A DNA stretch of 40,502 nt from Chitinophagales bacterium. GTDB lineage: Bacteria; Bacteroidota; Bacteroidia; Chitinophagales; CAIODY01. Every line of letters begins with the position of its first letter. The first letter of the stretch is position 1. A model generated the notes under the pieces. It did not search any database and was not told the origin of the DNA. It worked only from the letters and a program-made list of their open reading frames with translations. Position numbers and translations under genes: made by a program. This document shows, in pieces, positions 1 through 40,502 of this stretch. The DNA is taken from the NCBI GenBank assembly GCA_026461075.1, contig JAPJNH010000057.1:1-40502 (forward strand), read 5' to 3'.

Positions 1-81
1 CTTGAATTGATTACTGCGAAGGCGTTTTAAAAAAAATCAAATAAAATTGTTTAAAAAATTTGAAAATAATTTCGAATAAAG

Positions 82-112
82 TTTGATAATTGAATAAATA
101 GTTCTACTTTTG
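82..112 (+). promoter_or_regulatory. Bacteroidota-type promoter of the ribosomal supercluster
   Basis: TTTG at 82-85 and TACTTTTG at 105-112 are separated by 19 nt. This matches the known Bacteroidota primary sigma-factor pattern (-33 TTTG, 19-21 nt, -7 TAnnTTTG) in both boxes. The flanking DNA is very AT-rich. Transcription should start a few bases after 112, giving rplC a leader of about 70 nt. It is the best promoter match in the window and drives at least the first genes of the S10-spc-alpha cluster. Confidence 0.85.
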
Positions 113-122
113 CGCTCCCATG

Positions 123-148
123 TTAGACATAGGAACGTTCTATGCTAA
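123..148 (+). promoter_or_regulatory. Inverted repeat in the rplC leader, possible autoregulatory hairpin
   Basis: The arms 123-136 (TTAGACATAGGAAC) and 137-148 (GTTCTATGCTAA) pair fully apart from single-base bulges at A127 and G133. Folded as RNA this gives a stem of about nine pairs (TTAG/CTAA plus CATAG/CTATG) closed by a short loop. It lies just after the expected transcription start and about 40 nt before the rplC start. No T-run follows, so it is not a simple terminator. In other bacteria, leaders of S10-type operons bind a ribosomal protein such as L4, whose gene is second here; that role is inference. Confidence 0.45.
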
Positions 149-189
149 CCGCTGGTTTCAAAATTAATTGAATTATTAACCTTATATCG

Positions 190-807
190 ATGAAAGCAAT
201 CCTTGGGAAAAAGATTGGCATGACCAGCATTTTTGATGCAGCTGGTAAAAACATCGCCTGCACGGTAATCGAAGCCGGTCCATGTGTAGTTACACAGGTA
301 AAAACCATTGCAACTGACGGCTATAACGCCCTTCAGTTAAGTTTCGGTAACAAAACCGAAAAATCAACTCCGGCCCCTTTAAAAGGTCACTTCTCTAAAT
401 CAAACACTGCTCCTAAATCTTATACACGCGAAATTCGCAATGCCTCTATGGACAAAAACCTAGGAGACGTTGTGGACGCTACTTTATTTGCTGAAGGCGA
501 AAAAGTAAGTGTTGTGTCTACAGCTAAAGGTCGCGGTTTCCAAGGTGTTGTAAAACGCCACGGATTTAGCGGGGTAGGTCAGGCGTCACACGGTCAGCAT
601 GATCGTAGTCGTGCACCTGGTTCTTTGGGTAACTCCTCTGACGCTAGTCGTGTAATGAAAGGTATGCGTATGGCTGGTCAAATGGGTAACAATCGCGTTA
701 AGATGAAAAACTTAAAGATTGTTAAAATATTCGCTGAGCAAAACTTGGTAGTTGTTAGTGGTTGTATCCCTGGCGCTCCTGGTCAGTATGTAATTATTGA
801 AAATTAA
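190..807 (+). CDS. rplC: 50S ribosomal protein L3
   Basis: This 205-residue protein is L3 (uL3), an early 50S assembly protein whose long central loop reaches the peptidyl-transferase centre. The family signature is clear: [15 protein letters not shown] at the N-terminus, [13 protein letters not shown] near residue 115, then SHG and GMRMAGQMG around residues 135-165. The length is normal for bacterial L3. The ATG at 190 is the first start after the promoter at 82-112, and no Shine-Dalgarno motif is visible. It is the first gene of the cluster in this window; rpsJ, which often precedes rplC, is not in the 189 nt before it. Confidence 0.98.
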
Positions 808-836
808 TTGCTCACCTCTAAAAAAGTACAAAAGTT

Positions 837-1463
837 ATGAAACTAGATATTTTAAATAAGGAAGGTAAAGCAACCGGTTCACAAATTGATTTGAATGAAT
901 CAGTTTTCGGAATCGAACCAAATGAACACGTTGTTTATTTGAATGTGAAGCACTACTTAGCTAATCAACGTCAAGGTACGCACAGCACATTGACTCGTTC
1001 ATTTGTGAGTGGTTCTACAAGAAAGTTGCACAAACAAAAAGGTACAGGTGGTAGCCGTAAAGGTTCTATCAAGAATATCCAATATCCTGGTGGTCCTCGT
1101 GCCTTCGGTCCTGAACCTCGCGATTATGGTTTTAAATTGAACGCTAAAATGAAAGATCTTGCAAAACGCAGCATCTTGAGCGCTAAAATTAAAGCTAACA
1201 ACATTCGTGTAGTTGAAGACTTTGATTTGGATACTCCAAAAACAAAACAATACTTGAATTTCATTGCTAACATGAACATTGGTACTGCTAAGTCTTTAGT
1301 TGTTACTGCTGATGTTAAAAAGAACATGTTGTTAGGTTCTCGTAACGTACAACGTTCAGGTATGGTAACTGCTGACAACATGAATGCTTACCAATTGATT
1401 AATGCTGATACATTAATTCTTTCAGTAAGCGCAGTTAAACGTATCGAAGAAATTCTTAAATAA
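837..1463 (+). CDS. rplD: 50S ribosomal protein L4
   Basis: L4 (uL4), 208 residues, an early 50S assembly protein whose extended loop lines the polypeptide exit tunnel. The loop is recognisable around residues 65-105 by KLHKQKGTGGSRKG, GGPRAFGPEPRDY and LNAKMKDLAKRSILSAK. The gene follows rplC after 29 nt and precedes rplW by 21 nt. In Gammaproteobacteria L4 is the feedback regulator of the S10 operon. If that holds here, the hairpin in the rplC leader is the natural place to look, but this is inference. Confidence 0.98.
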   Translation: MKLDILNKEGKATGSQIDLNESVFGIEPNEHVVYLNVKHYLANQRQGTHSTLTRSFVSGSTRKLHKQKGTGGSRKGSIKNIQYPGGPRAFGPEPRDYGFKLNAKMKDLAKRSILSAKIKANNIRVVEDFDLDTPKTKQYLNFIANMNIGTAKSLVVTADVKKNMLLGSRNVQRSGMVTADNMNAYQLINADTLILSVSAVKRIEEILK

Positions 1464-1484
1464 GCCCGTTAAAACAAAGCGATC

Positions 1485-1775
1485 ATGGAAATCATTATCC
1501 GCCCGATAGTAACAGAAAAATTGACCCAGTTGACTGAAAAGCAACATAAATACGGGTTTGTCGTGAATCCTCGCGCCAATAAGTTACAAATTAAGTCTGC
1601 TGTAGAAAAAATGTACAACGTTACAGTTGAAGCAGTTAACACAGCTACAATGCCTGGTAAATCTATCCAACGTTATACTAAGAAAGGTTTCACTACCGGC
1701 CGTAAGCCATCTTACAAGAAAGCTTATGTAACTGTAAGCGCTAACGATACAATCGATTTTTACGGTAACGTTTAA
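1485..1775 (+). CDS. rplW: 50S ribosomal protein L23
   Basis: L23 (uL23), 96 residues, sits at the tunnel exit and forms the docking site for trigger factor and SRP. The family pattern is visible from the start: IIRPIVTEKLTQL, then YGFVVNPRANKLQIKSAVEKMYNV, shown here only as its order of strand and helix, and the basic TMPGKSIQRYTKKGF loop. The length is standard. It lies 21 nt after rplD and 35 nt before rplB, in the conserved order. The start ATG follows 'gatc' without a Shine-Dalgarno sequence. Confidence 0.97.
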   Translation: MEIIIRPIVTEKLTQLTEKQHKYGFVVNPRANKLQIKSAVEKMYNVTVEAVNTATMPGKSIQRYTKKGFTTGRKPSYKKAYVTVSANDTIDFYGNV

Positions 1776-1810
1776 TTCATTAATTAACTAATTCGAAAAC
1801 GAGCTAAATC

Positions 1811-2653
1811 ATGGCTTTAAAGAAATACAAACCAATAACAGCAGGAACTCGTCACCGCATAGGTAATGCTTATGCTGAGGTTACTGTGACTAAGTCTAAT
1901 CCAGAAAAGTCTTTGACTGAATATATTTCTGGAACAGGTGGACGTAATGCTCAAGGTCGTCGTAGCATGCGCTACATCGGCGGTGGTCACAAAAAATTGT
2001 ATCGTATCATCGATTTCAAACGTAACAAGTTTGATATCCCTGCTACAGTTAAGACTGTTGAGTATGATCCAAACCGTTCAGCTTTCATCGCATTGTTGAA
2101 CTACGCTGATGGTGAAAAACGTTATATCATCGCTCCTGATGGTATTAAGGTTGGCCAAACAGTTATGAGTGGTACAAAAGCTACTCCTGAAGTTGGTAAT
2201 GCAATGAAGATTAAAGATATTCCATTAGGAACTATCATTCACAATATCGAGTTACGTCCTGGTCAAGGTGGTGCAATTGCCCGTTCTGCAGGTACTTATG
2301 CTCAGTTAGCTGCGAAAGACGTTCGTTATGCTACTATCAAATTGCCTTCTGGTGAGACTCGTATGATTTTGATGGAATGTTTTGCTACAATTGGCTCTAC
2401 ATCAAATCCTGATCACAACTTACAACAATTAGGTAAAGCGGGTCGTAGCCGTTGGAGAGGTATTCGTCCTCGTAACCGTGCGGTAGCGATGAACCCTGTA
2501 GATCACCCGATGGGTGGTGGTGAAGGTAAAGCTTCAGGTGGTCAGCCTCGTACTCGCCGTGGTATCAAATCAAGAGGTTTGAAAACACGCGCTCCGAAGA
2601 ATCCAAACAATCGTTTTATCATCACGCGTCGTAACGGTCGCAAATTGTCTTAA
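1811..2653 (+). CDS. rplB: 50S ribosomal protein L2
   Basis: L2 (uL2), 280 residues, is needed for subunit association and for peptidyl-transferase activity. The protein begins [16 protein letters not shown] and has the glycine-rich [20 protein letters not shown] stretch near residues 42-61. The C-terminal region contains [19 protein letters not shown] (about residues 228-246), which carries the conserved histidine near the catalytic centre, followed by the basic tail with [13 protein letters not shown]. Length and position after rplW are typical. Nothing unusual is seen. Confidence 0.98.
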
Positions 2654-2679
2654 TCCCTTTAAACTAGAAGCACAATAAT

Positions 2680-2943
2680 ATGGCTCGCTCAATTAAAAAA
2701 GGTCCTTACGTAGATCATAACCTTCAAGGTAAACTAGATAAGATGAATGACGGTTCTGCTAAAAGAGCTGTTATCAAAACTTGGAGTCGTCGTAGTATGA
2801 TTACTCCAGATTTCGTTGGACATACCTTGGCAGTTCACAATGGCAATAAGTTCATCCCTGTTTATGTAGGGGAGAACATGGTTGGTCACAAATTAGGTGA
2901 ATTCTCTCCAACCCGTACATTCAAAGGACACTCAGCTAAATAA
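2680..2943 (+). CDS. rpsS: 30S ribosomal protein S19
   Basis: S19 (uS19), 87 residues, is in the 30S head and contacts S13 and the A-site finger bridge. The match is clear over the full length: [15 protein letters not shown], then [20 protein letters not shown], and the C-terminal [16 protein letters not shown]. It starts 26 nt after rplB in the conserved S10-operon order. The upstream 'aagcacaataat' contains no Shine-Dalgarno motif. Confidence 0.98.
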
Positions 2944-2974
2944 TAATAATCCTTAAAGTCACAAAATAGACCAA

Positions 2975-3334
2975 ATGGAAGCAATAGCAAGATTAAGGAA
3001 TCATCCGACTTCTACCCGTAAGATGCGTTTAATGGCAGATCTTATCCGTGGTAAGCAAGTAGAACAAGCTTTAGGCATTTTGCAATTTACCAAGAAACAT
3101 AACTCTACACCTCTTCATAAGTTGTTGTTGAGCGCTATTGATAATTGGAAGCAAAAGAATCCAGGTAGCCGCCCTGAAGATAGCAACTTGGTTGTTAAAA
3201 CGATTATGGTTGACCAAGGTGTTACCATCCGTCGTTATACAAACGCGCCTCAAGGTCGTATGTATCGTATCCGTAAGCGTAGTAACCACGTTACTATCGT
3301 TGTGGATTCAAAAGTAGAAAACGTTAAAGCATAA
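2975..3334 (+). CDS. rplV: 50S ribosomal protein L22
   Basis: L22 (uL22), 119 residues, has a globular part on the 50S surface and a beta-hairpin extending into the exit tunnel. Recognised by ARLRNHPTSTRKMRLMADL and IRGKQVEQALGIL at the N-terminus and by the tunnel hairpin region around APQGRMYRIRKRSNHVTIVV near the end. Length is typical. It sits 31 nt after rpsS and 25 nt before rpsC. Several stacked stop-like TAA triplets lie directly after the rpsS stop codon. Confidence 0.97.
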   Translation: MEAIARLRNHPTSTRKMRLMADLIRGKQVEQALGILQFTKKHNSTPLHKLLLSAIDNWKQKNPGSRPEDSNLVVKTIMVDQGVTIRRYTNAPQGRMYRIRKRSNHVTIVVDSKVENVKA

Positions 3335-3359
3335 TTATCAACATTACAAATAAACGATA

Positions 3360-4115
3360 ATGGGTCAAAAAGCCAATCCGATAGGAAACCGTTTAGGAAT
3401 TGTTCGCGGCTGGGAATCTAGCTGGTTCGGTAACAAAGCCGACTTTGCCGGAAAATTGTTGGAAGACGATAAAATCCGCAAATATCTTAAAGCTCGTATA
3501 AACAAAGGAGGTATCTCTAAAATGGTTATCGAGCGTACTTTGAAACGCTTAATCATCACCATCCATACTTCACGTCCTGGTATCATTATCGGTAAAGAAG
3601 GCAAGGAAGTAGATCGTATCAAAGAAGAGTTGAACAAACTTACAGGTAAAGACGTTCAAATCAACATTGTTGAAATTCGTCGTCCTGAATTGGATGCAGC
3701 TATTATCGCAGATACAATCGCTCGTCAAATCGAAAGCCGTATCAACTTCAAACGTGCAATGAAAATGGCTATGCAGTCATCTATGCGCATGGGAGCTGAA
3801 GGTATCAAAATCAAGTGTGGTGGTCGTTTAGGTGGTGCAGAAATCGCGCGTACTGAAGAAGTAAAACAAGGTCGTGTACCTTTACATACCTTCCGTGCTG
3901 ATATCGATTATGCGCACGCAGAAGCGTTAACTGTATATGGTATCATCGGTATCAAGGTTTGGGTTTGTCGCGGTGAAGTTTTCGGAAAGCGTGACTTAAA
4001 CATGAACTTCGGTACAAAAGCAGACGGTAACAATGCGAACGAAACTCGCGGAGATCGTCGTGATGACCGCCGCGGTGGTGGAGACAGAAGAGGTGGAGGC
4101 CGCAATCGCAACTAA
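3360..4115 (+). CDS. rpsC: 30S ribosomal protein S3 with arginine/glycine-rich tail
   Basis: S3 (uS3), 251 residues, lies at the mRNA entry channel and contributes to helicase activity. The N-terminus [18 protein letters not shown] is diagnostic. The KH domain has the GxxG loop in [16 protein letters not shown] near residues 73-88, and the C-terminal domain has [20 protein letters not shown]. After about residue 216 the chain continues into a low-complexity tail of R, G, D and N (blocks such as [18 protein letters not shown]) not needed for the core fold. The stop codon overlaps a 12-bp palindrome, CTAATTAATTAG, at 4112-4123. Confidence 0.97.
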
Positions 4116-4151
4116 TTAATTAGAACTGATAACACGAAATACATTTAGACA

Positions 4152-4571
4152 ATGTTACAGCCAAAAAAAGTAAAATACCGCAAACAACAGCGCGGAATGA
4201 TGAAAGGAAACGCTAAGCGTGGAGCAACCGTTTCTTTTGGATCTTTCGGTTTGAAAGCATTAGAAGAATGCTGGATGTCAAGCCGTCAAATTGAAGCAGC
4301 TCGTATCGCATTAACGCGTCATATGAAACGTGAGGGTTCTGTTTGGATCCGCGTTTTCCCTGATAAGCCTGTAACGAAGAAGCCAGCAGAGGTGCGTATG
4401 GGTAAAGGTAAAGGTAACCCAGAAGAATGGGCAGCTGTAGTAAAACCTGGACGTATTCTTTTCGAAGCGGACGGAGTTCCTTTGAAAGTTGCTCAAGAAG
4501 CATTATCTTTGGCAGCCCAAAAGTTGCCAATCGCAACTAAATTCGTAATTCGTCACGATTTCGCTGAATAA
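4152..4571 (+). CDS. rplP: 50S ribosomal protein L16
   Basis: L16 (uL16), 139 residues, helps position the A-site tRNA on the 50S subunit. Recognised by [19 protein letters not shown], by [20 protein letters not shown], and by the very conserved [20 protein letters not shown] block (about residues 79-98). That block includes the arginine that is hydroxylated in some bacteria. The length is standard. It follows rpsC after 36 nt and is only 12 nt ahead of rpmC, so these two are likely translated in close succession. Confidence 0.98.
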
Positions 4572-4583
4572 AAAACTAAGACT

Positions 4584-4775
4584 ATGTCAAAGGTAAAAGA
4601 AAACTACAACAACTACTCTGCAGAAGAGTTGATCAATAAAATTGAAGAAGAGAAAACAATGTTGGGTAAAATGAAATTTAACCACAAAGTTACTCCAATC
4701 GAAAACCCAATGAGCATTCGCCAAATCCGTCGCAACATTGCACGTATGGCAACTGCTTTGAGCGCTAAAAATTAA
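4584..4775 (+). CDS. rpmC: 50S ribosomal protein L29
   Basis: L29 (uL29), 63 residues, is a small helical hairpin near the tunnel exit, next to L23. The two helices are visible: [20 protein letters not shown] and the C-terminal [18 protein letters not shown], separated by a turn. Length and position between rplP and rpsQ are as in the conserved S10 operon. Sequence conservation in L29 is low in general, so the identification rests on both the helical pattern and the gene order. Confidence 0.95.
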
Positions 4776-4801
4776 TACTCAAAACGATCTCACTAAATAA
4801 C

Positions 4802-5062
4802 ATGACAGAAGTTCGTAACCTAAGAAAAACACGTATCGGTGTTGTATCCAGCAACAAAATGGAGAAAACAATTACCGTTACTGTTGAGCGTAAAGTAAAG
4901 CACGCTAAATATGGTAAGTTCTTGAAACAAACCAAGAAGTTCCATGCACACGACGAGAAAGGGGAGTGCAATATCGGTGATACCGTTAAAATCATGGAGA
5001 CTCGTCCTTTGAGTAAGACTAAGCGCTGGCGTTTGGTTGAAATTTTGGAAAGAGCAAAATAA
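4802..5062 (+). CDS. rpsQ: 30S ribosomal protein S17
   Basis: S17 (uS17), 86 residues, is a primary 16S-binding protein with an OB fold. The family pattern is plain: [19 protein letters not shown], then [20 protein letters not shown], and the C-terminal [19 protein letters not shown] with the [11 protein letters not shown] signature. It starts 26 nt after rpmC and is the last gene of the classical S10 operon. rplN (first spc gene) follows after only 28 nt with no terminator between them, so S10 and spc are fused here. Confidence 0.97.
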
Positions 5063-5090
5063 TTTTTGACCCTAAAACATTTGATAGAAA

Positions 5091-5459
5091 ATGATACAAA
5101 CAGAAAGCCGTTTACGCGTAGCTGACAATAGTGGTGCTAAAGAAGTTCTTTGCATCCGCGTTTTAGGAAACAGTGGTCAGCGTTATGCTACAATTGGTGA
5201 CAAAATCGTTGTTACCGTGAAAGATGCATTACCTAACGGTGGTGTTAAGAAAGGTACAGTTTCTAAAGCTGTTATCGTTCGTACTTCTCATAAATTCCGT
5301 CGTAAAGATGGTTCTTATATCTTCTTTGATGACAATGCAGTAGTATTGTTAAATACACAAGACGAACCTCGCGGTACTCGTATCTTCGGGCCAGTAGCTC
5401 GTGAACTCCGTGAGAAAAACTATATGAAAATTGTTTCATTAGCCCCTGAGGTTCTTTAA
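5091..5459 (+). CDS. rplN: 50S ribosomal protein L14
   Basis: L14 (uL14), 122 residues, forms intersubunit bridges and is the binding site of the silencing factor RsfS. It starts [19 protein letters not shown] and has [40 protein letters not shown] and [20 protein letters not shown]. The length of 122 is the exact standard size for bacterial L14. It opens the spc part of the cluster, with 28 nt to rpsQ before it and 11 nt to rplX after it. Confidence 0.98.
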
Positions 5460-5470
5460 ATCTTAAGATC

Positions 5471-5794
5471 ATGACAAGATTCGCAACGAAATTACACGTA
5501 AAAAAAGGAGATATGGTTAAGGTTATCTCCGGCGACAATAAAGGTAAAACAGGACGTATCGTTTCTGTTTCCCCTAAAACGTCTCGCGCAATTGTAGAAG
5601 GTTTGAATATGGTTTCTCGCCATACTAAGCCTAACGCGCAAAATCCTCAAGGTGCTATCATTAAGAAAGAAGCTCCAATCCATATCAGTAATTTGATGGT
5701 TATGTCTGGTAGTACGCCAAGTCGTATCGGACGTAAAGTAGAAGGTGACAAGATTGTTCGTGTTGCTAAAAAGACTGGTGAAGTTTTAAAATAA
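5471..5794 (+). CDS. rplX: 50S ribosomal protein L24
   Basis: L24 (uL24), 107 residues, starts 50S assembly by binding the 5' part of 23S rRNA. The KOW motif is visible at about residues 12-38 (KKGDMVKVISGDNKGKTGRI), followed by EGLNMVSRHTKPNAQNPQG and PIHISNLMV, which are typical of bacterial L24. The gene starts 11 nt after rplN, a spacing that suggests translational coupling. Length is normal. Confidence 0.97.
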   Translation: MTRFATKLHVKKGDMVKVISGDNKGKTGRIVSVSPKTSRAIVEGLNMVSRHTKPNAQNPQGAIIKKEAPIHISNLMVMSGSTPSRIGRKVEGDKIVRVAKKTGEVLK

Positions 5795-5813
5795 TTAAAC
5801 AGTAGAGAATACA

Positions 5814-6365
5814 ATGACATACATTCCTCGTTTAAAAGAGAAATACACAAAAGAAGTTGCTCCTGCTTTAAAGGAAAAACATTCTTATAAAAGCGTTATG
5901 CAAGTTCCTCGTATTACGAAGATCTCCATTAACCAAGGTTTAGGCCGTATCGCAGGTGACAAGAAATTGTTAGAATTAGCAATTGAAGAATTGTCTACAA
6001 TCGCTGGTCAACGTGCAGTTACTTCTAAATCACGTAAAGATATCTCTAACTTCAAATTACGTTCTGGCATGCCAGTAGGCGCTCGCGTAACTTTACGTGG
6101 AGACAGAATGTATGAATTTTTAGACCGTTTAATCGCTGTTGCACTTCCTCGTGTACGTGATTTCAAAGGTATCAACGATAAAGCATTCGATGGTCGAGGT
6201 AACTACACATTAGGTGTTACCGAGCAAATCATCTTCCCAGAGATCGATATTGACAAAGTATCAAAGATCAATGGTATGGATATTACCATCGTTACAACTG
6301 CCACTAACGACGAAGAAGCTAAGAGCTTGTTAGTTGAAATGGGCATGCCTTTCAAAAAAGATTAA
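5814..6365 (+). CDS. rplE: 50S ribosomal protein L5
   Basis: L5 (uL5), 183 residues, binds 5S rRNA and contacts the P-site tRNA. Recognised by [20 protein letters not shown], by the [19 protein letters not shown] segment, by [19 protein letters not shown] and [19 protein letters not shown], and by the C-terminal [16 protein letters not shown]. Length and placement after rplX are standard. Nothing unusual is seen. Confidence 0.98.
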
Positions 6366-6396
6366 TTCACTAAGATAAAAACACAAAACCGATAGG

Positions 6397-6666
6397 ATGG
6401 CAAAAAAATCTGTTATCGCTCGTCAACGCAAAAGAGAACATTTGGTTGAATTATATGCTGAACGTCGTAAGGCTTTGAAAGAAGCTGGTGATTTCGAGGC
6501 GTTAGATAAACTTCCTCGTAACTCAGCAAAAGTACGTCTTCGTAACCGTTGTCAATTGACTGGTCGCCCACGTGCTTACAACCGCTTATTCGGTTTGTCT
6601 CGTAACAAACTACGTGAATTAGCAATGAATGGTAAAATACCTGGAGTACGTAAAGCTTCTTGGTAA
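6397..6666 (+). CDS. rpsN: 30S ribosomal protein S14, long zinc-free type
   Basis: S14 (uS14), 89 residues, is a late assembly protein of the 30S head. It is the long type, starting [20 protein letters not shown] and ending in [14 protein letters not shown] and [11 protein letters not shown]. The only cysteine lies in [12 protein letters not shown], and the CxxC pairs that bind zinc in the short (about 61-residue) form are absent. It is therefore the zinc-independent variant. It lies between rplE and rpsH, the usual place. Confidence 0.97.
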
Positions 6667-6695
6667 TACTTTAAATTTAAATACATTAATTAGCA

Positions 6696-7097
6696 ATGAT
6701 AACCGATCCAATTTCAGATTTTTTGACACGTTTGCGTAATGCTCAAATGGCGCGTCATCGTGTTGTAGATATCCCTGCTTCTAATCTTAAAAAGAAGCTT
6801 ACGGAAATTCTATACCAGAAAGGTTATATCCACAAATACACCTTCCAGGAAACTCCTAACAAACAAGGTGTTATCAAAATCGCTTTGAAGTATGATGCGG
6901 TAACTAAGTTACCAGCTATCCGTGAAATGGTTCGCGTAAGCCGTCCAGGTCTACGTAAGTATAGCGGAATGCATGATATCAAACGCGTGAAGAATGGTTT
7001 GGGTATTGCCATCGTTTCTACATCTAAAGGTATAATGACAGATAAAGAAGCTCGTAACAGTAATGTTGGTGGCGAAGTATTGTGTCATATTTTCTAA
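6696..7097 (+). CDS. rpsH: 30S ribosomal protein S8
   Basis: S8 (uS8), 133 residues, binds the central domain of 16S rRNA. The protein starts MITDPISDFLTRLRNAQMAR and ends in GLGIAIVSTSKGIMTDKEAR followed by GGEVLCHIF. The segment VSTSKGIMTDKEAR, close to the classical STSKGxMTDxxAR motif, is diagnostic. In E. coli, S8 represses the spc operon by binding mRNA near rplE. No sequence resembling that site was identified here by eye. Spacing is 29 nt from rpsN and 20 nt to rplF. Confidence 0.98.
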   Translation: MITDPISDFLTRLRNAQMARHRVVDIPASNLKKKLTEILYQKGYIHKYTFQETPNKQGVIKIALKYDAVTKLPAIREMVRVSRPGLRKYSGMHDIKRVKNGLGIAIVSTSKGIMTDKEARNSNVGGEVLCHIF

Positions 7098-7117
7098 TAG
7101 CTCATTAAAAAATTACT

Positions 7118-7672
7118 ATGTCTCGTATAGGTAAAGCTCCAATCACTCTTCCAAAAGGCGTAACAGTTACTGTTGCTCCTAATAATGAAGTGACTGTTAA
7201 AGGTCCAAAAGGGGAGTTGTCTCGTAAGATTGACAGCGATATTCAATTAGTTGTATCTGGTGATACATTAACAGTTGAACGCCCAACTAACCAAAAGCGT
7301 CACAAAGCACTTCACGGTTTATACCGCGCTTTGATAGCTAATATGGTTACAGGTGTAGCTGAAGGTTATACTAAAAAATTAGAATTAGTGGGTGTGGGTT
7401 TCAAAGCTAGCAACACTGGTCAAAATTTAGATATTGCTGTGGGTTACTCTCACAATATTATCATCCAATTGCCAAAAGAAATTAAGGTTGCTACTGCAAC
7501 TGAAAAAGGTTCTAACCCAATCGTTACTTTAGAAAGTCATGATAAGGAATTGTTGGGTGCTATTTCTGCAAAGATTCGTTCATTACGTAAGCCTGAGCCA
7601 TACAAAGGAAAGGGTATCAAATACGTTGGCGAAGTATTGCGTCGTAAGGCTGGTAAAACTGCAGGTAAATAA
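7118..7672 (+). CDS. rplF: 50S ribosomal protein L6
   Basis: L6 (uL6), 184 residues, is made of two similar domains at the base of the factor-binding region. The N-terminal MSRIGKAPITLPKGVTV and the C-terminal RSLRKPEPYKGKGIKYVGE are diagnostic, as is LVGVGFKASNTGQNLDIAVG in the middle. Length is normal. The 45-nt gap to rplR contains a perfect inverted repeat, annotated separately. Confidence 0.98.
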   Translation: MSRIGKAPITLPKGVTVTVAPNNEVTVKGPKGELSRKIDSDIQLVVSGDTLTVERPTNQKRHKALHGLYRALIANMVTGVAEGYTKKLELVGVGFKASNTGQNLDIAVGYSHNIIIQLPKEIKVATATEKGSNPIVTLESHDKELLGAISAKIRSLRKPEPYKGKGIKYVGEVLRRKAGKTAGK

Positions 7673-7680
7673 TATTCAAT

Positions 7681-7701
7681 CGTTACATCCGGGATGTAAC
7701 G
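7681..7701 (+). promoter_or_regulatory. Perfect hairpin between rplF and rplR
   Basis: The arms CGTTACATCC (7681-7690) and GGATGTAACG (7692-7701) are perfect reverse complements around one central G. As RNA this gives nine base pairs with a three-base loop. No T-run follows (next bases gcaaacaaaatag), so it is not an intrinsic terminator. It ends 16 nt before the rplR start. It could be a protein-binding site, a processing site or a stability element; the sequence alone does not say which. Confidence 0.6.
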
Positions 7702-7717
7702 GCAAACAAAATAGAAA

Positions 7718-8068
7718 ATGGTTAATCATAATTCCACTCGTAGAGAAAAAATCAAATCACGTAGCCGTCAAACGTTACATGGTACTTCTGAGCGTCCGCG
7801 CTTGTGTGTGTTCCGTAGTACTGCTGAAATTTATGTTCAGTTGATTAATGACGACACGCATACTGTTGTTGCTACATCTTCTTCTCTTAAGAAAGGTTTT
7901 CCTAAGGTTGCTAAGACTGAAAAGTCAAAATTAGTAGGTAAGGAAATCGCTGAAATCGCAAAAGCGGCTGGTATTACTAACGTAGTATTTGATCGTAATG
8001 GTTTCTTATATCATGGTCGTGTTAAAGCCGTTGCTGATGCAGCACGTGAAGCAGGACTTAATTTCTAA
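7718..8068 (+). CDS. rplR: 50S ribosomal protein L18
   Basis: L18 (uL18), 116 residues, binds 5S rRNA together with L5. It is recognised by the basic N-terminus with RREKIKSRSRQTLHGTSERP, then RLCVFRSTAEIYVQLINDD, and the C-terminal FDRNGFLYHGRVKAVADAAR followed by EAGLNF. Length is typical. It is preceded by a strong non-terminator hairpin and followed by rpsE after 22 nt. Confidence 0.97.
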   Translation: MVNHNSTRREKIKSRSRQTLHGTSERPRLCVFRSTAEIYVQLINDDTHTVVATSSSLKKGFPKVAKTEKSKLVGKEIAEIAKAAGITNVVFDRNGFLYHGRVKAVADAAREAGLNF

Positions 8069-8090
8069 TCAAAAACATTGAAACAATCAT

Positions 8091-8606
8091 ATGTCTGAAA
8101 ATGTACAACGCGTAAAGGCTAGCGAACTAGAACTAAAGGAAAAACTAGTTAATGTTGGTCGTGTTACAAAAGTAACTAAAGGTGGTCGTACCTTCACTTT
8201 CTCTGCATTAGTTGTGGTAGGTGATGGTAACGGAATCGTAGGGCACGGCTTAGGTAAAGCGCGTGAAGTTTCTGAAGCTATTACAAAGGCTACTGAAGAT
8301 GCTAAGAAAAACTTAGTTAAAGTGCCTATCATGAAAGGAACTGTTCCTCATGAGCAAATGGGTAAATTCGGCGCAGGTCGCGTTCGTATCGCTCCAGCTT
8401 CTCATGGTACAGGTGTAATCGCGGGTGGTGCTATGCGTGCGGTTTTGGAAAGTGCTGGTGTAACTGACGTATTGGCTAAATCATTAGGTTCTTCTAATCC
8501 TCATAACGTTGTTAAGGCAACGATCAATGCTTTAGAAAGCTTACGTGATCCAATGACAATTGGTCATCACCGTTCTATGAGTATGAAACGCGTTTTCAAC
8601 GGTTAA
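8091..8606 (+). CDS. rpsE: 30S ribosomal protein S5
   Basis: S5 (uS5), 171 residues, acts in decoding accuracy at the mRNA entry side. The N-terminal double-stranded-RNA-binding-like domain shows as [20 protein letters not shown] and [20 protein letters not shown] at about residues 22-63. The C-terminal domain has [20 protein letters not shown] and [20 protein letters not shown]. Length is normal. It lies between rplR and rpmD in the conserved spc order. Confidence 0.98.
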
Positions 8607-8632
8607 TCTAAAAAGATCAAAGGAATAACAAG

Positions 8633-8812
8633 ATGGCTAAGATTAAAATAACATACGTAAACAGTGCTATCGATCGTAAGTACGATCAGAAAGCTACTAT
8701 TAAGGCTTTAGGTTTGAATAAACTTAATTCATGTGTAGAACACGAAGCAACTCCTCAAATTTTGGGAATGGTTCGCAAAGTGAATCACTTGGTTAAAGTT
8801 GAAAACGTTTAA
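8633..8812 (+). CDS. rpmD: 50S ribosomal protein L30
   Basis: This short gene encodes 59 residues beginning MAKIKITYVNSAIDRKYDQK and ending GMVRKVNHLVKVENV. It is L30 (uL30): the initial beta-strand, the TIKALGLNKLNSCVEHEATP segment and the final HLVKV strand fit the family, and the size is standard. It starts 26 nt after rpsE and ends 25 nt before rplO, its invariant place in the spc cluster. L30 is lost in some bacteria but is intact here. Confidence 0.95.
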   Translation: MAKIKITYVNSAIDRKYDQKATIKALGLNKLNSCVEHEATPQILGMVRKVNHLVKVENV

Positions 8813-8837
8813 TTGTAAATAAACAAAAGAGTTAATT

Positions 8838-9287
8838 ATGAATTTACATAATTTACGTCCTGCCAAAGGATCTGTAAAATCTGAAAAACGTATCGGTCGC
8901 GGTGAAGGATCGGGTCATGGCGGAACTGCTACGAAAGGTAATAAGGGTGCGCAATCACGTGCTGGTTATAAATCTAAGCGTGGTCATGAGGGTGGTCAAA
9001 CTCCAATCCAACGTCGTTTACCAAAACGTGGTTTCAAGTCTTTGAACCGTGTTGAATATATGGTTTTGAATCTTAACGATTTGACTCACTATGCAACTAA
9101 GTTCTCTACTGATACAGTAGATGTTGAATTGTTGCGTCAACACCGTCTTATTTCTAAAGACGCTAAGTTGAAAATCTTGGCTAATGGAGCTTTGGCTTCT
9201 AAAGTAAATGTGAAGGCTCACGCTTTCAGCGAAAAAGCAAAATCTGCAGTAGAAGCTTTAGGTGGAACTGCTGAAATTCTGAAGTAA
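8838..9287 (+). CDS. rplO: 50S ribosomal protein L15
   Basis: L15 (uL15), 149 residues, is a late 50S assembly protein. Its glycine-rich N-terminal extension is clear: MNLHNLRPAKGSVKSEKRIG followed by RGEGSGHGGTATKGNKGAQS, then GHEGGQTPIQRRLPKRGFKS. The C-terminal globular domain ends with SAVEALGGTAEILK. Length is normal. secY follows after only 16 nt, so L15 and SecY are almost certainly cotranscribed, as in most bacteria. Confidence 0.97.
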   Translation: MNLHNLRPAKGSVKSEKRIGRGEGSGHGGTATKGNKGAQSRAGYKSKRGHEGGQTPIQRRLPKRGFKSLNRVEYMVLNLNDLTHYATKFSTDTVDVELLRQHRLISKDAKLKILANGALASKVNVKAHAFSEKAKSAVEALGGTAEILK

Positions 9288-9303
9288 TTAATAACTTTAG
9301 TTC

Positions 9304-10650
9304 ATGAAAAGATTCTTAAATACGATTCGTAATATCTGGGCAATTAAAGAATTGCGCGATAAGATAGCATTAACTTTATTGTTAATTGCTATTTATCGTT
9401 TCGGTTCATACGTTGTTCTTCCTGGTATTAACCCCAACATGTTGTCTAAATTAGGTGCGAACGCTGGTAGCGGCTTACTTGGTTTGTTCAACACATTTGT
9501 GGGAGGTTCATTCTCTCGCGCTTCAATCTTTGCATTAGGTATCATGCCATATATCTCCGCTTCCATTGCATTGCAATTGTTAGGAATGGCTGTTCCTTAC
9601 TTCCAAAGATTACAGCGTGACGGTGAAAGTGGACGTCGTAAATTGAATCAATATACACGTTTTGCAACTATTGTGATAACTGCTTTGCAATCAATTGCTT
9701 ACGTTACTTATCTTAACAATCAAGTTGAAGCAGGTGGTATTACGATTGCTCCAGGTTTGTTTTGGTTCTCTACAATCGTGACACTTACAGCGGGAACGAT
9801 GTTCGCACTGTGGTTAGGTGAGCGTATTACAGATAAAGGTATCGGAAATGGTGTTTCTTTATTGATCATGGTCGGTATCATGGCTCGTTTTCCTCAGGCT
9901 ATCTGGAGCGAATTAGATAGTAAAGTACAACGCGCGGGAGGTGGAATGATTATGTTCTTAGTAGAAATGATTTTCTTGGTGTTCGTATTGTTCTTTATTA
10001 TCTTGTTAGTACAAGGTACTCGTAAAATTCCTATTCAATACGCTAAACGTATCATTGGTAATAAGCAGTATGGTGGTGTTCGTCAATATTTGCCTTTGAA
10101 AGTAAATGCTGCAGGTGTTATGCCTATCATCTTTGCTCAAGCAATTATGTTCGTACCTAGTTTGTTCTTGCAAATGTTCCCTAATAATAGTTTTGTACAA
10201 TACATCTCTAACTACGAAGGGTTTGGTTATAATTTATTGTTCGGTTTATTAGTAGTTACTTTTACTTATTTCTACACAGCTTTGATTATTAATCCTGTTC
10301 AAATGGCTGATGAGATGAAACGTAACAATGGCTTTATCCCAGGTGTTAAACCGGGTAAAAAGACTGCTGAATACATTGATAGCATTATCTCTCGTATTAC
10401 TTTACCAGGATCTGTATTCTTAGCTTTGGTTGCAATTATGCCTGCATTCGCTCGTGTAATCGGCATCAACTCTCAGTTTGCTAATTTCTTTGGAGGTACT
10501 TCAATTCTTATCATGGTAGGAACTATCCTAGATACACTTCAACAAGTTGAAAGCCATTTATTAAGTCGCCACTATGATGGTTTGATGAAGAATGGTCGTA
10601 TTAAAGGTCGTCAAGTTGCAAACTCTGCAATTGCTGTTCCTCAAGGATAA
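9304..10650 (+). CDS. secY: Preprotein translocase subunit SecY
   Basis: SecY, 448 residues, is the pore subunit of the SecYEG channel in the inner membrane. About ten hydrophobic segments are visible, starting at IALTLLLIAIYRFGSYVVLP. Diagnostic stretches are ALGIMPYISASIALQLLGM, the RDGESGRRKLNQYTRF loop, WLGERITDKGIGNGVSLLIM, and the cytosolic loop region with NNGFIPGVKPGKKTAEYID. The size is usual. It sits 16 nt after rplO and 11 nt before map. adk, which separates secY and map in many Firmicutes, is absent. Confidence 0.98.
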   Translation: MKRFLNTIRNIWAIKELRDKIALTLLLIAIYRFGSYVVLPGINPNMLSKLGANAGSGLLGLFNTFVGGSFSRASIFALGIMPYISASIALQLLGMAVPYFQRLQRDGESGRRKLNQYTRFATIVITALQSIAYVTYLNNQVEAGGITIAPGLFWFSTIVTLTAGTMFALWLGERITDKGIGNGVSLLIMVGIMARFPQAIWSELDSKVQRAGGGMIMFLVEMIFLVFVLFFIILLVQGTRKIPIQYAKRIIGNKQYGGVRQYLPLKVNAAGVMPIIFAQAIMFVPSLFLQMFPNNSFVQYISNYEGFGYNLLFGLLVVTFTYFYTALIINPVQMADEMKRNNGFIPGVKPGKKTAEYIDSIISRITLPGSVFLALVAIMPAFARVIGINSQFANFFGGTSILIMVGTILDTLQQVESHLLSRHYDGLMKNGRIKGRQVANSAIAVPQG

Positions 10651-10661
10651 TTCTTTAAGCG

Positions 10662-11483
10662 ATGAGTGAGGTTACGTATAAGACATCTGAGGAGATCGAA
10701 TTAATAAAAAAAAGTTCTTTGTTAGTCAGTGCGGCTTTAGCTGAAGTAGCTAAAGTGATTGCACCAGGTGTAACAACATTAGATTTAGATAAGGTTGCTG
10801 ATGACTTTATTACTAAAAATGGTGGATATCCGGTATTTAAGGGATATCAAGTGTATGATCAAGCTTATCCATTTGCTACTTGTATTAGTGTAAATGATGC
10901 TGTTGTGCATGGTTTACCTAATGATTATGTAATTCGGGACGGAGACATTATTTCAGTGGATATTGGGGTGAAGATGAATGACTTTATTGGTGATTCAGCA
11001 TATACCTTTGCGGTTGGAAATGTGAAAGAAGAAGTACTTAATTTATTGCGTGTTACAAAACAGAGTTTATATCTAGGTATAGATCAAGCGAAAGTGAATA
11101 ATAGAGTAGGTGATATTGGCTTTGCTGTTCAAAGTCATTGTGAAGGAAATGGTTATAGTGTTGTGACAGAGCTAGTTGGTCATGGAGTTGGAAGAGAGTT
11201 GCACGAGGATCCTCAGATTCCTAATTATGGAAGAAGAGGTGCAGGAAAGAAGTTACAAGAGGGATTGGTTATAGCAATAGAGCCGATGATTAATTTAGGG
11301 AAGAAAGAATTAGGAGTGGCGGAAGATGGTTGGACTTACATAACGAAGGACGGTAAAGCGTCTGCACATTATGAACATACCATTGCCTTAACTAAGTCGG
11401 GACCAGTGATATTGAGTGATTTCAGTATTGTGGAACAGGCGGAGTTATCCAATAAAAATTTAAATACAAGTTATTTTGCATAA
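10662..11483 (+). CDS. map: Type I methionine aminopeptidase
   Basis: MetAP, 273 residues, removes the initiator methionine from nascent proteins. The five metal ligands of the pita-bread fold are all present by position: D100 (SVDIG), D111 (IGDSAYTF), H174 ([12 protein letters not shown]), E207 (IAIEPM) and E238 (YEHTIALT); H83 and H181 are in the expected places. The type I form fits the absence of a large insert. Its codon use (more AGA, TTA and GTG) looks less biased than in the ribosomal genes around it. The last base of its stop codon is the first base of infA's ATG. Confidence 0.97.
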
Positions 11484-11701
11484 TGGCAAAACAAGATGTA
11501 ATAACGCAAGACGGTACAATCGAAGAAGCGAATAGCAATGCGATGTTCAAAGTAAAGTTGGAAAATGGTCACTCTATTTTAGCAACGATCTCTGGAAAGA
11601 TGCGCATGCACTATATTCGTATTCTTCCAGGAGATAGAGTTCAGGTGGAAATGAGTCCGTACGATTTAACAAGAGGACGTATCATTTTCCGTTATAAATA
11701 A
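11483..11701 (+). CDS. infA: Translation initiation factor IF-1
   Basis: IF-1, 72 residues, binds the 30S A-site during initiation. The OB fold is recognisable: [40 protein letters not shown] and [20 protein letters not shown], ending RIIFRYK. The length of 72 is the standard size. Its ATG overlaps the map stop codon by one base (TAATG), which indicates translational coupling to map. rpmJ follows after 33 nt. Confidence 0.98.
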
Positions 11702-11734
11702 ACTAACAATTAAAGAAGCATAAATTACTCAATC

Positions 11735-11851
11735 ATGAGAGTTAGAGCATCCATCAAAAAAAGAAGTGAAGACTGCAAAATTGTCCGCAGAAAGGGCAAA
11801 TTGTTCATCATTAACAAGAAAAATCCTCGTTTTAAACAACGTCAAGGATAA
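11735..11851 (+). CDS. rpmJ: 50S ribosomal protein L36, zinc-free type
   Basis: This 38-residue protein begins [20 protein letters not shown] and ends [13 protein letters not shown], which is L36 (bL36). In the zinc-binding form four ligands are expected near positions 11, 14, 27 and 32-33. Here only Cys14 is left, with Ser11, Asn27 and Phe33 at the other sites. It is therefore a C-minus version that cannot form the zinc ribbon. It lies between infA and rpsM, the usual place. Confidence 0.95.
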
Positions 11852-11887
11852 TCGATTTTAAATTTCTACAAACTAACATAACAAAAC

Positions 11888-12268
11888 ATGGCCCGTATTT
11901 CAGGTGTAGACTTACCTAAAAACAAAATCGGCGAAGTAGGATTATCCTATTTGTTCGGTGTTGGTCGCAGCGGTGGCCGCAAAATTCTTTTGCAAGCCGG
12001 CATCGACCCATCTAAAAAGGTAAAAGATTGGAATGATGACGAATTGAATAAAATTCGTACGATTATCAACAATGAATGGAAAGTGGAAGGAGCTCTACGT
12101 AGCGAAATCCAGTTAAACATTAAGCGTTTGATGGATATCGGTTGTTACCGTGGTATTCGTCATCGTAAGGGATTGCCTTTGCGTGGACAACGTACACGTA
12201 CTAACTCACGTACTCGTAAGGGTAAACGTAAGACAGTTGCAGGTAAGAAAAAGGCACCTACAAAATAA
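11888..12268 (+). CDS. rpsM: 30S ribosomal protein S13
   Basis: S13 (uS13), 126 residues, lies in the 30S head and touches the P-site tRNA and 50S bridges. Recognised by [20 protein letters not shown], by the helix-hairpin-helix-like [17 protein letters not shown], and by the C-terminal [20 protein letters not shown] with the conserved GLPxRGQRTxTNxRTRKG pattern. The basic tail ends KKKAPTK. It starts the alpha part of the cluster. The 93-nt gap after it is the longest between ribosomal genes in the window. Confidence 0.98.
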
Positions 12269-12282
12269 AATTAGTTCAGGTC

Positions 12283-12340
12283 AAAATAATGTATTATTTT
12301 CGCGCGGCTTAAGGTTGCTCGGGATACATTTAAACCGTGC
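12283..12340 (+). promoter_or_regulatory. Two adjacent hairpins between rpsM and rpsK
   Basis: The first is a perfect AT inverted repeat, AAAATAAT (12283-12290) and ATTATTTT (12293-12300), separated by GT. The second pairs GCGCGG (12302-12307) with CCGTGC (12335-12340), including one G-U pair, and continues after one C/A mismatch with TTAAG (12309-12313) against TTTAA (12329-12333), leaving a 15-nt loop. Together they fill most of the 93-nt gap. The CG-rich run CGCGCGG stands out in AT-rich surroundings. In E. coli the alpha operon is controlled by S4 through structured mRNA at rpsM; a similar role here is inference. Confidence 0.5.
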
Positions 12341-12361
12341 TTAAAATTAAATTAAAAGACA

Positions 12362-12769
12362 ATGGCAAAAACCTCATCTGCAGGCGCAGGGAAGAAAGTT
12401 ACCAAAAAGAAAACAGTTAAAACTGATGCTGAAGGTGTTGCACACATCCAGGCTTCATTCAATAACTTAATTGTATCCATGACAAACAAAACTGGACAGG
12501 TGATCTCTTGGTCATCAGCTGGTAAAATGGGTTTCCGTGGATCTAAGAAAAACACACCTTATGCTGCTCAAATGGCTGCTTCTGACGCTGCGAAAGTAGC
12601 TCATGATGCAGGAATGCGTAAGTGTGAAGTGTTTGTAAAAGGACCAGGATCAGGACGTGAGTCTGCGATTCGTGCGATTTCACAAACAGGTATCGAAGTT
12701 ACTATCATACGTGATGTAACTCCAATGCCACATAACGGATGTCGTCCTCCGAAAGCAAGACGTGTATAA
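12362..12769 (+). CDS. rpsK: 30S ribosomal protein S11
   Basis: S11 (uS11), 135 residues, lies on the platform near the mRNA exit. After a lysine-rich N-terminal extension of about 20 residues the core is clear: [56 protein letters not shown], and the C-terminal [18 protein letters not shown] with the conserved [12 protein letters not shown] end. It follows rpsM after a structured 93-nt gap and precedes rpsD by 30 nt. Confidence 0.98.
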
Positions 12770-12799
12770 TCTTTATTAATTTAAACAACCCTATATAAA

Positions 12800-13405
12800 A
12801 TGGCTAGATACACAGGACCAGCTTCCAAAATTGCTCGTAATTTTGGTGAACCTATTTTCGGTGCCGATAAAGCCTTCGATCGCAAGAATTATCCGAGCGG
12901 TATGCATGGTATGGCACGTAAGAAAAAGCAGCAGTCTGACTATGCTTTGCAATTGAAAGAAAAACAAAAGGCCAAATACACTTATGGCATTTTGGAACGT
13001 CAATTCCGCAAAATATTTGTCGAAGCTGCGCGTAAACATGGAGTAACAGGTGAAAACTTGTTGAAATTGTTAGAAGCACGCTTAGATAACACAGTATTCC
13101 GTTTAGGAATTGCTCCTACTCGTCGTGCTGCTCGTCAATTGGTTAGTCATAACCACATTGAGGTTAACGGTGTTAATACTAATTCTCCATCATTCACTTT
13201 GCGTAAAGGTGATGTTGTGACAGTTACGTTGAAAGCTCGTGAAATGGAGGTAATTCAAACTTCATTGCGTAACAAAGGAAAGAATTTCCCTTGGTTGCAA
13301 TGGAACGAAGATAAAATGGAGGGTACTTTCATCGCAATGCCTGAAAGAGATCAGATTCCTGAGAATATCAAGGAACAACTTATCGTTGAACTTTACTCTA
13401 AGTAA
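12800..13405 (+). CDS. rpsD: 30S ribosomal protein S4
   Basis: S4 (uS4), 201 residues, starts 30S assembly and is a translational repressor of the alpha operon in several bacteria. The N-terminus is [20 protein letters not shown], followed by [20 protein letters not shown]. The S4 RNA-binding domain is at about residues 92-150 with [20 protein letters not shown] and [20 protein letters not shown]. It is a type without the N-terminal CxxC zinc cluster. The 75-nt gap to rpoA contains a long two-part hairpin that could be a target of S4 (inference). Confidence 0.97.
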
Positions 13406-13410
13406 TCCAC

Positions 13411-13452
13411 TGATTAAACTTGATTTTGGATATTTCCAATCAATCTTAATCA
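13411..13452 (+). promoter_or_regulatory. Long hairpin between rpsD and rpoA
   Basis: The outer arms TGATTAA (13411-13417) and TTAATCA (13446-13452) pair perfectly. A 2x2 internal loop (AC / TC) follows, then TTGATT (13420-13425) with AATCAA (13438-13443). A two-base TT bulge is followed by GGA with TCC, closed by a TATT loop. This makes 16 base pairs in 42 nt. No T-run follows, so it does not look like a terminator. A pyrimidine-rich stretch (ctttccttcactttc) separates it from the rpoA start. Confidence 0.6.
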
Positions 13453-13480
13453 CTTTCCTTCACTTTCAATTAAATATAAA

Positions 13481-14473
13481 ATGGCTTTATTAAATTTCGT
13501 AAAACCAGATAAAATTATCCTAAACAAGGCAAACGACTTCGAAGGTACATTCGAATTCCGTCCATTAGAGCCTGGTTTTGGAGTAACGATAGGCAATGCT
13601 TTGCGTCGCGTATTGTTATCATCATTAGAAGGATATGCAATTACTAACATCAAAATCAGTGGTGTTGAGCATGAATTTTCTACGATTAAAGGTGTAATGG
13701 AAGACGTTACAGAAATCGTTTTGAATTTGAAGCAAGTGCGCTTGAAAAAAGTAATTGATACCGACCTTAGCTCTGAAAAAATCGTTTTAAGCATCAAAGG
13801 TAAAGAAGAATTACGTGCTGAAACTATTGGTAAACATACTACTAGTTTCATGGTAATGAATCCTGATTTGTTGTTATGTCGTATGGATCCTGCTACTAAT
13901 TTGAATATCGAATTAACGATTGAAAATGGTCGCGGTTATGTTCCTGCGGAAGATAACAAAAACAAAGAAGGTGCTTTAGGAACAATTGCAATAGATTCTA
14001 TTCATACTCCAATCAAGAATGTTAAATACGCTATTGAAAATACGCGTGTTGAACAAAAGACGGATTACGAAAAGTTGATTTTGGATGTTACTACTGACGG
14101 CACTATTCACCCTGAAGAGGCTGTTAAAGATGCTGCTAAAATCTTGATTCAACATTTGATGTTGATCAGCGATGAAAAAATCACTTTCGATGATTTCAGC
14201 GAGTCTGCTCACGAAGTAGTTGATGATCATGTTTTACACATGAGAAAACTATTGAAGACTCCACTTGAAGATTTAGATTTAAGTGTTCGTGCTTACAATT
14301 GCTTAAAAACTGCAAAGATTAATAACTTAAGTGAGTTGGTTAAGTTTGATCTTAATGATTTGTTGAAATTCCGTAACTTCGGTAAGAAGTCTTTGACTGA
14401 AATCGAAGCGATGGTACACGAAAAAGGTTTACACTTCGGTATGGACCTCAGCAAATACAAATTAGAAGATTAA
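13481..14473 (+). CDS. rpoA: DNA-directed RNA polymerase alpha subunit
   Basis: RpoA, 330 residues, dimerises to start RNA polymerase assembly. The N-terminal domain shows [20 protein letters not shown] and [20 protein letters not shown] near residues 25-65. The C-terminal domain begins at about residue 257 after a linker and contains [20 protein letters not shown] and [20 protein letters not shown], including the conserved arginine and asparagine used for UP-element and activator contact. Length is standard. It lies 75 nt after rpsD, with a hairpin in that gap, and 36 nt before rplQ. Confidence 0.98.
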
Positions 14474-14509
14474 TTCCTTACCCTAAAAAAGACTAGCGTC
14501 AAATAAATC

Positions 14510-15016
14510 ATGAGACACGGAAGAAAAGTAAACCAGTTAAGTCGTACAAAAGCACATCGTGATGCGCTTTTGGCCAATATGACCATTTCGCTTATCAAAC
14601 ATAAGCGTATGATCACTACGGTAGCTAAAGCTAAAGCTTTGCGTCGTTATGTTGAGCCTTTATTGACTCGTGCTAAGGTTGATAATACACACAATCGTCG
14701 TATTGTATTCTCTTATTTGCAAGATAAATATGCTATCACTGAATTGTTCGGTGGTGTTGCTGAAAAGATTGCTAATCGTCCTGGAGGATATACTCGTATC
14801 ATTAAAGTTGGTTTCCGTCCCGGAGATAGCGCTGATATGGCGATGATTGAGTTGGTTGACTATAACACAACTTACCAAAGCAAAGCTCAACAAAAATCAG
14901 GTGCTGCTGCAGCTCCTGCTAAGAAAACTCGTCGTGCTGGTGGTACTCGTAAGAAAGCTACCAAGGACGAAGGTGAAGCTCCGGCTAGCGAAGCTACAGA
15001 AACATCTGCTGAATAA
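14510..15016 (+). CDS. rplQ: 50S ribosomal protein L17 with C-terminal extension
   Basis: L17 (bL17), 168 residues, contacts the tunnel exit surface. The core is clear: [73 protein letters not shown] and [11 protein letters not shown]. The core ends near residue 122. The remaining 45 or so residues are a low-complexity tail, first basic ([15 protein letters not shown]) and then acidic ([16 protein letters not shown]). It is the last gene before the strong terminator at 15037-15071. Confidence 0.97.
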
Positions 15017-15036
15017 TTTAATTCAAGCAACGCATA

Positions 15037-15071
15037 AAAAAGCCCATTCGAAAGAATGGGCTTTTTGTTTT
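15037..15071. terminator. Bidirectional intrinsic terminator after rplQ
   Basis: Arms 15037-15049 (AAAAAGCCCATTC) and 15054-15066 (GAATGGGCTTTTT) are perfectly complementary over 13 bp with a GAAA tetraloop. A T-rich stretch follows on plus, and the A-run before it serves as the U-run on minus. It lies between the convergent genes rplQ (plus) and the acyl-CoA thioesterase (minus), so it can end both transcripts and closes the ribosomal supercluster. Confidence 0.92.
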
Positions 15072-15109
15072 ATTAGAATGGAGGAAAACGAAAAAAGGAG
15101 AAGAAAGAA

Positions 15110-15625
15110 TTACTCTTGAGAAAACAGCTTTTTTAACGCTTCTGCTTCGTGCGCTTTAATTTTACCGGCAAGTACCAGTCTGACTTCTCTTCTACGCTCT
15201 GCGCCCTCAAAAACGGCCTTTTCCTGATCAGTCTCTGGAATGATTGGAGGAACATCTAATGGAACCCCGTTTTCATCTAAAGCAACAAACGTATAAAAGG
15301 CTTCATTTGAAGTTACCTTCTTACCATGGCGCAGTGTCTGCGCATAGACTACCATATGTACTTCCATAGAAGTTTTGAATGCTCGTGTAACTTTTGCTTC
15401 GATTGTAATCACCGAACCTAATTTGATCGGTTGTTTGAAAGAAACGTTATCTACTGAAGCCGTTACCACTGAAGACATGGCATGTTTGGATGCAGCCAAT
15501 GCGGAAGCAATATCCATCCAATACAATAAACGTCCACCCATTAGGTTTCCTAATAGGTTGATATCATTTGGAAGGACTAATTCCGTCATTATCGTTAGCG
15601 AATCGCTCGGTTTTTTAGCTTCCAT
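15110..15625 (-). CDS. Acyl-CoA thioesterase, YciA-like hotdog family
   Basis: A 171-residue single-domain hotdog thioesterase likely to hydrolyse acyl-CoA in the cytosol. The N-terminal part has NDINLLGNLMGGRLLYWMDI and the helix with ASALAASKHA. This is the hotdog pattern in which an acidic residue (D38 in WMDIA) acts in catalysis. Strands with VTASVDNVSFKQPIKLGSVI and ITIEAKVTRAFKTSMEVHMV follow, then the conserved NEAFYTFVALDENG. The charged C-terminal 45 residues are usual in the family. It starts one base after the pyk stop codon, the last gene of a five-gene minus-strand run. Confidence 0.88.
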   Translation of the reverse strand: MEAKKPSDSLTIMTELVLPNDINLLGNLMGGRLLYWMDIASALAASKHAMSSVVTASVDNVSFKQPIKLGSVITIEAKVTRAFKTSMEVHMVVYAQTLRHGKKVTSNEAFYTFVALDENGVPLDVPPIIPETDQEKAVFEGAERRREVRLVLAGKIKAHEAEALKKLFSQE

Positions 15626-15626
15626 A

Positions 15627-17051
15627 TTATTTAACGGTTGAGATTTTTAACATGTTTGTTGGGCCTTGTGCATGTGTTGGCATGGCGCCTGTGTTCACCA
15701 CGGTGTCACCTTCTTTGATCTTTTTGTTGTTTTTCAATATTTCTATTGAATAAGCAATCATATCATCGATGGCATTTAAATTCGGGAAGTAGTAAGATTG
15801 TTGTACACCCCAACATAAAGAACTCTGATTTACGAAAGATGGGCGATCTGTAAACAAGTAAATAGGACAATGTGGGCGAAAACTACTAATCATGAAGCCG
15901 GTATAGCCGCTCCTTGTATGTGCAATGATTGCATTCGCTTCTACATCATCTGCAATTTTGGCTGCGTTATAACAAAGCGCATCCGATAAGAATGTTGGTG
16001 AGTGTTTCTGTGGAATCAAATTTCTATTGTAGACACCTTCTTCCTTTTCCACTTCGTCAATGATCTTCTTCATGGTTTCTACAACCAAAACAGGATGCTT
16101 GCCGTTCGCGGTTTCACCACTAAGCATGACAGCGTCAGCACCTTCCCAAACGGCATTACTCACATCGGTGATATCTGCGCGGCTAGGTTTGGTGTTTTCC
16201 ATCATGGATTCCATCATTTGTGTGGCCATTATTACTGGCTTAGCACGATGAATACATTTTTTGATGATAGTACGTTGAATCAATGGTATTTTCTCCACTG
16301 GTAATTCTACACCAAGATCGCCACGGGCCACCATTACGCCATCGGCCTCCAAAATAATTTCTCGAAGGTATTCTAAGGCTTCTGGTTTTTCTATTTTGGC
16401 AATTACCTTGATGAAGCTATTTTGTTTTTCAATAATGTTTTTTAATTCGATGATATCGCTTGGCTTTCTAACAAATGAAAGGGCTACCCAATCCAAGTGA
16501 TGTTCGATAATAAAATCAAGATCTTTTAAGTCTTTCTCCGTTAAACAAGGGAGAGATATTTTTGTATTTGGTAAATTGATTCCTTTTTTAGAAGCAATCC
16601 TACCACCATAGGGGGCTAGAAGTGTTACACGCTCATTTTCGTGGTCGATTGCGATTACGCGCAATTCTATCTTTCCATCATCCACAAGAATCGTTTGACC
16701 CACTTCCACGTCGGCATGTAGGTTGTGATAACTTACATACAATTCTTCACGGGTTCCTAATTTTGGGATATGGGTAAAAGTTATCGTGTCGTTAGGTTGC
16801 AATTCTATTGCACCACCTTCGATTTCACCTACGCGAAGTTTTGGTCCTTGTAAGTCGCCTAGTATTGCAACATGGGTATCTAATTCGCGATTAATTTGAC
16901 GAATCAATTCAATCACACTTAAATGACTTTCATGAGTGCCGTGCGAAAAGTTTAGACGAAAAACGTTTACACCAGCCTTCACAAGGTTTGTTAAGTGTTC
17001 ATGTGTATTACATGCAGGTCCGACAGTTGCGACAATTTTAGTTTGAGACAT
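15627..17051 (-). CDS. pyk: Pyruvate kinase
   Basis: Pyruvate kinase, 474 residues, makes pyruvate and ATP from phosphoenolpyruvate and ADP. It begins SQTKIVATVGPACNTHEHLT. Active-site stretches are FRLNFSHGTHE, AILGDLQGPKLRVGE, DWVALSFVRKPSDI, KVIAKIEKPEALEYL, MVARGDLGVELPVEKIPLIQ, MATQMMESM and DAVMLSGETANGKHP. The C-terminal domain is present, so the enzyme is full length. It lies 6 nt after the argS stop in the same direction, so it is likely cotranscribed with argS and the thioesterase. Confidence 0.97.
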   Translation of the reverse strand: MSQTKIVATVGPACNTHEHLTNLVKAGVNVFRLNFSHGTHESHLSVIELIRQINRELDTHVAILGDLQGPKLRVGEIEGGAIELQPNDTITFTHIPKLGTREELYVSYHNLHADVEVGQTILVDDGKIELRVIAIDHENERVTLLAPYGGRIASKKGINLPNTKISLPCLTEKDLKDLDFIIEHHLDWVALSFVRKPSDIIELKNIIEKQNSFIKVIAKIEKPEALEYLREIILEADGVMVARGDLGVELPVEKIPLIQRTIIKKCIHRAKPVIMATQMMESMMENTKPSRADITDVSNAVWEGADAVMLSGETANGKHPVLVVETMKKIIDEVEKEEGVYNRNLIPQKHSPTFLSDALCYNAAKIADDVEANAIIAHTRSGYTGFMISSFRPHCPIYLFTDRPSFVNQSSLCWGVQQSYYFPNLNAIDDMIAYSIEILKNNKKIKEGDTVVNTGAMPTHAQGPTNMLKISTVK

Positions 17052-17057
17052 AGGGCA

Positions 17058-18836
17058 TTACATTTTGTTAGGCGCGTTAATGCCGATCAGGTGAAGCGTA
17101 TATTTAAGGACTTTAGCCGTGTAAGTTGCTAACGCAAGACGGAATTCCTTTTGTGTATTCTCTGCTTTTAATACTGAGTGTTCAGCATAGAAAGTATTGA
17201 ATGATTTAGCGATTTGATAAGCGTAGTTGGCAATAATTGCTGGACTCAGATTATCAGCGGCTTCTTTTATTTTATTGTTCAATTGTAACAAAGCCATTAC
17301 TAATTCTTTTTCCTCATTATTTAGGGAATGAGTCTCACTGAGATTAATAGAGGCATGCGAATTTTCATCATTCGCTTTTCTTAAAATGGATTGTATACGT
17401 GCGTGGGTGTATTGAACAAATGGTCCTGTGAATCCATGGAAATCGATACTTTCTTCTGGATTGAAGAGCATTTTCTTTTTAGGATCGATTTTCAACAAGA
17501 AAAATTTTAATGCACCTAAGCCAATATCATTATAAAGTTCTGATTTCTCTCGTTCCGAAAACCCTTGATCCTTACCTGCTGATTCAGTGATTGTTTTTGC
17601 ACTTTCAATCATTTCTTTCATTAAATCATCGGCATCAACAACGGTACCTTCACGGCTTTTCATTTTACCGGTAGGTAATTCTACCATTCCGTAGCTCATG
17701 TGGTAAATACCGTCAGCGTAAGGCTTGTTCAGCTTTTTGCAAATTAACTGCAACACTTTAAAATGATAATCTTGTTCGTTTCCAACCACATAAATTGATT
17801 GGTCGATATTGAAATCATCATATTTCTTCTGTGCGGTACCAATGTCCTGTGTGATATAAACGGAGGTGCCGTCGCTACGCTGCACTAGTTTTTGATCTAG
17901 GCCATCTGCGGTAAGGTCTATCCAAACGGAATTATCAGGCTTTTGAAAGAAAACACCTGATTCAAGACCTTCCTTGATAATATCTTTACCTAATAAATAG
18001 GTTTGTGATTCGTAGTACATTTTGTCGAAGCTTACACCCATTTTAGCATAAGTTTCGTTAAAGCCAGCATATACCCATTCATTCATGGTCTTCCAAAGTG
18101 TAAGCACAGCTTCGTTACCATCTTCCCAATCTCTCAACATGTTTTGCGCTTCGATAATAATCGGTGCTTGCGCTTTTGCTTCGTCTTCCGTTTTGCCTTC
18201 ACTTATTAGCTGAGCAATTTCTTTTTTGTAGGCTTGATCAAATAGCACATAATATTTACCCACTAAATGATCACCTTTCATACTAGCGCTGGCAGGGGTT
18301 TCTCCGTTACCGAATTTTTGCCAAGCGATCATACTTTTGCAAATATGGATGCCACGATCATTGATAAGGTTCGCCTTAATCACATGGTTTCCTGCAGCAC
18401 CTAGTATTTCTGCGATCGCATGCCCGAGAAGGTTGTTGCGAACATGCCCCAAGTGAAGCGGTTTATTTGTATTAGGAGAAGAGTATTCCACCATTACTCG
18501 TTTATCATTCGGAGTAATTTGATGAACCGATTCTTGATTGAATTTCGATTGAAATTGATTCAACCAAAATTCATCGGATAATGTGAGGTTAAGAAAACCT
18601 TTCACCACATTAAAATCTGCAAGAGTAGGGAGCTGTAACTTCAATTGATTTCCAATTGCAGTTGCAGTAGGCTCTGGTCCTAATTTGGAGAATTTAGTAA
18701 AAGGAAATACAACAATCGTACAATCACCTTTGAATTCAGGAGGTGTAGGATTCAATTGAATTGCATTAGCATCAATAGTCTGACCGAAAAGCGTTTGCGC
18801 CGCTGCGGCCACTTCATTTTTTATAAAGGACAACAT
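17058..18836 (-). CDS. argS: Arginine--tRNA ligase
   Basis: ArgRS, a class I synthetase of 592 residues from the ATG at 18836. The HIGH motif appears as HLGH (residues 128-131) in SSPNTNKPLHLGHVRNN. The KMSKS-like loop is seen in LPTGKMKSREGTVVDADDL. The N-terminal Add-1 domain and the C-terminal anticodon-binding helical domain (with SFNTFYAEHSVL) are present. A longer reading from a TTG at 18845 adds only three residues and would overlap the TACCTTTG box at 18843-18850, so the ATG is preferred. It follows glyS after 34 nt. Confidence 0.96.
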   Translation of the reverse strand: MLSFIKNEVAAAAQTLFGQTIDANAIQLNPTPPEFKGDCTIVVFPFTKFSKLGPEPTATAIGNQLKLQLPTLADFNVVKGFLNLTLSDEFWLNQFQSKFNQESVHQITPNDKRVMVEYSSPNTNKPLHLGHVRNNLLGHAIAEILGAAGNHVIKANLINDRGIHICKSMIAWQKFGNGETPASASMKGDHLVGKYYVLFDQAYKKEIAQLISEGKTEDEAKAQAPIIIEAQNMLRDWEDGNEAVLTLWKTMNEWVYAGFNETYAKMGVSFDKMYYESQTYLLGKDIIKEGLESGVFFQKPDNSVWIDLTADGLDQKLVQRSDGTSVYITQDIGTAQKKYDDFNIDQSIYVVGNEQDYHFKVLQLICKKLNKPYADGIYHMSYGMVELPTGKMKSREGTVVDADDLMKEMIESAKTITESAGKDQGFSEREKSELYNDIGLGALKFFLLKIDPKKKMLFNPEESIDFHGFTGPFVQYTHARIQSILRKANDENSHASINLSETHSLNNEEKELVMALLQLNNKIKEAADNLSPAIIANYAYQIAKSFNTFYAEHSVLKAENTQKEFRLALATYTAKVLKYTLHLIGINAPNKM

Positions 18837-18842
18837 ACGGCG

Positions 18843-18850
18843 CAAAGGTA
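18843..18850 (-). promoter_or_regulatory. -7-like box directly before argS
   Basis: On the minus strand TACCTTTG (18850 to 18843) fits TAnnTTTG exactly, and only six bases (CGCCGT) separate it from the ATG at 18836. No good TTTG lies 19-21 nt upstream, so the -33 part is weak. If used, transcription would start at or next to the ATG, giving argS its own nearly leaderless mRNA inside the glyS-argS run. Confidence 0.45.
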
Positions 18851-18870
18851 CAACGAAAGCAGTAAATAAT

Positions 18871-20343
18871 CTATAAAATCGGCATTCTAACGGCCTGGTC
18901 GATGATTTCTTTTAAAGAGGATGCTGGAACGCGTTCTTGCGTCATTTTATCACGGTCGCGGATGGTAACCGTGCCGTCCGTTAATGTTTGGTGATCTACG
19001 CACACGCAGAATGGAGTACCGATAGCATCCATACGACGGTAACGTTTACCAATTGTATCTTTTTCTTCATAGAAAATAGAGTGGAACGGACGTAATTCAT
19101 CCGCAATTTTACGAGCAGCTTCAGGTAAACCATCCTTTTTTAGAAGTGGTAAAATGGCAACTTTATAAGGAGCAATGATTGCAGGAAGGTGTAATACGGA
19201 ACGGCTATCGCTGGTTCCATCTTCTTTCGGAATGACCTGTTCTTCGAAGGCATTGCAAAGTGTTAATAGGAAAAGGCGATCCAAACCAACAGATGTTTCT
19301 ACAACGAAAGGAATATAATTGCCATAAGGCTTTCCTTCCTCGTTAAGATCGTTGTCGAAGTATTGAATTTTCTTTTTTGAGAATGTTTGATGTTGTTTCA
19401 AATCGAAGTCTGTACGACTATGAATTCCTTCTACTTCTTTGAAACCAAACGGGAAATTGAACTCGATATCTACGGCTGCATTTGCATAGTGTGCGAGTTT
19501 GGTGTGTTCTTTATAACGAAGCATAGAAGCGTCGATACCAAGGCTTTTGTGCCACGCCATACGCTTTTCACGCCAGTGATTATACCATTCCATTTCAGTT
19601 CCAGGGCGAACAAAGAATTGCATTTCCATTTGTTCGAATTCGCGCATACGGAAGATAAATTGACGCGCCACGATTTCATTACGGAAAGCTTTACCCACTT
19701 GTGCAATTCCAAAAGGAATCTTCATTCTTCCTGTTTTCTGAACGTTTAGGAAATTAACAAAAATTCCTTGAGCTGTTTCAGGACGAAGGTAAATGGTGTC
19801 AGAGTCTTCGCTAACGGAGCCCATTTGGGTGGAGAACATTAGATTGAACTGACGAACGTCTGTCCAATTGCTGGTTCCACTTAAAGGGCAAACAATATTG
19901 TGATCAATTAATAACTGGCGGAGTCCGGCAAAGTCAGCATTCGTTAAAAGGCTGTCCATAGAGGCAATTAACGCGTCGGCGGTAGCTTTATCACCAGCTG
20001 CTTCATATTGTGCTGCTTTATCTTCGATAATCACATCTACGCGATAACGTTTCTTACTGTCTTTATTGTCAACCATCGGGTCGTTGAAATTGTCAACGTG
20101 TCCGGATGCTTTCCAAATAGAGGGATGCATAAAAATGGCAGAATCGATTCCGACGATATTATCGTTCATTTGAACCATTGATTTCCACCAATAGTCGCGT
20201 AAATTTCTTCTTAGTTCTACGCCATATTGACCGTAGTCATATACCGCTGCAAGACCGTCATATAATTCACTACTTTGAAACACGAAGCCATATTCTTTTG
20301 TATGGCTGATAACCTGTTGAAACTTGTCGCTTTGATTTTCCAT
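18871..20343 (-). CDS. glyS: Glycine--tRNA ligase, dimeric type
   Basis: GlyRS of the single-chain (alpha-2) class II type, 490 residues, as found in Bacteroidota, eukaryotes and archaea rather than the GlyQ/GlyS type. It begins with ISHTKEYGFVFQSSELYDGL and AAVYDYGQYGVELRRNL. Motif 2 is near LRPETAQGIFVNFLN and FRNEIVARQFIFRMREFEQM. Motif 3 is ETSVGLDRLFLL. The C-terminal anticodon-binding domain starts at about residue 390 (APYKVAILPLLKKDGL). It starts 7 nt after the stop of the transporter gene upstream, in the same direction. Confidence 0.97.
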   Translation of the reverse strand: MENQSDKFQQVISHTKEYGFVFQSSELYDGLAAVYDYGQYGVELRRNLRDYWWKSMVQMNDNIVGIDSAIFMHPSIWKASGHVDNFNDPMVDNKDSKKRYRVDVIIEDKAAQYEAAGDKATADALIASMDSLLTNADFAGLRQLLIDHNIVCPLSGTSNWTDVRQFNLMFSTQMGSVSEDSDTIYLRPETAQGIFVNFLNVQKTGRMKIPFGIAQVGKAFRNEIVARQFIFRMREFEQMEMQFFVRPGTEMEWYNHWREKRMAWHKSLGIDASMLRYKEHTKLAHYANAAVDIEFNFPFGFKEVEGIHSRTDFDLKQHQTFSKKKIQYFDNDLNEEGKPYGNYIPFVVETSVGLDRLFLLTLCNAFEEQVIPKEDGTSDSRSVLHLPAIIAPYKVAILPLLKKDGLPEAARKIADELRPFHSIFYEEKDTIGKRYRRMDAIGTPFCVCVDHQTLTDGTVTIRDRDKMTQERVPASSLKEIIDQAVRMPIL

Positions 20344-20350
20344 TTATTTA

Positions 20351-20968
20351 TTACTTGAATCCTTTATAAATTAACACAACACCGAAGATAATCATCCCGA
20401 TTCCTAATACTTGTTGAATACGGTGAATTATCATTGGTGAAAGCCATTTTTTTAGCTTTTCTGCAAAATAGGCTTTGGCTATATCGGAGGCGTTTACCAT
20501 CAAAAGTATTCCGCCAAAATAAACGATTTTTTCAGCAGTTGTGAATCCTTCATTGGCTAAAACTCCTGCATTGGCTGTCCAGAAGAGGATTACACCTGGT
20601 GCAGTGAAATTGATCATAAACCCCTTTGCTAAATGCATCCAGTGGGTATTCTTTTTAATTTGAAGATGACTTTCATCCATTTTTGGTTTCTGCAACCAAA
20701 GGTAAAGTCCGTATCCAATTAAAATTAATCCTCCTAAGTTGTACACCCATTTGATTTTGTTGGTTATCAGTGTGGATGCGCCAAAATTACTTAGGAAAAT
20801 ATAGAACATGTCGCTAAGCGTAATACCTGCGATTAGGAATAGTGCAATTTTAAACCCTTTATTTAGGCTGGTATTAATGACTGTGAAAGCCACCGGTCCC
20901 ATAGACAGGATAAGAAACAATCCTGGTCCTATGCAACTCAATAAGGCTTGTAGTAAATTATCCTGCAT
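20351..20968 (-). CDS. LysE/RhtB-family exporter
   Basis: A 205-residue integral membrane protein of the LysE type, which exports amino acids or related small molecules. About six hydrophobic segments are visible. The first contains the family pattern GPGLFLILSMGPVAFTVINT followed by the small basic loop with LNKGFKIALFLIAGITLSD. A central polar loop (QKPKMDESHLQIKKNTHWM) separates the halves. The exact substrate cannot be read from sequence. It is first in the minus-strand run ending at the thioesterase, and glyS follows after 7 nt. The link to tRNA charging may be only positional. Confidence 0.82.
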   Translation of the reverse strand: MQDNLLQALLSCIGPGLFLILSMGPVAFTVINTSLNKGFKIALFLIAGITLSDMFYIFLSNFGASTLITNKIKWVYNLGGLILIGYGLYLWLQKPKMDESHLQIKKNTHWMHLAKGFMINFTAPGVILFWTANAGVLANEGFTTAEKIVYFGGILLMVNASDIAKAYFAEKLKKWLSPMIIHRIQQVLGIGMIIFGVVLIYKGFK

Positions 20969-21007
20969 TTTGACTAGAATTGGTGGGAAACGCTAAGATA
21001 ATCAATT

Positions 21008-21015
21008 CAAAATTA
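21008..21015 (-). promoter_or_regulatory. Possible -7 box for the LysE-glyS-argS-pyk run
   Basis: On minus, TAATTTTG (21015 to 21008) fits TAnnTTTG exactly and lies 39 nt before the ATG of the transporter gene. No clear -33 TTTG is present at the right spacing, so the call is weak. It lies in the 152-nt divergent gap that also holds the ispG start signals. Confidence 0.35.
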
Positions 21016-21108
21016 ACTAAGAATGAAAGGGCGCTAATTAGTGAAATATTAACAGCAAAGAACCATTATCTAATCTTGCTTGTATAAGGTGTTATTGATT
21101 TTGTTTAT

Positions 21109-21116
21109 TAATTTTA
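21109..21116 (+). promoter_or_regulatory. -7-like box directly before ispG
   Basis: TAATTTTA (21109-21116) differs from TAnnTTTG in the last base only and is followed by CGGT and then the ATG at 21121. No TTTG is found at the proper distance upstream. Initiation here would give a transcript that begins at the start codon or very close to it. Confidence 0.3.
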
Positions 21117-21120
21117 CGGT

Positions 21121-23106
21121 ATGCAATTATTTTCTCCGAATTATAAGCGTTTGATAACGCGTGAGGTTAAGGTTGGTAATCTTTCAATTGGTAATGGAAG
21201 TAGTATCAAAGTGCAAACGATGACTACGACAGATACGATGGACACTATCGCTACGGTAGAGCAAAGTATTCGTTGTATTGAAGCTGGAGCGGAATTGATA
21301 CGTATCACTGCGCCTAGTTTGAAGGAAGCGCAGAATTTGCAAGAGATTAAGAATGAATTGCGTAAGCGTGGTTATGAAACGCCTATTGTGGCAGATATTC
21401 ATTTTACACCGAATGCCGCAGAACTAGCTGCACGCATCATTGAAAAGGTTCGTGTTAATCCAGGGAATTATATTGATAAGAAGAAGTTTGAACAGTTGGA
21501 ATATTCCGATGCGGAGTATCAAGAAGAGATTGATCGTATTTATGAGCGTTTTTCTCCCTTAGTTAAGATTTGTAAAGAGCATGGAACAGCAATGCGAATT
21601 GGAACTAATCACGGTTCCTTAAGTGATCGTATTATGAGTAGATATGGAGATACGGCGCACGGCATGGTGGAAAGTGCTTTAGAGTTTCTTCGTGTGTGTA
21701 GAAATGAGTCGTTCCACAACATTGTATTATCGATGAAGAGTTCTAATCCGCAGGTAATGGTTCAGGCCTATCGTTTGTTGGTGGATAGAATGCAAGGTGA
21801 GTTTGGTGAATGTTATCCATTGCATTTGGGTGTGACGGAAGCGGGTGACGGAGAAGATGGTCGTATTAAATCAGCGATTGGAATAGGGGCTTTATTGGAA
21901 GATGGAATAGGCGACACCGTTCGTGTTTCGTTGACGGAGGACCCTGAATTTGAAATTCCTGTTTGTAAGGACTTGGTTTCAAAATATAATCAGGGCATTG
22001 CATTAACGGAGCGCGCTGTTCATCCTTCTAGCATTAATCCTTCTGAATACAAACGTAGAATTTCTAATTCTGTTGGAATGATTGGTGGTAAGCATGTGCC
22101 GGTTGCTTTTGCTGATTTTATGCATGTGGAGCATTTAACAAGAGAGTCGTTAAGTGGGGTGGGGTATAACTATGATGCAGCCACGGATAAATGGAATTTA
22201 AAGGATACAGCGACTGATTTTATTTATACAGGTAAACGTAGAATTCCTTTTGCGTTGCCAGGTACTTTGAAAGTTGTTTTAGATTTTGCAGAATGGCAAT
22301 TAGTAAAGGAGGAAAAGGGGTATTATCCTTTATTTCAATACCCGCAGCTGATTGCAGATGTTTCTGTATTAGATGCGCTTGAGTCTTTAGAATGTACTTT
22401 TGTTGCTATAGACACATTCGTTACGAAGACAAATCAGGTTGTTGCAGCACTTCAGTCAAAGAAGAATATTGTCTTGTGTTTATACAGTAGTTCGGAACAT
22501 GCCATGGCTTGCGTTAGAGATTTTGTGTTCGGTTTAGAAGCTTTAGGATATACAGGTCCGTTGGTATTGGTGGCAGAATCTTCTGCTAAATCAATTGATG
22601 CGCAATTGATAGATTTTAGCATAAATGCAGGTACTTTGTTTTTAGACGGAATAGGTGACGGCGTTTGGTTGATGAACGAACCAGGATCTTTGCAGAATTT
22701 ACAAATGAAGGGTCGAACGTATTTACCGGTAACGGATAATAATCAGTTCTTGAACAATACGTCTTTCTCCATACTTCAAGCAACTCGTACCCGTATTTCT
22801 AAGACAGAATATATTTCTTGTCCGAGTTGTGGACGAACATTATTCGACTTACAAGAAACGACTTCACGTATTCGCTCCGTTACCAATCATCTCAAAGGTG
22901 TTAAGATTGCGATTATGGGATGTATTGTGAACGGACCTGGTGAAATGGCAGATGCGGATTATGGATATGTAGGAAGTGGTCCGGGAAAGATTACGCTTTA
23001 CAAGAGTAAGGAGGTTGTTAAAAAAGGATTGTCTAGTGATATTGCTGTTCAGGAATTGATTCAGCTAATTAAGGATAATGGAGATTGGACAGAGCCTGTG
23101 AACTAG
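21121..23106 (+). CDS. ispG: 4-hydroxy-3-methylbut-2-enyl-diphosphate synthase, long form
   Basis: IspG (GcpE), 661 residues, converts MEcPP to HMBPP in the non-mevalonate isoprenoid pathway with a [4Fe-4S] cluster. The N-terminal TIM barrel has VQTMTTTDTMDTIATVEQSI, PIVADIHFTPNAAELAA and MRIGTNHGSLSDRIMSRYGD. The C-terminal domain has the cluster cysteines in SCPSCGRTLFDLQ (about 565-577) and MGCIVNGPGEMADADYGYVG (about 601-620). The roughly 360-residue E. coli form lacks the middle region (about 290-540). The extra domain is the insert known from Bacteroidota, Chlamydiae and plants. Its stop codon interlocks with that of the convergent gene in CTAG (23103-23106). Confidence 0.96.
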   Translation: MQLFSPNYKRLITREVKVGNLSIGNGSSIKVQTMTTTDTMDTIATVEQSIRCIEAGAELIRITAPSLKEAQNLQEIKNELRKRGYETPIVADIHFTPNAAELAARIIEKVRVNPGNYIDKKKFEQLEYSDAEYQEEIDRIYERFSPLVKICKEHGTAMRIGTNHGSLSDRIMSRYGDTAHGMVESALEFLRVCRNESFHNIVLSMKSSNPQVMVQAYRLLVDRMQGEFGECYPLHLGVTEAGDGEDGRIKSAIGIGALLEDGIGDTVRVSLTEDPEFEIPVCKDLVSKYNQGIALTERAVHPSSINPSEYKRRISNSVGMIGGKHVPVAFADFMHVEHLTRESLSGVGYNYDAATDKWNLKDTATDFIYTGKRRIPFALPGTLKVVLDFAEWQLVKEEKGYYPLFQYPQLIADVSVLDALESLECTFVAIDTFVTKTNQVVAALQSKKNIVLCLYSSSEHAMACVRDFVFGLEALGYTGPLVLVAESSAKSIDAQLIDFSINAGTLFLDGIGDGVWLMNEPGSLQNLQMKGRTYLPVTDNNQFLNNTSFSILQATRTRISKTEYISCPSCGRTLFDLQETTSRIRSVTNHLKGVKIAIMGCIVNGPGEMADADYGYVGSGPGKITLYKSKEVVKKGLSSDIAVQELIQLIKDNGDWTEPVN

Positions 23107-23711
23107 TAGGTGTCAAAGCCGATATGGTACTGACATAATTTTCCATCTTTGAAGTAATAGTCGCCAAACCATTTTTCATGGTTATATCTGGCTAAAAAAC
23201 GCCTGTTTTCGGTGTTCATCAACCAGTAGTTGTATACTAATGCTCCTTGATAGGTTGTTTTTTGGCGAGGTTCACCCAGTATTTTAAGGAGTTCATTTTC
23301 GGACATTCCTATTTTTATTCCGCGCGAGCTGATATATTGATCATCAGGAAATTTTACACAGCCTCGGCAGGGCATTTCACTAGCTACTTTGACACGTATT
23401 TCTGCCATGGCAAATTCATGTAAACCATACCCCGGATGGGTAAAAAGTTGCAGTCGTTCTGATTCGAGAGAGTTGGTGAAATCTGCGTAAGGGAAATCAA
23501 GCTCTTTGTGTCGGTAGAGACGTTTGCTGACGAAGTCGGTATCTTCTTCGAAATGTGCGATAACCGATTTCCAATGCAATAATGCTATACCGTTTACAGC
23601 GGTATCAGGGATAAAGGTCTTAGGGTTAAAAACTATTTCTTCTTGCTTCTCAGAAAGGGAGAAGAGGAAGGGTGTAAATAGAATGCACAATAGAATGCTT
23701 TGACGAAGCAT
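23103..23711 (-). CDS. Secreted protein with BamE/SmpA-like motif, function unknown
   Basis: A 202-residue protein with a hydrophobic N-terminus (LRQSILLCILFTPFLFSLS, about residues 2-20) that looks like a signal peptide, without a lipobox cysteine. Residues 131-150 read GIKIGMSENELLKILGEPRQ. This resembles the helix-turn of BamE/SmpA-like domains (I-GMs-eel-lGeP), followed by strands with VYNYWLMNTENRRFLA and WFGDYYFKDGKLCQYHIGF. A CRGC pair lies at 115-118. I do not recognise the family as a whole. The ATG overlaps the Nudix stop codon by one base (TAATG). It could be a periplasmic assembly or binding protein. Confidence 0.7.
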   Translation of the reverse strand: MLRQSILLCILFTPFLFSLSEKQEEIVFNPKTFIPDTAVNGIALLHWKSVIAHFEEDTDFVSKRLYRHKELDFPYADFTNSLESERLQLFTHPGYGLHEFAMAEIRVKVASEMPCRGCVKFPDDQYISSRGIKIGMSENELLKILGEPRQKTTYQGALVYNYWLMNTENRRFLARYNHEKWFGDYYFKDGKLCQYHIGFDTY

Positions 23712-24346
23712 TAATTAGCAATTTTGTCGAAGATAGGAAGCAGGTTTGTGTAGGTATTGGACGTATATTCATCGAGATTATCAGGGCTCACCCAACGAAT
23801 ATCTGTTATTTTTTCTTCTGCTTGAGGAACTAGTTTTTCTGCTTTTGAACTAGTCATTTCAAACCAATAGGTGGTTTTAAGAAAGCGTTCTTTTTCCTCT
23901 TTGTAAGCGTGGTACGTTGTTAGAATTGGTGCGCCAAGTTCTAAATTAACGAGTCCTGTTTCTTCTTTTACCTCGCGTATTGCTGTTTCTTCTGGCTTTT
24001 CACCATCGTCCGCCTTTCCTTTAGGAAGGTCCCATTTCCCTTTTCTGAAGATAAGCAGTATATCTTTTTCTTCATTTTTAACAATACCGCCCGCAGCCAT
24101 TATTTCTGTAAAGAGTTCTCGGAATGTTTTTTTGAAAGCTTCGAAATCGGCTGCATAAACTAACGCAAGTTGCAGGTGTTCGTCTTGATCGCAAATATTG
24201 AGAATTCGTGCGATATCTTCTTCTGTTTTGAATTTGCAATAAATATAGCTTTGGTAATGTTCAGCCGGTGGCATAAAATATTGTTCCTCGTCATTCGTAA
24301 GTATGAGAGGTTTCTGATTTACGTACACGGTAAAAGTTTCAGCCAT
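23711..24346 (-). CDS. Nudix hydrolase
   Basis: A 211-residue protein with a complete Nudix box at about residues 115-137: it begins GKADDGEKPEETAI and continues REVKEETGL, matching G-x5-E-x7-R-E-U-x-E-E-x-G-U. Such enzymes hydrolyse nucleoside diphosphates linked to another group. KGKWDLPKGK precedes the box. About 80 residues precede the Nudix fold, longer than minimal MutT, and may be a substrate domain. The start is the ATG at 24346; a TTG reading from 24364 would add six residues into the shared promoter gap with pyrE. The substrate cannot be assigned. Confidence 0.9.
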   Translation of the reverse strand: MAETFTVYVNQKPLILTNDEEQYFMPPAEHYQSYIYCKFKTEEDIARILNICDQDEHLQLALVYAADFEAFKKTFRELFTEIMAAGGIVKNEEKDILLIFRKGKWDLPKGKADDGEKPEETAIREVKEETGLVNLELGAPILTTYHAYKEEKERFLKTTYWFEMTSSKAEKLVPQAEEKITDIRWVSPDNLDEYTSNTYTNLLPIFDKIAN

Positions 24347-24357
24347 ATTGTTTGTTA

Positions 24358-24389
24358 TTTGCAAAGCTTAAGTCCATTTCGTTACTTTG
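24358..24389 (+). promoter_or_regulatory. Promoter directly before pyrE
   Basis: TTTG at 24358-24361 is followed after 21 nt by TACTTTG at 24383-24389, a -33/-7 pair with one base missing in the TAnnTTTG spacer. Only CATT separates the -7 box from the ATG at 24394, so the transcript should start at or next to the start codon. The 47-nt gap to the divergent Nudix gene leaves little room for other control sites. Confidence 0.6.
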
Positions 24390-24393
24390 CATT

Positions 24394-25035
24394 ATGATTT
24401 ACAATGCAGAAACAGCCAAGACACTTGCCGATTATCTTTTACAAATAAAAGCAATCAAGTTAAGTCCTCAAACGCCTTTTACTTGGGCGAGTGGTTGGAA
24501 ATCCCCAATCTACTGTGATAACCGCCTAACATTGTCCTATCCAGTATGCAGACAGTATATAAAAGAGTCTTTAACAGCTTTAGCGGCTGCAAAGTTTTCT
24601 GAAGTAGATGTTGTTGCTGGCGTTGCTACGGCAGGTATTGCGCATGGGGCTTTATTGGCGGATTGTTGGAATAAGCCATTTGCTTACGTTAGATCGGCGC
24701 CTAAGGGACACGGATTGAGTAATCAGATTGAGGGTCGTATCGAAGCGGGACAAAAAGTTTTGGTAGTGGAGGATTTGATATCAACTGGCAAAAGTAGTTT
24801 AGAGGTAGTAGAGGCGATTCGTCGTGCTGGTGGTGAAGTGGTTGGAATGGTTGCGATTTTTACTTATGGATTTCAAGCGGCAGAGGATGCCTTTGCTGCG
24901 GCGCAATGTCCATTTTATACCTTGTCTGATTATAGTTATTTGATCGATCTTGCCGTTGATAAAGGGTATTTAAAATCGGAGGAAGTGGCGCATTTGCAAG
25001 AATGGCGTAAGAATCCTTCGGTATGGGGTCAATAA
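24394..25035 (+). CDS. pyrE: Orotate phosphoribosyltransferase
   Basis: PyrE, 213 residues, joins orotate and PRPP to form OMP in pyrimidine synthesis. The PRPP-binding motif is at residues 122-134 (VLVVEDLISTGKS, with the VED-ISTG pattern), preceded by the flexible loop lysines in RSAPKGHGLSNQIEG. The N-terminal TPFTWASGWKSPIYCDNR is typical. The ATG at 24394 was chosen because the promoter box lies just before it; an upstream TTG reading would start before that box. It overlaps the next gene by 13 nt. Confidence 0.96.
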   Translation: MIYNAETAKTLADYLLQIKAIKLSPQTPFTWASGWKSPIYCDNRLTLSYPVCRQYIKESLTALAAAKFSEVDVVAGVATAGIAHGALLADCWNKPFAYVRSAPKGHGLSNQIEGRIEAGQKVLVVEDLISTGKSSLEVVEAIRRAGGEVVGMVAIFTYGFQAAEDAFAAAQCPFYTLSDYSYLIDLAVDKGYLKSEEVAHLQEWRKNPSVWGQ

Positions 25036-26498
25036 GCTCAAAATTCATCTTTAATTTTAATAGGCAATCATTTTTGTTTGCCTTGGTTTTTGCGGCATTA
25101 CCTTTGTTTTTGCAGTGGCCCTTGTTTTGGGACAATCTGCCTTATGTTGGAGGAATAGCAGATTATTTCTTTGAACATGGGATCGGTGCTAGTGTGTTTC
25201 ATTTGCCTAAAGATTGGGATGTTGCGCATTCTCCGGTATTCGCTGCATTGTTAGCAATTGGATGGAAGATCTTTGGAAAGAGTTTATTGGTCGCCTATTG
25301 GGTTCAATTGCCTTTTGTATTTATTACTCTTTTTTGTGCTTTTGAATTAGTTGGGGCAATCACGACAAACAGATGGTCGAAATGGGCCTTTTGTATATTA
25401 TTGCTTTCAGATACGCAGTTTTTTACTCAATTGAATCAATTAGGCTATGAATGGATCATGTTAGCTCCCTTCATGATGAGTCTGTTAAAGTTGATTCGGA
25501 ATTATAAATCAGGAACTATCGAAGGAGATGTTTGGAATCGATATGGTATTTGGCTTTGGTTCTTAGCATTTACGCAATTACGTGGCGTGAATATGGTGAT
25601 TATGTTAGTCGGTATTTCTTTTGCTTTAATGACTTTCGAAACAGGCTTTAGAAGAACTTTACAACAGTTTTTTAAAAAAGATATTTGGTTAATAATTGGG
25701 ACAGGTTTAATCACTTTCTTTTGGTTGTTAGTTCATAAATTAATGTGTGGTTATTGGACCAATGCAAGCAGCAATGCTTGGTCGGGAGAGCACTTAGTGC
25801 CGTCTAGTTTTTTTGGATTTGGGTATAAAATTTTGCTGTCCATTTGGCGCTTGTTTGATTATGGTTTCGTGAGTTATTTAGCATTGATACCTCTACTTTC
25901 TGTGTGGGCTTATATGGCTAAAAAAGAGTTAAATCGTATTCGAAAGGGAATACTCGTATTTGTGATTGCTTTCGGATTACTCGCCTTGCAGTTTTCATTT
26001 TTTGATATTCCTGTTTGTCATCGTTATTTTTTGGTATTACATATCTTGATTCCAATTGGATTTGTTTGGCTTTTAGCGCAGGTTGATTTTGCAAAAGCAA
26101 AAGTATTAACAGTAGTATGTTTCTTCGGAGTTACGAGTGGTTATTTTTGGGAATATCCAGCGCGAATGGCGAATGGAAGGGAGGTGCAGGCTGCTTCGAT
26201 GTGTTATTTTCCATTACGAGATTCTGTGGAAAAATACATGCAGGCGAAAAATATTTCAAACAATGAGGTTGTATCTCATTTTCCTATATGCGTGCCTAAT
26301 GATTGGGTGAAATTGACCAATACTAGTCAGGGCGCTTTATGCGGAGATATTGATACGGCTAAAAGTCCTCGCTATATTATATATAGTAATTTCAGCAACG
26401 GGTTTACCGATGCAGAGAAGTTGCAAATAAGCAAAATGGATACCGTTCGTTTTTGGAGAAACGGACCGATACATTTAATTTTGTTGCGTTGTCCTTAA
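25023..26498 (+). CDS. Multispanning membrane protein, GT-C glycosyltransferase-like
   Basis: A 491-residue protein with about ten hydrophobic segments. The first outer loop has an aspartate (D37, in LFWDNLPYVGGIADYF), and DVAHSPVFAALLAIGW lies at about residues 66-81. This layout resembles PMT/ArnT-type GT-C enzymes, which use polyprenyl-phosphate sugars and have D-x-H-P-like loops. The C-terminal 110 residues are probably extracytoplasmic. The exact family and substrate were not recognised. It starts inside pyrE (13-nt overlap, different frame), which points to translational coupling. Its TAA interlocks with the convergent ugd stop in TTAA. Confidence 0.7.
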   Translation: MGSISSKFIFNFNRQSFLFALVFAALPLFLQWPLFWDNLPYVGGIADYFFEHGIGASVFHLPKDWDVAHSPVFAALLAIGWKIFGKSLLVAYWVQLPFVFITLFCAFELVGAITTNRWSKWAFCILLLSDTQFFTQLNQLGYEWIMLAPFMMSLLKLIRNYKSGTIEGDVWNRYGIWLWFLAFTQLRGVNMVIMLVGISFALMTFETGFRRTLQQFFKKDIWLIIGTGLITFFWLLVHKLMCGYWTNASSNAWSGEHLVPSSFFGFGYKILLSIWRLFDYGFVSYLALIPLLSVWAYMAKKELNRIRKGILVFVIAFGLLALQFSFFDIPVCHRYFLVLHILIPIGFVWLLAQVDFAKAKVLTVVCFFGVTSGYFWEYPARMANGREVQAASMCYFPLRDSVEKYMQAKNISNNEVVSHFPICVPNDWVKLTNTSQGALCGDIDTAKSPRYIIYSNFSNGFTDAEKLQISKMDTVRFWRNGPIHLILLRCP

Positions 26499-27808
26499 GC
26501 CTTTACAGAAGGACGGCCGATAGAGTAGTAGGTATAACCTAATTCTTTCATTTGATCAATGGAGAGTACGTTACGGCCATCGAACACAACTTTAGCATTT
26601 AATAACTTAGTGATTTCATTAAAGTCGGGTGTTCTGAATTCATTCCATTCTGTTAGGATAGCGAGAGCATCCGCATTTTGAATGGCAGCATATTGATCGT
26701 CTGTGAATTCGATGCGATTACCAAACTTTTCTTTCATGTTTGGCATACCTGCAGGGTCGTATGCAGCAATTGTCGCACCTGCGTCAAGTAAGGCATTTAT
26801 GATATTTATTGCTGGTGCTTCCCGAATATCATCTGTATTTGGCTTAAATGCTAAACCCCAAATTCCGATTTTTTTACCTTTAACAGATCCTCCAAAGTGT
26901 GCTAAAATGGTGTCAACAAGAACGCTTTTCTGAAGTTCATTCACATTAATAACACTGCTTAATATTTTGAAGTCGTAATTGTAATTCTTTGCAGTGGTAT
27001 GTAACGCGAGAACGTCTTTAGGGAAACAACTTCCGCCATATCCGATTCCAGGGAATAAGAAACGTTTACCAATACGCGTATCACTACCCATTCCTAGACG
27101 AACCATATCCACGTTACCGCCTGTTTTATCGCAAAGGTTTGCTATTTCGTTCATGAATGAAATACGCATTGCCAAATAGGCGTTTGCTGCATATTTTGTT
27201 AGCTCGGCGCTACGTTCATCCATAAAATAAATTGGATTGCCTTGACGAACAAATGGTTCATATAAGGTTTCCATTAATTTAGCAGCTTTAGGACTTGAAG
27301 AGCCTATTACTACGCGATCAGGCTTCATAAAATCTTCTACAGCTATTCCTTCACGTAGGAATTCTGGATTACTTACCACATCAAATTCAACTGTTGTTGT
27401 TGCTGCAATTGCGGCGCGAACCTTTTCTGCGGTACCAACAGGAACCGTGCTCTTATTAATGATTACTTTGTAGTCTGTCAATAATTTGCCGATATCAGCA
27501 GCTGCGTTCAAAATGTATTTTAAGTCGGCAGATCCATCCTCATCAGGAGGAGTTGGAAGCGCTAAAAAGATTAATTGTGCGTCTTTTATTGCTGCTGCAA
27601 GATCAAGGGTGAAATGTAAACGACCTTGTTTTTTATTATGCAAAAAGAGGTTTTCTAGACCTGGTTCGTAGATGGTTAATTCACCATTATTTAGCTTCTC
27701 TACTTTTTTTGGATCAATGTCAACACATGTTACATTGTTTCCTGTCTCTGCGAAACAAGTACCTGTAACTAATCCTACATATCCTGTGCCTATAACTGCT
27801 ATTTGCAT
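26495..27808 (-). CDS. ugd: UDP-glucose 6-dehydrogenase family protein
   Basis: A 437-residue UDP-sugar dehydrogenase, most likely UDP-glucose to UDP-glucuronate, giving precursors for surface glycans. The N-terminal Rossmann motif is MQIAVIGTGYVGLVTGTCFA. The catalytic cysteine is C261 in PGIGYGGSCFPKDVLAL. NKSTVPVGTAEKVR and NPEFLREGIAVEDFMKPDRV are typical. UDP-ManNAc or UDP-GlcNAc dehydrogenases are related, but the sequence fits the Ugd/TuaD branch best. The start at the ATG 27808 places M directly before the Rossmann strand; a TTG reading from 27829 would overlap a -7-like box. It lies 40 nt after the phosphatase gene. Confidence 0.93.
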   Translation of the reverse strand: MQIAVIGTGYVGLVTGTCFAETGNNVTCVDIDPKKVEKLNNGELTIYEPGLENLFLHNKKQGRLHFTLDLAAAIKDAQLIFLALPTPPDEDGSADLKYILNAAADIGKLLTDYKVIINKSTVPVGTAEKVRAAIAATTTVEFDVVSNPEFLREGIAVEDFMKPDRVVIGSSSPKAAKLMETLYEPFVRQGNPIYFMDERSAELTKYAANAYLAMRISFMNEIANLCDKTGGNVDMVRLGMGSDTRIGKRFLFPGIGYGGSCFPKDVLALHTTAKNYNYDFKILSSVINVNELQKSVLVDTILAHFGGSVKGKKIGIWGLAFKPNTDDIREAPAINIINALLDAGATIAAYDPAGMPNMKEKFGNRIEFTDDQYAAIQNADALAILTEWNEFRTPDFNEITKLLNAKVVFDGRNVLSIDQMKELGYTYYSIGRPSVKA

Positions 27809-27826
27809 TTTCGATGGGTTGAAACT

Positions 27827-27834
27827 CAAAAATA
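27827..27834 (-). promoter_or_regulatory. -7-like box before ugd
   Basis: On minus, TATTTTTG (27834 to 27827) fits TAnnTTTG exactly and is 18 nt before the ugd ATG at 27808. No convincing -33 element was found, because the upstream DNA is the end of the phosphatase gene. If active, ugd can be transcribed apart from the phosphatase gene. Confidence 0.35.
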
Positions 27835-27848
27835 ATAAAAATTAGAAA

Positions 27849-28307
27849 TTAATGTTCGGTTAGACGGCTTAAAATTGCTTCGCAACATGTATGAATTTGC
27901 TCATACACATCTTCATAGTCACTTGAATTGCCGTACCAAGGATCTTTAACAGATTTGTTTTCTCCTGGATGGATTGCATCCAAAAACAAAATGATTTCTG
28001 CTGTTGAATGTTCTGGTTTGTAATCTAAGACACTTTTGTGTACATCTTCTGCTAAGGTAAAGATGAAATCAAATTGTCTGAAGTCAGTACGGTTTAATGG
28101 ACGTGATTTTTGTTCACTGATATCAATTTCATTTTCTTTACAAACCCTTATTGAGTCGACATGTGGCGCTTCTCCTTGATGATAGCCGGAAGTTCCTGCA
28201 GAATCTATTTCCCATTTTAATCCTTTCACTTCACATAACTTTTTCATTACTCCTTCTGCAATGGGAGAGCGGCAAATATTGCCAATGCATACAAATAACA
28301 ATTTCAT
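27849..28307 (-). CDS. Low-molecular-weight protein tyrosine phosphatase
   Basis: A 152-residue phosphatase of the LMW-PTP family (Wzb/Etp-like). The P-loop C-x5-R-S is at residues 7-14 (VCIGNICRSPIAEG), with nucleophile C7 and R13. The DPWYG motif carries the general acid D122. Such proteins dephosphorylate tyrosine kinases of capsule export or other targets. Its neighbour ugd supports a role in surface polysaccharide control, although no BY-kinase gene is seen in the window. It is divergent from ftsY across 68 nt and has its own TACTTTG box four bases before the ATG. Confidence 0.93.
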   Translation of the reverse strand: MKLLFVCIGNICRSPIAEGVMKKLCEVKGLKWEIDSAGTSGYHQGEAPHVDSIRVCKENEIDISEQKSRPLNRTDFRQFDFIFTLAEDVHKSVLDYKPEHSTAEIILFLDAIHPGENKSVKDPWYGNSSDYEDVYEQIHTCCEAILSRLTEH

Positions 28308-28311
28308 ACTG

Positions 28312-28318
28312 CAAAGTA
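28312..28318 (-). promoter_or_regulatory. -7-like box directly before the phosphatase gene
   Basis: On minus, TACTTTG (28318 to 28312) is followed by CAGT and the ATG at 28307. It is the same seven-base box and the same four-base spacing as at pyrE. No clear TTTG is found 19-21 nt upstream. The two cases together support near-leaderless starts. Confidence 0.45.
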
Positions 28319-28351
28319 AGCGATTATCAAGGTATTTAGGGATAGTTTTGT

Positions 28352-28359
28352 TATTTTTG
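28352..28359 (+). promoter_or_regulatory. -7-like box before ftsY
   Basis: TATTTTTG (28352-28359) fits TAnnTTTG exactly and lies 16 nt before the ATG at 28376. The -33 region (about 28330) has no TTTG, so only half of the pattern is present. It would start the four-gene run ftsY to the M1 peptidase, divergent from the phosphatase gene. Confidence 0.4.
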
Positions 28360-28375
28360 AGGATATTTAATTCAT

Positions 28376-29338
28376 ATGGGATTTTTTGATTTTTTTAAAT
28401 CTAAGCCAGAAAATAAAGAACGTCTTGACCAAGGTTTGGAAAAGACTAAAACTGGTTTTTGGGATAAACTTAATAAGGCTTTATTGGGTAAGTCGACTGT
28501 TGATGAAGAGGTACTAGATTCTTTGGAGGAGACCTTATTGGGTGCGGACGTAGGCATGGAGACAACCACTTTAATTATTGATAAAATTCAACACCGTGTA
28601 TCTAAGGATAAGTACATGGACATGACTGAATTGAAACGTATTTTACGTGAAGAGATTCTAAATATTTTTACTTCGCAACCAAGTATTGAAAGTAAATGGA
28701 ATGAGCACTCAGGACCTTTTGTAATGCTAATTGTTGGCGTTAATGGCGTTGGTAAAACAACTACGATAGGTAAATTGGCTAATAAATTTGCTGTAGCTGG
28801 AAAACAAGTTTTGTTAGGCGCTGCGGATACTTTTAGAGCGGCTGCAACTGAACAGTTAACCATTTGGTCGCAACGCGCAAAAGTTGAAATTGTAAAGCAA
28901 CATCAAGGGGCCGACCCAAGTGCTGTAGCATTTGATACTGTTCAATCAGCGGTTGCCAATAAAAAGGATGTTGTATTGATTGACACTGCAGGACGTTTGC
29001 ATAACAAGGTTAACTTGATGAATGAATTGAGTAAGATTAAACGTGTGATGCAAAAGGTGCAAGCCGATTTTCCTCACGAAGTTTTATTAGTATTAGATGC
29101 TTCGACCGGTCAGAATGCCATTGAACAGGCTAAGCAATTTACTGCTGTAACGGAGGTGACAGGTATTGTTTTAACGAAATTAGACGGAACGGCCAAAGGT
29201 GGAGTTGTGTTAGCGATTGCTAATCAGTTTCAAATTCCTGTTCGTTATATCGGAGTAGGAGAGCAAATGGAAGACTTGCAGTCATTTGATGCAAAGTCAT
29301 TCGTTGATAGTTTGTTTGCAGAAAATTCAAATGCATAG
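28376..29338 (+). CDS. ftsY: Signal recognition particle receptor FtsY
   Basis: FtsY, 320 residues, is the SRP receptor GTPase that brings nascent membrane proteins to SecYEG. The N-terminal helical domain (about 1-110) is followed by the G domain: GVNGVGKTTTIGKLANK (121-137), DTFRAAATEQL (151-161), then LIDTAGRLHNKVNLM and VLTKLDGTAKGGVVLAI. It lacks the long acidic A domain of E. coli FtsY and is of the short type usual in many bacteria. The phosphoglycosyl transferase gene begins six bases after its stop codon, so they are probably in one transcript. Confidence 0.97.
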   Translation: MGFFDFFKSKPENKERLDQGLEKTKTGFWDKLNKALLGKSTVDEEVLDSLEETLLGADVGMETTTLIIDKIQHRVSKDKYMDMTELKRILREEILNIFTSQPSIESKWNEHSGPFVMLIVGVNGVGKTTTIGKLANKFAVAGKQVLLGAADTFRAAATEQLTIWSQRAKVEIVKQHQGADPSAVAFDTVQSAVANKKDVVLIDTAGRLHNKVNLMNELSKIKRVMQKVQADFPHEVLLVLDASTGQNAIEQAKQFTAVTEVTGIVLTKLDGTAKGGVVLAIANQFQIPVRYIGVGEQMEDLQSFDAKSFVDSLFAENSNA

Positions 29339-29344
29339 TTTTTG

Positions 29345-29935
29345 ATGAAACGAATATTTGATTTGTTTTTTACTATTCTAGGTTTGATTATTCTTTTACC
29401 TTTTTTTGCTCTTATTGCAATTTGGGTGATGTTGGATAGTCGAGGCGGTGTTTTCTATCGTCAAGAAAGAATTGGGAAAGATCAAAAACCTTTCAAATTG
29501 CTAAAGTTTCGCTCTATGCGAACGGGGGCGGATAAGCAGGGCTTGTTAACCGTTGGGATGAAGGATAGTCGTATTACGCGATCAGGTTATTATTTGCGTA
29601 AATACAAGTTGGATGAATTGCCACAATTAATAAATGTTTTGCTTGGAGATATGAGTTTGGTCGGACCTCGACCCGAAGTAGAGAAGTATGTTAAGCTTTA
29701 TTCTCAAGAGCAACTTAAAGTTTTATCCGTTCGTCCGGGGATTACGGATTTGGCGTCCATTAAATATCGTAATGAAAACGATGTTTTGGCTTCATTTGAA
29801 GATGCGGAGGCGGGTTATATCCAATCTGTAATGCCAGATAAGTTAAAATTAAATTTGATGTATATTCAGAATAGAAGTTTATTGATGGATTTACGAATCA
29901 TACTTACGACCGTTTTACCTATTTCTTTCGTTTAA
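29345..29935 (+). CDS. Bacterial sugar transferase (monotopic phosphoglycosyl transferase)
   Basis: A 196-residue enzyme of the PglC/WbaP C-domain type, which transfers a phospho-sugar from a UDP-sugar to undecaprenyl phosphate and starts a glycan. The single N-terminal hydrophobic segment ([20 protein letters not shown]) forms the membrane-dipping helix. [51 protein letters not shown] and [13 protein letters not shown] are the family blocks, including the catalytic D-E pair (LDELPQ). It is the short form without the WbaP-type N-terminal transmembrane part. The ATG at 29345 is preferred over the TTG just before it. The dehydratase gene begins one base after its stop. Confidence 0.93.
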
Positions 29936-29936
29936 T

Positions 29937-31817
29937 ATGCTGCAGCAATTAAGACAATTCTCTAGGGTTTATATTTTTCTACTCGATCTATTCATCGTAT
30001 TGTTATGTTTAGGCTTTGCTTTTTTGGTGCGTTTTGAATTTCATATTCCAAATCATGAACTCACTTACATCTCATGGATTATTGCTCTTGTATTAGGAAT
30101 TCGAACCGTATTCTCAATTTACTTTAAAACCTATGCAGGTATTGTCAAATACACTAGCACTGAAGATGGAAAGCGAATTGTATTATCAACTTTATTTGGA
30201 ACGATTACTTTTGGCTTGATTAATTTTATTCTGCATAAATCGCTTGGATCTTATTTAATTCCATTTTCAATTGTTGTTATTGAATTTTTGTTAGTGGTCT
30301 TTTTTCAAGCAGGTTATCGTTTGGTGTTTAAAACGATTTATTTTGAATTCCTAAACAATAAGAAGCATAAGTTAAGTGCTTTAGTTTATGGTCCTACAGA
30401 GTTAGGTATTGTTGTTAAAAATATGATGGATCGTGATCCGCAATACAACTATAACATTGTTGCTTTTGTGGAGGATAATTCCAAACGAGTTGGTTTAAAG
30501 ATTGAGGGGGTTAATGTAATTGATTTTGCAGATTTAGATAAGGTTTTGATTGATGAGCAGATTGACCAATTGTTTATAGCGCATCAACCGGATTTGGATA
30601 GAAAGAAAAAGGTAATTGAGTGGGGTATTCAGCACAATATCCAAATTATGAATGTTCCTCCTGTGAATAAATGGATCAATGGGGAACTTAGTATTAATCA
30701 AGTTCGTAATGTTAGAATTGAAGATTTGTTAGAGCGTCCTGCAATTAAATTAGATATTGATAAAATTTCTAACGAGTTAAAAGGTAAAAGAGTTTTAGTG
30801 ACAGGAGCTGCAGGTTCGATTGGTTCTGAAATTGCTCGTCAAATTTTGAATTTCGCTCCGGAAAAGCTTTTTCTTTTAGATCAAGCGGAAACGCCATTAT
30901 TCGAATTGGAGAACGAACTTCGTGAGTTAAAAACGGCTTGTGCTTATGAAACTGTTTTAGCGGATGTACGCAATAGAGAGCGAATGAAAAGAGTTTTTAG
31001 CGTATTCCAACCAGAAATCGTATTTCATGCTGCAGCTTATAAGCATGTGCCTTTGATGGAGAATAATCCATCTGAATCCATTCTTACGAATGTGCAAGGG
31101 TCAATGATTGTTGCAGACTTGTCTAAAGAATTTGGCGTTAAGAAAATGGTCATGGTTAGTACCGATAAGGCCGTGAATCCGACAGGAGTTATGGGTGCGT
31201 CTAAGCGTATTGCGGAGATGTATGTACAGGCATTGGATAAGATCAGTTCGGAGGAAAATAGCACAAGATTTATAACCACTCGTTTTGGTAATGTTTTAGG
31301 AAGTAATGGTAGTGTGATTCCTGTTTTTAGAAAGCAGATTCAAGAAGGAGGACCGATAACCGTAACGCACCCTGACATCACCCGTTATTTTATGACGATT
31401 CCAGAAGCTTGCCAATTAGTTTTAGAAGCAGGCGCCATAGGGAAGGGGGGAGAGATAATGATTTTTGATATGGGTGAAAGTGTGAAGATTGTTGACTTAG
31501 CTAAAAAAATGATTCGTCTGAGTGGATTGGAGTTAGGTAAGGATATTGAAATTGTTTTCTCTGGACTACGTCCGGGTGAAAAATTGTATGAGGAGTTGTT
31601 GAATCAGCAGGAGAATACTATTCCGACACATCATGAAAAAATTATGATTGCAGAGGTTCGTGAGTATCCTTTTAATGAGGTGAAAGACGGCATTATAACC
31701 TTAATTTCTTTGTTTGAAACACAGGATAACAACGCTATTGTAGGGCAGATGAAAAAGTTGGTGCCGGAGTTTACTAGTAACAATTCAGTTTTTGAAAAAC
31801 TTGATAATTCGAAGTAA
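29937..31817 (+). CDS. Membrane UDP-sugar 4,6-dehydratase, PglF/CapD type
   Basis: A 626-residue protein with four N-terminal hydrophobic segments (about 1-135), a CoA-binding-like Rossmann region (about 145-260), then an extended SDR domain. The NAD-binding motif is RVLVTGAAGSIGSEIARQIL near residue 285. The catalytic region VSTDKAVNPTGVMGASKR has Met in place of the SDR tyrosine, as in PglF/FlaA1-type 4,6-dehydratases. Family members make UDP-4-keto sugars for bacillosamine- or FucNAc-like units. Directly following a phosphoglycosyl transferase, it likely supplies that enzyme's substrate. Confidence 0.93.
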   Translation: MLQQLRQFSRVYIFLLDLFIVLLCLGFAFLVRFEFHIPNHELTYISWIIALVLGIRTVFSIYFKTYAGIVKYTSTEDGKRIVLSTLFGTITFGLINFILHKSLGSYLIPFSIVVIEFLLVVFFQAGYRLVFKTIYFEFLNNKKHKLSALVYGPTELGIVVKNMMDRDPQYNYNIVAFVEDNSKRVGLKIEGVNVIDFADLDKVLIDEQIDQLFIAHQPDLDRKKKVIEWGIQHNIQIMNVPPVNKWINGELSINQVRNVRIEDLLERPAIKLDIDKISNELKGKRVLVTGAAGSIGSEIARQILNFAPEKLFLLDQAETPLFELENELRELKTACAYETVLADVRNRERMKRVFSVFQPEIVFHAAAYKHVPLMENNPSESILTNVQGSMIVADLSKEFGVKKMVMVSTDKAVNPTGVMGASKRIAEMYVQALDKISSEENSTRFITTRFGNVLGSNGSVIPVFRKQIQEGGPITVTHPDITRYFMTIPEACQLVLEAGAIGKGGEIMIFDMGESVKIVDLAKKMIRLSGLELGKDIEIVFSGLRPGEKLYEELLNQQENTIPTHHEKIMIAEVREYPFNEVKDGIITLISLFETQDNNAIVGQMKKLVPEFTSNNSVFEKLDNSK

Positions 31818-33724
31818 TGAAATTTTATAATTGGATGAAGGTATACCTGTTTGTTTTAGCAGGTGTTTTGATTAGTTTAAGTGCGAGTGCTGCCGATAAA
31901 ATTCCTGACGCCTCACAACATTCCTTTGCAAATCCACAGCAGGCTTATGTAACCCATTTAGATTGGAATGCTGCCATTGATTTTAATACTAAACGGATAA
32001 ATGCCACTGCGATTTGGGATATCAAGATTGTAGATCAAGATGCGAAAGAAATAATTTTTGATACGAGAGGACTTGCTATCAATTTAGAGGCTATCAAGGT
32101 GAATGGAAAACTTGTGAAGGCGTCTTTAGGGCCTATGAGCGAATTAGCATTTATGGGACAAGCATTGCATGTGCCTATTCATAAAGAAGCTAAAAAGGTT
32201 GAAATTCTCTATCATACAACAGATGCTTCTCAAGCGTTGCAATGGGTGGAGCCTACGCAAACACATAGCAAGACAGACCCCTTTTTATATACCCAATCTG
32301 AGGCTGCTTTAGCTAGATCATGGGTTCCTTGTCAAGATGCTCCAGGAATTCGTTTTACTTATGAAGCTCATTTGAGTGTTCCTGCTGGATTTCTTGCATT
32401 GATGAGTGTAGGTAATAATGCGAAGAGCACTAATTCTAAAAATGAGTATAATTATCAGCAGACACATCCAATTCCTTCGTATTTGTTAGCACTTGCAGTA
32501 GGTAAGTTGACGTATATTCCTTATCAAAATTCTGAATGTGGTATTTATGCGGAGCAAACATATGCAAGCACAGTTTTTAATGAATTTGATGCGATGCCTT
32601 CGATGGTAAAAGCCGCGAGTAAATTATATGGCAAATACGCGTGGGGAAGATTTGATGTAATTGTATTGCCACCTAGTTTCCCTTTTGGGGGGATGGAGAA
32701 TCCTAATTTAACCTTTGCTACTCCGACTGTCGTAACTGGTAGGAAGGATTTGGTAAACTTGGTTGCGCATGAATTGGCGCATAGTTGGAGTGGGAATTTG
32801 GTAACCAATGCGACTTGGAATGATTTCTGGTTGAACGAAGGCTTTACGATGTATGTGGAGCAACGGATAATGGAAGAGTTATATGGAAGAGACTTTGCAG
32901 AAATGCAAGCTGCTTTGGATGTGAACGATGTTAAGGTTGCGATTCAAGATTTTGGGGAGAAAAGTCCAGATACGCATTTGAAATTAAATTTAGCAAATCG
33001 TGATCCTGATGAGGGAATGACAGATATTGCTTATGATAAGGGTTATCTGTTTTTACGAATGTTGGAAGAATATTATGGTCGTCAAAAGTGGGATGCTTTT
33101 TTGAAATCCTATTTTACTACACATGCTTTTAGTTCTTTAACCACCGAAGATTTCTTAGCTTACTTGAGTAGTCAATTAGTAACTCCTGAGCCTCTTGTTG
33201 CTCCAGAACAAACTGCATGGCGTAAATTAAGAATTGATGAGTGGGTATATGGACCAGGCTTGCCTTCTAATACTCCTGTTGTTGTTGCGAAGCGATTTAA
33301 CAGTATTGATTCGGTGATGGAAATTGTCAGCAAGAATAGTACGTATGATTTGAATACCATTCTTAAAAAAGACTGGACGACTTTTGAGTGGCTTCGTTTT
33401 TTACAAGCCATTGATCCTAATACGGACAAGCGAATCCTTCAAAAATTAGATGAGACCTATCTTTTGACTGGGACAGATAATGCGGAAATAGCCACCGATT
33501 GGTATCTGTTATGTTTGAGGGCTAATTATGAAAGCGCTTTTCCTGCTATGAAAATGTTTTTAGGAAAGGTAGGGAGACGTAAATTTTTAATGCCCTTATA
33601 TTTTGAAATGAACAAGTCGGATGCAGGTAAAGTAATGGCGCTAGAAATTTACAGGAATTCCAAAAGTGTTTATCACTCCGTTTCTCGCAACACAATTTCG
33701 AATCTGTTGCAAACAGATTATTAG
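31817..33724 (+). CDS. M1-family metallopeptidase, exported
   Basis: A 635-residue aminopeptidase N/LTA4 hydrolase-like enzyme. A signal peptide is visible (MKVYLFVLAGVLISLSASAA, about 7-26). The zinc site is HELAH at 318-322 with the distal ligand E341 in LNEGFTMY, the exact HExxH-x18-E pattern. The substrate-binding motif is FPFGGMENPNLTF at about 287-299. The C-terminal helical domain is like that of LTA4 hydrolase. It should act on peptides in the periplasm or outside. Its ATG overlaps the dehydratase stop by one base, so it is coupled to the glycan genes. Confidence 0.93.
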   Translation: MKFYNWMKVYLFVLAGVLISLSASAADKIPDASQHSFANPQQAYVTHLDWNAAIDFNTKRINATAIWDIKIVDQDAKEIIFDTRGLAINLEAIKVNGKLVKASLGPMSELAFMGQALHVPIHKEAKKVEILYHTTDASQALQWVEPTQTHSKTDPFLYTQSEAALARSWVPCQDAPGIRFTYEAHLSVPAGFLALMSVGNNAKSTNSKNEYNYQQTHPIPSYLLALAVGKLTYIPYQNSECGIYAEQTYASTVFNEFDAMPSMVKAASKLYGKYAWGRFDVIVLPPSFPFGGMENPNLTFATPTVVTGRKDLVNLVAHELAHSWSGNLVTNATWNDFWLNEGFTMYVEQRIMEELYGRDFAEMQAALDVNDVKVAIQDFGEKSPDTHLKLNLANRDPDEGMTDIAYDKGYLFLRMLEEYYGRQKWDAFLKSYFTTHAFSSLTTEDFLAYLSSQLVTPEPLVAPEQTAWRKLRIDEWVYGPGLPSNTPVVVAKRFNSIDSVMEIVSKNSTYDLNTILKKDWTTFEWLRFLQAIDPNTDKRILQKLDETYLLTGTDNAEIATDWYLLCLRANYESAFPAMKMFLGKVGRRKFLMPLYFEMNKSDAGKVMALEIYRNSKSVYHSVSRNTISNLLQTDY

Positions 33725-33730
33725 AAGATT

Positions 33731-34078
33731 TTAGCTGTTTAAAAAAGCCTCTAATTCAGTGTAACTTTGTGTGATTTGGTCTTGCATATTGGCAAGATCT
33801 TCTAGTATGCTTTCATGGTTATTTGCAAGCATATCGTTTTCAATTTTTTTTGCCAGATCATAGGTGCTAGACATGCCCATGTAACCTAGTTGCGGAGCTA
33901 TTTTGTGTGCGCACCATTGCACACTATCAATACCTTGAAAGGATTGATTTTGGAAAGCGGTAACTAGTTTTCCTAACAGGTTAGGGGTGTCAGCAAGATA
34001 AAGCTGAATGAACTGCTTCATGGTGTCTTTATCACCACCAGTCATGTTGCTTAAATTATCTAAATTCGTGACTGCCAT
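33731..34078 (-). CDS. Histidine phosphotransfer (HPt) protein
   Basis: A 115-residue stand-alone HPt protein. The phosphorylated histidine is H58 in VQWCAHKIAPQLGYMGM, matching the H-K-(L/I)-x-P-x-x-x-x-x-G pattern, within an all-helical sequence. Such proteins pass a phosphoryl group between receiver domains. It starts 16 nt after the stop of the hybrid kinase gene in the same direction, so the two are probably one operon and one relay. No response regulator with an output domain is found in the window. It is convergent with the M1 gene (6-nt gap). Confidence 0.88.
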   Translation of the reverse strand: MAVTNLDNLSNMTGGDKDTMKQFIQLYLADTPNLLGKLVTAFQNQSFQGIDSVQWCAHKIAPQLGYMGMSSTYDLAKKIENDMLANNHESILEDLANMQDQITQSYTELEAFLNS

Positions 34079-34094
34079 AGTTAACTTCTTTCTT

Positions 34095-37000
34095 CTAAGA
34101 TAAGTATTTTTTTATTTTTTCAGCCATCTCATCTGGCTTGTAAGGCTTTCCGATAAAATCGTTCATACCTGCATCATAACATTCTTGTATTTCATGTGGA
34201 GTTACACCTGCGGTACAGGCTATGATTGGGATGTTTTTAGGGAATTCACCTGTTGTATTTCTAATTGCTTTGGCCGCTTCAATTCCTCCCATAATTGGCA
34301 TTTGGATATCCATTAGAACCAAGTTAAATCGTTCATGTTTTAGTTTTTCTAAAGATTCTTCACCATTTTCGGCCATGGTGATTTCAATGTCTGGAAAATG
34401 TTTTTGGATAACATTTTGAGCTAAAAGCTGGTTGAATTTATTGTCTTCGACTAATAGTATTCTTTTTTTTAATGGAATCGTGTTTTCGCTATCATTTTTT
34501 TGTGGCTCTTCTGTTAATTCTTGTTTTTGGCCGGGAAGGATTGCTTCTATCGAGGCGTCTTTAATTTCTTCTTTTTTTATTTCAGGTTTTGTGCTGTTTT
34601 CACCTGTGTCAAATTTTGGAATTCTTTTAAAACTGAAATCTAAAATAAATTCAGTGCCTTGATTTAATTCACTTTTTACATAAATATGACCACCCATCAA
34701 CTCCGTCATTTGCTTAGTGATAGATAAACCTAATCCGGTTCCACCATATAGTTTATTGCTGTCTGAAGAGGCTCTTGTAAAACTTTCGAAGATGTTTTCA
34801 ATTTTGTCAGTGGATATGCCTATTCCAGTATCGCTAACTACGAAGCGAAGCTTTATATCATTATTGTTTGATTCGATTAATTTGATATCTAAAGCCACAT
34901 ATCCTACATGTGTGAATTTGATAGCGTTACCTAAAAGATTGGTTAAAATTTGACTTAATTTAATTTCATCACCAATAATTGTATTATCAATAGCAGGGTC
35001 AATATTTGCGATTAAGCGTAATTTCTTCTCGTGTGCTTTTAATTCTATGATTTCAAAAAGCTTGCGAATACTTTCTTTGAGATGGAATGGGTGTTGATTC
35101 AATTCCATTTTTCCCGATTCTAGCTTCGCATAATCTAAGATATCATTGATTAGCAGTAGCAAATTGCCACTCGCATTTTTAATAGCACTTACATAACCAT
35201 TCTGTTGTTCATCTAGATTTGTTTTTGCTAATAATTCACTAAATCCAACAACCGCATTCATTGGTGTTCGCATTTCATGACTCATATTCGCGAGAAAGGA
35301 CTGCTTCATTTTCAAACTCTCCTGATCAACTGCCGCTTTCTTTTCTTGAATAAATTTGCGGTAAATGAATAGATAAGTGAAATAGAAAGCGATTAAAAGA
35401 AGGATAATTATTGCTGAAATAAACCACCAGGTCTTATAGAATGGAGCCTTAATGATAACTATTAAAGTTTGACTCGATTCCACCCATTCTCCGTCGCCGT
35501 TGGATACTTTAAATTTGAAAGTATAAGTGCCCGGACAGACCTTGTTAAATTCTATATGATGGTTGTTACCACAATATACCCAATCTCTATTCCAGCCCTC
35601 CAGGATATATGCATATTGAATGTTTGGACCATTGTTAAAATCAATGGCCATTATGTCGATAGCAAAATTTGAGTTTTTATAGCTTAAAGAAACTTTACTT
35701 GTTACGGAATCTAAAGCTGTTAATGTAAGTTGCTCTCCATTTACACTTACCTTTTGAATGCTTGTGAGTGAACGCAGATATTTACTTTCTAAACTATCTG
35801 GATGGAATGATATGATCGAATTGTTCCCACCCCAATAGGTATATCCGGATTTGCCTACATAGAAACTATTTGGATTGAAGTTGTAGTTTTTAATGCCGAA
35901 AGCAGCACCAAATTCATTGCATTCATTACTAGCAATATTGTATTTATAAATTCCCTTATTTGAGCTAATCCATAATTTGCCATTTCCTGAGGTGTAGATA
36001 GAAGCGATTTCTAAGCCACTTAATATTGGATTATTGATACGAATAATGGCATTCGTTTTCTTTTCGAATAAATTTATCCCTCCGTCATAAGTGCCTATCC
36101 AAACTCCGTTAGAATCTTCTGCCAAACAAGTAATATTATTTGAACTAAGGCTATTTTGATTCTCTAGTTGATGTTTTAAATATATGGAGTTGTTATTGTA
36201 TGGATTCTTGATTTTTATGCCGAAGTTACTCGTAATCCATAGTTGGTCGTTTTTACTCAAATAGATAGTGCTTATAACTTCTTTTGTGTTTAAGTCAACC
36301 GATTGAATATCCGGAAAGTCGGTGATTGCGTTATTACTTAAACTCAACTGTTTCAAGAACTCAATTCCACCAAACCAAATACAATTTCTTTTTTCATCAA
36401 AACAAATTGTTTTTATTGCCAATCCATTTGAAGTATAAATGATTTCTGCTGTCCTGTTTAATTTGTCAATGGAATAGATATTGTTATCCGTATTAATGAA
36501 TAGTTTATTCTTGCTCTGGGTAATTGACTGCACATTGTTTTGGAGCAAATGATTAAATCCGATTTCATTAACTCCGTAATGCAAGATTTGATTGCCATTT
36601 CTTTGATAACATTGCAGTCCGTAGTTTTGTGTGGCAATCCATAGGTTGCCTTGTTCATCTTCCAAAAGGTTGTTTATCCAAATGGGTTCATTTAAATTGA
36701 AAGGGGATAGGCGGAGGTCAATTTTATTTATAGTGTTGGTATTCGGAATAAAACACAAATCAAGATTGTGTAGTAGCCATATATTGCCACTGACATCACA
36801 TTTAATTCCATTGATTCGATTGATATCAGAATCGGTACTAAACTGCTTTTTTTGTAAATTGTAGCCTGTGAAATTTAATTGATGACCTTGTTTAGTGCTA
36901 TACCAAATTCCAAAATTGTCTATCGCAAAGGTTTCTATTTCAGATTCGGTAATTGGATTGTTTGAAAATAAACGTATAAAGTTGGCCGACGGATTTTTAT

Positions 37001-37790
37001 CAGATTTTATCCATATTTCGTTGCCATTATTTAATATCGCTACCTTTCCGGCTTTGTCAATTTCGATGTGCTCGATTTTGGCTAAGCCATTTTGGCTATT
37101 TTGTATTTCTGGATGGTAGTTAAATTGGTTCTTGACTACATCTAAGTAAAGCAAACCTGTCTCCGTTCCAACCCAAACTATTTTGTCGCCTTGACACTTT
37201 ATGTCTAATATTCTTGATTGCGGCAACGATCCTCCAAAAGGTGCAGGCAAATAACTCTTGAATTTAAAGTTGTTATCTGCGATATTTATTTTATTTAACC
37301 CTTCATTACTAGCCACCCATAAATTATTGGCTACATCAGAGTCAATACAATAAATACTGTCTCCTTGTAATCGAATTGGTGCGTATTTGTCACCACATAC
37401 CAATTGATTGGTTTGTGTCCAAAAATTGTATAAAAGGATTTGGTTATCGGTATTTACTATCCAAAATCGATGCGAGTCTGCTTTACGTATAAATTTTACC
37501 GCAACTGTCGATGTACGAATACCTTGGCCTTGTAAGTTGATTTTATTCAGATGTATTCCATCATAATTGAACAGACCAATTGAACTGCAAATCCAAATTC
37601 TTCCTTCCTTCTCTTGGTACCAATCAAGCGTAGATACAGTGCCGTATCCAAATTTGGTAAAAATGTCTTGACAGGTTTGTTCCTTAGGCACAATTGGGCC
37701 TTCTTGCGCTAGAGATTTGCTTGCTAAAATAGAAGTAAATATCAAGGCAAGTGAAAGGAGTCGACCATATCTAAAAAAGGCATTTTTCAC
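34095..37790 (-). CDS. Hybrid sensor histidine kinase with periplasmic beta-propeller
   Basis: A 1231-residue protein starting with GTG; an in-frame stop lies 24 nt upstream and no ATG fits. A signal peptide (about 1-28) precedes a periplasmic part with two-component-propeller repeats (pattern such as DEQGNLWIATQNYGLQCY or DSNGVWIGTYDGGINLFEKK) and a Y_Y_Y-like domain (about 690-770). A transmembrane helix spans 788-810. HisKA has H838 in NMSHEMRTPMNAVVGFSEL; HATPase has NLLGNAIKFTHVGYV, DTGIGIS and GTGLGLSITKQM. The receiver has D1161 in LVLMDIQMPIMGG and K in IGKPYKP. It resembles Bacteroidota hybrid two-component sensors but lacks the C-terminal AraC-type DNA-binding domain. Confidence 0.95.
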   Translation of the reverse strand: MKNAFFRYGRLLSLALIFTSILASKSLAQEGPIVPKEQTCQDIFTKFGYGTVSTLDWYQEKEGRIWICSSIGLFNYDGIHLNKINLQGQGIRTSTVAVKFIRKADSHRFWIVNTDNQILLYNFWTQTNQLVCGDKYAPIRLQGDSIYCIDSDVANNLWVASNEGLNKINIADNNFKFKSYLPAPFGGSLPQSRILDIKCQGDKIVWVGTETGLLYLDVVKNQFNYHPEIQNSQNGLAKIEHIEIDKAGKVAILNNGNEIWIKSDKNPSANFIRLFSNNPITESEIETFAIDNFGIWYSTKQGHQLNFTGYNLQKKQFSTDSDINRINGIKCDVSGNIWLLHNLDLCFIPNTNTINKIDLRLSPFNLNEPIWINNLLEDEQGNLWIATQNYGLQCYQRNGNQILHYGVNEIGFNHLLQNNVQSITQSKNKLFINTDNNIYSIDKLNRTAEIIYTSNGLAIKTICFDEKRNCIWFGGIEFLKQLSLSNNAITDFPDIQSVDLNTKEVISTIYLSKNDQLWITSNFGIKIKNPYNNNSIYLKHQLENQNSLSSNNITCLAEDSNGVWIGTYDGGINLFEKKTNAIIRINNPILSGLEIASIYTSGNGKLWISSNKGIYKYNIASNECNEFGAAFGIKNYNFNPNSFYVGKSGYTYWGGNNSIISFHPDSLESKYLRSLTSIQKVSVNGEQLTLTALDSVTSKVSLSYKNSNFAIDIMAIDFNNGPNIQYAYILEGWNRDWVYCGNNHHIEFNKVCPGTYTFKFKVSNGDGEWVESSQTLIVIIKAPFYKTWWFISAIIILLLIAFYFTYLFIYRKFIQEKKAAVDQESLKMKQSFLANMSHEMRTPMNAVVGFSELLAKTNLDEQQNGYVSAIKNASGNLLLLINDILDYAKLESGKMELNQHPFHLKESIRKLFEIIELKAHEKKLRLIANIDPAIDNTIIGDEIKLSQILTNLLGNAIKFTHVGYVALDIKLIESNNNDIKLRFVVSDTGIGISTDKIENIFESFTRASSDSNKLYGGTGLGLSITKQMTELMGGHIYVKSELNQGTEFILDFSFKRIPKFDTGENSTKPEIKKEEIKDASIEAILPGQKQELTEEPQKNDSENTIPLKKRILLVEDNKFNQLLAQNVIQKHFPDIEITMAENGEESLEKLKHERFNLVLMDIQMPIMGGIEAAKAIRNTTGEFPKNIPIIACTAGVTPHEIQECYDAGMNDFIGKPYKPDEMAEKIKKYLS

Positions 37791-37965
37791 AAGGGTCGGG
37801 AATGTATAGTTTTAATTCCGATTATACAATAGGTAATTCTCGTATTTTTATACGTTAAATAATATATAAAAAATTAAAAATCAATAATAAAATAATTTTT
37901 ACTTCTTTTATTTAGTCCTAATTTTTGGATGTTCTTGTTTACTTGTTGAAAGAAATCGTCCTGAA

Positions 37966-37992
37966 TTTTTTCTGCTTTGTTTTTTCTGCTTG
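37966..37992 (+). repeat. Short tandem repeat upstream of the ABC exporter gene
   Basis: TTTTTTCTGCTTTG (37966-37979) is followed directly by TTTTTTCTGCTTG (37980-37992), two near-identical units. They lie 22 nt before the ABC exporter ATG, in the 224-nt divergent region 37791-38014. That region also has a short CGTAT-TTTT-ATACG inverted repeat at 37841-37854. No complete -33/-7 promoter was found there by eye; TTTG at 37976-37979 with a poor -7 (TAAACTTA at 38002) is the nearest candidate. Confidence 0.5.
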
Positions 37993-38014
37993 ATATTTAT
38001 TTAAACTTAGGATT

Positions 38015-40198
38015 ATGTCATTTCAATTCTTTCCACAATATGATGCAATGGATTGTGGTCCTGCCTGTTTGCAAATGATTCTGAACTATCATGGTTCTAG
38101 TGTTTCGCTTCAGAAAATTAGAAGTCATGCCTTTTTGAATAAAACGGGTGTGAGTTTATTAAGTTTGAGCAATGTTGCCAAAGAATATGGTTTTGAATCA
38201 ATAGCAGCTCAATTGTCCATTTCGCAATTACGTCAAGAGTTTAATAGTCCTTGCATAATTCATTGGAAAGGAAATCACTTTGTTGTATTACTTGCGATGA
38301 ATAATAAGTCAATACAAATTGCGGATCCGGCGCATGGAATGTTAGATTTACCACTGACAGCTTTAGATCAGTTTTGGATACAAGATGGAAAAGACGGGGT
38401 TGTACTTTTTATTCAAGCTAATTCAAATCAAAAAAATAATGCGAATTCTGGATTAAGCCAATTGTCCTTTCAACCGATTAAACAACTTTTGAGTTATTTA
38501 AAGCCATTTCAAGGCTTGCTTAATCAACTTTGGTTAGGTCTATTCATTGCTTGTGTTTTTGATTTGCTTTTACCCTTTACAACGCAATCAATGATTGATT
38601 ATGGGGTTAATTTTAAACAAATATCCTTCGTTAATTTATTATTGATTGCCCAGTTAGGAATTTTCTTTAGCAGGACCTTTATTGATTGGGTGCGCAGCAA
38701 AATATTGTTATATGTAGGAGCTGAAGTTAATCTGGCAATTGTTTCCGATTTTCTAAACAAGTTGATGCGTTTACCCATTTCTTTTTTTGATGGGAAGCAT
38801 GTAGGAGATATTAGTCAACGTGTAAACGATCAAAAGAAATTAGAGGTCTTTTTAACAGCTAATACACTCACTACTTTTTTTGCATTATTTAATCTTTTTA
38901 TATATGCCGCTGTGCTAATTTATTTTAGTATCAGTATCTTCTTTGTGTTTTTCTTAGGAGCAGCAGCGAGTATTATTTGGATTCTTTATTTTCAAAAAGA
39001 ACGTAAAAAATTAGATTACCTAAGTTTTCAAAAGTTATCACAGACGCAATCACAGCTGTATGATCTAGTAACTGCGATGCCCGATATAAAATTGTCTGGT
39101 GCTTCGTCAAGAAAAACGTCTCAATGGCGTAGTGCTCAAATTGAATTGTATAAACTTAAAACAAAATTGTTGAACGTTAATCGAATGCAACAATTTGGGT
39201 CTGCGTTTTTTAATCAATTTAAAAATATCCTCATTACTTATATTGCTGCTAAAGAAGTCATCAATGGAAGTAATGGAATGACTCTCGGAGCCTTGATAGC
39301 TATTTCCTTTATTGTTGGCCAAATGAATGCTCCGATAGAAAAGTTGCTTGATTTTATCCGCTCTTGGCAAGATGCAAAATTAAGTATGCTTCGCTTGAAT
39401 GAAGTTCATGAAATGAAGGATGAAGAGAATCAAGAAAGCAATAATTCTTTCACCTTTAAGGATGCAATTAAGTTTGAAAATATATCCTTCAGCTATAGTG
39501 GTGATCTCCGTTTCGCTGCTTTGAAAGATATTAATTTATCCATTCATTATGGTAAAACTACAGCGATTGTCGGAGCGAGTGGCAGTGGTAAATCTACTTT
39601 AGTAAAGTTGCTCTTGAAATTTTATGAGCCATTGCATGGTGATATAAAAATTGATAATGGATACCTGAGTTCAATAAACGCAACCGCTTGGAGAAATGGT
39701 TTAGGCGTTGTATTGCAAGACGGTGTTTTATTCAGCGATACAATTGCAAGTAATATCGTCGCTACTAGTGAAATTTATGAGGAAGAAAAGATGAATCAAG
39801 TGCTACGTCAGACAAATCTTTTAAGTTACATAAGTAATCTGCCTAGCGGTATTCAAACAATGGTAGGACAGAATGGGGAAGGATTGAGCGCTGGTCAAAA
39901 GCAAAGAATTCTATTGGCGCGCGCCATTTACAAAGATCCTGGGCTCTTAATATTAGATGAAGCGACTTCCGCCTTGGACGCCGTAAATGAAAAGGAAATT
40001 GTAAATCAGTTAGTCAAGGTAACTTCTAATAAAACCGTTATTGTAATAGCGCATCGTTTAAGTACGGTAAAGAATGCGGATCAAATTGTCGTGATGGAAG
40101 ATGGAAGGATTAAAGAAGTTGGTAATCATGATCAATTAATCAACCAGAAAGGGGCTTATTATAATTTGGTTAAAAACCAGCTTGATTTGAATGTTTAA
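38015..40198 (+). CDS. Peptidase-containing ABC exporter (C39 family)
   Basis: A 727-residue fusion of three parts. Residues 1-135 form a C39 cysteine peptidase with Q8, C14 (AMDCGPACLQ), H88 (KGNHFVVLL) and D104 (IADPAHGML), so the triad is complete. Residues about 165-440 are a six-helix ABC membrane domain. Residues about 480-727 are the ATPase with GASGSGKST (Walker A), LSAGQKQR (signature), LLILDEATSALD (Walker B) and the H-loop VIVIAHRLSTV. Such transporters cleave a double-glycine leader and export the peptide. No peptide gene, HlyD-type adaptor or TolC is seen nearby. It is divergent from the sensor kinase gene. Confidence 0.95.
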   Translation: MSFQFFPQYDAMDCGPACLQMILNYHGSSVSLQKIRSHAFLNKTGVSLLSLSNVAKEYGFESIAAQLSISQLRQEFNSPCIIHWKGNHFVVLLAMNNKSIQIADPAHGMLDLPLTALDQFWIQDGKDGVVLFIQANSNQKNNANSGLSQLSFQPIKQLLSYLKPFQGLLNQLWLGLFIACVFDLLLPFTTQSMIDYGVNFKQISFVNLLLIAQLGIFFSRTFIDWVRSKILLYVGAEVNLAIVSDFLNKLMRLPISFFDGKHVGDISQRVNDQKKLEVFLTANTLTTFFALFNLFIYAAVLIYFSISIFFVFFLGAAASIIWILYFQKERKKLDYLSFQKLSQTQSQLYDLVTAMPDIKLSGASSRKTSQWRSAQIELYKLKTKLLNVNRMQQFGSAFFNQFKNILITYIAAKEVINGSNGMTLGALIAISFIVGQMNAPIEKLLDFIRSWQDAKLSMLRLNEVHEMKDEENQESNNSFTFKDAIKFENISFSYSGDLRFAALKDINLSIHYGKTTAIVGASGSGKSTLVKLLLKFYEPLHGDIKIDNGYLSSINATAWRNGLGVVLQDGVLFSDTIASNIVATSEIYEEEKMNQVLRQTNLLSYISNLPSGIQTMVGQNGEGLSAGQKQRILLARAIYKDPGLLILDEATSALDAVNEKEIVNQLVKVTSNKTVIVIAHRLSTVKNADQIVVMEDGRIKEVGNHDQLINQKGAYYNLVKNQLDLNV

Positions 40199-40204
40199 TA
40201 AAAT

Positions 40205-40232
40205 AAAAAACGGCCTACGGGCCGTTTTTTTT
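40205..40232. terminator. Bidirectional intrinsic terminator after the ABC exporter gene
   Basis: CGGCC (40211-40215) and GGCCG (40220-40224) pair around TACG. The A-run 40205-40210 and the T-run 40225-40232 extend the stem and serve as U-runs for both strands. It lies between the convergent exporter gene (plus) and the DUF4956-like gene (minus), whose stop codon shares the last T of the run. Confidence 0.9.
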
Positions 40233-40502
40233 AATCGTCATCATTATCTCCTGTGGAGGATTGATTGCCTTCAACTTCTTTTGAGTAATAATATGCTTTA
40301 ATTCTTGCGACATCGCGAAGGAAATCAATTCTTAAGATATCAAAGCGATGCACAGGTAAGCCTGTTCTTGTTCTTAAATCTTTAAGCATCGCTTCCTTGT
40401 TTTCTGGTGTAATTAAATCTATGCGTTCGTAATCGATATCTTTCACATTCTCATTCGTCAAATTGCGCCAAATCCAGCTATCTAAAACATAGGTCATTCC
40501 TA
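40231..40502 (-). CDS. DUF4956-like protein, C-terminal part (runs off the edge)
   Basis: The 3' portion of a minus-strand gene. The frame stays open to the window edge beyond an internal ATG at 40497, so the true start lies outside. The visible end has DYERIDLITPENKEAMLKDL followed by RTRTGLPVHRFDIL and RIDFLRDVARIKAYYYSKE. This resembles the cytoplasmic C-terminal part of DUF4956 membrane proteins, whose function is unknown. The acidic tail GDNDDD is last. The match is from memory of the family, so the confidence is moderate. Confidence 0.55.
   Translation of the reverse strand, partial: GMTYVLDSWIWRNLTNENVKDIDYERIDLITPENKEAMLKDLRTRTGLPVHRFDILRIDFLRDVARIKAYYYSKEVEGNQSSTGDNDDD

Follow-up and report, generated by a model that had tools for sequence, protein, structure and literature searches.

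The window analysed here, the whole stretch of 40,502 nucleotides (contig C142), belongs to a Chitinophagales bacterium with few relatives at the family level and carries a ribosomal protein operon in which rpsD is followed by rpoA and rplQ. The rpsD gene ends at position 13405 and rpoA starts at 13481, leaving a gap of 75 nt (13406-13480). A hairpin occupies positions 13411-13452 of this gap, 5 bases past the rpsD stop codon and 28 bases ahead of rpoA. The features of the junction, and the terminator used for comparison, are as follows:

12800-13405, + strand: rpsD (ribosomal protein S4), upstream gene, 201 aa, from the open reading frame and homologues 61-99% identical in the same place.
13411-13417, + strand: 5' arm of the outer helix, TGATTAA, 7 bp, from the fold; identical in the sister species G005.
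13420-13430, + strand: 5' arm of the upper stem, TTGAT-(TT bulge)-TGGA, from the fold; G005 has ATTTG-CC-TCGGA instead.
13431-13434, + strand: terminal loop TATT, from the fold; CAG in G005.
13435-13443, + strand: 3' arm of the upper stem, TCCA-ATCAA, from the fold; TCCGA-A-CAAAT in G005.
13446-13452, + strand: 3' arm of the outer helix, TTAATCA, from the fold; identical in G005.
13453-13480, + strand: rpoA leader, unstructured, 28 nt, from the alignment; one substitution relative to G005, at position 13453.
13481-14473, + strand: rpoA (RNA polymerase alpha subunit), downstream gene, 330 aa, from the open reading frame and homologues.
15037-15066, + strand: canonical intrinsic terminator after rplQ (comparison); stem identical in G005.

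The minimum free energy fold (-12.6 kcal/mol) reproduced the 16 pairs that the initial annotation had described as two helices with a 2x2 loop, a bulge and a tetraloop directly after rpsD and before rpoA, and that description was accurate. The pairs are distributed as 7+5+4, or as 7+6+3 with the bulge shifted. A 2x2 internal loop (AC/TC) separates the outer helix from the upper stem, whose helices TTGAT/ATCAA (5 bp, 6 if the bulge is shifted) and TGGA/TCCA (4 bp, or 3) flank a TT bulge. When the gap was folded with its coding flanks, the z score against dinucleotide shuffles was -2.6, with 4 of 200 shuffles equally good; the gap alone returned values of -4.3 to -5.1, which are approximate owing to the few shuffles used. 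The hairpin is real, and it is an ordinary-looking RNA stem-loop.

Its standing within its own genome was assessed on about 284 kb of sequence, where 28 same-strand gaps of 50-130 nt, delimited by simple and hence approximate ORF calls, were folded. Eleven of these gaps, rpsD-rpoA included, reached z <= -4. The other ten continued into runs of T in the usual intrinsic-terminator form, as in the example AAAAAGGC...GCCTTTTTT, and the rpsD-rpoA gap, with its A/U-rich stem followed by CUUUCCUUC, was the only one at this level without a T-tailed terminator form. The same operon holds two further hairpins lacking a T tail, in the rplF-rplR and rpsM-rpsK gaps. A search of the genome (G000) for a second copy found the hairpin in its own place only, the remaining matches being short and due to chance; a dispersed palindromic repeat of the REP type was ruled out on this basis. 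Rfam searches with gathering and loose thresholds returned chance matches only and no family for the hairpin.

We then compared the junction with that of its relatives. Within the genus a complete gap is offered by one relative only, G005, which is also the nearest species with one (DNA identity 94.7% in rpsD and 93.7% in rpoA); the congener G004/L001 was left out because its contig stops 16 nt past the rpsD stop. The two gaps differ at 16 of 77 aligned columns while the genes are 93-95% identical, and 14 of these differences fall in the upper stem-loop. The outer helix is letter-identical and 27 of the 28 bases of the rpoA leader are the same. The upper stem-loop has been rewritten and yet still pairs, UUGAU-UU-UGGA[UAUU]UCCA-AUCAA in the window corresponding to AUUUG-CC-UCGGA[CAG]UCCGA-A-CAAAU in G005. 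The unpaired elements changed as well: G005 shows an internal loop UUA/C, a CC/A element and the loop CAG, against the 2x2 loop, UU bulge and UAUU of the window. The consensus fold of the two sequences had a z score of -5.5, and none of 500 column shuffles was as good. Permutation of the changed letters gave p=0.12 for the G005 letters and p=0.008 the other way round, while random mutation of the upper stem gave 0.024.

Of the two species of the sister genus, G001 forms its own hairpin at -12.3, weaker in statistical terms (z -1.8), and G003 folds weakly (-6.1, z 0.2), most of the stability being lost. When the pairs of the window were counted on a sequence-only alignment of four family members, 78% of the cells were paired and 7 pairs had changed on both sides; this share lay above 500 of 500 shuffles and every slid control. 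RNAalifold returned no consensus structure over the same four members. The view that the hairpin is more than chance was borne out by the z score of the fold and by the pairing retained despite sequence change in G005. Loss of pairing in close relatives, which the initial annotation had named as the observation that would speak against the claim, gave a mixed picture: the pairing was kept in G005, weaker in G001, essentially lost in G003, and missing from about half of the order, where the gaps are short. On this comparative evidence the pairing has good support inside the genus and partial support outside it.

The survey was extended to 80 clusters from Chitinophagales-order genomes, and a species-level collection supplied a further 80 rpsD neighbourhoods. 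In 38 of 78 order genomes the rpsD-rpoA gap held a hairpin of -8 kcal/mol or lower, typically 5 nt past the stop codon and 38 nt before rpoA; the genomes without it mostly have gaps of about 18-38 nt. Hairpins of different families share this position and not their sequence, and no single conserved RNA motif was found in the gap across the order. Within the whole ribosomal protein cluster, hairpins are most frequent in the two gaps on either side of rpoA, where they occur in 77/157 cases (49%) versus 213/1278 (17%) in the other gaps of the cluster (p=0.005, paired Wilcoxon test at family level, 14 families). If genomes are counted as independent, an assumption that does not hold, the p value would be about 4e-18, and on the same assumption the excess was smaller when only gaps of at least 40 nt were counted (73% vs 55%, p = 0.002). 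The hairpin had also been proposed to lie where ribosomal protein and RNA polymerase expression should differ; the abundance of hairpins on the flanks of rpoA fits such a boundary and is suggestive of it.

In another family, genus g16 together with L025 provided a second independent case of conserved flanks enclosing rewritten stems with pairs changed on both sides. Stems are replaced or disappear even within a genus. The shortest gap of genus g51 has 24 nt and no hairpin, the longest 141 nt with long palindromes; several of its gaps are hairpin-free and two consist of GGTGAATAGTGA-type repeats.

Two side observations concern the same gap. L212 and L214 carry long palindromes made of GGTGAATAGTGAGTGGTGAGTAG-type degenerate repeats, while their congeners have gaps of 24-38 nt without them. 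A Saprospiraceae clade (L003, L004, L005, L006, L010 and L011) has a strongly conserved long hairpin, CGGUUGG...CCAACCAUUUU, enclosed in a second helix; this element is conserved in sequence and its stems hardly vary, unlike the hairpin of the window.

The turnover within genera invites a reading in which the hairpin is a functionless, dispensable intergenic palindrome. Imperfect palindromes arise readily in the A/T-rich gaps of Bacteroidota, and when template switching during replication changes the two arms in a single step, the outcome mimics compensation. The rapid gain and loss seen in g51, the weak fold of G003 and a turnover that is independent of sequence all agree with this reading. 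Against it, the 28-nt leader and the outer helix are nearly unchanged while the rewritten upper stem still pairs, and hairpins are concentrated non-randomly around rpoA. We regard it as rather unlikely.

A site for pausing or partial termination, including Rho-dependent termination, which would lower transcription into rpoA-rplQ, was also considered. A plain intrinsic terminator was rejected, as the stem is A/T-rich, CTTTCCTTC lies behind it, the site was absent from the terminator scan and it is unlike the terminators of the genome, with their GC-rich stems and T runs. Across the order, at least six T in eight positions were found at the 3' end of 7/38 rpsD-rpoA hairpins versus 38/75 hairpins after rplQ, the real end of the operon. 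True terminator-like hairpins do occur in the rpsD-rpoA gap of some distant genomes (L009, L152 and L123), and internal terminators tune RNA polymerase genes in archaeal ribosomal operons (PMC10450193). The Methanococcus maripaludis case shares with the window a setting in which RNA polymerase genes within ribosomal operons need lower expression; it differs in that the archaeal termination sites were located by Term-seq, involve no hairpin and had their function tested by mutation (PMC10450193).

The layout of the operon also bears on this alternative. Because rplQ lies behind rpoA, termination before rpoA would starve rplQ, which is needed at ribosomal stoichiometry, and an internal promoter is not evident. 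The Bacteroidota-type -7 element TANNTTTG is absent from the rpsD-rpoA gap of the window, so an internal promoter for rpoA was rejected, and across the order the element has a density of 0.6 per kb in this gap, compared with 8.0 per kb in map-infA. Given this scarcity, rpoA and rplQ are probably transcribed by read-through from upstream. A partial termination site at the junction seems to us a distinctly improbable reading. As a separate observation, TANNTTTG is enriched across the order in the map-infA and rpsC-rplP gaps (8.0 and 5.4 per kb, vs 0-2 elsewhere), a distribution that suggests internal cluster promoters before infA and rplP.

The initial annotation had favoured a protein-binding RNA. 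A protein-binding autoregulatory element, bound by S4 after its own gene and controlling rpoA-rplQ, is very improbable: the hairpin adjoins rpsD, has an internal loop and a bulge, and Bacteroidia and Flavobacteria S4 leaders are themselves hairpins (PMC7247131), but in its upper part the loops and bulge have not one nucleotide in common with those of the sister species. Contact nucleotides should be kept, and since neither the 2x2 loop, the UU bulge nor the UAUU tetraloop is conserved, the protein-binding reading is unsupported. The S4 leaders described so far in Bacteroidia and Flavobacteria lie upstream of rpsD (PMC7247131), and the Rfam model RF03141 (S4-Flavobacteria), which matched upstream of rpsD in two Flavobacteria control genomes, gave no gathering-level match in the window. 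Identification as an S4 leader was rejected on these grounds, the hairpin lying after rpsD and remaining unmatched in Rfam even at the loose threshold. It resembles the known S4 leaders (RF03141 and the Bacteroidia S4 motif; PMC7247131) in being a small hairpin in the same operon and phylum, and differs from them in its position and in the lack of a match. The rpsK-rpsD gap is 30 nt long and unstructured, and the rpsM-rpsK gap of the window is a much better candidate for a leader.

This rpsM-rpsK gap (12269-12361, 93 nt, fold -16.5 kcal/mol) is identical to that of G005 at 93 of 93 bases, while the flanking genes differ by 5-7%, and is, for this genus, a strong leader candidate with an autoregulatory role over rpsK-rpsD-rpoA-rplQ. 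In other genomes the same gap contains a recurrent motif of the form P1 - (C/U)(G/A)GAU - P2 hairpin - (A)GGAG - P1, often followed by ACCUC before rpsK, with stem letters that differ in each genome. It was found mostly in family f17 (L111, L121, L123, L128, L133, L136, L138, L139, L150, L153, L155, L157 and L160); a scan of four of these loci (L111, L123, L136 and L139) gave no Rfam match, and the motif looks like an undescribed ribosomal-protein leader. The rplF-rplR gap of the window (7680-7703) holds a perfect 10-bp hairpin, ATCGTTACATCCGGGATGTAACGG, without a T tail; in the sister genus it reads ATCGTTGTTT...GGAACAACGG, with the same ends and paired changes inside. In family f14 (L127, L142, L149, L156, L158 and L159) this gap shows a recurrent UUGGG ... 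CACUAA in the closing helix just before rplR. Rfam returned no match in four of these loci (L127, L142, L149 and L156), and the motif may be a leader that serves the rplR-rpsE portion of the operon.

Returning to the rpsD-rpoA junction, the reading we prefer, with a probability of about 0.5, is that of an intercistronic mRNA stem-loop whose function would come from the stable stem and not from its letters. The features that a protein could read are not conserved while a stem is kept at the site, which argues for a function of the structure alone; the hairpin probably serves the mRNA as a structural spacer, not as a protein docking site. Such a stem-loop could act as a barrier to 3'->5' exonucleases, giving the upstream ribosomal protein mRNA segment a stable end, and/or could insulate the initiation of rpoA from ribosomes finishing rpsD; its placement right after the rpsD stop leaves the rpoA leader single-stranded. 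In either case a single transcript could yield unequal amounts of S4 and the alpha subunit. As a counterpoint, a stem that is A/U-rich and moderately stable is a modest exonuclease barrier. The loss of most of the stability in G003 and the short hairpin-free gap in about half of the order indicate that the element is dispensable.

By its anatomy, that of a stable stem-loop which lacks a terminator tail and lies between two genes of an operon, immediately 3' of the first, the hairpin can be grouped with intercistronic stabiliser or insulator stem-loops, an assignment made here from sequence and fold. In operons subject to selective RNA processing and stabilisation (SRPS), stem-loops placed behind particular genes determine how stable each segment is and in what stoichiometry it occurs (PMC8219983). 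These SRPS stem-loops also lie in operon-internal gaps directly behind one cistron, lack a terminator tail and have a proposed role in stability and stoichiometry; they differ in having been tied by differential RNA-seq to processed ends and transcript ratios, whereas that of the window is known from its sequence and is A/U-rich. In E. coli, a hairpin at the galE cistron junction blocks 3'->5' exonucleases and defines the 3' end of the upstream mRNA (PMC9239205). The galE hairpin, however, is GC-rich, is located within galT about 130 nt beyond the stop codon and comes after Rho-dependent termination, in contrast to the hairpin of the window, which stands in a true gap 5 nt from the rpsD stop codon.

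A cell generally requires more of its ribosomal proteins than of RNA polymerase. With rpoA in the middle of a ribosomal protein operon and rplQ behind it, a stem-loop that stabilises or insulates a segment would be a simple solution. In Bordetella, an excess of RpoA from a co-transcribed ribosomal protein operon disturbs gene expression (PMC7742992). The finding at this junction is a modest one, and the more useful leads are the order-wide excess of hairpins on the flanks of rpoA and the leader candidates elsewhere in the operon. Given the enrichment around rpoA over 14 families, the idea of a stabilising or insulating stem-loop can be tested directly on Chitinophagales RNA data that already exist, whether long-read or 3'-end. 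As a tentative generalisation, which we hold to be possible though doubtful, rpoA in the ribosomal protein operon of Chitinophagales/Saprospiraceae-like Bacteroidota may habitually have on both sides stem-loops that evolve fast, do not depend on sequence and uncouple the dosage of the alpha subunit from that of the ribosomal proteins, the stems being replaced and the pairing selected, and the hairpin of the window would be one instance.
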